The notes beneath the pieces were generated by a model. It did no database searches and was not told the DNA's origin. It was given only the letters and a program-made list of their open reading frames with translations. Both the position numbers and the translations under genes were made by a program. From Roridomyces roridus (taxonomy: Eukaryota; Basidiomycota; Agaricomycetes; Agaricales; Mycenaceae), in assembly GCA_029378245.1 (NCBI GenBank), contig JARKIF010000003.1, positions 3,162,001-3,226,000 on the forward strand: a stretch of DNA of 64,000 bases, in the 5' to 3' direction. Positions 1 through 64,000 of this stretch are shown here, piece after piece. Each line of letters opens with the position of its first letter. Position 1 is the stretch's first letter.

Positions 1-27
1 GAACCTGTACATATCCGCGTCAAGTGA
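1..27 (+). CDS. 3' tail of an upstream 7TM gene copy (partial)
   Basis: The first 24 bases read EPVHIRVK and then TGA. The same residues (EPVHIR) close the two 7TM copies ending at 1893 and 14496. The rest of the gene lies left of the window. The homologous DNA stops a little after the stop codon, so this is probably the third member of a local array. Too short for more than a family assignment by position and identity. Confidence 0.5.
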   Translation, partial: EPVHIRVK

Positions 28-393
28 CTCAAGCCATCCCAATAATTGGTATTTTCAACAGCGGCGCTGGGGCAAGAATGGCGATGTTCTGGCTGCTTTT
101 GAGCGTACTCTGACTCTGAGCGTGCGAACTAGAGATCGGAATCTGATGGCGATGACAGGTGGCGGTGTGCCTTCTCTTGATTCCCGACCACCACCTGCAC
201 GACGACCCGGCGGCGATAGAAAGGTCAAGTCTTTCCAACAGTCGTGTCGTCCGCAGCTTCCATTATTATAATAGAAAGGTCAGTTTTGTCACACATTTGA
301 AAGATGCAACCAGTCCGTTGTGAGTCTTCCCAGCTCCATTGAAACCAACACTGCGTCCGAAAACTTCTCGCCCGGATGCAAAATCGTCTTGGC

Positions 394-400
394 TATAAAA
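394..400 (+). promoter_or_regulatory. TATA box of 7TM copy 1
   Basis: TATAAAA lies 42 bases upstream of the ATG at 442, inside a block conserved with copy 2 (12987) and with the relic at 2720. The conservation of this block among three copies supports a core promoter. Confidence 0.5.
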
Positions 401-441
401 ACAGGTCGGCTCCTTTCACCCGTCGTCAACGTCTTGCATTC

Positions 442-1893
442 ATGTCTTCCATCAGCAGAACTGGCACCCTGGCGGAGCAGGTCGACTCTCAATTTTCATA
501 CAACCTCCAAATGGACTTTTACCTCATAGCCGTGAGAAACTTCAGTTCATTCCCAGATCAAATTCAACATGAGAGGACAGGGCGAGGCCATGCTATACGG
601 TGAGCCAGCGTGTATACAGATACTCAAATTCAAAACTGACACATCTCGCAGGGGTCTACACCATTCTCTTCGCCTTCTACATCCACATTCTTTCTACGCG
701 GGCAGGCATGTCGAAAAATCGTTTCCTGAACTACGCCACCATAAGCCTCTTCGTCCTCTCCACCGTCCACTTCGTCCTCCTCCTCACCAACACGGTCACA
801 ACGAACGCCGGTGTCCACGCAGTATTCACCGATACTGCGCCTTCGAAGCAGACCTCTACCTTCTCGGCAAGAATCGCGGACATGGCGGTCTTTGTGTACG
901 TGACTGGCAAGTACGTTGATTCCAATTGCGCGGGCTCTGGGTTAATTGTTTCAGTGTAATAGCGGATAGTATTTTTGTGAGCACTATGGCGACCTTGTCT
1001 GGGTCTTTCATTCACCACTCACGTTCCCAGATTTTTCGATGCTACGCAATCTGGAACTTTCAGCTCAAAGCAATCCTTTTGCCCATCGTTTGCACCGTTG
1101 CCGTGGCAACATTCGGCTACCTGAACGCCGGATTATCCATCATCGCCGTAAACAACCTCATCAAGAACGGACTCCACTACGCCTTCAACCCCACACTCTC
1201 TTCCGTGTTCTTCATTGCCGCCGTATCAACTTCCTTGGGCACGACAGTCTTGCTGATGATCTTGAGTGGTAAGCACTTACTTGATGCTCTCTGTTTGACT
1301 ACAGGCCCGTATTTTCCTCAGCCGGCCGAATCTGGTGGCTGGCCCACATATCCAAAGAAATCATGGGACGCAAAACAACCCGACGGTACCACACCGTTTG
1401 CACTATGATGCAAGTTCACTGGCCTGTTCACCCAAGCTCAAGTTCTAACCGCGGGCCGCAGCCTAGAATCCGGCGCCGTATACGGCCTCGGCGCCATTAC
1501 CTCCCTCGCTCTGTTCCTCGCAGGCCTAAATCCGCAGTTCTCAGGCGGCTTTGTACTCCAGCAGTTGGTGGTAAGCACCCACACCAAACCCGCTCCCACA
1601 CAGCCTTTAAAGCCATGACCAACCAGGGAATCGCCCCGACCATCATCGCGGTACGCGTCGGCTTGGACTTGCCTCCCACGACTGGTGACAAAGTTGAACA
1701 ATTGCAAGGGGAGAGCTTTCTCATCAAAGCACACACGCCACACCCGCGTCTGGGCCGTCTACCCACCTTTCCCGTTGACAGCATGAACCTCCCACAGCAT
1801 GGGGTTATATACCTGTGCGCGGAGGGAAATGATTATATGGGGGCGATAGACGTCCTGGAACCCGTACATATCCGGGCCAAGCCATCTCAGTAA
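442..1893 (+). pseudogene. Agaricomycete 7TM protein, copy 1 (splice site damaged)
   Basis: Eight exons fit a multi-pass membrane protein family common in Agaricomycetes: 442-531, 581-599, 652-910, 955-976, 1031-1268, 1322-1395, about 1443-1570 and 1627-1893. Visible family motifs are MLYGVYT, NRFLNYATISLF, NVIADSIFIFRCYAIW across an exon junction, GRIWWLAHISKEIMG and GIAPTIIAVRVGL. Compared with copy 2 (13035-14496), the acceptor of intron 6 has changed from CTCAGATT to CTCAAGTT, which moves the AG by one base. Splicing at the shifted AG gives an immediate TAA. The gene is otherwise intact, so the damage looks recent. Alternative splicing that rescues the frame cannot be excluded. Function of the family is unknown; a receptor-like or transport role is only a guess. 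Confidence 0.65.
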
Positions 1894-2304
1894 TTCATCT
1901 TACTCTCCGATATGAACATGCCGAAGTCAGGCGGTCGAGACTCGAGAGAGGATAAATGAATTGGCAATGAATCCATGGACCATGCATGGTGCGTACTCTC
2001 AGCCTACACTCACATGGGCAGTCATTATCAAGTATCATGTCGTGTGGTTCAATTCCAGGCACGTCGTTTGAACCGCACAAGTTTGACCTATTTTTCCCAT
2101 TGAGATCTCTCCCCTCCCCGTTCTATGGCAGCGGATGGTATTTGAATGCAGGACCTCAGCAATCAATGCAATGCCGAACGCTGCCGGGACACCAGCCGTG
2201 GTACCATCAGAGTTCGGAACATGCTTCGATTCTGGCGAATAAATAGGATGAGGTTGGAAAATACCAGCAATTCAACTGCAAGGCACGACGAACTGGAACA
2301 GTAA

Positions 2305-2400
2305 ACAGCTGCCAGCGGGGCTCCAGATGCCGGCGGTCCATGGTTCGAATCCACCGCTGTGCAGTTCAAGTCCATGATGGGTGTTTTTTGTCAAAGCACA
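2305..2400 (+). ncRNA. tRNA-like relic with Pol III signals (unit A)
   Basis: The segment from ACAGC at 2305 to GCTGT at 2360 has complementary ends, a B-box-like GGTTCGAATCC at 2342-2352, and a T6 run at 2383-2388. It resembles a shortened tRNA-Leu type 3' half. The duplicate at 14873-14980 keeps the same parts. D and anticodon arms are not clear, so this is a relic or a SINE head rather than a working tRNA. Confidence 0.3.
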
Positions 2401-2639
2401 CCCGCCGCGCCCATGCTGTGGAATCCCAACTTGTCCTTGGTTGTTTCCTTCCAAGGGCAATCTGTTGAGTATAGTTCAAGTTTCAACTGGACTCCAGAGG
2501 CTCCTTGCCTCAGGAAACCAACTATGTAGGACTTTCTTCATCGGCATACCTCAATCTCAGATGAACTTCAACCAGCATCCGTCTGAAAAGAGGCTGAGTA
2601 CTGAGTACTGAGCCGTTGCTACAATTACACAACGTCTTC

Positions 2640-2800
2640 CGGCAACCAGTCCTACGTTCCGAGTCTTCCCATCTCCATTGAGACCAACACTCGCTCGGGT
2701 GCAAAAAAAATGTTCTGGGTATAAAAACAGGTCGGCTCCTTTGAGCCTAATAGCTGTGAGAGGGGCTGACCGAATGAGAGCCAGCGGGAATGCAGATATC
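2640..2800 (+). pseudogene. promoter and start relic of a fourth 7TM copy
   Basis: 2655-2740 repeats the promoter of copy 1 (CCATCTCCATTGAGACCAAC, then TATAAAAACAGGTCGGCTCC with TATA at 2720-2726). It then jumps to CTAATAGCTGTGAG, which matches the end of exon 1 and the first donor site of copy 1. Nearly all of exon 1 and everything after it are missing. Best read as an internally deleted remnant of the same array. Confidence 0.55.
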
Positions 2801-3049
2801 GAAACTCTATTCCAGAGAAAGCAAGTTGTAAGTACGGACTACAAAGGGTGGCGGGTAACGTAGGCAAAGTGTTGAACTGACGCCGACGTCCCGCGCATAT
2901 CAAAGGGGGTTGAACCACCTAACCGAACACAGAGAAACCAGATGAAGCGAAACCTAAGAGGCTTGGATGATCATATCTCGTGGAGCGAAAAAAGCAGTGC
3001 CGGGTGTTTGACAGATAGAATGGTTGAGTGAGAGCGACGCTGGTGCACG
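2801..3049. other. intergenic, nothing recognised
   Basis: No open reading frame with family resemblance, repeat or RNA signal was seen on either strand. Confidence 0.4.
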
Positions 3050-3277
3050 CTAAAGGGTGGCCAACAGCATGAGGACCGGCAGGAGTAGCAACGTTCCGAA
3101 CCCTGCCACTACCGCTGACCTCACCGCACGAAGCCAGACATAGAGCCAAATCTGGACCAAAATGCAGATCATGCCGACGACGGTGTAGACCGTAACCATC
3201 AGCAACTTGACACCCTCTTTTCTGGGCACCTCCAGAGCTTTTCTGCGGCTTTTTCCACTTTCGTCTTTTTTCGGCAC
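3050..3277 (-). CDS. small hydrophobic ORF, doubtful
   Basis: A 75-residue frame opens with a basic stretch and continues with two likely membrane helices (LLMVTVYTVVGMICILVQIW and a leucine-rich end). The frame starts with GTG, not ATG, and its 5' half lies inside the AT-run repeat 3211-3372. I do not recognise it. It could be a broken exon of the neighbouring minus-strand membrane genes. Confidence 0.2.
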   Translation of the reverse strand: MPKKDESGKSRRKALEVPRKEGVKLLMVTVYTVVGMICILVQIWLYVWLRAVRSAVVAGFGTLLLLPVLMLLATL

Positions 3278-3372
3278 TTTTCGCTAGACTTTTCTTGGTC
3301 GAGATTCACTTTCGACTCTTTTCGACTTTTTGCTGTGAAATCAGTTGCAATGAAAAGTGGTCAAAAAAGTGG
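3211..3372 (-). repeat. dispersed AT-run repeat, copy 1 (inverted)
   Basis: Read on the minus strand it starts CCACTTTTTTG and ends GTCAAGTTGCTGATG, with several AAAAGTG / GAAAAAAG blocks between. The segment 4729-4875 on the plus strand has the same start, end and block types. The two copies are diverged inside. Confidence 0.5.
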
Positions 3373-4170
3373 GTCAGCGCACATGGTTATTCGTCACCAC
3401 GGTACTTGAACCTAACTGCGGCTTTGCTCTGGTATGGGTGTGACCCAGGGTGGGATAGGTCTTGGAGCAGCAGTTGAAGCACAAGCTGCCAGGTTGAGGG
3501 TAAGGAGAAAAGAAGCTCAGCGCTCAGGAACAATTCGCAGGGGCACAAGACAGGGGAGATGAATTATATGGGTTGATTAGTAGCGACATGTTGTACATAG
3601 TATATACGGGACCCGGATATCTATGCGTGTGAGCAAGTCCAAAGACAGCAGACAAACCCTCACCCAATCCCACCCAGAATGTTCTCCGCCCCTGGGGCCT
3701 GGGTGCGCCCGAGCAGTAGAAATCGCAGGTAGTCGTTTGGGGAGGGAAGCTGAGGCGTGCGGGAACAGGAGGGTTTGCATGAACGGGCGATCGAGCGCTT
3801 TCATCAGGCGTGGAAGTGGGGGATGGTGAGAAGAGTCAAGGCGTTGCTTGGTGATCGTCGTTGACACGTTGCGGCCGCCGAACACGTGGTGTTGGTTGAT
3901 GACTGGATTCGGACGAAAAAACAATAAACGCCAACAACTCCCTCTTCTTTCCTTCATCTACCCCACTCTCTATCCCTGCGCCTCGCTGATTTGTTCTGCT
4001 CGAGGCACCGTACTCTAGTGCAGAACGGTACCCGGTGAGCATTCCTACTAGCTGCCTCAGGTCTTGAGAGTTACCGAGCCCAAGAATTATTCCTTCAGCT
4101 CCCCACGCTGAGCGCCGAGTCCGGATGAGCAGCTCTTCACCCAACAGTGCGTATTAGCTCCTGCCCAGCT
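3373..4170. other. intergenic, nothing recognised
   Basis: Several short overlapping frames exist on both strands, none with domain-like composition. Confidence 0.35.
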
Positions 4171-4173
4171 CTC

Positions 4174-4600
4174 GCTCACCACTGATAGAGTCTCTCTTAG
4201 TGTGACCGATCCTGCGGACGACACCGACACCGTGGCTGCGGCGGCCGCTGCCGCATATGTCAAGCTTGAGGTATGTATCTTGCCTGAGCGGCTGCAGTCA
4301 CTGACCTCTATCAATCAGGCTTCTTCGAAGACCTGGGCTACCTGCTCGCGGTGAGTTACAACATGCATCTTGCGACAGTTCATATCCTGATATTGTTGCC
4401 ACAGTACCCAATGATCCACCGCGCCGCTCCGGCTCTCAGCCAACTTTGCATCCACGGGCGTCCTCGATGTGCGTGCTGTCGGCACCGACCCCGTCACCTT
4501 GGTACGTGTTCACTGTCGCCGGATAATTCCAAGGTTAATTCTGATCCAAATAGTCTCCTTGCGGGTTCGATGTCATCGTCGTTGATGGTACGTGCACTAT
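4174..4600 (+). other. exon-like stretch of an unrecognised gene
   Basis: An alanine- and aspartate-rich frame ending YVKLE at 4271 is followed by a good 48-nt intron (GTATGT...TCAG, 4272-4319) and a short exon (ASSKTWATC). Further donor-like sites lie at 4351 and 4502. The frames of later pieces do not join cleanly. No start codon, stop or known domain could be assigned, so this is probably a decayed gene. Confidence 0.25.
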
Positions 4601-4728
4601 CCTGTTCACATAGGTAGATTTGTACCTTCCATAGTGCCCAATCTAATATATTGCTTTCCACCCTAATTGCTGGATGTTATGAGTGTAGATGTAAGCTTTT
4701 CGGAGTGCTTTTGGTGGGACCAAGCCAC

Positions 4729-4875
4729 TTTTTTGTGACGAAAAAAGCGCTTTTTTACGCAAACGGACCTAGCTTAAAAAAGTGCCAGATGCTTTTTCCT
4801 CTTTTCCACTTTTGGCTCTTTTTGGCTTCGAAAAAGCCAGAAAAGACGCAAAAGTGGAAGTTGTCAAGTTGCTGA
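4729..4875 (+). repeat. dispersed AT-run repeat, copy 2
   Basis: Plus-strand partner of the repeat at 3211-3372. It begins CCACTTTTTTG, contains the perfect palindrome AAAAAAGCGCTTTTTT and ends GTCAAGTTGCTGATG. The two copies face each other around the 3.4-4.7 kb interval. Confidence 0.5.
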
Positions 4876-5759
4876 TGACTGGTACGCCGCCATCGTCAGT
4901 CTAATTGAAGAAGCCTTGGAGGAATCCGCCCACTCACGCTGGATGCAAAGAAAGCGAAGCTTCCAATCCGCTCCCAAGACAGCCAGGAGACGCAACGCGG
5001 AAGTCTTGCCCGTACCCAACTTGTAGAGCTCCATCGTGTCCATGGCCTGAGCCTCGGGGGCGTGGATGACGCTGAGCCGGTAGTGTGCGAGAACGGCCGC
5101 GGCGGTGCCGAGGATGTTGACGATGACAGCGCCGTAAGATACATAGTCCGTAACGTGAATCAACGCGCCACGGTCCATCTTCTGGATTTCAATGTCGGCG
5201 CGGAGGACACCGAGGATGGCGGCTGCGATGAGTGCGAAGAGGGTGGTCTGGATGACAGAGATGATGAGGAAGGCAAAGAGAAGGATGGGACGAGACCCAC
5301 GAGGAGGGCAATGTCCTTGGGAAGCTTGACGAGGGCATTACGCTGCTCTCCAAGGCGATCGTGCTGGTCTGCGAGAAACCGGGATATCTTGCTGCCAGAG
5401 AAACGCCTGGGGGTAGAGAAGGCTGCGTAAGGATTGCCAGTCGCGCGGGCTACGAGACCGCCACATATGAGTACACAAAACAGAATGACGTAGTAAGGAC
5501 ATACCGGATGGGTCGGCGTTGACTTGGCCCGCGTACACGGGCTGCATACCCATGGGAGTGCCAACCGGCGGTGGCGGGTGGTAGCCTCCAGGGGCACTCG
5601 GGTACGCGCGTTCCAGAGCTGAATAAAAGCAACGGAATGAGAAAAGGATAAAAGGGACGGATTATCCTCACAGTCTTGGTGCGAGCTCTCTCGCTCGATC
5701 GTCATAATCTCGAAACTGGTTGGAGTAGTGGTGGGCTGGCCTGGAGCCCACGGTGCCAT
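4864..5759 (-). pseudogene. multi-pass membrane protein B (1-nt frameshift)
   Basis: The start ATG is at 5759. Exon 1 is 5759-5672, exon 2 is 5618-5505, exon 3 begins at 5449 after a CGTAG acceptor. The N-terminus is Pro/Gly-rich (GGYHPPPPVGTPMGMQPVY), followed by a charged segment (DRLGEQRNALVKLPKDIALL) and then helices (VIQTTLFALIAAAIL, SYGAVIVNILGTAAAVLAHY). Between LVP and the first helix the frame changes by one base near 5284-5290, consistent with a single-base loss. Downstream the frame stays open to the TGA near 4864, or a splice at 4945 may occur. The related gene C lies at 7030-7671. I recognise the pair as paralogs of each other; their function is unknown. Confidence 0.55.
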
Positions 5760-6840
5760 GAGTGGAACAAAAGTGGTGGGGCTTGGGGGAGAGCTTCACC
5801 CGTCCTTGGGGTTTATGTGCGAAACGAGAATAGACGCCGCGTCGGGTCCAGTGGACAGAGATTATGGGTGTTGCGGTTTGTTTACCGGGGGAGCACGAGG
5901 GTATTTTGAGGGAATCTGATTTCGATGTCCGCGAGCGACTCACGATACACGATTCAGACGGAGATGAAAGAAAAGAAAACGTGCTCCGAGTCGACAGTGC
6001 TGCCAAGATCCCTTGATGAGTCGCCGGCGGCCGGCTAAGTATAGGGAATTGTCCAGTGCGCTGTGATACATTGTAGAAGAGTGTCCCTGAGGATACAGCA
6101 GTCAGAGACGTTTGGGGACCCCGACAGGGGACGGGTGTTGGATGTGTAAGGGAAAAGTCGGAAGCTATTTGTCCAACCCAAAGAGGATGATGGTGGCGCA
6201 TCATTGATCGATCATTCAACTTTTTCAGCCATGGTTGAGTTCTCACCTCGGTCCTTCAGATTAATTACTCAGGTCTCACTGGAGACTCGGGAACGGTGCA
6301 CATAGGCACCCCTATGTTCTGGAGACTCTACTTCGCCAGTAAAGATTCCCTGCCGCCAATTTTGGAGGAATGTGGATCGAGTCCCGCGGCGATATACTTG
6401 AATATGAGGTCATAAGATTAATCCCCTATGGTAACTTCAGATGCCTGAGAAATTGCGCGTCCGCCCGTTTCCATCGCGTGTCCAACTCTGAGTCACCTTC
6501 CCGCTAATAAGTTCGCTTTTGGTGTGTTTTTGGGCGAATCAGGACTGCGGCGAATATACATAGCTGAATCCAATGACTGGGTCCATTGTTCATTGCCGCC
6601 GTCATCTGTGTAGATTAATCACTCGACTGCGAGACAAGTACGCCGCGACACATATTTCTAGATTTGGGTAAGTAATAACCCGAAGGCGAAATAAACGGAA
6701 AGGGATTTCGACAGACCAAGTACATGTACAGTAGGGACATAGGTATGACTCTCGGAGTCAGCCGGCGAAGATGGGTAGAGCGAATAAGTCACAGAGGAGG
6801 GACAGACGGCAACGTGTATGGAAAGAGCCAATGAGAGACT
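5760..6840. other. intergenic, nothing recognised
   Basis: Upstream region of membrane gene B. Only short shadow frames are present. Confidence 0.35.
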
Positions 6841-7029
6841 GTCACGCAACGGGTAGACAGATAGAGCTCCAAAGCAACACCGATATCACAGAGAAAGTGA
6901 ACAAGAAAAAACAGAAAGTGATCTTCTGTCCCTCGCACAGTGATATATACAACAATATTTCGCCGCAGATGCAGAAGATTGCGAAAAACAGACACGCCAT
7001 CCCTTGAACCGCGTCAGAAGAACCCGAAG

Positions 7030-7671
7030 TCATAGGTATATAATGAACCCACCGAGCTGAGAAAGCGCCGAAACAGTACAGCGTAGACGTTGAATTCGAA
7101 CTGTCATGTTGGCGTGCCTGGCGATACATTTGTCGGCGGGGGTGGGATAGATTTCAACAGAACGAAGCTCGGAGAGGGTCCTTGCACCAATGCGATAGGA
7201 CGAGGCGAATGCACCGGCTGAAAGTACACCGGACGCAATCGCCCCATAGGATATCAGATCCAGGGCAATCGTCTGTGACATTCTCTCGAGAGCTTGGACA
7301 CGAAGGTCAGCCTGAATTATACCGCGGATTGCCGCAGCGATGACTACGAGAACGGCGTTCTGACGAGTTCAATACATCTTCTCAGCTGCAGTATATTGAT
7401 GACTTACAACAGGAACCACGGTTCTCGATGTCTCCATCGACGCGGTAATCTCGGATCTCACAGCAGGTTCTTCTGAGTTTTCCGTCACTGAGCTGTTCAA
7501 TAAGCAGATTAGGAAAAACTCACCCATTTTCGACAGCTCACAGGGTGATGGGCACGAAAAACTGGGCACAGGTCCCGCGTCCTTGTGCAAGGGAGGAAAG
7601 TCTGGATCCGGGGAGAACCAGCCCAGTCGGGCGGATGGAGCGAAGGAAAATCTGGGGGCGACAAAGGCCAT
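7030..7671 (-). CDS. multi-pass membrane protein C, paralog of B
   Basis: The segment decoded from about 7440 to 7030 contains NAVLVVIAAAIRGIIQADLR and then LISYGAIASGVLSAGAFASS. These match, position for position, the TTLFALIAAAILGVLRADIE and VSYGAVIVNILGTAAAVLAH of gene B. A GTAAGT...GTCAG intron joins an upstream acidic exon to this core. The proposed first ATG is at 7671 and gives a Pro/Phe-rich N-terminus, but the intron just after it would be only 31 nt, so the 5' model is doubtful. Further hydrophobic frames continue to about 6850, so the gene may be longer at its 3' end. Confidence 0.4.
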
Positions 7672-8020
7672 CGAGCCGGACGTGGGGATGTATCGCAAAG
7701 ACCCTATCCACAGCAATCCCTGGAGATTTATACGACCAGTGCCACTTTACCATGGAGTTAGACAAAGTTAGACAAACTAAGTGCCAGGGCTGGTCGAAAT
7801 TACAGGCCCGACTGCTATGTGCTCGCATGCGCCACAGAGGGGATGAGGTCGGTCGTCAAGCGGGCACGTTGGTAGCCCATAGGAGTCATGGAATGAAGGC
7901 ATAGCTCGCACATTGCAGATAACCCAGATTTGTACACAGTACTATGCATGACCAAATGCAGCGTATTCGGATTGACCAGCCTCACGGCGCTGGAGACACG
8001 ATAGGCTGCGGTGTCGGCTG

Positions 8021-10356
8021 TCAGAACGACGCAGCAGATTCCAACGACGGAAGCGGTATTTGCGGTAGATCCACAGCAGGGCTCCCGGGACGACCAGTAG
8101 GGAACCTCCGCCGCGGCTCGAGCCGCTCAGGAGCGTCGCCCTGAGATGAAGGCTGTTGGCGTTCCTGAGGATGTCCTAATATCTCGTACTGCATGTCGAT
8201 AAACTGCCCCTCAATGGGATCGTGCACCAAAGGCATGACAGTCATACTCTTGAGTCCACTTCGCAGTGGACCAAACCGATCTTGGTTGGTCCTGTCCATG
8301 AGGTACACAGCATACCCCGGAGCTCCCTGTACCGGATATTCCAAGCACAACACAGCTTCGGTCGTGCGCGGGCGGAAGAAATTGTCATTCCATCTGTGTA
8401 TGATTCCCGCTGCACGTTCACGAGGCCCGATTACGCCTCTGGGCTCCAGGTTGAAGGGGGGCGCTTCCACAGGCGGACTCAAGCCGAGCCAGTTCAAGTA
8501 TGCCTCTAAGCCAGGTAGAATTGACTGTTCGTTTTGATTCGGTTGTCGGCTCCGCCCGAAATTCGGGGTCCAGCGACTGACTCGCGGCGGAAGCAGCGTC
8601 AGATGAGTAGATTGCGAGCCACGTTCCTCTGGTGGGCCAGGGACGTAGGGATGATCTGGCGACGTACTACGACTCCAACGATCCGGCAGTGGTGAAGAAG
8701 CCCGAGGGTATCCACCAATATGCACATTCCTCGAGCCATCCCTCGCCAAATCGCGCACTTTCCGATTCCACTTCTGGTCAATCACATCTCCGTAGTCCCC
8801 AAACGTCTTCATGATCAGCGAGAGATAGATCACAGCAAGACCGAGGACGCCGGTAACTGCTATCCGCAATCCCAGTGCGGCGTCGTCGGAGAGCGCGGAA
8901 GGGGCGTCTGCATCAGATACAGCACCCGTGCGCCACGTAAAGGCCATTATACAGGTTATGAAGAGGATAATGGACCTGATGAAATGAGCAATCTGTGAAT
9001 TTATTCCAAGACATGCTCACCAAGCAAGCCAAACCGCCGGAATTGCGAGCATTATCCAGACATTCCACAGGATGGAGACTCGTTGGCGCTCTTTGTGTGC
9101 TTCCTGACAAAGTGATGAGGTACTTGGAGAGAGAGATGGACTTGAAATCAACGTATATCTGCCCAACTAGCTGCTTTCGACATCGTTCGCATAGTCCCAA
9201 AACGCACGATGTACATGCTTCCGAATAAAAGGCTCATCAAGCCACAGATGAGCGATAGCAGCGCCGTCGTTCGAGCGATCGGGTCCGCCGCGGCGACGTC
9301 GATTTGCAACATGGTTAAGATGGCGCTAAAAATGGAAAGGTTCAACGGACTGCACCAATCGAAAGGAGAAGAAAATGAAGTACGACTCACGAAAGCATAA
9401 GTGCTGCCACCACGTTTTGCGTCTTCCATTCACGGAGCAGCGAATCAATGAAGGCTTCCCACGAATGACGAAAATTGAGCAAATTCGGGCTAACGAGCGC
9501 TTCGTCTGGGAGCCATGCTGTCTGGAGTGACCCTGGGGTACCGTCCCTCCATTGATCTGCATTCGCGACAGCCATGCGGAGGATATCCGGGAGGCTGAGG
9601 TTGGCATCGTCCAGAAGACGTGAGACGCGAGAAAAGTACATGAATGGGAGACGGAGGAGCAGGTGTAGGTAGATCTGCCGCGGGATTGTGAGCAGGATGA
9701 AGACCAAGATGGCGGTAAGGAAGCGTGTGATGTGGTGATGCCACGGTCGACGATGACGATGACGATGCCCGGACCTTGATGGCCCATGCACAGATACAGA
9801 GGCTTCCACGTCAGCTTGCACCGGTGACGGGGATTCGGGGGCAGTGTGTAACGTCGTAGGGCTGTGACGCCCGGAAGCAGTCGAAGTGAAGGGATTGACG
9901 GTGGTGTATCGCGGTTCGTCGATTTTCTGCGGGATTATGATCGCAGGAGGGCCGGAGCCATCGATATGAATCTCCACGAGATCGGCGACTGTGGTATGAG
10001 TGGCTGTGCTGGGGACGACGAGGGGAGCAAGAGCGGCCCCGATGCAGATGGGCGTACGGTTCGGATTCGGTCTGGCGCAGGTCGAAGCGGCCATCGTACA
10101 GAGAGCGTCGATATGGATTGGGTGCCGAGGGGTAATATCGGTCTTGATCAAAAGAATATGCACGAGTTGGTTCCGAGGATGAGAGGTAGACTCGTGGGAA
10201 GCGGCTGTCGGAGTGAGAGATTGTGGGTGGATGCAGCCCGGGGGCCGATGGTAGAGGACCGTTTGTGAAATCCTCAGGTTCCGTATATTCCGTGATACGG
10301 CTGAGAGTCCTCCCCAGGTCGTCGGTGCTCATGGAAGGAGTGGAGGGAAGTGGCAA
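8021..10356 (-). CDS. large Agaricomycete membrane protein of unknown function
   Basis: Five exons give about 705 residues: 10356-10058, 10008-9391, 9325 to about 9163, 9103-9021 and 8975-8021. The N-terminal third is Ser/Pro/Arg/Tyr-rich and probably disordered. It is followed by a His/Arg run and a helix (FLTAILVFILLTIPRQIY). Next comes a conserved block (SWEAFIDSLLREWKTQNVV), then helices AILTMLQI, ALLSLICGLMSLLFGSMYIV, WNVWIMLAIPAVWLAW and IILFITCIMAFTWRTG. A cytosolic Pro-rich tail with a further helix closes the protein. This arrangement is one I know from many uncharacterised Agaricomycete proteins. The donor of the third exon is not a clean GT (possibly GC), so that junction is approximate. 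Genes B and C lie just downstream on the same strand. Confidence 0.75.
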
Positions 10357-11370
10357 GCGAAGAACAGCTGTAATTTGCCCATTTCGGATGAAACGTGGGC
10401 GTCAATCAAACGAGAGAGGACGTACGCCGGCTAGATGCAGACAAGGGGGTAGATCGAGGCCCTTCGTCAGCTCAAGGAAGACATCCAGAGGAAGAGTCGG
10501 ACAGTGATGGTGGTGGTTCCTGATAAGAGGGAACATTGAATCAGGACAATCAACTTGGTGGGTGGGCCGCGGCTTTGCCCGGCAGACCGAGTACTTCTTT
10601 CTGTTGCCGCCCTAGCTTCAAAGCTTACTTAATGCACTCTACTTCTCGGTGTTCTGCATTTACATGCATCGAAGCACAAACAACAACACAATGAGATGAA
10701 GAAGCAGCCTGGGATTGGCCCTCCGCGGGCATTAGGATGCAGAAATATTTCTGAGACATCCTAACAATGTCATCGGTGTGTGGAAATACTAATCAGTGTT
10801 GTCCTTGACCGTCAACTGCTGAATAATGTTGATTTTCCAGACCAGGCACATTTGAGGCACAGGGAGCTTCGTAAACACCCAACAATGAATTCACAGCAAA
10901 TGTCCCCACCAGTACACATCTTACAGCCGTGCATAAATAGCCCCACATGCCCGTCTTATTGAGCGTTCACGGCGACTGTCCAAAAGCCAAAAAATCATCC
11001 ATGTTAAATAAATCACCTTCACATTCTAGAAGCTCGAAAAATATGAGTTCATGTAACATGGCGAACACTGGGCTCAATGTGCTCAGCAAGTTTTTGCGGC
11101 ATATCAAAAAATTGTCTATTGATGAATCACAACCAGGGAGGACAGGGCTTCGACTCGGCCCCCAGTGTTTGAACAGTCACAAAAATCATTTGCAAGCCTC
11201 CCAGAGTTAAGGCAGGACATCACGGATGACGGGAAATGGCTGAAATGCTCAGAAAAGATGAATTATGGTTGCATACAGCCTGGACCACTGGACCAGGGAC
11301 AATCCGCCAAGCGTCAACAAATGTTGGGGGTGTCTGAAATGGGTACCAAGCTGCTGGAGAAGGTATTCCG
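10357..11370. other. intergenic, nothing recognised
   Basis: Upstream of the membrane gene. Several AT-rich stretches are present but no coding or RNA signal was seen. Confidence 0.4.
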
Positions 11371-11372
11371 TA

Positions 11373-11957
11373 GGGATTGGCACCGTATCCGTACGGGTAC
11401 GGCATACGTACGTACGGTACTACGGTACGTTGTCCGTACCGTGGCCGAGACAGCCTCAGTCGTCCGTACCGTACCGGCGCCGTATTTCGTCCGTATCGTA
11501 CGGCGTATACGGCCGTATACGGTGATGGTGCACGGCATTGTCGGCATGCCGGCAAACCAGGTCGCCGCAGTGATTTATCTTGACCACCGGACAGCCGGTG
11601 GGTCTAGATCCATGTGCAACGGCCACGAGGCAGGACGACGCATCAATGTGATATGATCCAGGATCAATCAGCGCGCCGGATGTTCTTTGAGTGTTCGTAC
11701 TCGGTTTGTACTTTCCACACCAGTCTCAGCATGTTTTACTGACTTGGAAGACATTAGAAATGCACTTGCTTTCATTCTTTCTCACCTCACAAACCCCCTT
11801 CACTCGACACCGGCTCTTCGTCCGTACGGTCCGTAATACGGCCGTACCGTACAGTGAGGGTCCAGAACGGCACCGTATCGTACCGTACGTACTCTCACGA
11901 CATCCGTACGTCCGTGAGTTGGTCCGTACCGTATACGGTACGTACGGTGCCGATCCC
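11373..11957. mobile_element. TA-flanked inverted-repeat element with CGTACGG subterminal arrays
   Basis: The left end is GGGATTGGCACCGTA (11373-11387) and the right end is TACGGTGCCGATCCC (11943-11957), inverted with one mismatch. Both ends are flanked by TA. Next to each end lies a dense array of CCGTAC / GTACGG words (about 11381-11525 and 11819-11955). The interior has no transposase frame. This fits a non-autonomous element of a superfamily that targets TA. The size is 585 bp. Confidence 0.55.
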
Positions 11958-12003
11958 TAGTACTACTATTCCGCCCCGATCCCTAGTACTACTATTCCGC
12001 CCC
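11952..12003 (+). repeat. tandem duplication, 2 x 26 bp
   Basis: Two identical 26-bp units (11952-11977 and 11978-12003), each starting GATCCCTAGTACTACTATTC. The first overlaps the right terminus of the inverted-repeat element, so the element end itself has been duplicated. Confidence 0.8.
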
Positions 12004-12267
12004 AATTCCGCACCGGCGAGATTGAAAACGGGCCCGGTGAACAGATCCGTGAGGTACATGAATTGTATGATGTTGGGGAAACAGGACAGCAATTCAATGT
12101 AGCCGGACCATGGACAGGCCAGAGGGAAGGAAGATTGGAGACGAGGTATGAAGATCCAATTGAAAAATAAAAAGGTAACAACACGAATCGAACCAGAGAA
12201 ACACACCTTAAGTCACGTGAAGCGCATCGGTTTTTTGTTACAGAAAAAATGATGGCACCGAGACCTG

Positions 12268-12423
12268 GTACTGTAGAGTTTCGATCAATTCGAATGTCAC
12301 GCGTCACGGCTGATTTCTGAAAATAGTGCCATTAATTTTTTCTCGATTTATCGGATTTTTGGAGATTTGTCGGAAAAATAAAAAGTCACGTGCATTTTCG
12401 AATTGATCGAAACTCTACAGTAC
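12268..12423. mobile_element. 156-bp MITE with 27-bp perfect terminal inverted repeats
   Basis: The left arm 12268-12294 and right arm 12397-12423 are perfect reverse complements (start GTACTGTAGAGTTTCGATC). If CTGTAGAG is the true end, the element is flanked by TA on both sides, as expected for a Tc1/mariner-like target. The interior carries GTCACGCGTCAC and an AT-rich core. There is no coding capacity. A second element with the same TACTGTA terminus lies at 51707-51911. Confidence 0.8.
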
Positions 12424-12434
12424 GTCCACAAATC

Positions 12435-12518
12435 ATATGACCGATTACGTAAAGTACTCGGAATATGACCGATTACGTAAAGTACTCGGAATATGACCGA
12501 TTACGTAAAGTAGTCGGA
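12435..12518 (+). repeat. tandem repeat, 3 x 28 bp
   Basis: Three adjacent units (12435-12462, 12463-12490, 12491-12518) start ATATGACCGATTACGTAAAG. The third differs by one base (TAGTCGG for TACTCGG). The array directly follows the MITE. Confidence 0.9.
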
Positions 12519-12986
12519 ATCGCAAATTGATCTCATTCGTCGGCTCGACGAATTGTCAATTGGAAAGGAAATATTGAATTCTAATAATAAAGGCTATGAA
12601 CAGAAGGAATTCCAGCGATCACCTGGCAGAATGTCGGTGAGCGGGATGCACAGCCAAAATGAACAGGCAGACAGGCTTACTGTTTACATGCCACTGTGCC
12701 CTCTCTTGATTCCCGACCACCACCTGCTGTCGATTTCGCGCTTGACTCTCCCATCACAAGCCCATTCAAGTTCATGGGAGAGGTGTCAGAAACACGCATC
12801 CTCCAGCTTGGCTGGAGCACTCATGATCAAGCCGTTCTCCGGCTGTGTCGAACGGATGCAAATGAGCTGGAACCGGCACTTGGCAGATCCAACCGGTCCT
12901 GAGTACCTTTTCAGTGCTCCCAGCTCCATTGCAACCAACACTGCGCCCGAAATCTTCTCGCTCGGGCAGTGCGAACTCATCTTGGG

Positions 12987-12992
12987 TATAAA
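12987..12992 (+). promoter_or_regulatory. TATA box of 7TM copy 2
   Basis: TATAAA stands 43 bases before the ATG at 13035, at the same place as in copy 1. Confidence 0.5.
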
Positions 12993-13034
12993 GCCACGTC
13001 GGTTCCTTTCCCCGTCGTCAACGTCTTGCATCCC

Positions 13035-14496
13035 ATGTCTTGCATCAACAGAACTGGCACCCTGGCGGAGCAGGTCGACTCTGAATTCTCGTACAATCTT
13101 CAAATGGATTTTTACATTCTGGCCGTGAGCAAGCTTTACTTCATTCCCCAGAAAATTCAACAACAAGAGACAGGCGGAAGCTATGCTATACGGTGAGTCC
13201 GCCTGTATACACTCAAAATTGAAAACCCACACATCCCGCAGGGGCATACACCATCCTCTTCGCCTTCTACGTCCATATTCTTTACACTCGGCCAGGGATG
13301 TCCAAGAATCGTTTCCTGAACTACGCCACCATAAGCCTCTTCATCCTCTCCACCGTTCACTTTGTCCTCCTTCTCGCCACCACGGTCACAATCAACGCTG
13401 GGGTTGACATAGCATTCGCCGGCGCTGTAGCCTCGAGGCAGACCTCCATAGTCGCGGCGGGAGTGGCGGATATGGCGGTCTTTCTGTACGTGACTAGCAA
13501 GTACGTGGGTTACAATTGTGGCTTGGGCTCTGGGCTCATTGTTTCAGCGTAATAGCTGATAGTATTTTTGTGAGCATGTATCGTGATCTTGTCTGGATCG
13601 TTGATTCCTCACTCACCTTCCCAGATTTTCCGATGCTACGCAATCTGGAATTACCAGCTCAAAGCCATCATCTTCCCCATCCTCTGTACCATCGCCGTGG
13701 CGGGATTCGGATACCTTAATGCCGGATTATCCATCGCCGCGTTCAACAACCTCGTCAGGAACGGGATCCATGTCGCCTTCAACTCCACAGTCTCTTCTGT
13801 GTTCTTCATCGCCGCGGTATCAACCTCCTTAGGCACGACAATCTTGCTGATGGTCTTGAGCGGTAAGTACTGACTTGACGCTCTCGGTTTAACTACAGGC
13901 CGAATGTTCTCCAGCAGGCCGAATCTGGTGGCTGGCGCACATATCCAAAGAAATCATGGGATACAGAACAGCCCGACGGTACCACACCGTTTGCACTATG
14001 ATGCAAGTCCACTGGCCTGTCCAACCAAGCTCAGATTCTAACCACGGCCCGCAGTCTTGAATCCGGCGCCGTATACGCCCTGGGCGCCATCACCTCCCTC
14101 GCTCTGTTCCTCGCAGGCCGAAATCCACAATTCTCAAGCGGCTTTGTACTCGAGCAGTTGGTGGTGAGCACCCACACGCACACAGGTTTCAAAACTATGA
14201 CCAACCAGGGAATCGCCCCGACTATCATCGCTGTGCGGGTCGGTTTGGACTTACCTCCCACCACTGCGGAACAATTGCAAGGGGAGAGCTTTCTCATCAA
14301 AGCACACACACCACACCCGCGTCTGGGGCGTCTACCCACCTTTCGGCCCTTTCCCGCTGACAGCATGGACCAGCCACAACATGGGGTCATATACCTCTGC
14401 GCGGAGGGAAATGATTATATGGGAGCCATAGACGTCTTGGAACCCGTACATATCCGGCCAAGCCACCCCACTAATTCATCTTACTATCCGATATGA
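13035..14496 (+). CDS. Agaricomycete 7TM protein, copy 2 (intact)
   Basis: Eight exons join without a frame break: 13035-13124, 13174-13192, 13242-13500, 13548-13569, 13625-13862, 13918-13988, 14035-14163 and 14209-14496. The product is about 371 residues. Seven hydrophobic segments can be seen, with family motifs AEAMLYGAYTILF, NRFLNYATISLFILSTVH, NVIADSIFIFRCYAIWNYQ, GRIWWLAHISKEIMG, SLESGAVYALGAITSLALF and QLVGIAPTIIAVRVGL. The short C-terminal tail is hydrophilic and has no known motif. All introns are 45-60 nt, GT-AG. Intron 6 (13989-14034) has a GTTTGC donor, and its acceptor is the one lost in copy 1. The family is widespread in Agaricomycetes; ligand and role are unknown. Confidence 0.8.
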
Positions 14497-14872
14497 AAAT
14501 GCCAGAGTCAGCGGGAATTGAGAGGAGTGTCGGAGAAAATCCATGGACCATTGATGTACTCTCACCCTACACTCAAATGGGACATAATTATCATCAAGTA
14601 TTCCAATTCACGTTGTGTGGTTCGATTCCAGGCGACGTCATTCAACCAGACGAGCTTGACATCATTTTGCCCATTGAGATCTCCCCTCGCTGAGAGGATA
14701 TTCTGTGGCAGCGGATGGTATCTGAATGCAGGACTTCAATGGAACGCGAATGCCGAACCCTGCCGAGGGACGAACTGCCATCAGAGTTCAGAACATGCTT
14801 CGATTCTGGCGAATAGGACGAGGTTGGAAAACACCAGCAATTCAATTTCAAGGGACGAATTGGAACAGTGAA

Positions 14873-14980
14873 ACAGCTGCCAGCGGGGCTCCAGATGCCG
14901 GTGGTCTATGGTTCGAATCCACCGCCCTCAGTGCTGTTCAGATATATCTTGCGATTTGTATTTTGACGAGTTTTTTTTGC
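14873..14980 (+). ncRNA. tRNA-like relic with Pol III signals (unit B)
   Basis: Duplicate of 2305-2400: ACAGC at its start, GGTTCGAATCC at 14910-14920, and a T8 run near 14970. It is equally degenerate in the anticodon region. Confidence 0.3.
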
Positions 14981-15365
14981 CAAAGCACACCCGCCGCGCT
15001 ATGTTGTGGAATCCCAACTCGTGTTTTCGGTTGTTTCCTTCCAAGGTCAATCTATAGTTCAACTGGGGCTCCAGAGGTTCCTTGCCTCCTGAAACCAACC
15101 ATGTAGCTATAGGACTGTCTTCATCGGCATACCTACTTCAATCTCAGATGAAGTCCAACCAACATTCGTCTGCAAAGAGGCTGAGTTACCGTACCGAGTC
15201 GGTGCTCGAATTACACGACGTCTTCCGGTTCGACCCCGGACACCGCCCTGGAGCTGGCGGCACCAAGTTTTTATCCCCACTCGTGATTTCTAACATTCTT
15301 CAGTCGACACAAAATTCAGGTGTTCAAATGTACATTATTACTCCAAGAAACTTCTCCACCCCTCG

Positions 15366-17244
15366 TTAACGGAATCCTCCCGCGAACCACGCATTGTCCG
15401 CGAAGAACCCATACACATTCCTCGGCTCGGGAGTCAGCTTCATACTTCCCCACGGGTTCTTCGTAGGTCCGAGCATGGGATGCAGGGTCGCGCCCATACG
15501 CTGGAGGAGATGCGCATCGGAGTGCACTTCCTCGCGGCTGAACGCCTACGGTACACAACACAGTAATCAGTTTCCAAAGATACGCATACGGAAGGAAGCA
15601 CGCACAGTGAAGACGGACGGAATCTTCCGCTCGACCAGTACCTTGATCGTCGCGCACCATTCGTCCGTCCATTCTTCATATGCACCAGAGTTGAAGGCGA
15701 TGCAGAGGTCCGGAGGGATGAATTGCGAGCCTTGAGTTTGAATGTAGCCGTGGTAGGTACTTGAACTCGGAGTCAGAATGGATGTGTGGTGAGGAAGCGT
15801 ACCTACTTGCAGGCAACCACATGCACGCGTTTTCGCCCCTGTGCGGTGCAGTCTCTGTGCGAAGGGCCATATCAGTCTTTGGAGAAATTAGAGGTGAAGA
15901 ACACACGGGCATGTTTTCATCTGGACGCTGCTCGGCGTGCGCTGAACGGGCAACTCTGGGCCACAGAATAGAATCTGTGCAAATGGTAAAAGCACGAACG
16001 ACGAAGAACAGAGCCGATGCGTACTTCGAGATCCTTGACTTGAGGTAAACGATGGAGAATCTCCTCGAACACTACCCCCTTCATGAGTTCTTTGGCATCC
16101 GCGCCGAGGACCTAGGAGAGTCAGAATAAGCTGACTGCCGCGAGAATAAAACCTACATGCACAATGAGCTTCTCCTTCCTGGTCCCCGCGTCGCCCTCAT
16201 TAAACTGCTCCAAGGCATACAAGATCGTCATGGGCATCGTTAGACTCTCCGACGCCGCACGAGCCCATGGGTCCCTGGCCCTCCCCATCGGCACCTCATC
16301 AGTCCGCTCCATATCTTGGGCGAGCTCAGCTTCCCAAGACGTCGTCCCCTCCGCCAATGAAGTCCACTCCTCTCTGGTACGCTCAGGCAGCCAATGAAAC
16401 TCATCCCCGACTGCCGACACCAGGACTTCTGCGACCTTGGTGTCGGTGCGAATCCCGCAGTTGATATCACACTGCGAGAGCCCGTTATTGCCAGCACCCG
16501 GCGCCTCGTGCAGCGCGCGCGCAATGTCCCAGTGGGCAGGGGAGCAACAGAAGCTGAGGCCGCAGCGCTTGCAGGGCGTGAGCCGCTCGGGAGTTGGACC
16601 TTGCTTTTGGAACCAGGGGAACTCGGCTGCACTGGCAACCTCGACGCGCATGATGGCGTCTGTACGCGTGCTAAAGGCAGTGTCAGAGGACGAGGAGAGC
16701 GAGGAGCGGGACTCTGTGCACCATGCCATGCAACGGGGCTCCCACATGATGAGATTGCGCTCCTCGAGCGTCACGTCACTGACTCGTTGTTCAGCTCGGT
16801 GAGAGAGCAAGACGGAAGAATAACACGCACCGGCAAAGTTGGTACTCGCAGAAGCGGATCATCCAAAAGGCCTGTTCCTTAATCTCACTTTGCAGGACCT
16901 CTGGATCGCGGATGGGTTCCTCAGGGAGCGGACGGACCAGAGCGTGGGGGGCTCGGATATCGGTTTCGAGAACGCCGAGGACCTTGCAAATGGGCTTGTG
17001 CTGCTTCCAGTTCGTCTGTGGAGGGGTTGAGAGAAGTGAGCGGGAAAAGCGAGTCCTGGATACCTTTTGGCATTCTGTGGAGTCGTCAGAAAACTAGTAC
17101 GACTGCCGCGCTCAAAGGAGACGTACCTGGACTGCAGTATCCGACTCTGCGACATCCAGTACATTTCGATATCTTTCCTTCCTTGGAGCAGTTGTAGCAG
17201 GCGAGGCCGATGCGTGCCCGTAAGGGCGGGACGGACTGGGACAT
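15366..17244 (-). CDS. MYND zinc-finger protein with MSS51-like C-terminal domain
   Basis: Nine exons join in frame to about 490 residues: 17244-17127, 17074-17064, 17015-16831, 16778-16157, 16111-16025, 15974-15907, 15854-15807, 15759-15606 and 15545-15366. The N-terminal MYND finger is complete across two introns: CYNC, CTGC, YCSPECQ, then WKQHKPIC. The C-terminal half matches the mitochondrial splicing suppressor 51-like domain: LEILFCGPELP, CPDCTAQGRKRVHV, TYHGYI, PPDLCIAFNSGAYEEW, and an end near GFFADNAWFAGGFR. MSS51 of yeast acts in mitochondrial COX1 expression, but fungal paralogs like this one are mostly uncharacterised. Two micro-exons of 11 and 48 nt are unusual. The frame is intact throughout. 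Confidence 0.85.
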
Positions 17245-17280
17245 GGTGGTCGTGCGCTGGAGGTGGTTTATCGCCACCAA

Positions 17281-17851
17281 TCGCCACTGAAAAATTTAAC
17301 CTCGATCGCTCGCTTCATTTGAGCCTCGTGTCTGTTGTGCAGTGGCGCCCGTACCTGGCTCGTAGTCTAGGTCAGAGTTAATTGGAAGGGTGCCGAAGAT
17401 GTTAATCTTGGAGAAATGGACATGATTCAGATTTTATCTAACTGAAAAGCTTGTGGTGCCAGCGATGTTGTAAAAAGAGGCGAGGATTGGCTGCGACGAT
17501 TGGGAGAAATGTGCTTGAGCGCGAAGGACGTCGTTGAAGCAGAGCCACTGGAAATGGGGCAGGTACATAGCAAATTCGTTGTCGTTGTCTTGTCATTGTG
17601 ATGGTCGGGAGGATAGGATAGGATAGGATATATTACACGGCACGGTCCGCTTATCGAACGCCGGTTTCCTGGGATTATCCCGGTGTACAAAGCAAGTGAA
17701 ATACACCTTCGCCCCAGGACCTCCCTCCGTACTCTAAGCCCTACGCGCAGACCCCATGAGAAGACCCATGCCCCACGATAAAACCTAGACCACGAAAAAA
17801 GGCAATCATGTGCCAGAGTCAGCGCATCTTCGAATGAACAAGGGATAAACT
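17281..17851. other. intergenic with GGATA simple repeat
   Basis: Divergent region between the MYND gene and a LINE relic. A short GGATA run lies at about 17608-17630. Nothing else was recognised. Confidence 0.5.
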
Positions 17852-18319
17852 TTATGGGCGAGGGTGAGGGACAGTGTAGAATTCCTCAAGGACCTCATGC
17901 ACATACTTGGCTACCAGTATAATTGTCGCGCGTTCATAGATCATGGCTTTCAAGAACTCGACACTGTCAAGTTCATCCATTTTCCTTTGCAGCTTTGGCA
18001 CAGTGTTGAATAATTTTTCCAGGAACGTAGCTCGCAATTGAACGACCGCCGTAGATCCTCGACAGTCAATCAATGCATGCTCTGGGCTTTCAACACTTGT
18101 GTGGCAGAAGCGGCAGACGCGTTCGTTTCGCGGGACTGGTGCATGTGCGTGGTCGTTGTACCGCCAGAGTTCCAAGGCAAGACGATGAGTTGAAAGCAGG
18201 ATAGATGTGAGTGCCTCTCTATGCTTCTGTGTCTTCACCATGAACAGATAATGCCTCAAGAATAAGGTTTTGAGGGCTGGCGGCTGGTCCTTTTGAAAGC
18301 CTTGATGAGGGCCAAACAC
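17852..18319 (-). pseudogene. C-terminal relic of a non-LTR retrotransposon ORF2
   Basis: A 155-residue frame has the Cys-His cluster CRFCHTSVESPEHALIDC preceded by STHRLALELWRY. This is the zinc-binding tail downstream of the reverse transcriptase in Agaricomycete LINE-like elements. There is no ATG and an in-frame stop lies just upstream, and no RT core is present. It is therefore a 5'-truncated copy, the usual outcome of incomplete LINE integration. Confidence 0.55.
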
Positions 18320-18562
18320 ATATAAGCTATCTTAGTACTCCCATGGCCATGCTGATGGGTCGGCGGCAAGCTTGCGATCTAGGCCTTTTGCCTTGCATCC
18401 AGTATTTCCAGCCCTCTTTCTGACCTCACCCTCGCCACGCCGCTCACTACTGACACTGCCATCGTCTCTGCCGGCTGCCGGAACGGAAAATCGGATGCTC
18501 CGAGTCCTGAGTGACTCCACAAATTGCAAATCCGCTGATCGTCTCTCTTCTTCTCTACCACA

Positions 18563-20094
18563 ATGGGCACCCTCAATCAAGTACCCCCAGAGATGTGGGT
18601 CAAGATCCTCGACGGTCTGCCCCCCAGCACTCTCCGGGCAGTCTACGACTCGACAAAGTTCCTCAAGGGTGTTTCATCCGGCTTGATCCACAGCCATTTC
18701 ACCTTCCATCCATACTATCGCAAGAACGCCACGAGCGTCATCCGTCTCCGCAGCGACGCAAATGTCCAAGCTGCCCTCGAGCGACTCGATTACTGGTCCG
18801 CCAACGAGATCGTCCGGCACGTTCGCTCCTGCTCCCTCGAGCCCTGGGAAACCACTTTTGAAACCAAGCGCGCTGGCGCGATTTTCGATACGGACGAGCC
18901 ACTCGTGCTCCTCGACGCCTTCTTCCAGCGTCTGCCATCGTTCACCGGCCTCACGCGTTTCCACGCCGACCGGGTTCACTTCTCGGCGGATGCGGTGACT
19001 ACCCTGCGTGGTCTTCCGCTCCTTCGAGACATCCAGATCAGCCTCTGCACCGTTGCGTGGGATGAGGAGGCGCCCTCGCAGGTACTCGCGTTAACAAACT
19101 TCGCCATCCATCCGCATCACGACATGTCCACCGACGTTACGGGGGATTTCAACTTTTGGATCAACTCCCTGCGCACGGATGTCCTCCGCAAGCTCGAGGT
19201 GCAGTGGAACCCGCAAATTCCTTTCCAACACATTCATATCATATCGTCATTCCGGGCCCTGGTCGAGCTCTCCATCGACGTGGATCTTTCCCACATAACC
19301 CTTCACTTCCTCTCCCTGCTCTCGCAATTACGAATCCGTGTCCTCGGCCTCAGCGACTCGAAAGGCCACAGAATCTCACTCCAGTCTGACGAGACACAGC
19401 AATTACCCGTGCCCTTCATCCCTACTCTCACCGACTATTGCGGGCCCATACACACGCTCCACATATTTCTGCGCTGCCCCGGACTCACCCGGCTCATCAC
19501 CCACGACGGGGACAACGTCGAGCTCATGTTGCTCCTCCAGTCCCACGCGCCGCCTCGAATCACCTCCTTGACGGCCACCTTCATACGTCAGCTCCAGTGG
19601 CTCTCGTTCGAAGAGATGCTCAAGTTCTTGCCCCACCTCACCGAGCTGAGAATCAACGCGAAAAGTGGGTCTCCTGAGGTACGTCCGTCGTCAACCCTTC
19701 AAAACAGACAGTGCATTTATTTATTACGCACCAGACATTGACGCAGCTCCTCGACACACTCGCACACGCCGTCAACCTCCCACGCTCACTCACCCGCCTC
19801 GCACTCATCCTCGAAAGCCTCCCCCCGCTTCCCGACGCACGAACCCCGCTCGCTCTCCCCAACTACGCGCCGTTGCGGGCTGTCTTGGCTGGTCGCTGCA
19901 CTGCCTTTGAACGACTGTGGATCAGCCATGCGCGGCACGTGTATTCGTGGCGGCCGAGGAATCTGGATGGGGTTGAGGAGGAGCGGGCGGTGGAGGTCCC
20001 GGTGTGTATTTGTCGCCGCCAGGTTTGCGTTTGTGCGCATTTGGATGGGGGATTGAAGGTGGATGCGATGTTTGAAGGGTTTTGGGGTTTGTAG
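18563..20094 (+). CDS. F-box / LRR-like protein
   Basis: Two exons (18563-19678 and 19735-20094) with a clean GTACGT...CCAG intron give 491 residues. The N-terminus carries an F-box-like segment (VPPEMWVKILDGLPPSTLRA). After it come irregular leucine-rich stretches typical of the large Agaricomycete F-box family. In that family the F-box binds SKP1 and the C-terminal part selects the substrate for ubiquitination; here that is inferred from the family. The C-terminus has an unusual Cys cluster (CICRRQVCVCAH). The start codon is the first ATG and lies directly before the F-box. Confidence 0.75.
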
Positions 20095-20839
20095 GTGATG
20101 TTTTGCGTCTAGTGTGCTTTGATATATGACCGTGTACATGGGTTGTTCAAGCTTGAAGCACTGCGGCCATGTATTATACATACGTGTAGTATGAGGAGAA
20201 GAACTGCGACTCGATGAGAATCAGTTGTATTCATTGCGAGTCGTCGTAAAACAGCACAAAATGAAACGGTTCGTCGCTGCCAGCGTCGGCCGGAACGGAT
20301 TCAACTCATCATCTAAGCGATTTCGTCGCATACACACAGTACAACAAGTGTGAGGCAGTAGGTGGTTGCGAGAGAAAATGTGCAAGTGTTTCACCACGTC
20401 TGGTGCCGAACCAGGCAAACTGCAGCGCTGGTAGGATGGACAAGACGGATGGGACGGTGACGGAGGCGAGGACGTAGGCGGAGGCGTAGGTCGAGATCGG
20501 AGGTGACGAAGATGAAGACGAAACTTAAAGCTGATACGAGGGGGAGAACAAGTCTGTGTTGAAAACCTACACAAAAACAGTCTTTTATACATGGTAGGAT
20601 AAAGGGTGAGTGTAGATAAAATTGAAGCAGTGTACAACTTAGCAAACATGAAAAGCAACCAGGGAAGAGAGTACAACGGAAAGTTGAGGGATGGTGCACG
20701 GTGGGACACCGGCGAGCGCGCAAGTGCGACCAAAAAGGTAGAATTTAGTAGAATAAAACCAAAGAGAGGCAAGGTGTCCGAGGAGTAAGGAGGAGGGGGG
20801 GATTGTCGTAGTCGATGAGCGCAGGGCTGGAGGTGTGGG
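20095..20839. other. intergenic, nothing recognised
   Basis: A 212-residue minus-strand frame at 20221-20859 is low-complexity (Pro/Ser/Arg/His) and not convincing as a gene. Confidence 0.4.
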
Positions 20840-20919
20840 ATCCATAGCGGTGCAAGCACCGTTCCCCTACTCTGGGGCGGATCATAACGGCAGGATTGAA
20901 AATGTCTGCCGGGGGTGGC
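20840..20919 (+). repeat. dispersed repeat TAGCGGTGCAAGCACCG, copy a
   Basis: The segment ATCCATAGCGGTGCAAGCAC continues with CGTTCCCCTACTCTGG and a GCGGAT...TCTGCCGG part. It recurs at 24775-24856 and 32627-32752 in the same orientation. Copies a and b bracket the NLR gene. Inside the core, GGTGCAAGCACC is an imperfect palindrome. Confidence 0.7.
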
Positions 20920-20992
20920 TTATGATCAACTGATCAACATTGAATGAGCATCGTGATTTGACCAGAAACTGCCGTGGCAGTGCTTACAGAGA

Positions 20993-23900
20993 TTAATGTG
21001 GATCACTGTTGACATGTGTGGGAAATGATACAGTGGATTTTGCAGGAGGTTTGACTGCTGTCCCATGCTCTAGGAGCAGCTTTGCAACATCCAGGTGGTC
21101 ATTTGCAGAGGCACGGAGCAGCGGAGTTGAGCCATACTTGTCGGCGGCATTGACTGCTGCCCCATGTTCCAGGAGCAGCTTTGCGACATCAAGGTGGCCC
21201 TTTGAAGAGGCATGGAGCAGCGGAGTCCGGCCATCCTTGTCGGCAAAATCAACTGCTGCCCCATACTCTAGGAGCAGCTTTGCAACATCCAGGTAGTCAT
21301 TTGCAGAGGCATGCCGCAGCGGAGTCCAGCCATCCTTGTCGGCAAAATCAACTGCTGCCCCATGCTCTAGGAGCAGCTTTGCAACATCCAGGTAGTCATT
21401 TGCAGAGGCATGCCGCAGCGGAGTCCAGCCACCCTTGTCGGCAGCATCGACTGCTGCCCCATGCTCTAGGAGCAACTTTGCAACACCAAGTTGACCATTT
21501 GCAGAGGCACAGAGCAGCGGAGTCAGGCTATCATTGTTGGCAGCATCAACTGCTGCCCCATGCTCTAGGAGCAGCTTTGCAACATCAAGGTGGGCATTTG
21601 CAGAGGCACGGAGCAGCGGAGTCAGGCTATCATTGTTGGCAGCATCAACTGCTGCCATGCTCTAGGAGCAGCTTTGCAACATCAAGGTGGGCATTTGCAG
21701 AGGCACGGAGCAGCGGAGTCCAGTCATCCTTGTCCGCAGCATCAACTGCTGCCCCATGCTCTAGGAGTAGCTTTGCAACATCAAGGTGGCCATTTGCAGA
21801 GGCATGCCACAGCGGAGTCGAGCCATACTTGCCGGCAGCATCGACTGCTGCCCCATGTTCTAGGAGCAGCTGGGCAACATCAAGGTGGCCATTTACAGAG
21901 GCATGGAGCAGTGCAGTCCAGCCATACTTGTCGGCAGCATCAACTGCTGCCCCATGCTCTAGGAGCAGCTTTGCAACATCCAGGTGGTCATTTGCAGAGG
22001 CACGGAGCAGCGGAGTCAAGCCATCCTCGTCGGCAGCATCGACTGCTGCCCCATGCTCTAGGAACAGCTTTGCAACATCAAGGTGGCCATTTGTAGAGGC
22101 ACAGAGCAGCGGAGTCCAGTCATCCTTGTCCGCAGCATCAACTGCTGCCCCATGCTCTAGAAGCAGCTTTGCAACATCAAGGTGGCCATTTGTAGAGGCA
22201 CAGAGCAGCAGAGTCCAGCCATCCTTGTCGGCAGCATCAACTGCTGCCCCATGCTCTAGGAGCAGCTTTGCAACATCAAGGTGGGCATCTGTAGAGGCAC
22301 AGAACAGCGGAGTCAAGCCATACTTGTCGGCAGCATCAACTGCTGCCCCATGCTCTAGGAGCAGCTTTGCAACACCAAGGTGGTCATTTGCAGAGGCATG
22401 CCACAGCGGAGTCCAGCCATCCTTGTCAGCAGCATCAACTGCTGCCCCATGCTCTAGGAGTAGCTTTGCAACATCCAGGTGGTCATTTGCAGAGGCACGG
22501 AGCAGCGGAGTCGAGCCATACTTGTCGGCAGCATTGACTGCTGCCCCATGTTCAATCAGCAGCTTTGCAATAGTAGGATGTTGCATATCTAAGGCAAGAT
22601 GCAGCACTGTCCGGGCACCCCGGTCAAGGACATCAACTGACACATTCCTAGAAACAAGCAAATACCACACCCCTCTTTCAAACCCAATCTCTGCACACAT
22701 ACAAATTGCTGGTATACTGTGGTCATTCCATGAAGACCCCTGTAATTGACACAACATGGTGTATTGGCTACTTCCATCCTCCAGCAGATGCATTGTTGCT
22801 GGGAGTAGTTGCTCCTGGTCTGTTTCATCACAGTGCTGGAAGTGCTTGAACCAGTATTTCCCTGAATATTGTGCAAGTGGGTACCCAATCCCAGTGTCCA
22901 GAGTCATAAGATCACTTTCTGCAAACACAAGGAGATAGCGGAGACAGGTTTGTGCAATGAACTTGTGTGAGATATTCTTGCTTAGATCAAAAATTGATCC
23001 ATGCTCTTGATGAAACTCGTTGGAAAGCACCCAGTCTTGAACGGATGAGTGGGCAAAACTGATTGATTCTTCCCATTCATTAGTGTTGATCACAATGAGT
23101 CCACCAAGCAACCCAAAAATCCGAGAATTTCCTGTGCGCCTGCCAGGGCAATGAAGTGATGCATCCAGATTGGAAAAGTCAAAATATGGCAAGTCCAATC
23201 GAAAGGCAATAGCATCTGCAAGCTCCTCTGGTGATAGCTCTCTTTCTGCAAAGACAAGCCACCGTAGTATGGCCTGAATGAAAACTGATGGCAATTTGGC
23301 TTCTGCCTTTGCACGTTCAAGGAAACGGCTGTAGATGCTGAAGAGATCAGCTGGCAGAGCTGCAAGGACCTCGTCCCATTCATTCTCCCAGAGACAATGG
23401 CGCAGCTCAATGATCAAGCAATCTGCCATGCGGAACCTGCTTATATCCTTAGTTGGAATCAACAATTTAAATTTGACTCACATTCCACTGCTCTGTTTCA
23501 CAATTTGTTTGGTGACTGAGTCGGCATGTTCACCATCATTAGACATCACCAAAATTTTACTGTGGACAAAAGATCTTATGTCCTCATCCAGGATCCATGC
23601 ATACAACTGTATGCAAGGAATGTCCTTGAAGCCTGTATGAAATTCCTGGCGAGGTTGACTTGTGAACAGCAAATGTGGGCACTTTTTGGCACAACCACTT
23701 AATCTGTTCACAAAGGCAACAAGACCTGCCCAATCCTTGTTGCGGCATTCATCCAGTCCATCCAGAACAATGTATGCCTGTCCCAGTTCTACAACCAAAT
23801 CATCAAGCACCTTTTGGAGATCTTGCCGAAGTGGCTGTATGGATCCATTTCCAAGCTGTTTATAAAGATTGGAAAGACAATCATGTGCAGCGTCTGACTT

Positions 23901-24520
23901 CCCAGCAAGCTGCCAGACAATGGAGCACAACATGATATCCAGGCTCTGTCTGTCAGGAATCCTGAAGTCAAAAAAGAAATATGAGACAGTATTGTCAGCA
24001 TCAATAAGGTCTCGAATAATTGTTGAGCTATTGATGTCAGTGGAGATAGTGCAGTGAAATAATTGAATTACCTGAGTACACTTTTCCCTGTTCCGGCTGA
24101 AAATGGATCAGATATGAAATGGACTCAAATCAGGCCAACATACAGATTCCCTGGATCTGCAAGCTGCCAGGTGTCTTTTTCCAACTCTCAAACTGACTAT
24201 GCTGAAGTAGCCAGGTTCCAGTATCCTGATGGCGATACTCTTGCAAGTCACGCTGTCTGTCCTGTGTATTTGGAGGTTGTCCCAACCACTTGAACAAATC
24301 TTCATCTGATCTTCACCAAAGATGAGCAAAAGATCTATAGCAGGAGAAAATGTGTCAAACCCCTGGATACTGTCATACAATGATAAATTAACTTGGCAAC
24401 AGGGTTGTCAAAGAGCATACATTTTGACATGGGGGCTCCCACCAGCACCACCAGCACCACCAATTTCACCCCCTGTTGCCCCTGGACCTCCTGGGCCACC
24501 TATGGCAACAGGTCATGATT
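20993..24520 (-). CDS. NACHT-ankyrin NLR protein, C-terminus frameshifted
   Basis: Read right to left there is a Gly-rich segment (GGAGGAGG, about 24430-24500), then the exon with LFKWLGQPPN and QFESWKKTPGSL to 24144. A 25-nt exon (24096-24072) completes the P-loop GISGTGKS. The exon 24027-23482 carries SYFFFDFR and the Walker B YIVLDGLDEC. The next exon from 23436 carries the winged-helix-like region and the ankyrin array. Fungal NLRs of this plan are intracellular receptors linked to non-self recognition and regulated cell death. Ten ankyrin repeats read in frame, then CCCC became CC in repeat 10 at about 21655. This two-base loss ends the frame a few residues later. Six more repeats (21658-20993) follow in the other frame. 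The N-terminal exon borders before 24310 are unsure. Confidence 0.75.
21050..22570 (-). repeat. near-identical 99-bp ankyrin repeat array
   Basis: Sixteen 33-residue units share LLLEHGAAVDAADK..G.TPL. At DNA level the units differ by few bases, mostly in the positions after TPL (LRAS, WHAS, LCAS, RHAS) and in the AND/TNG/ANA linker. Such identity implies recent unit duplication or gene conversion. Confidence 0.9.
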
Positions 24521-24774
24521 TTTCAGGATCCCACTCTGAAATTTTACACACCATGTATATGCACATCCCCCCCTCTTCTGACTTGGTGGATATTAGACAT
24601 CATGATTCCTGAAACAGGTCTGCAGAAAGTTATCCCATCAGATGGGACAAAAAAGGCAAAGAGAGCAGCTCACCGCAAGCAAAGAACTCAGAGAGGTGGC
24701 GGTAAGAAGCAAGGAAGATGCCACCATGCAGAGACAAACATATACAAGCTTCTCAGCAGGAAAACATGTACAAA

Positions 24775-24856
24775 TCAATAGCGGTGCAAACACGGTTCCC
24801 CTACTTACTCTGGGCGGATTATGACGCCGGGAGTGGAAATATCTGCCGGCGGCGGC
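24775..24856 (+). repeat. dispersed repeat, copy b
   Basis: About 80 percent identical by eye to 20840-20919 over 80 bp, including the GCGGATTATGAC and ATCTGCCGGCGG parts. It lies just upstream of the NLR start. Confidence 0.7.
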
Positions 24857-25266
24857 CGCGACGGCCCCCGGGCCCCAGTGGGTGATTGCATTTTAGATAA
24901 AGGACTGAGAGTAATGTGGGTCATGGTAGTTTCGTTCACCACAAGTTGTGGGGGATGGTTGTGAGGTCCGCGTCGATTACTTAGGGCGATCCTGACCCCG
25001 CAAGAACCTTCAAAGAAGCCGATGTATCGCACTCTAGCCCTAGGTGACCAGGTCAAGGTCTCGGAGTCTTGGGGGTAGGGCTCGGCACCGTAGGACTCTT
25101 GGGGATGTTTTCCGAAAACACCATCCCACCATCAAACATCGCCCCGCCTCTCCCAAGTTCTCACAATCATGAAAGGGTAAAAAACTGTAATTAGATGCAA
25201 TTGAAATAAAGATATATAATCCATCCCATCCGTACCGCACACACTCTCTCTCTCCGTACTATACCC
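24857..25266. other. intergenic, nothing recognised
   Basis: Between the NLR and the 3' end of the LRR gene. No feature seen. Confidence 0.4.
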
Positions 25267-28200
25267 TCAAGGCCCCTCGGGAACCGTCTTAGGGAACGAC
25301 GGCAACGTAGGCGAAAGCACGCTCATAATCGACGAAGACGAGCCCCGCCTCGAAATGTACGGCCTCGGCGGCGGCTTGTCGACAGCAACGGGAGATGCCG
25401 CTGACGACGGAGACGCGGGTGTCTCTTGCGGCTGCTCAGGTACATCAACGCCCGAGGTCTCGTTCACCGGCCGCGGGGGTGGACGCTCTACCATCGCCTC
25501 GAGGAGCTATCCGAAAAGTTAGCGTCAGGAAACTACACCCAGAAGCAAGGAGGAACGCACCTCTTTCCTCAATTCCTCTCCTGCATACTCCCCGTCCATC
25601 TCCTCCGGACCAAGCAGCACAGTACCCTTCCTGAATACCTCACCCTCCTCCTCGACCCAGCTTCGCGACCTGCATCAAAGTAAGTAAGCATGGATCCCAG
25701 AAAAGAGGTAGTAGGATACTATAACTCACCGGTTAGTAGGCGAATCAGGAACAACCGTCTCGTCATCCCCCTCCTCCCCCTCCTCTCCCTCCACGGGAGA
25801 GGAGAAATGCAGCTGATCCTCGATAGCATCCTCGCCCAGCATCAACGTCGGGCTAAGCACCTTCTCAGGCTCCTCAGGCTCCGGTATCGCACGCGCCTTG
25901 CCCTTGTCCACACGAGGCGTCGTCGGGATCCCATCCTCCAGAGCCGCATTATGCCCATTAGCGAGAGTGGGCTCCTGCGTGGGCGAGGCCATGTATGCTC
26001 CAGGTGCCCACTTGAGCCCCAGACCCGCCAACGTAAGCGTAGGCCTTCCCGGCGGTGGCACCCGCGCCACCATCGCCGTGAGCTCGTCGTTGACAGTGAG
26101 GAGCTCCTCCATCCTCGTCGGGTCCTCTGTTGCTAGTATGACGTCACCGAGCTCGCGGATGAGGTCCTTGGCGTCCTTCAGCACCGACGCCGGCGACGGA
26201 GGTATCATATTGTTGTTTGGCGGCAAGGGCACGAGCAGCGCCTCGACACGCGCCATGCAAGCGCGCGCTCGGACGGCAACGTCACCCTCAATCTGCCGAA
26301 TGAATCAATCAGTCCCCGACATCGCGCTCAAAAACGATTTCCTCACCTTCTTCTCCTCGTCAAGTCTTATACTCTTCGCCAACTCGCTCTCCTCAATCAT
26401 CCCCCACAAACCCTTGGCAAGCCCCCGCCCGCTCCCGCCCCCACTGCCCATGATCCCATTGAGCCCATTAAGCCCATTCCCCACCGGCGTACTCGGAGTC
26501 ATCAACTCCACAGGCGTCACCGCCCCCTCCCCACCATTCGCAGCCCTCTCCGCCCTCTCCGTATTCCTCACACACGCATTCAAAATATCCCTACACATCC
26601 TCGCACACGCCTCGTCCCCAGGTGGGATATTCAAATCCAGACACCGCATGACAAAGTTGGCCTCGATGCCTTTGCTGAGCGCCAACACGCCCGCAAGACC
26701 GAGGGTGTTCTCTGTGAGGTCGAGGTGCAGGAGGGACGCGCTCTCGGGGAGGAATTCGGCGAGGGCGATGGCGCCCGGTGATTGTAGGCCTGTCGCACTC
26801 AGGAAGAGTCGTTTGAGCGCGCTGTTGAGCGTAAAGGCCGTTCTTAGCGATTGGATCTGCGGAAAATGAGATGACGGAGCGCTGAGAAGCAAGGCAGGTA
26901 CTCACCCCCTCGAGCCCCGGCCCCGAGCAAGGATTCCTCGACAAGTCAAGCGTCTCCAGACAGGAATTGTATTTCTACATGCTCATCAGCATCGAGATCC
27001 TCGTACCAGAACGAAGAACATACCAATGCCTCTGCGAGGCTGACGAGACACGCCACGTCAAGCTTGTTATCAGCGAGATTGAGGACCTTGAGGGTCCGAT
27101 TTCGCTTGAGCACCTGCGCGATATACGTGATCCCATTCTGCAGTCAAGTCAGCATAGGCTCTTCGTGATAAGCAAGTAAAAGCACCTTCAAGTCATTCCC
27201 CTTCAAATCCAGCGTCCTCAGCGCCCCTACCCGCGGCAACGCGTCCAGCGCTCTGACCTTATCTAACAACGCGGTACTCGGCCCCGCCCTCTCCCGCCCC
27301 CTCTGCTCCTTCTCCCTCTGCTCCTTCTCTTTATCCAGCACAGGGACATGACGCGCTGTAACCCCGCCCTGCACACTACTCGCAACGACAGGCTGCCCAG
27401 GTGGCGGGCTCAACACGACGGGCGCAGACTGCTGCCGCCGCCTGGGAACGTAAGGCGTGTATGTCGTCTGCGCGGCGGTGATGGTCTGGGATGGATGTCG
27501 TGGTGGGGTTGGCGGCGGCTGATGACGTCCGCTGATACTTGTCGGGCCCAGGAGGGAGGGTGGAGGGATGGCGGGGAGCTGCTGGGCGCCAATTACGGGC
27601 GATGACGGGGTTTGGGGGGTGGAGGAGCCAGATCCTGGTACAGGCGCGTTGATAACGTCGGGGTAGTCGCGGATCATGAGTGCGAGGGCAACGGCGCCAG
27701 TGGGTCCAATGCGGTTATGTCGCAGAGAAATATTGCGCAGTGACGAGGTGCGTACGGCACGGGCTGCGATACTCGTTAGCTAGACAAGGCAGAGAAAGGA
27801 CTGGACTTGCATAACGACTCGAGGGCTGCAGCCCGGAGAGAGCAGTCGTCGAGCTTGAGAGATACAAGCCCGACGCCTCGCTCACGCTTGGGAGTGTCCC
27901 GCGGGTCCAGATTGTAGCCGAGACCATACCGCACGTCGTTGCCGTTGGAGGCATTCCGGATGGCAGCGTCCTCGGAGAGGAAGGAAGACGCAGCATCAGA
28001 GGTTCTGTGTATATCGTCAGTACAAGCCAGATGGGCAATAAGGGCAACGTACTTTTCAGCGGCACTAGGTGTCGGGACATACTCTCCCAAGGCGCCGACA
28101 ACGTATTCCACTGCCTTCTTGTCCAGTGCGTTGGATGATAGGTCGAGAAACGTCAGCGAGTGCGCCTTGACGAGGTACGCTCCGAGGAGCTTCCAAGCGC

Positions 28201-29065
28201 CCCGGAGCCGCCGATTCGAGGCGATCGAGAGGAAAGATAGTGAGTTTGGGATGAGGAGGGCATGGAGGATCGGCTTGAGGGTCTGAGATGGTGGGATGAA
28301 TGGGGAGGAGAAGAAAGCAGAAGTGGGGATGACTCACCAGCTCGTCGAGATCGCATTCTTTGAAGGTGGCTTTCCGTAGTCCCCACTCGATGCTCAGCAC
28401 GTCTGCAAGGATGGACGCACTCGTGAACGTGAGCTGCACTCCAGAAAAGTCCACACTGCGGGGATCCGTGGGCGGTGTATTCTGGGTCGTATGAGCCGAA
28501 TGTCTCGGACAGAAAAAAAAAGTCGACGCACCTTGAATGCCTTCATGAGACCCTTGTCGGGCGTCTCCTGGCATCCTTCGCAACACTCTCGATAGAAACT
28601 CTCCACCTTGTCCATCGCCCACCACTCTCCGTCATCCCCGCCCGGTCCCGTGCTGCTCGTGCGCACACTGGCACTGTCCCCCAGGCTCCCATTCATGCTG
28701 TTACTCCGGACGACCCTCCTCCTCCTCTCCCTCTCCCTGTCCTCGATAGCACGCTTCTCGTCTCGCAGCGCCGGCGTCGATGGTGGTGCCAGCGCTGATA
28801 TGGGATACACCACCGCAATCTCGGGCAGTATAAAATGTGCACGCTTGAGGACCCGTTCCTCCTCCTTTTCTTTGTCCTTGCCCACAGGGCCAGCAGGGCT
28901 CTCTGCAGGCAGAAATCGGCCAGTGAGTGTCGAGAGCCGGGAGAAGAGGCCTGTCTGCGGTGGCGGCGGCTTCTTCAGGATGCTGCGGCCGGGGATAGGT
29001 ATAATCACGGCCGAAGACGACGGTGACGGCGACGAGGGCCCAAGCGAGGGCGAATGCAGCGACAT
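25267..29065 (-). CDS. PPP1R37-like leucine-rich repeat protein
   Basis: Eleven exons join in frame to about 1094 residues: 29065-28532, 28481-28338, 28282-28053, 28004-27811, 27763-27186, 27137-27024, 26974-26906, 26856-26347, 26292-25730, 25669-25561 and 25506-25267. The N-terminus has SILKKPPPPQ and charged stretches. RNI-type leucine-rich repeats follow (LTFTSASILADVL, SLSFLSIASNRRL, LTFLDLSSNALDKKA, LVSLKLDDCSLRAAAL, LRNISLRHNRIG, LKVLNLADNKLD, CLETLDLSRNPCSGPG). A Pro/Ser-rich insert splits the repeats, and the acidic C-terminus is probably disordered. The intron 27810-27764 is GC-AG (GCAAGT donor, CTAAC branch point). Order and motifs resemble protein phosphatase 1 regulatory subunit 37, so a PP1-related regulatory role is plausible but inferred. 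It is the best-preserved long gene here. Confidence 0.8.
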
Positions 29066-29640
29066 GATGTGTTGGCGGTGTCTTCACTGGCGACGACGAT
29101 GGGGGGTAGACTGGAGTTTCGGGGTCATGGTCAAGGCGACATTAGCGAGATCACATGGGCCATCAAACTTCCCTCCCACTCGGACCTTGCTCTCATGCTG
29201 CTCTCATGTGTCTGGTTGGTCTCTGGCCAAAAAGATATTCGGAAACGCATCCAAATCATGGACGAACACCAAGTGCAATCCAGGAGCTCGAAAAGCAGAG
29301 AGATCAGAATGCTGTGACCTGTCGGCCCTCGGGGACGTCTTCCTTTCCAGCTCTCCAGCACCTCGTCGACAACGCCTGCTACCTCACACTCTCGTCACCT
29401 CTATATATGCTACTCATGCAAGTTTGTCGCTCGCGAATACGAATCGCGCTGGCCACTCGCTCGCTTTTGACGAACTTTATCAGGTTATCAGTCCGTCCGT
29501 GCGGTTCTCGAGTCTCCTCGAAGCTTGGCTCGAATTTGCACGCCGCCCTTGATTTCCAGTCACAATCTTGCTTATGGGTGCATGAATTGGAGGCGGAGAG
29601 CGCGGTGACGAAACGAGTAGGGCAGTTGACCAATTTGGAA
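29066..29640. other. intergenic, nothing recognised
   Basis: Promoter side of the LRR gene; no motif was assigned. Confidence 0.35.
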
Positions 29641-29648
29641 GCCGTGGA

Positions 29649-30080
29649 AGGGAACTACTAACAGTGGCACTCGGTGCACCCCTCCGCAAAAGCTGTATCG
29701 ACATTCTCCATAACTCTCCACGCCTCGTGGATACTCGGTCGGCATATGGGCCTGTCACACTCTGACAGGCTTTATCGGGACTCCGTGGTCCAGCCACACG
29801 TCCACACCACCCTCCGCCAGCTCCATGTCGGTTGTTCATCGTGGAAACATGGTTCACCAGAACCGGGACATATCCTTCGGATATCCGTCGCACGACACTC
29901 GAACTCTTCTTGGACCTGCAGAGTCTATGCGGAGCACGGATCCCTCCCAGCCTCGTCAGCCTCATCATACGAGCTCCATGGTATCGCGAAAGACTCGACG
30001 GAATTCTTTCTGCGGGCTGCGGGAAGGGTTATCTTCGGGCTGCGTTCCTATCCTTCACTGCACGTTGTTTCAATTGAATT
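29649..30080 (+). pseudogene. F-box/LRR-like gene relic
   Basis: One frame reads PLRKSCIDILHNSPRLVDTR, hits a TGA near 29764, then continues DIRRTTLELFLDLQSL and PPSLVSLIIRAPWYRERL. This is the style of the C-terminal region of Agaricomycete F-box proteins. No F-box and no start were found, so only a fragment remains. Confidence 0.3.
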
Positions 30081-30399
30081 CGGCTCGAGATGTCTTTTGT
30101 GTTTCCTGCGGAGAACTCGAAAAGTCGGAGAAGTTTAGAATGCAAATTGTTGATACGCCGGGAAGCCTGGTGGACGTTGCGATTGTCATTGGGTGGAACC
30201 GTTCAATCTGTGATCGTGCTGAGTGCGTTATCTGCCAATCTTTTATTATATCTGCGTCTGATTCTAATTCTCAGAGTCGTGTCTTGTAATAGATTCCTCT
30301 GCGAAAAGAACGTTAATGTCCAGTATCTCGTTCAACTCAGAACAAAAAAAAAATCCGGGACTACAGGATCGCCGATCGACGCCTTCACCTTCAAACCTC

Positions 30400-30960
30400 T
30401 ACGCCGACATGATCTTGTCCAAGTCTGAACTCATAACTCGGGGCTGAATCGGTCTGCGCTTTCGTTGTTTCTGGTATAATTTTTCTTTCACGAGGTTGGT
30501 CTCATCTCTCAGGCCGAGTCGGGTCCGTGTTTCAAGATCACAGATCTCAAGCGTAGTATTTCCTTTCAAACTCTCATCTCGGTACCTCATTCACAGGAAG
30601 AAGCGGCACTATCGGATAATGCTCAGTGAGTCTACCTCTTCCCTGGACTGTATCAATGTTTCTGATTCCAATTGAAGGTCTGGGCTGCGGATCGACTATC
30701 CATGTAGATGATCCACTCAATAGAATGCCTTCGACAACTACACTTCACTAGCGTATCATCGAAGCGCCGAATGGTATTTGGACAGAGGTTGCCCGTTCGA
30801 CTCGGGTCTGAACTTTCGTTGTTTGTGATGTATGTAATCTTTTCTTTCACGACGTGGGGCTCATCTCCCAGGCCGAGTCGGCTGTTCCTGTATATCGGTT
30901 CAAGATCACAAATTTCCAAGAGCATTCGGAGCAATATGTGATTCAATCCAGCCGTCTTTC
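30400..30960 (+). repeat. local duplication, about 140 bp, with a third piece at 35148
   Basis: 30400-30545 and 30770-30915 share TTTCTTTCACGA, CAGGCCGAGTCGG and GGTTCAAGATCACA-like blocks in the same order. The motif TTCCAAGAGCA.TCGGAGCAATATGTGATT (in parts at 30915-30945) returns at 35148-35178. No coding sense was found. Confidence 0.5.
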
Positions 30961-31131
30961 GAAGACGCAAGTGCTAAGATCTCCCATCTGAACACTTCGC
31001 TCGGCGCATGATTTTCAATTGGATTGAAGTGGCTGGCCCAGTCACGTTCATTGTTCAACAACAACTCATGTAAACAGGGCAGACCCACCGCTTCTGTTCC
31101 ATAGGATTCAACATCGTAGCGGTCCACGCCC

Positions 31132-32429
31132 TCAAACGAAATACGAGACCACCATCCCCTCCTCTCCCAACTCCATCGTCGCAGCGCTATACATCCCAAG
31201 CGGCACCTCGAGGCTCGACCTCCGCAGGTTCAACAACCGCCTCCCTTTCGTACACCTCACGCCATCCCGCTCCAACCGCACGTCGACGAACGACGTAGAC
31301 CCAAACGCCATGTCAAATCCGTACCCCGAGTATGTGAGGTCGGTGGATATCTGGGTGGTAGGTGCTGCGGCGTAGCTAGAGAGGAGTCTCAGTGTGGGTT
31401 CAGGCTGAAAATTCTCGGCATTCGACTCTCGGGGAGGAACGAATAGATAGGAGAAAACCTCTGAGCGAACGACGTCCTCGCCCAGATTCCTTGGATCCCC
31501 ACGGAGGAGCGTTGGGAAACTCTGCGTCGTCGTCGTCGTCTTCACCGGCGCGGACATGTGGACGCGGACAGTAAACGCGCCCCAGTATAGCGGGTGTTTA
31601 TACGCACGGAGTTCAAAACCGTGCTCTTTATGCGCCTGCTGGAATTGAATTGTTTTGGAGAGGACGGGTGTGCCGTGCTCGGCAAAGCTGGGGTTCCAAA
31701 TGGCTGGGAAGGAGGCGATGGGGTTCCATTGGAAGGAGGCGAGGGAGTAGACGTCGAGGAAGCGAAGGTGCTCGACGTCGGGGTCGGTGTATGAGATGAG
31801 AACGTGTTCTGCGAGGAGCACACATTGCGCCTGGGCGTCGCAATTAATTAGAATATTTCATGGGTAGAAAGGGACTCACACTGGGTGTGTTGAGTTTCAT
31901 CAAAGCGTACGTCTTGCAGCACGCAGAGACTCGGTGCGAATAACGCCAGATACACCGTCCCGTCGGCACCTCGCGTATAGCCAATCCTTCCCACCCACTA
32001 TCGCACAGCGTAAAGTACCGTCCCCCGGGGAGAAGGAGTGCAGACACTTGTTGGCCCAGTTGCTTCTCGAACCGCACGAGGACCTGCCGCTTGAGTTGAG
32101 GAACTGTGCCTGGACACCACGTTTTCGGGCCCAAGATTATCGACTTGACGAGGCCGATTAGCTCTTGGGTGCTGTGGGTGTCCAACTGCACTGATGGGTC
32201 CGCATCGAGGAATCCGCGGAGCTTGAGCTGGCGGACGAGGATGATCCAGAGTTGCTTGGATAGAGCAGATTGGCGGCTGGATTTGTTGAGCTGTTGAATG
32301 CTAGGTCAGTGTCCGCGGAGTGGATTCGTAAAACATCATACTCACCTGAGTAAAGGATAGGACGGTGTGGATGTCGCAGTAGGCAAGGATTTCAGCGACG
32401 ACGTACTCATTGAAGTGGTGGAACGGCAT
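31132..32429 (-). CDS. F-box protein
   Basis: Three exons, 32429-32346, 32290-31880 and 31830-31132, give 397 residues. The F-box is at the very N-terminus (FNEYVVAEILAYCDIHTVLS, continuing FTQLNKSSRQSALS over the first intron). The remainder has the WD/propeller-like or mixed strand pattern seen in many Agaricomycete F-box proteins, without a named domain. It is likely a substrate adaptor of an SCF ubiquitin ligase by family analogy. The ATG at 32429 was chosen because the frame upstream only offers TTG. Confidence 0.75.
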
Positions 32430-32626
32430 GAGGTGCTTGGAAAGACGACTCGGATGCCCATCAAATAAGTATCGAATTGAATAAACGCCGCTCTGTGAAA
32501 CCAGATGGACCAAGTTCGGTAGCCGTGAGCCAAAATTCCGCGTTTTACTAATCCAAGTACGTATCCCCGTTGTTGACCGATAGCGGGTCCATAGCTTGTC
32601 GTCGCCCAGGAGTCGTCAAAGAACCA

Positions 32627-32752
32627 ATCCATAGCGGTGCAAGCACCGTTCCCCTACTCTGGTTGCGGATCCACGTCGGATCAGTGGCACAAAGTGAATC
32701 GGGTGCATTGATGTACATACCTGCCGATCCGCTGCCGGCGGTTACATCAACA
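32627..32752 (+). repeat. dispersed repeat, copy c
   Basis: The first 35 bases match copy a at 20840 almost exactly (ATCCATAGCGGTGCAAGCAC). A TGCCGGCGG part near 32745 matches the far end of copies a and b, with more divergent DNA between. It lies upstream of the F-box gene. Confidence 0.6.
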
Positions 32753-33009
32753 ATTTTGCCTGGTGGGAACATTCTCTCGGAGCAGTTTGTGGGTCACGTC
32801 GCCTAATCACAATGAGGTCAAAATTCATGATTTGATGCACACCCTTGTAGGAGATCACATATTCAGCCCCACAGAACCCTCCTCTTGACAGAGTAGGGGA
32901 TGAGTTGCCCGCCAATGCCTGATCAGTGCCGGCTTACTCAGTAGAAGCTCGAGGAGGGACCCCAGGTTGCATCATAGAATTTAGAAAGAAGTCTTCGTAA
33001 GCGGAGGTT
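32753..33009. other. intergenic, nothing recognised
   Basis: No gene seen. CAGAGTAGGGG at 32889 is an inverted match to CCCCTACTCTG of repeat copy c. Confidence 0.35.
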
Positions 33010-33290
33010 TTTATTCGCTGTCGACTCGGCGACGGCCACTCGGAAAGAAAGGAGCCAATGCACGTTCAAGTTCAGCGAGATACGAGGATGGGCGGTTCAG
33101 TCTAGAATGGACGTAGAGTGAACGCTGAACGGGCGCAAGTATCCGAGATGGTCTCCAACGTAGCTTTACTCTTGAGTCTCAAGTAGATTCGCACATAGGC
33201 GAGGCATAGAAAAGCTTCCTCGAGAGAGAGCTGGTGTTGGGAGCCCGGAGAAAAGTGTTCGTCACGTTGATGGCCTGACATGAGCGATTG
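33010..33290 (-). pseudogene. SDR gene relic (copy of the 50.4-51.5 kb gene)
   Basis: 33016-33290 follows 50690-50985 base for base in long runs: GTCGACTCGGCGACGG, then TATCCGAGATGG.CTCCAA, GGCTTTACT-like, AGGCGAGGC and GTTCGTCACGTT. In the SDR gene these encode the stretch around the catalytic Tyr and the exon after it. Here the frame is broken by many changes. Confidence 0.6.
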
Positions 33291-33291
33291 G

Positions 33292-33335
33292 CAAGCGAAG
33301 GACTTGCGACTGCAAGCGAAGGACTTGCGACTGCA
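33292..33335 (+). repeat. tandem repeat, about 2 x 21 bp
   Basis: GCAAGCGAAGGACTTGCGAC occurs twice in a row. The two halves contain the inverted pair GCAAG / CTTGC. Confidence 0.7.
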
Positions 33336-33719
33336 AGCGATCGGTGAGATGAGATAAAAAATCCGGATTGGCCGCCGGCTCTAACTGGGCTCAGGCTGGT
33401 CCGTTTTCATCTGGCCGGTGGTGGAGTGAAGACAAGTAGTGGAACCACGTGCCGTGACATAGGTGATGGTTTTGATTGTTTCCGATTGATCATCATTGGA
33501 CTCGGGACTTGCTCAGGACTCTGGCGCTCTGCGGGTTGAATATTGTCGAAGAATGTCTCGACAGAAGTTAGTAACCAATTTCGACTCGGGCTGATTCAAT
33601 TGGGTTCAACGATTTGTAGTAGTCTGCTTTTTCCCGCACGAAAGTGCGAGCTTGAAGTGCGAAGTGCGGTCTTCCGCAGATTGCGGTAACATCCCAAGTC
33701 CGAAAAATGTCTGGCATAT
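33336..33719. other. intergenic, nothing recognised
   Basis: No feature seen between the SDR relic and the duplicated 2H block. Confidence 0.35.
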
Positions 33720-33789
33720 TAGTCGGAGACATACAATCCGGATGATAGGCAAGTAAGGTAGATACAACGGGGCAGGCTTTCTGATACAG

Positions 33790-33970
33790 AAGACATAAGT
33801 ACAGTGTCAATGCGTAAGTACAGCGTCAATGCGCAGTCCAGGTAATAAGTAAAGTGTTCATACGCAGTCCAGGTTTGAGATAAAGCGCAGTCCAGATAAA
33901 TAAATACAGCGTCTATGCGCAGTCCAGATTGGTCCAGATAATAAATAAAGCGTCTATGCGCAGTCCAGAC
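33790..33970 (-). repeat. degenerate minisatellite, GCGCAGTCCAGA unit
   Basis: Units of roughly 25-45 bp around AGCGTCTATGCGCAGTCCAG repeat about five times. A shorter, more decayed version sits at 35300-35430 behind the second gene copy. Confidence 0.65.
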
Positions 33971-34035
33971 AGTCAGTTCCACACGGATCCATAGAAGATG
34001 CCAGAATAATCTCGAGGTGTTCAAGGACTCACCGA

Positions 34036-34809
34036 CTACTTGCTCCCATACGCGAGCGTGTCGCGGCAAGAACGGCCGCACACCATCCCAGAGTCTTCCT
34101 CCGTGTTGACCTCGCTGGCGCCATCTTCGGACTCGGCATCGTCCTCCTCCGATTCACTCCCTGTAGGCCCGTGCTCCTCTACCTCCTCGAATTGGGAGTC
34201 AAACGGAAAGGCCGCGATGACCCTTCCGCGTTGGAGCAGCTCGCAGCCCGTGACTTTTACTGAAAGGCGGCGGCCAACATTCTCCGAATACTCATCAACG
34301 AGGGTGCCCACCTTGTGAGAGAGCTCTGCAGTGCTCATTACTCGGCCGAAGTACGGGATGTCAGCGGGCTTGGGCGGGCCCCGGTAGACGGAGAGGTGTG
34401 GCTCGTCGGTCGCCTTGCCTGGTATCCTATCATGACACTCATTGACGGCAGCACAGACGTCTCGCAGACTAGTAAATACGCACATGCGCTTGATGTCCTC
34501 GACAATATTTTTTAATCGATCCCGACGCGGGTACTCCTGGTCCCTGAGGCAGATAGCCACCCAATTGTCGGTGTCCCGCATCCCGAAGGATTCGAGGACG
34601 AAAGGGTTCGTCCATGGGGCACGTGCAACGGCGTCTAGTCTCCGGAGCATGGCGGAGAAGTGGCTTGCTCGTATGGTGAAAGCGGGGAAGAGGGTGACAT
34701 GGGCAGGGGCGCGACCCGGGAACAGCTTGGTCCGCAGATCATCGACCCAGTGGTAGTCTTGGCAGGCGGTGAGAGTGAGTTGGAGTAGTAGGTTTGTGAC
34801 AGTCGACAT
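34036..34809 (-). CDS. 2H phosphoesterase-like (2'-5' RNA ligase-like) protein
   Basis: A single exon of 257 residues starts at the ATG 34809. It has two H-x-[ST] motifs about 100 residues apart, HVTLF near residue 37 and HLSVY near residue 137. This is the signature of the 2H superfamily (LigT / cyclic phosphodiesterase fold), whose enzymes act on 2',3'-cyclic phosphates or 2'-5' linkages. The substrate here is unknown. The tail is strongly acidic (SESEEDDAESEDGASE). The frame is open 84 codons upstream, but only with a TTG, so the ATG was preferred. The neighbouring copy 35479-36579 is broken. Confidence 0.6.
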   Translation of the reverse strand: MSTVTNLLLQLTLTACQDYHWVDDLRTKLFPGRAPAHVTLFPAFTIRASHFSAMLRRLDAVARAPWTNPFVLESFGMRDTDNWVAICLRDQEYPRRDRLKNIVEDIKRMCVFTSLRDVCAAVNECHDRIPGKATDEPHLSVYRGPPKPADIPYFGRVMSTAELSHKVGTLVDEYSENVGRRLSVKVTGCELLQRGRVIAAFPFDSQFEEVEEHGPTGSESEEDDAESEDGASEVNTEEDSGMVCGRSCRDTLAYGSK

Positions 34810-35239
34810 AGAGAGGAAAGCAGGATGGGGGGGAGTCTCGGCGCAGTCCACGCAAGTGTGCCGGGCAGAAGCAAGGGGCCGAGGCCACGTAATCGCCTTC
34901 CATTCTGGAGAAGCAACGTAATCTCGGCGCGATAAGAGCTGATAAGAGCTCTCCGATCCGTTCGTTGATCGGAGAACTTCAACTCCGAGAAGAACAAAGA
35001 ACAGGGTCACGACATCAGGTCCGGATTCGTTTAACTTCAACGAGTCTTGGACGAGGTACAACGAGTGTTACTGTGCCATGTGGGCCATCCCGCAATCTTG
35101 ATTCTTGGCGAGACGTCTGGTCTTGAATGCAGCCCACAGTCACGAATTCCAAGAGCAATCGGAGCAATATGTGATTGGGGTCCCGACCGTCCTTTGAATG
35201 GTGTTTGTACAGTATTATATTTTAATTCATAGACCCATA

Positions 35240-36600
35240 AATAAGGTAGGTACAACAGGGCAGGCTTTGTGAATGGAGAAAGGAAAGAAGAAATAAGCAG
35301 AGTATCAATACGTAAGAAGAGTGGCAATGGCGCGGCCTGCGCAGTCCAGATAAATAAGCAAAGCACTATGTACAGCCCAGATCCCCAGATAATTGAAAGA
35401 AGTGAAGTATTTATGCGCAGGCCAAATAGCCCGGGGTTCCATAGAAGATGTCAGAATAATCTCGAGGTGTCCACGGACTCACCGGTTGTTTCCTCCCCCA
35501 TACGCGAAACTGTTGAGGCAAGAATGGCCAGACTCCATCCCAGAGTGCACCTCTTTGAGTTGAGAGTCAAACGAAAACGACGCGATGACGCTTCCGCAAC
35601 GGAGAAGCTCGTAGCCCGAAACTTGGATTGAAAGCGGGCGACGAACATTCTCCGAGTACTCATCCACGAGGCTGCCCACTCTCTGAGAGAGTTCTGCAGT
35701 GCTCATCCCTGGATCAAAGTGCCGCGGTCGGAAGTAGACAGAGAGGTGTGGCTCGTCGGTCGCACTGCCTGGTATCCTATCGTGGCTCTGATTAATGGTG
35801 ACACAAACGTCTCGCAGACTCGTGGATAATGCTCACATGCGCTCTATGAGCTGAACAATCTCCTTGAATCGATTGCGACGCGGAAAGTCCCTGTCCCTGA
35901 GGCGGATAGCGACCCAATTGTCGTTGTGCCGCATCCCGCATGATTCGAGGACGAATGGCCCGCGGTTAGTCCACGCCATACGCGCAACCGCGTCTAGTCT
36001 CTGTCTCATGGCGGGGTACTCGCTTGCTTGTATGTTGAAAGCAGGAAAGATGGTGACATGGGCAGGGACGCGGCCGGGGAACAAGCTGGCGGTCGACATA
36101 GGGGGAAAGTGAGGCGTTTCAAAAGAGGGAAGGGATATTCTTATACTGTCTCCCAGTCCACGCAAGCCGCCCGGCAGAAGGCTAGCCTCCAGAGCCGAGG
36201 TCAGGGAGTCCCCTTCCGGGTAGATTAACCCAAGGTGAAATAGGAGGAGAGACCATGGTGGCGGAGGCCAGAACGGAGCCATAGTCTGTGGAGAGAGACT
36301 AAAAGCGAGCAGATGGCAACGGAATCCCATGGTGAGTCGGAGTGACTCATCATTTAGGCTTCCATTCTTGAGAAGCAACGTCATCTCGGGCCCCAAATTA
36401 GAGTTCGCCGCGATCCGTTGAACGGTGTTGATTTTTGGTCTCCAGCCGAAGATTCTATTCGTCAGCGCAGGAGTGGGGAAGTTGACCGTACGGATGTCCT
36501 TTCTTCCGTTTATTGAGAACTCACTCCTGGAGAGTACACCAGTCTGTGATTGAAGGAGACGCAAGCAGGGACCTGCCATGAAGAACGGTGTCTGCGGGAC
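35240..36600 (-). repeat. tandem duplication unit 2 (2H-like gene)
   Basis: Second unit of the duplication described at 33720-35185, with a decayed minisatellite flank (35300-35430). Confidence 0.7.
35479..36579 (-). pseudogene. 2H phosphoesterase-like paralog with internal stop
   Basis: The frame from an ATG at 36579 (or 36099, matching MST of the intact gene) keeps HVTIF and the block FVLESCGMRHNDNWVAIRLR. It then meets TGA at about 35831, where the paralog has TGC. The same frame continues afterwards with SLRDVC, DEPHLSVY and MSTAELSQRVGSLVDEYSEN to 35479. About 24 residues after MST are missing compared with the paralog. Reading the GTGAGC at the stop as an intron donor does not restore the frame. 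A decayed tandem duplicate is the simplest view. Confidence 0.65.
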
Positions 36601-36801
36601 TCACTTTGTTTGAGGATTCCTTGATTACAACCGGAATAAATACACGGACTAAAGTTTGAATCTTACATCTCCTTCGCATTTGCGCCATTGCTCGAGTTAT
36701 GATTCTTCGCTTGATTTGGATACTAATTGTACGGTTTGGGTCAAAGATACACGGCACATATCATACAAAACTCTGTATTCAAATATACGATGGAACCTCC
36801 T

Positions 36802-37251
36802 TCAAGTCATGCGTTGCATCTGAGCGGCCCCTTCAACCGGCGCAATTCCCGTCCACCTATCCTTGACAAACAACTCAACCGAAATGGGTATATTCGCAAA
36901 ATCGGCAAAGTTTCCCGTCTGGATAGCCTGCGCGTCGCCGAACGCAGGGGTGAGATGAGTGATGGCGCTGCCGCAGTTGTCGCAGAAGACGCGGGTGACT
37001 GTGTTGCCGCTGGCAGCCTTGATGTTGTACTCCTTGACGGGGCCGGTGATGGTCACCTCCTTCTTGGGTGCGAGGACGTTGGTGCTGAAGGCGCTGCCGC
37101 TGGTTTGGCGACAGTCGGTACAGTGGCAGACGATCTGTGGGAGGGTGAGTCTGGAAGGATGAGGATGGTGACTGTGGCGCACCTGCTCGGCAAAGGTCGA
37201 GGCGAGCTCGATAGTAGTCTGTCCGCAGAGGCAAGATCCTTTGTGGGGCAT
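36802..37251 (-). CDS. GFA-domain protein (CENP-V/GFA family)
   Basis: Two exons, 37251-37183 and 37134-36802, give 133 residues. The zinc-ligand pattern of the GFA (glutathione-dependent formaldehyde-activating enzyme) fold is complete: SCLCG at residue 6, CHCTDCRQTSG and later CDNCGSAI. The length is the usual one for a single-domain member. Members of this family bind zinc; formaldehyde-glutathione activity is shown only for a few, so the enzymatic role is open. The intron has a GTGCGC donor. Confidence 0.85.
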   Translation of the reverse strand: MPHKGSCLCGQTTIELASTFAEQVRHSHHPHPSRLTLPQIVCHCTDCRQTSGSAFSTNVLAPKKEVTITGPVKEYNIKAASGNTVTRVFCDNCGSAITHLTPAFGDAQAIQTGNFADFANIPISVELFVKDRWTGIAPVEGAAQMQRMT

Positions 37252-38077
37252 GGTGGGGAGTTATGGAGTGTGGGAGTCACCCCAAGCTTCAATTTATACG
37301 GAATGGAGCGGCCCTCCGCTCTGGAATACCCACCACTCCTGTCATGACAGCTGGGAGCGATTCGACTGTTTTGGATAGGTGTTTTCCCAAAGACGCCAAT
37401 CAAGAATCAACCGTGGGATTTGCCGCGGGAGGTGGAGTTGACCCGAATTGGGAATGTTCAATTCTCAGTGGGGTCTATTTTCAATGAGGCAACCATATGT
37501 ACAACCAGGAGATGAATAGTTGAGGGTGAGAGCACCAGGCTAAAACCGTGCGAAGTCCTGGTGTCATTTTTGCGTCAAACCCAGACGCCGATACGGATAC
37601 TTTCGCGCACAGGTTCTCAATATACTCTCATGATGCACTGTGTCAGGGCGGACCGTTCAATTCGTCGCTCATCGTCCCAAATCAAAGTCGTTGAACTCTG
37701 AGGAGCAATGGGCTGAACCATCCCAGAATCCAGATCAACGTTGACCAGTCGGTGAACGCCGCAGAGTAGAGAAATCAAAGACGAGGAGATGACAGTGACA
37801 GTATAAGTGGAGGCGATACTGATCGGATACATCCCGCGAAGGCTCCGCGCGTGTATCTTGCCCATTGACCTTCGGATGTGTGTGGAGAGTCCTGTTCGAT
37901 TCGGGTATCCTCAATTTCGCAGTCTTCGCTTTTTAAACAGAGATTTCCCCTCAATAAGCATTCGGCCGTGTTGGCCGTGTTAGACAGATCGAAAACCGGA
38001 TTTACAGTCCTCGCTGTAGTGAAAATCCATCACCCGAAGGCATAAGGAGTGCACCTGCCTCGCTTATTGCGCTGCAA
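37252..38077. other. intergenic, nothing recognised
   Basis: No coding or RNA signal beyond short shadow frames. Confidence 0.4.
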
Positions 38078-39000
38078 TCACAGTGTACGCCCAAGAGACC
38101 AGCCTTTCAACTGCAATAGTCCAGGGCAAGTCCAGTGTGCAACAGAGAGATAATCTAGAAGCAAAAGTTTGTCGTAAATTTGAACGCAACCGGCGGTGAG
38201 GAACGTAGCCGTGCCGATGTCCTACGAATATGGGAATGACGCGGCAGCAGAAAGTGAACGTCGCACCTGCATGTAGGACAAGATGTGCGACAAAGGCGCC
38301 CAACCGAGAACTCGCGTGCCGTCGAGGTTCGCGGTGGGCTGCATCCGACGCCACCAAACCAGCTTGGATTGGCAATTGGTGAGGATGAACTTGGGCGTGA
38401 GGGAGACGGGCTGGAATTAGATCAGTTATTACTGTGAGGATGCTAATCATACGCGTACCTTCAAGTTCTGTTTGGACGACGCCGACGACGTGAAGAGATA
38501 CAAGCAAGGTTCATCGGCGCTGAGTGTACTGTCGAGCGCGTTGCTGCCGCTTCCATAGCGCTTGTTCAGAGCAGGGACTGTGGAGTTCTCCGGATGGAAC
38601 ACTCGAACTTCGACCGGGAGCACTGAAAGGAGGAGTTGGCCTAATACGCAGAGGAGAAGGATTGCGCACCTGAGGCCGGCGAAACGTTCGAGACATCCAC
38701 TGCAGACAGATACAGACACGCCGGCTTGACGATCTCGAGCATCCCGTCGAGAAGCGTGGGCGGGACGTGCGCGTCGATAGGGACGAAGATGCCGCCGATT
38801 TTCCACACAGCCAGCATCAGGGCGAAGACATACGGATGGTTCTCGCCGACGAAGGCAACCTTGGGGCGAGTACCGAGCGTTTCTTCGAGGTCGTGTGCCA
38901 TCACGTTGGAAACTGCTTCGAGTTCGGTGTATGTCCAGGCGTCCGAGCCGCATTCTATCACAGGGCGACCGACCGGAGGTGCGAGGATCGTTGGCGGTGA
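38078..39000 (-). pseudogene. truncated adenylate-forming (A-domain) enzyme
   Basis: Exons joined by good GT-AG introns read VIECGSDAWTYTELEAVSN, KVAFVGENHPYVFALMLAVW, GGIFVPIDAHVPP, then DEPCLYLFTSSASSKQNLK (core motif A3-like) and GTRVLGWAPLSHILSYMQ. The last part is DIGTATFLTAGCVQIYDKLL, followed by a stop at 38078. This is the N-terminal part of an AMP-binding domain as in NRPS-like adenylate-forming reductases of basidiomycetes. The later A-domain motifs, carrier and reductase domains are absent and there is no ATG in the first frame. Only about a quarter of such an enzyme remains, so a pseudogene is likely. Confidence 0.6.
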
Positions 39001-39798
39001 GGATGAAAGTGTCGAGGATACAGGTAGACATATCAGACATGATAGTCAACTGGTCGAAATGTACTAACGACGAGGGTTAAAAGACCTGTACGAGATACAT
39101 TAGATCAAGCCATCACCTCTTGGAATCGCAACGGACGCACCTCTACGGCGCACCCAATTGTACAGGGTCTGATTGGTCCAAAGACGCGTCGTCCGGAAAC
39201 GCGTCCGTTAGCAGCCGTCCCCTGGCCCATTGGCCAACGCCGGATCGTAGCCCGCGAGAGCCTTGAAAAAGACGATTGATTGGGTGTGCATCGAGTGGCA
39301 GAGAAAGGTTTGATGAATTCGAATGTCAATATAGGCCGAATGGGATGGCGCGCCACATTCGCGCCAGGTATACGCGGGAGAGCATGTCGTTCCTATGTCG
39401 TGGAATCCACTGGAATGTGCGCTATCTGCGCGGTGACCGAAACCAGGCCCTTTCCAAGTTTCCTCGCACCTACAGTCGACGACGGATATTGTCCCTCCTC
39501 TGGCTGGTCCTGGTTTCCTGGACGAATCAATGTTGTTTCTTGAGGAGCGGTACAAGCCAAGGTGAGATAGTGAGCGTGAAAAGCAAGAGCAGTCGGATTA
39601 TGTCATCTTACATGATCCGATTGATCGGTGTTCAACACGAATTTAGTTCAACTAAAGCCGCACCACTTCAAGTTCAGGTACAGACGTTGGACCAAAAACA
39701 CCCCATCGTTTAGTTGAAAGATTCACATTGTAAAAACTACATTTTTAGCATTCAAGATAGCCTCTCCATCGCCGGCAAACACCCTTATCGCCATTCCG
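39001..39798. other. intergenic, nothing recognised
   Basis: A minus-strand frame of 115 residues at 39208-39555 exists but has no recognisable domain. Confidence 0.35.
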
Positions 39799-40892
39799 TT
39801 ACATTCCACAGTGAAACTCTGCATCAGGAGGCATCGGTGTTGGCTGAGTCTCAGAATTCATCAAGTCAGTGCGACGCGTGTGTTGAACGATGAAATAGTC
39901 ACCGTTCTCTCGTTTGGGTAACGCTCGGCAGAGCTTGCGGTGTCCGGCAGCCCAGTCTTGAGATTGGCACTCTTTGGAGCAGTAAAACGCGCTTTGGCAT
40001 CTTGAACACTGCTTTAGATCCTCGTCCGTTCCAGTTGAGGAGATACACTGAGTGCGAATGAGACGCACGGAACGGTATAAATACGCCCATATAACTCACC
40101 TCGATGTTGTCGCAAGCTCTGGACTGATCTATCTCGCCGCGATCAAATTTTGCCAAACGGTCCGTGGCAACTCGAACGAAATCTTGCCACGCGCCAACAA
40201 ACTTCGAGTCACGGAACTGGCTACTATGGGTGAGAGTTTTGGCGTCGTTGAGGGCGGCGCGTAAGCTGCCGAGGACAGAGTTGCACACGCGAGCCTGGGA
40301 TAGGACGGAGCCCAACAACGCATGCTGCTGTTCCAAGAAGAATGAAGCGTCCCGGCGACCTGCACAGAGTACGATAGCACGAAGGATCCCACCGTCAAGC
40401 GCTTCTTTCACGCGAGTCGTGTGGGGCAAGACATCCATGAATTTCACCAGGGTGGACATGATCAGAGGGAGTGTCGCCGTCATGAACACCGAACTTGATC
40501 CGCCGAGGGTGAATACGGCGCTGCAGAGAACGTCCACAATGCCGTGAGAGGCGAGGTCATCATGCAGAGGAGGGTGAAGCGTGAAGTTGAGCACTGCCGC
40601 GATAACTATCCCGACGCGCATCAACACGGCATCCGGGCAAGGGCTCGATGGCGGAGGGATAATCAAGCGGAGGTGCTTCACGAGAAGCGACGCGAGATGA
40701 CTCATCGTGCCCCCAGCGCCGACCACAAGGTCTTTTACATTGGCGGGATTTGACATCTGCGACAGTCCAGAGACACAGGTGCAGACAGCATTGAGCACGG
40801 TGTTTGGTACGTTGGAGGGGTCGGGAGATGAGTCGGAGGGACTCGCAACAGTGGGGTGAAGGCAGGAAGACCCAATATATGATGACTAAGCT
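39799..40892 (-). CDS. MYND zinc-finger protein, C-terminal part
   Basis: The exon 40892-40100 encodes a helical, armadillo-like region (SHLASLLVKHLRL, KFMDVLPHTTRVKEALDGGI, VLGSLRAALNDAKTL). The exon 40047-39799 completes a MYND finger: RACDNIEC over the junction, then CSRC, YCSKEC and HRKLC. The finger at the C-terminus after a helical domain is a common plan in Agaricomycetes, and MYND fingers bind Pro-rich partners. The N-terminal end is unclear: the frame could continue into the 80-bp repeat and splice to 41057-41147 or to the exon at 41475-42021. Confidence 0.6.
40813..40892 (+). repeat. 80-bp perfect direct repeat, copy 1
   Basis: Identical to 41380-41459 over 80 bp. It spans the presumed acceptor side of an exon of the MYND gene. 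Confidence 0.9.
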
Positions 40893-41056
40893 GCGGCGTC
40901 GAATGGTACGCCACGGGTGGGTGCGGCAGCCAAGGGGTTCGTCGGCGCGAAGAATGGACCAGTCGCGTGAGACAGTGACAGGTAGTCGTGGGGGAGGGAT
41001 GCGGGTGTCGGCGTTGTCGATGGGTAGAGGGATGGGAACTGGGGTGGAGGTGCTTA

Positions 41057-41147
41057 CGGGTGCATGCCGTTCCTGCTCCTCCTCCTCTCGCTGCCTCCTC
41101 TCACGCTCCTTCCTGTTTTTCTTTTTTCGGGCGCTAGACGGCGCCAT
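41057..41147 (-). CDS. orphan basic first exon
   Basis: ATG at 41147 starts APSSARKKKNRKERERRQRE and an acidic-basic run ending HAP at a good GTAAGC donor. It may be the first exon of the MYND gene (joining at the CTTAG before 40892) or a separate gene start brought in by the local duplication. Confidence 0.3.
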
Positions 41148-41379
41148 TGCCACGTCACGAGTACGTAAACGGCGATGATGGTTGTAGTGAGGGGATGAGA
41201 GAGACGAGTGTTGAGAGAAGACGGGGACGACAGATACGCGGTGTCGTGAAAAAAATGAGCCGATGAGCTGGCTTCGAGGTGGTGAAAGCTGAAAACAGAG
41301 GAGAGGCCTCTGTGGGAGGTGGACAGACTATCTGGTCTGTAGGGGGTGGTGTAGAGCGAATCCCAGTCCAATCACCAAA

Positions 41380-41459
41380 TGGAGGGGTCGGGAGATGAGT
41401 CGGAGGGACTCGCAACAGTGGGGTGAAGGCAGGAAGACCCAATATATGATGACTAAGCT
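41380..41459 (+). repeat. 80-bp perfect direct repeat, copy 2
   Basis: Partner of 40813-40892. The segment between the two copies (40893-41379) holds the orphan basic exon. Confidence 0.9.
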
Positions 41460-41474
41460 ACAACAAGCCCTAAA

Positions 41475-42021
41475 TACTAGCTGATACCTCCGATAACCCC
41501 GAATGGAAGGGAGAGGCTGCCAGCCACTCCCCAACGTCCCCGAGGTTGATGGCAGTGACCCATCCCGCCGTCATAAACTCGCGGATTCGTGGTTGTGCTG
41601 CGAAGGATGCGGCCGACTCTGGAGCGGGGCAGAAACCCAAAATCACGGGGAGGAAGATGACGCGCATCTCATCGGACGACAGCAGCAGCCCGGGGGCTCT
41701 TTTGACGTTGATCTCCTCGAGGAATTGAATCCAGGCCCACGCAGATGACCAGACTTCCTCACGAGCCTCAGGATCAAGATAAGCGTGTAGGCATGCCAAT
41801 GCCTTCAAACTCAATGAGGCGCACGCAAAACGGTCTGGCCATGAAGTGATCGTGGAGATCGTCTTGTATTGTTCGCGGAGATGAGGAAGATCGGCGACGT
41901 TGAGGTGGACGTAGAACGCGGAGATGCAAGCAGCTTTTTGGGTTTTGGATGCGTTCTGTATCGCATTGTCTAGCATGTGTATACTCTGGACGACGCCATT
42001 GCTGGCAGACAATGCCAACAA
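41475..42021 (-). pseudogene. helical N-terminal exon of a MYND-family gene
   Basis: After a CTTAG acceptor at 42021 the frame reads HMLDNAIQNASKTQKAACIS, WPDRFACASLSLKALACL and TAGWVTAINLGDVGEWLA, then stops. The composition matches the helical half expected before the region encoded at 40892-40100. It ends next to the second copy of the 80-bp repeat, so the gene it belonged to has been split. It could still be spliced to the downstream exons. Confidence 0.4.
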
Positions 42022-42187
42022 CTAAGATGGGAGTGAGTTAAACAAACTAATAGGGTCCAGGGAGGAGGGAGGTCGGCTGCGGCAGGTTGGCGATGTGCCG
42101 GATGTGAAGCGATGGATGCATGAAGAGATGAGAGTGCAGTCCAAACACAGCCACATTGATCAATTCACACGGTCACTGGCTCTCGGT

Positions 42188-42618
42188 TCAGGAAGGTCGA
42201 AAACACGTCCTACACGAGTGCAACGCCAATTCGGCAGAGCTTGCGGTGTCCGGCAGCCAGCCAGGACCAGCCTTGAGAGATTGGCACGCTTTGGAGCGGT
42301 AAAACGCGCTTCGGCATCTTAAGCACTGCTCTAGATCATTGTCCTCTTTAATTGAAGAGATACACTGGATATGAATGGGCACGAGACGGTATAAATATGC
42401 CCATATGACGCATTGCCAATCTTGCCAGGCGCCAAAGAATTTCCAATCACGTAACTGAACACTGTGGGTTCGGCGTTGTTGAGGGCGGCGCGTAAGCTGC
42501 CGAGGACGGAGTTGCCCAACAGCGCATGCAGCCAGTGTTCCCGGAAGAATGATGCATCCCGGCAACCCGCACAGAGCACCATAGTACGAAGGATCCCACC
42601 GTCAAGCGCTTCTTTCAT
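42188..42618 (-). pseudogene. MYND protein relic, second copy
   Basis: Parallels 40047-40430: VKEALDGGI versus MKEALDGGI, CRDASFF, VLGSLRAALN and QCLRCRSAFYRSKACQS. A zinc ligand is lost (YCSKEC became YRSKAC) and the frame shifts several times. Confidence 0.6.
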
Positions 42619-42815
42619 CGGAAGGATGCAGAAGACTCTGGAGCGGGGCTGGATGTTATGGGCATTAGGTGAATTTCTTATCTGTCCAACACTTCCCTCC
42701 CAGACGGTCTAAAGTTGCAAACCAGGGGGAAAAACCTGTTATTATTTATTTTACAACATAAGTATAGACATACTAAGTAGGACAGTCAAGATTACTACAC
42801 AAGTATCAGGCTCAA

Positions 42816-45800
42816 TCAGAGATTCCATCTGACCCTAAACTGTTCCCATATTTGAGTCCAGTGTTCATCACCATCTTGGATCTCCGATGTTTCAACTGTC
42901 TCTGCTAAATTCTCTAGGAGGGTGTGGATTCTTTTCAGCTCCTCGTCATCTAGTGAGGTTGATTTTGACCTTTCTGCAGCCGCAAGGATGACAATTATCA
43001 AGGATGAATTTAGTTCTGTCAATCCATTTGCTGGGAAAGCGGGCAAACCCTGGTTGTCCAGTTCTATTTTCAGGGCTGCCCAAATTGTTGACTTGATGAG
43101 TGGTCCCAGAGCATTGAGATGGTCATTTCCAGTGAAAGCAAAGGAGTCCCAGATTGAACACAGCAATGTGGACACAAGGACTCTGGGTTTCTGCCAAGTG
43201 CCTTGAATATTTCTGTTTTTGATACACCATATGTCCCAAATGGTGGAAGTAAACTCAGCCAACTGGGTTGGATAGTCAGGTACTGGGTTCCACAAACTCA
43301 GCCACGTGAATAGCTCTGAGCGAAGGTAATGGTGCCAACTTCTTGTATCCGCCAGATTTCGACCAATATGGTAATATTCATTGCAGATACTGGATCGTTC
43401 AGTTGCCATTTCCCCAAGGAAATGCCAAATATTCAAGCTCTGTGTCATTGACCAGACATCTGTATCATTGAACCATGCCTGTTTGCTTGCCTGAGCTATA
43501 AACGAAAAAATCCTTTTGCAGTTTATAAAGCCGGTAGATGGGCCACAGAGCAAGAAATGTTGCAGAAGCATTTTCAATAATGCGCTGGGAGGCTTATTCC
43601 GTAGACCATCTTCACATTGGACAAGTGTCTTTGTCAGTTTCAAAGCAGTTGATGTGGGTTCTGCTGTAGATTCCAGAGCATGAGGTATGGCCAGATATAG
43701 CCATTGGACATGTTCTGCGGAAAACAGGATGTTTTCACACGGCCACTCTTCTCTCTGGTCCTCTATAACTTCAAATATGGTGCATATGGTATCCATTGAA
43801 GTCAGTGCAGCTGCTGCTGGTTGGAAAGCGAGGGTTTTGCACATTTCCAACACAATTGAGATGTCTGTATGGTGTTGAAATGTAATCAGGGGCTCTGCCT
43901 CAGTCTGCTTGAGCACATGCAGTATCTTTTGAACAATTGAGGGCAGATTTTCAACAGGTATATTAGCATTTTTGGCTTGCATGCTCAGGTTTTTGAGAAT
44001 TTGGAAGAACAGTGGGCCTTCAAATCCACTGTGAAGGAATTAGATATCACACCCACTACGGGATTGTATAAAAACTGACCCTTTGTATACACGGACCATA
44101 TCTGCTTTCATCACAGGGTCAACCGAGATGAATGAGTTGACACAAAACAAGAACTCTGACACCAGGGCACCTTCAACCTTGTTCTCTGCTGCGTCCAGGA
44201 AATCATCCAACATGTCACTCTCCAGCGGTATGGATGGAATGACATGCAATAGCCATCCAATAGCTTGAGTATCTGAATTAAATGACAATCGTGATGGGGC
44301 AAAACTGTCAAGTGGCGGGAGTATGGAACTAGTGCTGATGATGATTTTGAATATGTTTCTCAACCGTGGATCAAAGGGTTCATCCGGTAGGACTCCATCG
44401 CAGAGTCGATTCCAGCCTTCTGCTTTTTCCAGAGAGGGGTCGATAACACGCAGGGTACAATAGGCACGCCCAAAATGGGTGGCATTGGGCAACATTGTGT
44501 CACGAACTCCATAGATTATCTCACGGCCCATTGAGTCTGGGTAGTGATAAACACACTGGAGAAAATTGTCGCGCAATCGGGCCATCAGCAGCTGTAGATT
44601 TCCCACATGAGATGGCCACTGAAGAGTGCCAGCAATTTCTGCACAAATGGACAGTATCTTGGGATCTGTGGAGGTTTCAATCATCCATGAAACTGCATCC
44701 ACTTCAGGGGATGGTTCCAGGGGATTTTCCCAAGGGAGGACAAAAGGTTTCTCAGGATGAGGTCCTGGCACATTGGCAAGAGGGATGCCAGAAATTGGTA
44801 GAACAGATTGTGGTGATGACCAGGTGAGGATCGGGTTCCACAGGAATTTTAATTTAAAAGTTTGGTGTTGGATCAATGACCCAGTAGCCACCAATATGCG
44901 GTTCCAAATGCCTCGATAAGTTTGGAGCTCAGCTGCTTGTTTCCAAACATCTGTGATGACTGCCCAAGATCGCTTCAAAGGATAAGCAAGAGGGCTTTGG
45001 AATGGGGAGTCTGTGAAGGCCATTGCAGATACAAGAAAGGCAGAGTAGGAAACAAAGCCAGTTGCTGTGAGCATCATGGCGATAATTGCCAGCACATGGT
45101 GAACAGTCCATAGATAGACCGAAATACCCACTGCAAATATGAGCAGGGCAAATTGAAGCATCAGGGGAAACAGCCGCATGATGGTGTTGAAATTCCACCG
45201 ACGAAGACCCTCCAATTTTCGTTGTCTCTCGAGCCCACGTTCTGCAATGGTTCCTCGACTTTCACCCGCTGAAGAATAGTACATCAACCACTGTTTCCCC
45301 AGAACAGCCAGCAGAGCAGCAAGGAGAGTAGCACCCAGGCTGATATAAAGCAGGCTCTGAGCCACTAGCACCAGAATTGGAGGATTTGAATCTTGAACTT
45401 GGGGTTGAATTTGAATAATGAATGCTGAGCTGACTGCGGAAAATAAACCGGCCTGTCCAAATCACATCAGAGTTGTGATCTTTCCTGAAATTCAAGAGGA
45501 CACACAAAAATCAAGGTTGTATCAAGATCTGTGCCATATTTTTGTTGATACTCCTTGTCATATTCATCCGAGACTGCTCTGTATGCATTCCAGAACTCGG
45601 TCTTCTTGTCCACCACAGGTTTCTTTGGTGCGAGGTCATCAACCAATCTTTGAAGATCAATTAGTAAGAGACTTGTGGCAATGGTGCCAGCATTTCACCT
45701 TCTCATCTGCTCTTGATTGTCCCGAACGACAGTTTTCAAACAGTTCTGAAGTTCTTCAAGGAATCTATGGCATTCAACTCTTGAGAAATCAATAAAGCAA

Positions 45801-45880
45801 GCCGCAAGCTAGGCTCACCCCTTGCCGGAGAAATCCACAAAATCACTCCGTAGCTTTTGGTCAGAAGGGAGAGAGTCCAT
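42816..45880 (-). CDS. DUF6535 domain membrane protein
   Basis: Five exons join in frame to about 956 residues: 45880-45819, 45779-45699, 45647-45506, 45452-44080 and 44028-42816. The N-terminal half has the DUF6535 pattern: FWNAYRAVSDEYDKE, IFAGLFSAVSSAFIIQIQP, a helix (LLYISLGATLLAALLAVLG), the linker KQWLMYYSS with ERQRKLEGLRRW, then two more helices. The C-terminal half is a long alpha-helical region without a known domain. DUF6535 proteins are numerous in Agaricomycetes and have no known function. The start ATG 45880 precedes a typical acidic lead (SLPSDQKLRSDFVDF). Exon 4 is unusually long for this organism. Confidence 0.8.
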
Positions 45881-46129
45881 GTCGTGGGCGGAGATGCAGG
45901 TCAATCATCGATTCTCGCCTCTTTATAGTATCTGCACTAGGCAATACCGATGTGTATCACCGTCGGATGGCGGGGATCCGAGGACTGAAACTCGGCGGTT
46001 GAAACATTGAAACAGGTTGAAACTTGGTTGCAACCATCATGATGAGCTGGAGCATTTCCGCTTTGAGCAAGTACTGACTGAAGTCTGAGCGCCGACACTC
46101 GATCCCGCGCAAGGGTGAGTATCGCCGCT
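45881..46129. other. intergenic, nothing recognised
   Basis: Short spacer upstream of the DUF6535 gene. Confidence 0.4.
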
Positions 46130-47340
46130 AGTGGGCAATTCCCCGATCAGTACACACCTCACACTGAAAAAGCAAGACAAACGCACATCGAAGATACACA
46201 CCCCGCTTCTCGGCCACCTTTCGCTGATCAAACGACTCCTTGGAAACGTACTCTGCACGCTCTTTGCGGAGTTGTTCATATGCTTGAAGGCGGCCTGCAA
46301 CTTCCTCACGGGAGTGCCGCTGGGGAGGAGCACACCGAGGGCGACGGCGTCTTCGAGGCCCATGCCGAATCCTTGGCCGAGTGCTGCCAGAATAATATCA
46401 TTAGCATCCCGATGTGGAGACAGAGAGAGAGAACGACGCACTAGGCAGAGATGCATGCGCCGCATCCCCCATGATACACACACGCTCATTCACCCAAGTT
46501 CGGAGCGGTGGCACGACACGCATCTGCCAGACATGCACGTCCTCGGCGAGCTCCAGCAGACGCTTGAACCGCGGGTGGTAGTCCCCGAAAAAATCGAGCA
46601 GGGCTTCGAGCGTGATTGGGGCGTTCCAGGCTGCATTCAGATTGAGCTGTGAGAGAGAAGACAAAGGAGCAAGAATGAGGGAACGCACCAACAGCGTCTT
46701 GATCACGCAAATCCTCGTGAATGCCCAGGATATTGACCAGGCTCCCTCCGCGGCAGGCGTATATCACGATGGTGGGGTAGTCGATATCGTCCTCCCGGAC
46801 ACTCGGGAGTGTGACGGGCACGGAGATCACACGTGCACCGAGGGGCGGATTCTTGACGATCCAGTCGAGTTCGGGGTACGGGTCGAGCGCACTAGCATGC
46901 GTGAGCCAGCGGAAACCCGCCGTGCCGGAAGGTGGAACCGGGATTTCTTCACCCAGAACGAACCGGCGGATGGTTGACTGTTCCATTCAGTTGGAATGTG
47001 TGAACATGGAGGTGATATGATGGCCTACACGAATTCCATCGGCGCCAATGACCAAGTCCGCAGAATGCACGGTGCCGTCAGCGAGAGTGATGCTACCGAC
47101 ATTGACGTCGCATGAAACGACGCGGTGGATGAGGTGAAGCAATGCAGGTGGACCGGTACCGTCGGGGCCTATCGCGAGGCGGCGGAGCTCGTTGTGCAGA
47201 TCGACGCGGTGCGCCATGACCCATGGCTGTTTATGAATCGTAATGGAATCAGCGGATGACGCTAGGGATAGGGAGGAAAGCTTTACTTACCGTTCCATAT
47301 TGCACCTCATAGTCCATACTATCACTCTTCATGCCCGCCG
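46130..47340 (-). pseudogene. FAD-dependent monooxygenase, 5'-truncated and frameshifted
   Basis: Exons from right to left: up to 47291 (MDYEVQYGT), 47226-47029, 46977-46689, 46630-46442 and from 46383. Family motifs are RVDLHNELRRLA, ADLVIGADGIRSTIRRFVLG over a junction, NAPITLEALL, CIMGDAAHA and TLGQGFGMGLEDAVALG. These belong to the PHBH/salicylate hydroxylase type. The N-terminal GxGxxG Rossmann motif that must precede them is absent: the DNA beyond 47340 is the antisense of a DUF5519 gene. Near 46308-46316 one base seems missing, after which the correct C-terminal frame (LQAYEQLRKERAEYVSKESF) continues. Both defects argue against a working enzyme. Confidence 0.7.
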
Positions 47341-47736
47341 TGCCATCCGCGGCATGCAGACAAAACCCACCTCGCACTCTCGAAATTTGAAAACCACGCC
47401 GAAGCCATCTTCGTGCGTCCCGAAATCCTCATCGACGACCCCAAGAACGTCCCAAGCCACGATACAGTGCGCAGAACCAAGCGTGAGATTGCGCATATGC
47501 ACGATTACCATGACTATACGTGCCACCTGGCACTGGCGGCGCAGGATGGTAGGCAGGTGATTCAGAAGGGGTGGGGGCAGAGACACCCGCTTGCGGGGCC
47601 AGGGATGCCTGGCCCGCCGAACGAGTGGACATTCTTGTATGCGCCGAGGAATGAGGAGATGAGGGTCGTAGAGAAGATTATCGAGGCATCGGTGGGGTAC
47701 ATGATCAACGCGCCGGCTTTGGAGGAGAGCAAGTAG
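47330..47736 (+). pseudogene. DUF5519 (luciferase-like domain) gene, 5'-truncated
   Basis: One frame from about 47340 reads HLALSKFENHAEAIFVRPEI, REIAHMHD, AAQDGRQVIQKGWGQRHPLA, FLYAPRNEEMRVVEKIIEAS and stops at 47736. This is the C-terminal half of the fungal DUF5519 family. No ATG precedes it in frame and the expected N-terminal half is missing, since the DNA turns into the antisense 5' edge of the FAD monooxygenase. A decayed second piece is at 56146-56255. Confidence 0.6.
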
Positions 47737-48515
47737 AGATCGACGGGGGCAGAAGGATTTCTTTGGGGTTTCAATCTATGTACTAAATGCCTGATTTTCA
47801 ATCTAGCGCTACACGGACAAGAAACTTGAAAGGTCTCACATGAATCGAGCGGGCTGCGGCGTCAGATCTCAGACTGGATCGCACCACGCCCGGGCCATAC
47901 GTTGTCGAAAGACATCCGAGCCAATGAGGTGCTTCCACTTGGGCCGGACGCGTCGTAGAGAGACAGCCGGAGGAAAACCCTTGAGCGGTCTAGAATGTGC
48001 ACGAATCGTTTGGAAGGGTGTCAGCGAGACAGCTAGCAGGAAGTCAAAGAAGGAAAGAGAGGATAGCAGTTGAACGCGAAGAAGTCCAGACGCAGGAGAC
48101 TCGCAGACCAGGGGAGCACCTGGGCGTTGAGAGAAGAGAGTCAGACGCCGGAGACAGCCGGACCAAAAAACGTTCGATGTGACGTGATCCGGTGATTGTT
48201 GTGATCCGTGATATGACAAACTCCGCATTTCCGATGGCACATCGCCTGGTAGGATCAACGGTGAAGAAGTCCCAAACGGCGTGTCTCCACCGTCGTGGAT
48301 AAATGTCTCGGATGATGCAATCCGCAGCATCCTTGAGGGAACGCCATCACTTAAAAGTTGAAAAGTTGAACTCCGAGAGCCACAAATCCTTCAATTACAA
48401 AGTATTCGCGAGCACACTAAGTAAACGAATGTTGATAATCACCAATGTCCGTCAACAACAATCACACATGGTAATAAAATGTCCGTCTCCATCAGAAAAG
48501 AAAAACGGTCCTTGT
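47737..48515. other. intergenic, nothing recognised
   Basis: No family-like frame was seen. Confidence 0.35.
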
Positions 48516-49152
48516 TTATGCCAATAAAACAGAAGCAAGAATGCCCGCGCCAACGCCGATGGCACTCATTCCAACACCGAGCGAACGCCCTCCGTTGATG
48601 TTGTTGGAGAGCGCGTTCGTGTCGTCTAATCCGCTGGTGGGCGCACTGGTGGGAGTAGTGCCAGGCGGGACGTCATCCGACTCAGTCTCAGCAGGCGCCC
48701 CGGGGCTGGTCGTCGACGTCGAAGTGTCGGTTCCCTGGGTGTTGACGGTGCCGCCGACGGGGGTGGACGTGGTCTGCAGAGGGTCCACAGCGCCCGTGTT
48801 GGTCCCACCGGCGGTGGTCTGGGTGCCTTCGGGTTGGGTACCGGTACCAGTCTTGATGCCGACGGTACCCGTCGTGCCCTCACCGACGTTTGTGTTGGTG
48901 TTGACGTTGGTGTTGGTTCCGGTACCGGTGTTGGTGTTGGTGTTGGTGGTGAAGACCTTCGTGCCCGTAGCCGGGCTGCAAGCAAGCATCAGTGTCAGCT
49001 CTGTCAATTGTCTTTCATTCAACGCACCTGTTCCCGACGTTCGTCGTCCCCGTAGTACCGGCGGCTGCAATGGTAGTACCACCGATCGTGGCGGCGGAGA
49101 CCTGCGAGGCGAGTGCAACGGCGGTAGCCACGAAGAAAATGGAGAATTTCAT
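48516..49152 (-). CDS. secreted, GPI-anchored Thr-rich protein
   Basis: Two exons, 49152-49028 and 48975-48516, give 194 residues. A clear signal peptide (MKFSIFFVATAVALASQVSA) is followed by a low-complexity Thr/Asn/Gly/Pro region with TNTNTNTGTGTNTN-type repeats, a likely O-glycosylated stalk. The C-terminus has NNINGG before a hydrophobic tail (GVGMSAIGVGAGILASVLLA), the pattern of a GPI attachment signal. It probably sits in the cell wall or plasma membrane. No catalytic domain is present. Confidence 0.75.
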
Positions 49153-49769
49153 GGTGCTCGTGAGGGGATGTTGTCGTTTTTTGAGAGCGGAGGAGGGGCT
49201 GGGAAGGAGGAAGAGGTGGATACCGTCCTTGGAACGACTCGTGTTTAAATAGTGAGAATACCGCGAGCCGAGCCGAACCTTGTAACGGAAGTGCTGCGCA
49301 GTCGCCGGTCTTGCCAGCGAATGAGGGTCAGATGGCCCCAACCACGTTTATTATTACGAACTCACGCGGAATGCCATCTGGAATCTTGTTACAAAGCCGA
49401 CGACGAAGCATTGGGACGGACATTGCTTGCCGTAGACTCCTCCATTCAGTCCCAGACCGCCGGTTTCGCTCCCCGGCCGGCAGACGTCCAATGGCAATTT
49501 CTGTTCTCCCCACAGTAACAGGGTCGCGCCGCGCCTGCCTAGTCCCCATGCGATTCATCTTCCAGGCAAAGCACCCGGTGGATCTGCATCCGCAAACTGC
49601 AAACTGGATTCACTTCAGCCTCCAGGCAGACCTCGTTCGAATCGCGCCTCTGTGTTGACCTCGGAATCGCATTTTTTCTCGGACACGGCTGGGCAAAGAC
49701 CGGCGCGCGCAGGTCCCTGAAACACGCTTGTTTTGTTCAGACAACGGAAGACACGGGTGTGCATGAAAG
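49153..49769. other. intergenic, nothing recognised
   Basis: Upstream of the GPI-anchored gene; no feature seen. Confidence 0.35.
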
Positions 49770-49870
49770 ATGTGCGCGGCCTATGGCCAAGTGGCGGAGC
49801 TCGCTGTGTAATTCGACGCGGTGCGACATGAGCTGCGGAACGCCAGGCGCCTGGCCATGGCATCGTAGAA
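49770..49870 (-). pseudogene. small relic of the FAD monooxygenase
   Basis: The minus strand reads LMSHRVELHSELRHLAIG, against VMAHRVDLHNELRRLAIG of the gene at 47226. Nothing else of the enzyme remains around it. Confidence 0.5.
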
Positions 49871-50371
49871 TACCCGTTTGATTCGGGATCAGGACCTGTT
49901 CTCTTGGGCCTCTTTTTTGTCTAAAGTGGCAAGGACGGCCTTTGTACAAGAACACATATCCCTGTAATAGGACTTGAACCCGCTCCCGGGGCAGGCTCAA
50001 ACTACGTCCGCCATTGCCGATTCTGTGCCCCATGAAACTTCTTCATCCAGTGTCACTCTTTGTGGGAATTCATCCGTTCGACTCGGGGCCAGGGCCTAAA
50101 GGGCCACGTTGTTCGATCCTTTTTTCTATTCTGTCAGGCAGAGTACATATACGTGCGTTTCATTTACTCGTAGAGAAATGGGAGCGCTGATGCTGTCGGT
50201 GTGAGGAGACCCTTCTTCCAGCGACTTTGACAATCCAACCTCGCCCTTGATATTGTTGAACGCATGTTCGACTCCGGACCAACACTTGCGAGACGACTGT
50301 AGTCTTTCCTTTTTCGTGGTTTCAATGTCCGACGTTCTTCGTAAGGGATTCGAATACACAATAGTACAAAT
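49871..50371. other. intergenic, nothing recognised
   Basis: No coding, RNA or repeat feature seen. Confidence 0.35.
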
Positions 50372-51499
50372 TCACGGAGAGCAAGGTTCAAGGATGTCTA
50401 CACCATATCTCATCTTCAAACCACATCCGTCCCAGTGCTCACCTCCCTCCACTTCTCCGCACTCTCCAACGCTCTCGCATGGAATTCCCTGAGATACTCC
50501 AACGCGTCCTCCCCAATTGCGATGCGCATGGGAAGCGCCTTCTGGAAGTCCGAGCAGGTCAACTCGACGAATCTTGCGCGCAGCAATCTTCGTATCCCCA
50601 CGCTCCTTCCCCGCGGTCGAGTTGAATGCCGCCACCCAATCGTGCCCAGCGTCGTACCCGTCTATCCTCTTTGCTGTGATCTTGAGGTTGGTCGACTCGG
50701 CGACGGCGGTTCGGAAAGCACCGAGCTAAAGCACGTTCAGATTCATCCAGATGCCAGCGGGGTGAGACGTACATACGAGAATCGACGTAGAACGAATATT
50801 GAATGGGGCTAATTCGCGCGCCCATGTATCCGAGATGGCCTCCAAGGCGGCTTTACTGGCGCAGTAGATGCCCGCACCGGCGAGGCCTAAAAGGCTTCCT
50901 TGGGAGCTGATGTTGACGATTGTGCCGGATTTCCTGGACCGGAAGTGGGGGAGGAATGCGTTCGTGACGTTTATAACCTGTGAAATGAGGAGCATGAGAG
51001 ATTAGAAGGCTCGACGCACGCAGACGGACCCCGAAGAAATTGGTATCAAATTGAGCTCGATTCTCCTTGTCCGTGTTTTCTTCGACCGCACCGCCCTGCA
51101 GGTACCCAGCGTTGTTGATAAGGACGTCTACCTGTCCACTGGGAGCGTGGTTATCTGGACATGGAATTCGAGGGCGATTCTGACGTACTATAGCGCAATC
51201 GCCTCGGCCGCAAAAACTGCGAGGTCTTGGCAAGTAGATGTCACATCCAGTTTCAGAGTCTTCGCTCCTGCTTCTTCGAGGGATTTGAGGGTCTCTGGAC
51301 GACGAGCGGTGGCGATTACACGGAAACCGGAGGACAAAGCGGCTGTCGATGTGGTGAGTTGGTGGTGAGATGAGATAGCCCCAATGCCGATAGGCTATAG
51401 CCGTCGGCTCTAACAATCGGCTGACTTGCCTAAGGAGAGTTCGCGTCCGAGACCAGTTGAGCACCCAGTGATGAGGACGACAGGCTGGTGAGTATCCAT
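50372..51499 (-). CDS. short-chain dehydrogenase/reductase (SDR)
   Basis: Exons 51499-51430, 51342-51189, 51138-51030, 50977-50777 and 50725 to 50372 give about 295 residues. Classical SDR signatures are visible: cofactor motif VVLITGCSTGLGRELS at residue 7, YGQVDVLINNAGYL, then NISSQGSLLGLAGAGIYCAS with the Y-x3-K pair. These NAD(P)(H)-dependent enzymes reduce or oxidise small carbonyl or alcohol substrates; the substrate is unknown. The first intron is GC-AG (GCAAGT donor, 51429-51343). Near 50560-50575 the family-like C-terminal frame (VELTCSDFQKALPMRIAIG, ending 50416) is one base out of register with the upstream frame. As written the protein therefore ends with an atypical tail at 50372. 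A relic copy lies at 33010-33290. Confidence 0.75.
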
Positions 51500-51706
51500 A
51501 GTTGCGCGGTTGGTGTGGTGGAGAGAAACAAAAAGAGTGACGCAATCGGCATCGCGGCACTCTTTTATCCACCACGTCATCTCCGGCCTAGTCGATTCTG
51601 CGGCGGGACACTGCGGGCAAAAGCGACCGCACTTTGCAGCGAAGAGAACTTTCTTGAAGGCAAGCTGTCTGTTAATTTTAGAACAAGGAAAAATAGACGG
51701 ACGGCT
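51500..51706. other. intergenic, nothing recognised
   Basis: Short spacer between the SDR start and the 205-bp MITE. Confidence 0.4.
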
Positions 51707-51911
51707 TACTGTACTATTACGACCATTTATTCACTGGGTGTCACGCGTCACCGCTTCGGGTCACGCATACCATCAATAATTGACGGGAAATCACAGTCTT
51801 CCGAACTGCCGAGTCGAAAATTTTGGTCGTCACCCGTCACCGGTTCAAATTCATTCATTTCACAGGCAGCCGTCACCCGTCACCTGAACAAATGGTCGTA
51901 ATAGTACAGTA
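51707..51911. mobile_element. 205-bp MITE with 22-bp perfect terminal inverted repeats
   Basis: 51707-51728 (TACTGTACTATTACGACC...) and 51890-51911 are perfect reverse complements. TA stands at both ends. Inside are three GTCAC[GC]CGTCACC words near the ends. The termini share TACTGTA, and the interior shares GTCACGCGTCAC, with the MITE at 12268-12423. No coding capacity. Confidence 0.8.
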
Positions 51912-52145
51912 TCTTGGAAGAAATGAGGTGCGGTGGCTTTTGCCCCCCGTGGGAGAGGCTCTGAATCCCATCTTCTGATGCCTTTTCCTTGGCACAATCG
52001 AGGCACTGAGCAAAATTGGAAACACACATTATGTATATTGCAGAATAGATAAATAGCTCTACGTCGACCAACGAAAAAAAGTAAGGAAAGACTATTAGTT
52101 CGAGATTATAGACAATTAGTTTTGATTCGCCGCGACTTATCCACC

Positions 52146-54178
52146 TCAAACACTGGTGATAGACACGGGCACACCCTGAGCAGGGCGGGGCGGGTTGCCA
52201 CCGTCACCGATCATGATTTGGACACCCTCGCTCCAGACACCATCAGCGACGACGTAGATCCAACCGGGGCCTGGGGCGTAAATGTTGCCGTTGGGAGGGG
52301 CGGTGATGGTGAGCTTGTTGCCGGACAGGGTGTGCTCGAGGAAGACGAGGCGCTGGCCAGCGTGCCAGCCGTGAGTGATGTAACCCATGTCGATGAGGGA
52401 AACTGTTCGTTGTTGTGAGTGAAATATTGCGCGAGAAGTTGAGATCATGACACACCCTGGAGTTCACCCGCAGCAAGACTGGCCGGGATTGTTACCGTGA
52501 TGGTACCCTGGGCGTTGAACGCGAGCTTGGAAGGAGAGGAGGAGATGACAGGGCGGGGCGAGCCGTTGGTAATAAAGTCGGGGTTGAGATACTCGACGCG
52601 GTACTCGGAGGGGTAAGAGTAGTTGTTCGGGTTGTTGTCGGCGGTGAGGACGAAAGGGTGAGGGTTGGATGCCGCGACCATGATGTTTCTGGGCGATGTC
52701 AACGACCAGAACTTTGGTGAGAGCATTGAAACTTACCCTTTAGCGGTAAGTACTGCAGAGGAGTGGTACATGCGAGGGATGGGGCTGGTGGGGAGGCCAA
52801 CTTGAGTGAGCCTGCGCGCAAAACATGAGCCAGAGAATGGGAAGCCGTTTTGAAACGAAAAACCTTTGGCCGGAGGGCAGCGAGGGCTTGTACATGATAG
52901 GAGTCGTCGCAGGGTGATCCGCGTTGCCGTTGATGGCGCCCGAGTCGCCGACAGAAGGATAGCCAGAGTATCTAATGAGAAATGAATATCAAATTGAAAC
53001 TGGACCGTGAGACTTGCCCAGTATGTGCGCCGTTGATGATAACCACATCGCCGTTGGGCAAGAGGACAGTCTCAGGTAGGAGTCGCGGGTCCGGCAGGTG
53101 CTCGACCTCCCAGCCGGCGGCAATTCCGGCCGCAGTCAACGTGATGCGCGAGCATTGAGTCGTCGCGACGTCCTGGTTGGACATCTCCTCCACAGTGATC
53201 GTGTCCGTCTTGTTGGAACCACCGCACGCCAGAACGGTGGGCTCGTAAAGCGGGGGCGAAAGAGGGAGCAACTGAGCGAAGCCGTCGAAGGGGACACCGA
53301 TGCGAACGCCGTTGGGGAGGTCAGGAAGCCGCATGAGTTCGGTGTTGGTGTCGACGTCGTAGACGGCAGACTTGTTGTTGGCGATCATGAGGATGTGGCC
53401 CGATGGGAGAACCTGCGAACTGCATTACATCGTTAGTGAGTTGAGCACAACACAAAATAAAGGACATACCGGGGGAACAAGTTCGCTGGCAGAGTGTCGT
53501 TCAAAAACTTGCTCGGCCGTACCGTCCCCTCTTCTCCCTTGCGCGGCGGGAAAAACTCGATGTTGTTCTGGGCGATGTCGGCCCCGTTGAACGTCGTGAG
53601 GATGTCGCTGCCCGCCCATGATCATGAGACTGCCATCAGCAATCCGCAGAGCCGTCGGGTACCAACGCGTCACGACGAGGTGGAGGTTCTCTGGGTCCTC
53701 GAACACGGTGCAACCAGGACCAGTACCGTTGGCGGAAGTGCAGGGGCCGAAGAGACGGATGGCCATGCGACCGTCGGTAGCGTTTCCCCACCCGGGAATG
53801 TCGTCCTCGGGCTGGCCACCGACGGAAACCAATGTACCGTTCGAGATAAAGGCACCTCCAGCGCTAGTAGAATCATCGAATAAGCAACGGAATTTTGAAA
53901 GAGAATGCGAAACTCACCAGAAGGAGTTGGTCTTCACCTCGAGCGGCGTCGCCGTGTTGGTGTCAAAATGCCAGAGACCAGCCCATGCAGGACTCGCCGT
54001 TGGGAAGCTTGAGCGGGTTGGTGTAGGGACGGTCGTACATGAGCGCGAGCGTCGGCGAGAGGTTGATGAGCTCGAGGGGGATGACGCCGGAGTTGCCCTG
54101 CTGCACAAAGGTCCAGCTTTTCTGTGCCATTGCGAGGTGAACGAAGGGGAGAAGAGAAAGGAACTTGGTGGAGCGCAT
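52146..54178 (-). CDS. glyoxal oxidase-like copper radical oxidase (two 1-nt shifts)
   Basis: Seven exons: 54178-53918, 53863-53470, 53419-53018, 52971-52864, 52811-52737, 52688-52456 and 52402-52146. A signal peptide ([14 protein letters not shown]) is followed by the glyoxal oxidase N-terminal domain ([49 protein letters not shown]) and the galactose-oxidase-like C-terminal domain ([31 protein letters not shown]). Such secreted enzymes oxidise aldehydes and release H2O2 for peroxidases in wood decay. The intron 53017-52972 is GC-AG. Exon 1 (near 53980) and exon 2 (near 53612) each carry one extra base relative to a continuous family frame. The lengths 261 and 394 nt agree with this. It is either a young pseudogene or an assembly error. 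Confidence 0.75.
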
Positions 54179-54300
54179 GTTGGAACGAGTGGGAGTAGCG
54201 AACTGCGATGAGAAAAGTGGATCCTGCCTTTTTATAGCTTGAGCGATGCAGTGTTCGTCCTAGAATCCAACTGGAGCAAGGCACTGGTGCCTGTCTAAGA

Positions 54301-54678
54301 TTAGCTCCAAGGATCGACTATACTCAAGTTTCTTACCAGCTGCGCGTACGCATTCACCGGCGGTGCAAGGAAATGCTTCGATGTCGCACTTCTGCGTGTG
54401 AAGACCAAGAATGTTGCCTTCTCGCTCGGGTATTGAGCCATTTCATGAATCAAAGCCGAATACGCGTATGGCATCCGCTGTTCTTGAAGGAGTCTGGCAT
54501 GAATCTGCGGAGGAGCTGACAGGTTCTTGGCGAGCAGTGGATCTTGCGGTGCGATGATGAGCGGGCAGAAACGGTCAATTTCAGGACGAAAGGCGCATCT
54601 GGTAGGAGTGAGGCGAATGGGTTCGACCAGGGCACTCGGAACGACATGGAGGAAGAAGTGAGGAGTGAAAAGCGGCAA
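54301..54678 (-). CDS. unrecognised ORF, possible spliced gene
   Basis: The frame reads APQDPLLAKNLSAPPQIHAR, QEQRMPYAYSALIHEMAQYP, FLVFTRRSA and ends at a good GTAAGA donor after AYAQL. The start is only a TTG; an ATG at 54647 lies in another frame. The regular composition suggests a real but broken or multi-exon gene. I do not recognise the family. Confidence 0.3.
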   Translation of the reverse strand: MPLFTPHFFLHVVPSALVEPIRLTPTRCAFRPEIDRFCPLIIAPQDPLLAKNLSAPPQIHARLLQEQRMPYAYSALIHEMAQYPSEKATFLVFTRRSATSKHFLAPPVNAYAQLVRNLSIVDPWS

Positions 54679-56145
54679 TCAAAATGGCAAATACTGCGTT
54701 TGATGACCGGATTCCTACACGGGTGGCGATCCTGATAGCTGGTGGTTGGACTTCTATTGTTCTCCTGCGTCCCTTCAGAAGTACGTATTTCTTACGTATT
54801 TCCCGCCCAGAAAATCGCAAATGCCCAGCCAATACACGTAAGTGCTGCCGATGAGGATCAACAAAATGTTTACCATTTTTCTTGCCCTGCGTTTGAAGAA
54901 CATGCCCACGCGGCGCGGGTAGATATCTCTTGCTCCCAGGCAATCCATTAGTCAGAACTCAATTTATCGACCGAGCCGGCGCTCGGGCAGCCCGGCGTGT
55001 TGGGAATACGAACCTGCCAACGATGCAATCAACGATCCGTAACAAAGCCGTGGTTCCGACCGCCGATGGCGCTGGTCTTCGCTACGCACTCACATCGGAA
55101 GACACGACCCGGTTCTATTGCGGGGTACTCCATGGCAATCTGTGCGGTAAGGAAACCTAACCCCCAGCGTTAGAAACGTACTTGCTCTTGGCTTCCCACA
55201 GCCCGCGTCACTCGGGTTCCAAATAATGAAAATTCGCTAGTCCCAACGGTGAAACACGGGTGCCTTGCACGGAACCGCCGGTGGGGCTCACTACCGACTC
55301 AATAAGCCAAGCCAGCACAAGTCAACAACTAAATGAAACACTTGTCGAGAGTGGAATCGGTTTTTTTATCAGTCCGGAATCTGGCCCGCGGAGTCACGGA
55401 CGACAAACTGACTAGAATTTCCGGGCATTAGGTTCACCGCCGATGGGTATCCCATCCGAAGTTGCTCCAATTTTTTTTTCGAATCTACGGGCATCCAGGC
55501 TCGGTAAGAAGAAACGACGGCTAAAACGGCGTCAAGGACTGTTTGGAGGATTTACAGAGCGGATTCTTCAGCGAGGAGAACATTGAGATTATGCAACCGA
55601 AGATCAAATGGTTGGTGTTTCACAGGCAACTCGAAGTATGCTAGACCAGAGGACAAGATGTAGAAGTGTAGACATGAATCGGGAGTGAATGCGCCGGTGA
55701 GCAGGTCGATACAGGGAGTCCGGAGGTAAGCGCGCTGAGGTCGTGTAGTCATGGGACGCGCCCGTATACACCTGTACCTGAATGAATTCCGCTCTTGGAA
55801 GAGGAGCAGAAAGGTCACACTTTGGAAACGTCCATCGCACTTCGGACTATTCCCCACCAGCCCATTTCTCCTCGTGCCTCTCCGCTCCAACGCCCCGCGG
55901 CCATCTGGACGCTCCGCCGGCGGAGGCGTTCCACCTTGGTCGGAACGAACGCTTTTGGAAAACGCGTGACCAGACGGCGTCTCGTATTGTTTGCCAGTCG
56001 TTGGGTGCAAGGGTCATTACAATAAACTGATAGGGAGATGATGCGCCAGTCCCAGACGACCGGGACGACGGGAGCCGGGTTGCCAGCGTGGACGAAGGAA
56101 AAAATGACCTATGCTAAATGGTGTGGAATTTCCTGCACGTCCAAG
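54679..56145. other. intergenic, nothing recognised
   Basis: A 152-residue minus-strand frame at 55552-56010 has no recognisable domain. Nothing else supported. Confidence 0.35.
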
Positions 56146-56255
56146 TCGAGGATAAGCAGGGGTGGAGACGGAGACACCCGCCTGCCGGATGTGCGAGAAG
56201 ATTATCGAGGTGTCGGAGGGGTATACGTAGAGGAGCAATGCGCTGGCTTTGGACC
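56146..56255 (+). pseudogene. DUF5519 relic, second copy
   Basis: Matches two parts of 47530-47725: GGGGTGGAGACGGAGACACC against GGGGTGGGGGCAGAGACACC, then GAGAAGATTATCGAGG with about 110 bp missing between. The frame ends at a TAG where the other copy has ATG. Confidence 0.6.
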
Positions 56256-56339
56256 ATGGCGGGCGAAATTTCATGAGGATTTTTTACAATTAACCGGCAG
56301 TTTACACGGAAAGACACTGCGAGGGCAGCTGTAACACAA

Positions 56340-57593
56340 TCACAGCGCGCGCGTAGCCTTGATCACAACAGGCAATACGCCTGCAGATGGCATTCATCGT
56401 GACCGCTTCAAATAAAAGACCGAACTCACCTCCAGTTGGCAGCGGGTATCTCTCACGCCCCAAGACATTCAAAAACGCATTGATAATCCCGCCGTGCGCC
56501 GTCACCGACACGACTGCCCGCCCTCGTCAGCACCATCACAATGAAAAACAAGTGCAAGACTCACACAAAGCTTCCCCATCCACTTCGCCGAAAATCCGAT
56601 CCAGCACCGCCCGCGCACGGCGTACCACATGCTCGAACGTCTCCCGCTTCGCCGTCCACAGCTCATCCACCTCAGTGAGCCCAGGCTCGATGTCAACCGA
56701 GGGGAAGGCGCCAGCGATCTGGGTACGCGTCTTACGCTGGTCGCAAGTATGTGCACCGTATTCCTCTCTGCAATTCTATAATCGATGGGCAAACATTGTG
56801 CCTTTCGTCGGCGGACAAAAACAGAGCCAACAGAACGCACCTCGAGCACCAAAGCCCGGATAGTCGTTACCCCTTCGAACGTGATCATATGCGTGTCGAG
56901 CGCACGTGTCATCGGGCTGCAATATTGTGTCTCTGGCAGTGGTATCGGTGTGCTCGCGGCACGTTCTTGGACCCAGACTGCGTGCGCCGTGGCAGCTTGA
57001 GCTTTCCCGAGGGTCGTCAGTTCGGGGTCCGCTAGGCCGGCAGAATCAGGAGGCGGAGGGAAATGATGGATATAATGATACGAACGTCCCCATGTAGTCT
57101 CCCCATCGCCGTACAGCATCGCCCAATAGCTGTATGCCACGATCAGAGAAAGTCGAATCAAGCAGGTCGATGACACGCACTCGTCCCAAGCGTCTGTACC
57201 ATACTTGGACTCCGCCACGTTGTCTATAGCCTAATGAGTGAGATCTCTCGTAGTAAGAGAGACGGACGCACGGTAGCCCTGCCCATGTCTCCCAAAAAAG
57301 ACGAGCTTGTAAGAGGCGGTGTCGTCGGCGCCATTCAGCTCGCGTAGCTTATCGAGAAGACTGCTCCAGCGCGTCTCTGATTCGTCGATGAGTCCAAATC
57401 GTGGGGGAACCTGCATGGTCCACGGTCGGAAGGAGGCAAGATGAAGCTCAAACGATAACGCACGGCACCGATGGCGATTGGATCCGCGAGGCGGTCGTCT
57501 TGCGCGAAGAATCCAGGGATGGTCTATGAACAGATTCTCGATGGGTGCTTGCTGAAAGGGAGATGGACTGACTTGGTACGAGAAGGTGGACAT
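56340..57593 (-). CDS. histidine phosphatase superfamily protein (phosphoglycerate mutase-like)
   Basis: Exons 57593-57272, 57223-57181, 57129-57086, 57031-56841, 56763-56565, 56513-56430 and 56380-56340 join in frame to about 307 residues. The catalytic core is visible: FFGRHGQGYHN (RHG motif), YCSPMTRALDTHMITF, EEYGAHTCDQRKTRTQ and SVTAHGGIINAFLN with the second catalytic His. It ends PTGGVLPVVIKATRAL. Members of this fungal branch are putative phosphatases or mutases with unknown substrate. The segment between about residues 40 and 60 reads poorly and may be an unspliced in-frame intron (GTGCCG...ATGCAG). Confidence 0.8.
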
Positions 57594-58234
57594 GGTGGTG
57601 GTTCGGGTGCAAGAGGCGATTGATGGGTGACGCCAAGATCACGGGAGTTGATCCGAAGCCGCTCACTGAGTCGCTGGGCATTATATCGGCATCCGCAGAC
57701 ATTTCTGCAAATCGAGAAAAGCTCAGGTCATTAGAGTATCCCGCGCCTTTTGTAAGTTCTCCTTCGATCGACTTAGGCCAATTATTGCCAGCAATCTGCA
57801 GTATTCAGTCCAATGGAGGCAGACGCGTTGCAGGAGTTCCTGGGAGACCCACAAGAAAGTATCAGAGTATCAGTTTGTTTGAATTCCAAGAGTTGTTACA
57901 GGTACTAGCGGGCCAAACCGTTTGTATGAGGTAAAAGAGTCGTCTCTTTCTCATCTCTCCTCTCTCTGCCCAATCTCAGCGTGCAAATCCATCGGCGGGC
58001 GTATTCGGGACGGAGTAGACGGAAGCTGGTGCCTTTGCGACGGAGAATACGAATGCGAGAATGTTGAATCGATATAGTGCTCGTGGTACAATGTCGGTTC
58101 GGAATCGGATGAATATGCAATGTGTTCGAGGTTCGGATAGCAAGGCAAGAGCGGCAGTGGCGGACGGTGTTCAGAATAAAAGCCCTATGGACACTCGTGA
58201 GGCTTCAGATTTTGATAGAGGGAGAGACGCACAC
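57594..58234. other. intergenic, nothing certain
   Basis: A hydrophilic minus-strand frame (57951-58148) without ATG may be a stray exon. No other signal. Confidence 0.3.
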
Positions 58235-58829
58235 TCATGGGACGGGTAAAGCAGTACGGGATGAGTGTTGCTAGAAGGGAAACAGTCAAGCCGACTCCCC
58301 ACGCATGAGTGGAGGATGAACGCACCTTGTCCATAAGGTTGCCATCGGAAACAGGGCGCGTAGCTGCCGTTGGCTGGGATGAGATCTTTTTCTTCTTCTT
58401 CGTCGCCCCACCGTCAGCCGATCCTTCCGCCTTGCGCTTTCCATCACTAGACAGCGGAAAAGACGACGTCAACGAAGAGGATAAGATTGAATCTGAAAGA
58501 GACGCACCGAACAGCCGCAGCAGCCCCATCATACATTCTCTGCATTGAATCGCGCACATTATCCACCGAATCGAGCAAAGCCCCCAACTCCGCGCGCTCC
58601 TTCCCCAACTTGAGCTCCCGGCACTCCAACTCCTGCTCTTTACGATCCAATTCAATCTGCCTCTCCTTGAGCGCAGAATACTTCTTGCTCAACGGTCTTG
58701 ACCTGGGACTCGAGCCTTGCCATCTCGCGGGATTGGGCGGTGATCAAGCTCCAGCTTTCTTCGACTTCCTTACGGCGCTCCTGGATGGCTTGGTGGAGCA
58801 GAGCAATCGACTGGGAATCTGGGTCCATT
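58235..58829 (-). pseudogene. coiled-coil nuclear-type protein, copy 1 (two 1-nt shifts)
   Basis: Exons 58829-58508 and 58446-58326, with a short last exon ending at 58235. Heptad-like segments QERRKEVEESWSLI and RKEQELECRELKLGKERAEL form a coiled coil, and KRKAEGSADGGATKKKKK is a bipartite nuclear localisation signal. Compared with copy 2 the gene needs one extra base removed near 58800 and another near 58693 to read through. The exon length 322 nt fits two insertions. The plan is identical to copy 2. Function unknown. Confidence 0.55.
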
Positions 58830-59233
58830 TGCGATGGTGGTGGTAGAGAGCAAAGACGTCTTTGTTTATGATTGTAGACGCGACATTTGACGTGCCGGCC
58901 ACTGATCCGTTCGTTCTAGAATCTATCTGATTCTACTTATACGAGTCGTACAGCTATGGTTACTTGGAAAGCGCGGACAACATGCCACGTAAACGCGATC
59001 ATACTCTTCTCCAACAATCCATCTCTCCCTCTCTGGAGTCCGCGTCTAGGCATCCTCGGCACGAATAACAGATTTGAAACACCGCGAATAATTCTTTGAG
59101 ACGAAGGCTGGAGCCAATTGACTGAGACGATGACTGGCTGATAGTACACTGTGTGTTTTGAGTCGGCATTCGTATGTGTTCGGGATTCAACAATGCAGAG
59201 ACGGCGGCAAATCAGACGGACGACGGTGTACAA

Positions 59234-59923
59234 TCAGCGGGCTGGGTATGGTAAGTGCCAGAAAATGAACAAAGACGGTGCGTACATGCAGAGGGCTGAG
59301 TAGTCGGTGCCTTTGCGCGCGACGTCGACGGGCGTTGCTGAAGAGACCTCGAGGTGAGTCGTTGTCGGCGTGAAGAGAGCAACATCGCACCTGATCCGGG
59401 GAGTTACTCTGCGGCTTGACATCCGACTGACGTTTGGCTTTCTTTGCTGCGCCGTCCAAAGGATCCTCTGCCGCCTTGCGCTTTCCGGGACTGTTTGCCA
59501 CGATGAGCTCGAAAGGAAAGGAAAGAACAAGCTAACGACGCACCGCACAAAGTCAGCTGCACCACCACACAGACTCCGAATCCCATCCCGCACCCTCCCC
59601 ATCTCGCTAGTAGCCTTCTCCGCTGACGCAAGCCATCCACGCAGCTCCGAACGCTGTCCATCCAACTTGCGCGCCTGCGTGTCCAAATCGTCCTTCTTGA
59701 TCGCCAGTGCTCTCAGTTTCTCGACCTCCTTGCGTAACTTATCGCGCTCCTCGGTGACCTCGTCCACCTCTTCAGTAAGCTCGTCCACCTGGTCGGTCAG
59801 ATCCTCGATTTGCTTCTTGAGGGACTCAATTTCGTCCGCGCGAGAGGAGACAATGCGCCAGCTTTGTTCAGTTTCCTTGCGACGCTGGTCGAGGGCGCGT
59901 TGGATGAGAGTGAGGGAATCCAT
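59234..59923 (-). CDS. coiled-coil nuclear-type protein, copy 2
   Basis: Four exons, 59923-59544, 59490-59391, 59337-59286 and 59241-59234, give 179 residues. The N-terminal two thirds are a coiled coil (ALDQRRKETEQSWRIV, then IEDLTDQVDELTEEVDEVTE). The second exon carries a bipartite NLS (KRKAAEDPLDGAAKKAKR). It is a tandem paralog of 58235-58829, sharing the intron position after the VR residues and the KRKA motif. Probably a nuclear structural or regulatory protein, by inference only. Confidence 0.65.
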   Translation of the reverse strand: MDSLTLIQRALDQRRKETEQSWRIVSSRADEIESLKKQIEDLTDQVDELTEEVDEVTEERDKLRKEVEKLRALAIKKDDLDTQARKLDGQRSELRGWLASAEKATSEMGRVRDGIRSLCGGAADFVRCVVSLFFPFLSSSSWQTVPESARRQRILWTAQQRKPNVSRMSSRRVTPRIRCDVALFTPTTTHLEVSSATPVDVARKGTDYSALCMYAPSLFIFWHLPYPAR

Positions 59924-60202
59924 TCGCGATTGATCGTGGTGGTACAGAGCAAGCAGTGACGTGATGCTTGGTCTTGTGGACAGCGTCACACAGTCACAAC
60001 ATTTTCTCTTCTCCATCATGTTCTCTGCTTCTCTGTCCCGTTGGATTCAGGCGGCTCTAGTGCACAATATTGTGCCTCTGATGGTGTGTCTTCTCCTCAT
60101 GAACACGAGCCAGCGTTCTGACTGCTCAATCGGATCGGGAACGGACGCCGAACACCGGCTAGTACTTAGCCTCCAGTTCAACGTTGGGTATGGCAGAGGA
60201 GA

Positions 60203-60292
60203 CACTCGATAGCGAAAAGTATCGCGTCTGCAGCAGGTTGTCCTCGAGTAATCTCCTCGCAGAAGTTGTTCGTTCGAACCGGGCTCGAGTGG
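60203..60292 (+). tRNA. tRNA-like Pol III unit 1
   Basis: Acceptor stem CACTCGA (60203-60209) pairs with TCGAGTG (60285-60291). The D stem is GCGA/TCGC, the anticodon stem TCTGC/GCAGA encloses a 27-nt loop that would include an intron, and the T stem and loop are TGTTCG/TTCGAAC/CGGGC-like. A T5 run at 60318-60322 can terminate Pol III. The base at position 33 is not T in the straightforward register, so the anticodon cannot be assigned. A CACTA-like element begins 15 bases after the T run. Confidence 0.45.
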
Positions 60293-60336
60293 ATACTTGG
60301 TGGATAAGGTGTACACCTTTTTCCACCCTCGCCCAA

Positions 60337-61003
60337 CACTGCATTCCGCGACCGTGTAGGCAAGGCTGTGCCTTGCAGTGCCGACATCTGCCTACCGCCT
60401 TAGGCACACCATTTTTGCTGTGCCTAGGTCAGAAAAATACAAACTGTGCCTCGCTGTGCCGACCCTCTGCCTACCCTCTGCCTACCCCCAGCAGTAGCTG
60501 TCCCTACCGCTGGGCCTCTTCACCTCTCTTCACCTGGCCTCGCTGCAACGGCGCCTCCACGCTCTGACAGCTGTGTGAGCCTCACAGATCTGAGTATCAC
60601 CCTCCGCCAAACGGCGTCCCTCGGTTGTGGACGGAAGAATCGGACAGCGTCGAGTTAACTGTTATGAACAAGTGAGGCCTGGGCTGAGGAAGAAGTCGAC
60701 AACGAGCTGCGTGAATGAAGAGGACTGAGCAGAAAACGGCAAAATTTGCCGACTTTTTGTGTGTCCACTGTCAGATGGGTATCAAATGACTTTCTCATGT
60801 CTTGTCAAGCCACCCCACGCCCTACCCCAGCAAGTCGGGCGACTCTTGGGCGCCTTGGGGGATGTGTACAACGGCGAAACTAAACTAAGACCACCTAGGC
60901 AGAGGGAAACTCACCCAACTCAGCTGGGTCTATCCTCAACCGTGCCGACATGTGCCTACACCCCTAGGCACACCCTGTGCCTATCAAGCCTCGGAATGCA
61001 GTG
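60337..61003. mobile_element. CACTA-like non-autonomous element
   Basis: Terminal inverted repeats CACTGCATTCCG (60337-60348) and CGGAATGCAGTG (60992-61003) are perfect. The flanking trinucleotides are CAA on both sides, the 3-bp target duplication expected for EnSpm/CACTA elements. Just inside both ends lie clusters of TGTGCCTA / TAGGCACA words (60350-60490 and 60895-60985), as in CACTA subterminal repeats. No transposase frame is present in the 667 bp. Confidence 0.65.
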
Positions 61004-61351
61004 CAATTCCATCGGCCTTCGCTCTCAATGGTGCCACGAACCACGAGCGGATGCGCAACTTTCAGTTCCCCTGGATATTCCGGGTAGTTCAAATTGAAGA
61101 ATCTACGCGTATTTGATGTTTTGATTCAAGTGCGCACAGACCTAGTATGCGTGTATTTCTCGCCAGCCGGTTGGTCCTCCAAGGTCGAGTGGTGACATTC
61201 AGTTTTCGGGTGGAGGGCTCGACGGTTATCGGATTATCGCGAGAAACCAAACCAGTGGTCTTTTGCTCATGAACCTGAGCCAGTGTTCTGACTCCTCAGT
61301 CGAGGACACCGAACTCTAGCCTCCAGTTCAACTTTCAGCTTGGAAGAGGAA

Positions 61352-61442
61352 CACTCTATGGCGAAAGGTATCGCGTCTGCTGCAGGTCACCGTGGACTTT
61401 ACTATGCTCGCAGAAGTTGCTCGTTCGAACCGGGCTCGAGTG
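61352..61442 (+). tRNA. tRNA-like Pol III unit 2
   Basis: Same fold as unit 1: D stem GCGA/TCGC, anticodon stem TCTGC/GCAGA with a 29-nt loop, T stem GCTCG/CGGGC with loop TTCGAAC. The acceptor stem CACTCTA/TCGAGTG has one mismatch. T6 terminator at 61463-61468. Confidence 0.45.
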
Positions 61443-61836
61443 GGTCACGAAGAATTGCAGCATTTTTTGCCCTGCCTCATTTTCATCCGCTTTGGCGGCC
61501 CAATATCGTACGTAGCCCAGGCTCTCTAGTCACGCAAGAGTGGGCCAGTTGTAAATTGGGCCGATGTCACTTACAACGCACGTTGAGCACTTGGGGAGCG
61601 GAATCCATGATCTATACGGTGCACCACAGCAGCCGTAGGCAAATACGATAGCAAATACGATAACTGCACGAGCAGAGCAGGCGGGAAACCTCGTCCCAGT
61701 CGGCGCTCAACCGGTCGACGGGGATACATAACCGAATGATGCCTGGTTGAGGAATGCTGATGAATGTTGATGACAACAGAATCGCCATGGAAGCCGAACG
61801 CTAGCGTCCACATCAACTTTGGGTTTGGGAGAGGAA

Positions 61837-61928
61837 CACTCGATAGCGAAAAAGTATCGCATCTGCAGTAGGTTATCCGGCACATTTCCGCGCCAGCAGA
61901 GGTTGTTCGTTCGAACCGGGCTCGAGTC
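61837..61928 (+). tRNA. tRNA-like Pol III unit 3
   Basis: Acceptor CACTCGA with TCGAGTC (one end mismatch), D stem GCGA/TCGC, anticodon stem TCTGC/GCAGA with a 29-nt loop, B box GTTCGAACC. T5 run at 61960-61964. Confidence 0.4.
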
Positions 61929-62255
61929 GATAAGATCTAGCCGTGCACTATGAACTCTCTTTTTCCCTCCCCTCGTCTAATTTCTTGCGTTACGGCCGGC
62001 CCAAGGCCCGCACAGTAGCCCAGGCTTTCTAGACACGCAATAGTAGACCAGTTGTAAACTGGGCTGACGTAACTTCCAGCTCACGCTTGTTGGAAGGCCA
62101 TTGGAGAGCCTTCCAGGATCCACACCACAGCAGGCGTAATACAAATATGATAGCTTCACGAACAGAGCAGAAGGCAAAGCTCATCACAGGCGGCACCTAT
62201 CCGGCTGAATGATCCCTGGCAACAGCCCACTTGATGAATGTTGATAATGGAGGAA

Positions 62256-62342
62256 CACTCGATAGCGAAAGGCATCGCGTCTGCTGCGCCTGTTGACTTT
62301 ATTATGTCCGCAGAAGTTGCTCGTTCGAACCGGGCTCGAGTG
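62256..62342 (+). tRNA. tRNA-like Pol III unit 4
   Basis: All four stems are perfect: CACTCGA/TCGAGTG, GCGA/TCGC, TCTGC/GCAGA (25-nt loop) and GCTCG/CGGGC around TTCGAAC. T6 terminator at 62364-62369. This is the best-folding copy. Confidence 0.5.
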
Positions 62343-62369
62343 GATGGAATCGGCACCGCAAGGTTTTTT

Positions 62370-63424
62370 GCCCTGGCATCGCGGAACCAGCCCCGTTGAA
62401 ATTCCGCTGGTTGTGATGCCCGATCACTCTAAGGATCACCTCGGCGCTCCGGCGATCACGGCATATGCACAGCTAATACACAGCCTCTGCGCTGCGGGCC
62501 GACTGTGCTCGCAGTTCAACGCAGTTCAAAGCGGTCAGGTGGGTGGCGCACGGACACCCGTGGACAGTATAAATAGGTCTCTTTCGTAGTCAGTAGATAG
62601 GCATTCTGAATATTATAGATTTATCGACTCAAGCCTCGTGTTTACGACGAATCTGCAACACTCGGAATCTCCGTGTCTATGACTTCTACATCAAGAACTC
62701 CGTAGCCTCACAACGATCAGGGACATCGATGAATTGATGAATACGATCAGCGCCAAGTCCAGACCAGGTGTTCCGAGCTTGAGACGGATCGCCGCGCCAG
62801 GACACCGAAGCAAATTCGTGTGCCGATCACACTGGGCAGGTTTCGGCTCGTCTTGGCAGGTTGCTGAAGCAGTCCCCCTGACCTCCCTTGTCATGAGAAT
62901 CGAGATATTGGGCGCCCACCAAACGCCTAAATTACCGACGACGGGGAACGTTCAACGGGAAACTTCACACCAGTGACCATCCGGGTTCTGGGTCGCGGAC
63001 AGTGTTCCTGAACTCAGGTCGAGCCAAAACTGCCCCTCGAGGGAACTCCGCCAAGTTTCAACTCTTGGATTTATCGTCCAGTTGCGTGGTGACGACCCAT
63101 TGCGAATTCGACGCGACGATTTTCGATGCGGTGCCTGTCACCGCTCGATCCAGACTTGTTTGGTGCATGTCTGGATGAGGCACGGACGTGCAAGACGCCA
63201 TAGAGCCAACTAGTCCCATAATGCCATTATTGGGCGATCCGCCGTACTACAGTAATTATTTCTGCTCCTCGCAGAAACACTCGTAAGTACGGGTTATGGA
63301 ATATTTCTTGGCGATCGGAAGTCGGCTGTGACATCTCTCTGAGACCGCCGATGGTGTATTAATTAACCCTGACGTCTAGAAACCAGCATATCCAACTGTG
63401 TTCAATGTGTTTGACCTCCGTTTG
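62370..63424. other. intergenic, nothing recognised
   Basis: A plus-strand frame runs over unit 4 to 62589 but is a by-product of the tRNA-like sequence. No other gene seen before the secreted-protein promoter. Confidence 0.4.
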
Positions 63425-63430
63425 TATAAA
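63425..63430 (+). promoter_or_regulatory. TATA box of the secreted-protein gene
   Basis: TATAAA lies 227 bases before the ATG. A likely 5' UTR intron (63503-63553, GTGAGT...CCCAG) shortens the mature leader. Confidence 0.45.
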
Positions 63431-63651
63431 GACCTGCATAGGATGCCACCATTCCTCAGCCAGTTTTTTCTTCTTCTTCGGTCTCCACTCAGATACTGCG
63501 TAGTGAGTACTCCCTCTCATCCATTTCCAAACACCCACTAACCTACCTCCCAGTCTTTCCCACCTTTCATTCTAACCTCTTTACATTTGCTTCGCCCAAC
63601 TCCTTTTATTCTTCCTTATTCCAACTACCACCGCACCTTTTTCCAATCACC

Positions 63652-64000
63652 ATGTACGCCAAGACCACCGTCGTCTCCCTCCTCCTCGCTTCCTCGGCGT
63701 TCGCCGCTCCGCTCTCCCAAGAGGCTGTCGAGGCCCGTGAGCTCGAGGCCCGCGTCCGCCTCCCCACCGGTGCCCTCGCCGGCCTCGCCAAGACCTTCGG
63801 GAAGGGCGTGCTCAGCGGTGGCGCTATCACCGGTCTCCTGAGCCTTTTGGGCGGGGTCGGTGGCGACGACTCGTCTTCCTCCGCGTGAGTATTCTTTCAC
63901 TTGGTCCACATATCTCATCTCATCCCTGTTTCTAGCCGCCGTGACCTCGAGGCCCGTGCCTGGTCTCGCCGGCGTTCTCGAGAAGCTCATCGGCGCCGGC
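63652..64000 (+). CDS. small secreted protein with Kex2-like repeats (partial)
   Basis: Exon 1 (63652-63886) starts with a signal peptide (VVSLLLASSAFAAPLS). It is followed by ARELEARVRLPTGALAGL, a Gly/Leu-rich helix and DDSSSSA. After a GTGAGT...TCTAG intron, RRDLEARA repeats the [RE][ED]LEAR motif, which suggests Kex2 cleavage into short peptides. Beyond that the written frame becomes Arg-rich, while the next frame gives GLAGVLEKLIGAG, resembling the first repeat; a one-base shift is possible here. The gene continues past the window. Confidence 0.6.

Follow-up and report, generated by a model that had tools for sequence, protein, structure and literature searches.

A large family of putative Pol III-type, tRNA-like units with variable loops and trailers in the mushroom Roridomyces roridus

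An array of four tRNA-like units

The window analyzed here is a stretch of 64,000 nt of Roridomyces roridus contig JARKIF010000003.1. Using an explicit cloverleaf descriptor, we located an array of four tRNA-like units at 60203-62342, all on the + strand and each with the acceptor, D, anticodon, and T stems and the B box that the original prediction had described. From acceptor to acceptor the units span 60203..60291 (unit 1), 61352..61442 (unit 2), 61837..61928 (unit 3), and 62256..62342 (unit 4), so that their starts are irregularly spaced, 1149, 485, and 419 nt apart. Each unit pairs at 4/4 positions in the D stem, at 5/5 in the anticodon stem (TCTGC/GCAGA in all four), and at 5/5 in the T stem, which in unit 1 belongs to a T arm at 60268-60284 (+). 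The acceptor stem pairs at 7/7 positions in units 1 and 4 and at 6/7 in units 2 and 3. A 19-nt string of T arm and acceptor occurs 4 times in the 64 kb, vs a mean of 0.01 in shuffled sequence.

The anticodon-type loops, all on the + strand, measure 27 nt (60232..60258), 29 nt (61381..61409), 29 nt (61867..61895), and 25 nt (62285..62309) in units 1 to 4, as predicted (25-29 nt). They start with AG, TG, AG, and TG, which makes position 33 a G in 4/4 units and bears out the claim that T33 is missing. Past the acceptor, the first run of four or more Ts starts after 26, 20, 31, and 21 nt, inside the 18-32 bases expected. Trailer and terminator-like T run together occupy 60292..60322 (26 nt, T5), 61443..61468 (20 nt, T6), 61929..61964 (31 nt, T5), and 62343..62369 (21 nt, T6), again on the + strand, and the base at position 74 is A or G, not T. 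The B box GTTCGAACC with a downstream T5 or T6 is present in all four units, as in type 2 Pol III genes. The A box consensus is TRGYNNARNNGG; TRGCGAAA is found in 4/4 units, with GG directly behind it in units 2 and 4 only.

The flanks of the units are partly duplicated as well, in blocks of 34-71 nt with 81-84% identity. The block directly 5′ of unit 1 (60167..60200, +) has copies at 61317-61350 and 61802-61835 (82% each), and a block 3′ of unit 2 (61512..61582, +) has a copy at 62015-62085 behind unit 3 (83%). The copies of the 60167-60200 block show duplication at the DNA level, although this block could alternatively be a promoter element. Between units 1 and 2, and outside of them, lie repeats of GTGCCGACATSTGCCTACC and TGCCTACCCTC at 60378-60410, 60457-60487, and 60942-60974.

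Copy number and terminator spacing in the genome

We searched the genome (90.8 Mb, 501 contigs) for related units. The window T-arm string matched 25 places with ≤2 mismatches, vs 5 for the reversed control, and these matches cluster on contigs C179, C301, and C469 and occur as pairs on C13. The pattern GTTCGANYCNGG followed by 22-38 nt and TTTTT, which places the T5 14-30 nt past the acceptor, gave 725 forward-strand matches, compared with 4 (4+2) for its reversed control. With the T5 moved nearer (5-21 nt) or farther (52-68 nt), the forward matches fell to 23 and 35. For this T-arm pattern, then, hundreds of sites have their T5 in the interval 14-30 nt past the acceptor, and few have it closer in or further out. 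A more restrictive pattern gave 73 forward matches vs 0 reversed, and a pattern closer to the window units gave 18 vs 2. These spacing controls (23 and 35 vs 725), together with the shuffle mean of 0.01 in the window, led us to reject a chance origin of the units and of the pattern.

Only forward counts are quoted because on the reverse strand a single site is counted anew at every T-run offset. By symmetry, 2 x 725 gives about 1,400 loci, a figure in which haplotype copies and some genuine tRNAs are counted. Near-identical or identical stretches were seen on separate contigs (L050/L051, L041/L043, and C6:46360/C13:608162), from which the assembly seems to contain both haplotypes in places, inflating the counts. 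Sorting 70 sampled units by sequence (blastn at 1e-6 over 60 nt) yielded 46 families. A search with model R1 gave 66 matches at E≤1 in 23 sources (227 kb); they include true tRNA genes, which score 21-22 bits, and we derived no family count from this search. Among the matches listed, our impression is that many lie near the ends of large contigs (C1, C2, C112, C223, C469), with internal matches also on C13, C24, C35, and C57.

The trailer is held to a narrow length. In 71 strings from the 725-match pattern, the commonest trailer lengths are 20 nt (14 of the strings) and 22 nt (12 of them). We also measured 97 T arms in the fetched loci, some of which had been selected with a pattern that includes the T run, unlike the 10-kb loci L038-L051. 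In 76 of these T arms the distance to the first T4+ run is 14-34 nt, most often 20-22 nt. In 127 such strings, base composition stays patterned as far as the position behind the discriminator, where T stands in 67%, and is near flat from there to the T run.

We conclude that the family is real, large, and, as judged from its sequence, of Pol III type, and that it is not recognized in the literature searched. Among the open-access PMC titles listed by our searches, none dealt with such arrays, which does not prove novelty.

The tRNA-like fold

The units belong to several unrelated sequence families built on one plan: acceptor, A box/D arm, anticodon stem, loop, T arm, and acceptor. Across families the anticodon stems are of the TCTGC or TCCGC kind, and the acceptors are as different as CACTCGA/TCGAGTG, GACTCGA/TCGAGTC, CACGCGA/TCGCGTG, ACTCGGT/ACCGAGT, GGCTTGG/CCAAGCC, and GTCCCGC/GTGGGAC. 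In an alignment (A3) of 13 units hand-chosen for having a cloverleaf, 93.2% of stem cells are paired, vs 87.4% in shuffled controls and 17-42% in slid controls, the latter leaning towards the structure because it was drawn from those same units. Seven pairs show two-sided change compared with 3.4 in shuffled alignments, of which 4/500 reach 7; further pair types, one of five measures, show no excess in these 13 units (12 vs 13.1 shuffled). Two other alignments, A2 and A4, were kept out of the pair counts because their families differ in register. The paired stems with two-sided changes in the 13 chosen units support the proposal, made in the original prediction, of a tRNA-derived ncRNA family under selection on its fold.

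Pairing can also be asked of units that were not selected for fold. Using the 70 of 76 sampled units with enough upstream sequence, we found a 7/7 acceptor partner in 30, compared with a shuffled mean of 9.9 and maximum of 16; most of this excess comes from partners that begin 65-74 nt upstream of the T loop. A 7/7 partner with an A-box-like start behind it was found in 13 units vs 1.1 in shuffled sequence (max 4), and in the 70 units the bin lying some 60 nt ahead of the T loop holds 19 A-box-like matches, vs 2 in the same bin of the reverse complement. The remaining 40/70 units have no 7/7 partner, and 6/7 pairing taken without the A-box condition shows no excess (56/70 vs a shuffled mean of 50.4 and maximum of 60). 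Sampled units in which we recognized no cloverleaf have the T arm, an acceptor-like strand, and the T run; these may have longer loops or other folds, or may have decayed. Four loci (L046, L047, L041, and L058) carry T arm and T run at the family spacing, and in them no convincing cloverleaf was seen.

A good share of the units therefore carries a tRNA-like fold together with promoter-like boxes and a held distance to the terminator. The expectation that genome copies would keep their stems while their loops vary was largely borne out in the samples, with copies far above expectation, except that many sampled units lack a recognizable full cloverleaf. Loops in the recognized cloverleafs are by our own reading mostly 24-31 nt long, with lengths up to 73 nt. 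Single-sequence folding energies of 12 units, 4 of them from the window, are unremarkable (z from 0.00 to -2.61), and about 6/12 of the minimum-energy folds are four-way cloverleafs, again by our own reading.

What varies and what is kept

Mean identity among the window units rises from 0.60 in the 60 nt upstream to 0.87 in the 5′ half, falls to 0.56 in the loop, reaches 0.95 in the 3′ core, and returns to 0.45 in the trailer and 0.51 downstream, with shuffle levels of 0.45-0.50. Two further arrays show the same order, both halves above loop and trailer; in this comparison the ends of some C2 units are misplaced by one base, and an internal TTTT truncates one of the C2 trailers. Across arrays the flanks are nearly as diverged as the trailers, and the conserved parts exceed both. 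Stems are thus kept and loop and trailer lie near shuffle identity, in line with selection on the fold, although within the window array a fully free loop did not hold up (0.56 vs 0.47 shuffled, compared with 0.45 for the trailer both observed and shuffled).

Contigs C179 and C469 carry related arrays in which single units can be compared pairwise. In the a4/b1 pair only 12/29 loop positions are identical, compared with 54/56 aligned letters close upstream and 253/270 downstream (38 gap columns), and the stem that closes the loop has changed from TCCGC/GCGGA to TCCAC/GTGGA. In the a6 pair the loop is kept (26/27) and the trailer has changed, with 13/30 columns identical vs 91/110 downstream (p=4e-5); measured against the upstream flank, the same trailer is not significantly different (p=0.065). 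The a1 trailer behaves likewise (10/32 columns vs 68/110 downstream, p=0.003). The a5 pair, one of the four C179/C469 pairs, is conserved in body and trailer apart from the loop, which differs by an 8-nt indel and at one base. Window units 2 and 3, aligned with short flanks and by separate segments, show no significant trailer change (p=0.14 and 0.2). All of these p-values take alignment columns as independent, for pairs examined after the pattern had been noticed.

One C469 unit (L040:4362-4451) matches a2 of C179 in its upstream flank and body and a3 in its downstream flank, a mosaic as expected from unequal exchange. We thus observe a high copy number and free loops and trailers and, in the arrays examined, duplication of units together with their flanks.

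A trailer RNA as the proposed product

We consider it close to, though short of, an even chance that the units are non-decoding tRNA-like RNA genes with the trailer as their product, forming a huge family of roughly 1,400 loci. Each gene would be driven by its internal A-box/B-box promoter and ended by the T run, with Pol III producing an RNA of about 110-130 nt. RNase P and RNase Z would recognize the tRNA-like body, and an RNase Z cut behind position 73 would release a trailer RNA of about 20-26 nt including the U run, mostly with a 5′ U. This RNA may be loaded into Argonaute or otherwise act via base pairing, and the tRNA-like body would serve as a scaffold that is disposable or separately used. 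In the arrays examined, DNA duplication and unequal exchange would add new gene copies; selection would retain the T arm, the acceptor stem, often the entire cloverleaf, and the spacing between acceptor and terminator, leaving the anticodon-side loop and the 3′ trailer to vary freely. We infer Pol III transcription, RNase P and RNase Z processing, the trailer as product, and function from these features. The trailer is singled out because of its narrow length with near-random content, the T behind the discriminator, and the precedent of the Neurospora milR-4. Against this reading, the window units themselves have A or G at position 74, and the T found there elsewhere may reflect no more than a tolerance of RNase Z.

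With a tRNA-like moiety, a trailer of about 20 nt, and a T run, the units have the arrangement of a tRNA-linked milRNA precursor, making the trailer a candidate small RNA, and the genome has Argonaute (Piwi) genes (44 exon-level Piwi matches). In a genome search, the loop of unit 2 found no second site with ≤3 mismatches, and two trailers found, besides themselves, 3 and 2 three-mismatch matches, vs 2 and 1 for reversed controls. With no second near-perfect site for one loop and two trailers, near-perfect targets in the species' own genome are not supported. An unlikely extension is that more than 1,000 modular Pol III genes use the tRNA-like body to deliver an exchangeable trailer of about 20-24 nt, with loops and trailers swapped as segments between otherwise intact units, so as to diversify a repertoire against foreign or fast-changing sequences.

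Several known systems resemble the proposed one. Ordinary tRNAs yield tRF-1, or pre-tRNA 3′ trailer RNAs, small RNAs that lie between the RNase Z cut and the U run, just as the proposed small RNA would lie here. The TMERs of murine gammaherpesvirus 68 have hairpins behind a tRNA-like head. From these the R. roridus units differ by a trailer of only about 20 nt and by forming a fungal nuclear family. According to PMC3547838, the tRNA moiety of a TMER is followed by small-RNA parts that RNase Z releases. The same source describes the Neurospora crassa milR-4 as derived from a tRNA precursor in an RNase Z-dependent manner, and milR-1 to milR-4 as having a T run directly behind the small RNA (PMC3547838). 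Like our units, milR-4 is fungal and has a tRNA-type, Pol III-style precursor layout with a T run at its end. RNase Z sets the 5′ end of milR-4 (PMC3547838), the cut that we propose for the R. roridus units. As described there, milR-4 is one locus on predicted tRNA-Ala genes, in contrast to non-decoding units at many hundreds of loci.

If the units are expressed, they would form a very large fungal family of tRNA-like ncRNA genes, with window units that have no Rfam match, and would show that a tRNA scaffold can be used to deliver variable RNA segments on a mass scale. The signature of T arm, trailer of about 22 nt, and T run makes it possible to scan other mushroom genomes.

Alternatively, the full-length tRNA-like RNA could be the product, with the loop as its variable acting part (antisense, decoy, or protein-binding) and the trailer as filler. 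The a4/b1 pair speaks for this, its loop having changed between close flanks conserved at 94-98% and its closing stem having changed in step, and so does the mostly 24-31 nt loop of the recognized cloverleafs. We still think it rather unlikely: the trailer is more variable than the loop, its length is narrowly held genome-wide as filler would not need to be, many units have no recognizable anticodon arm, and the one loop searched, that of unit 2, has no second genomic match.

It is also conceivable, with a low probability, that the DNA alone matters, as TFIIIC/Pol III sites that serve as boundaries, as landing sites for insertions, or as points of recombination, and that any RNA is a by-product. 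TFIIIC-bound tDNA clusters are known as boundaries, the B-box T arm plus T run make up the genome-wide signal, and more than half of the sampled units lack full acceptor pairing. A pure binding site, however, has no need of an acceptor stem that closes or of a terminator kept at a set distance, and it leaves unaccounted for both the excess of fully paired acceptor stems (30/70 vs 9.9) and the two-sided stem changes.

Relation to mobile elements

Mobile-element remnants with a tRNA-like Pol III head, either tRNA-derived SINEs or the LTRs of Helenus-type TRIMs, could likewise account for many unit copies in one genome. Helenus elements carry a tRNA-like sequence in their LTRs and are reported from Agaricus, Coprinopsis, and Amylostereum (PMC10886601), so that such TRIMs are known from Agaricomycetes. 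Among the literature searched they are the nearest described tRNA-like elements in mushrooms, and they share with our units the tRNA-like sequence, the many families, and the occurrence in Agaricomycetes (PMC10886601). AfuSINE2, a tRNA-related SINE, likewise places tRNA-related sequence in a fungal genome and is reported with target-site duplications.

In the window array, unlike in Helenus, there is no LTR-like pair and the flanks are duplicated along with the units. The direct repeats in 59900-62700 include no near-identical pair, the copies in the listed families being 67-91% alike. A DNA search of the genome with unit 2 returned 4 matches, all in the window array, and no dispersed copies, and homology between window units reaches 34-63 nt and more upstream of them. 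We therefore reject SINE copies within the window array, and the SINE head suggested in the original prediction fails for this array, since homology runs upstream of the units and the only relatives of unit 2 are its three array mates. For the family as a whole, the 46 families among 70 units and the stems that are kept next to sequence near shuffle level also argue against mobile-element remnants, which we regard as improbable.

Relation to ordinary tRNA genes

No match to Rfam at gathering thresholds was found in the whole window, and at E≤10 the tRNA family RF00005 is absent among the 4 matches in 60000-62600. In the same genome RF00005 matches at least 61 places (63 of 4178 candidates scored). 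Plain ARAGORN called one array unit in the window, unit 4, as tRNA-Ala(cgc). When introns were allowed, it called family-type units Leu, Ala, Val, Tyr, Ile, Lys, Asp, Ser, Pro, Gln, and Arg, and some even Pyl or Stop, more than 10 isotypes in all; ARAGORN-type annotation of such genomes would thus produce false tRNAs of scattered isotype. Neither a 7-nt anticodon loop with T33 nor an intron that would leave one was found in any of the four window units. In the few ordinary tRNAs that ARAGORN called in the fetched loci, a T4+ run begins 0-10 nt behind the gene. One locus (L001) has four tRNA genes, all Ile(tat), two per orientation, with a T run directly behind each and no trailer.

It is very improbable that the units are tRNA pseudogenes or unusual intron-containing tRNA genes: ARAGORN labels some of them tRNA and intron-containing tRNA-Lys genes do occur in the R. 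roridus genome, but the window T run stands at 20-31 nt, not 0-10, and decay would not leave stems better kept than flanks. With no RF00005 match at E≤10, a G at position 33, and scattered isotype calls, an ordinary or intron-containing tRNA was rejected for the window units, and with it the earlier suggestion of intron-containing tRNA genes that could not be decoded. C/D-box guide RNAs were rejected as well, the Rfam matches being far below gathering scores and the loops, by eye, having no C/D boxes.

Other features of the window

ORFs for an ankyrin-repeat protein lie at 20993-23465 (-), with 99-nt repeats in 15.3 copies and 88% matches between copies. At 44040-45371 (-) a DUF6535 protein is encoded; among the matches listed, its named relatives are mostly from Mycena and kin, and the best named ones are from Mycenaceae, the first from Roridomyces roridus itself (60%). 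The start of an ORF at 63653-64000 (+) resembles a small secreted protein, with a putative signal-peptide-like start.
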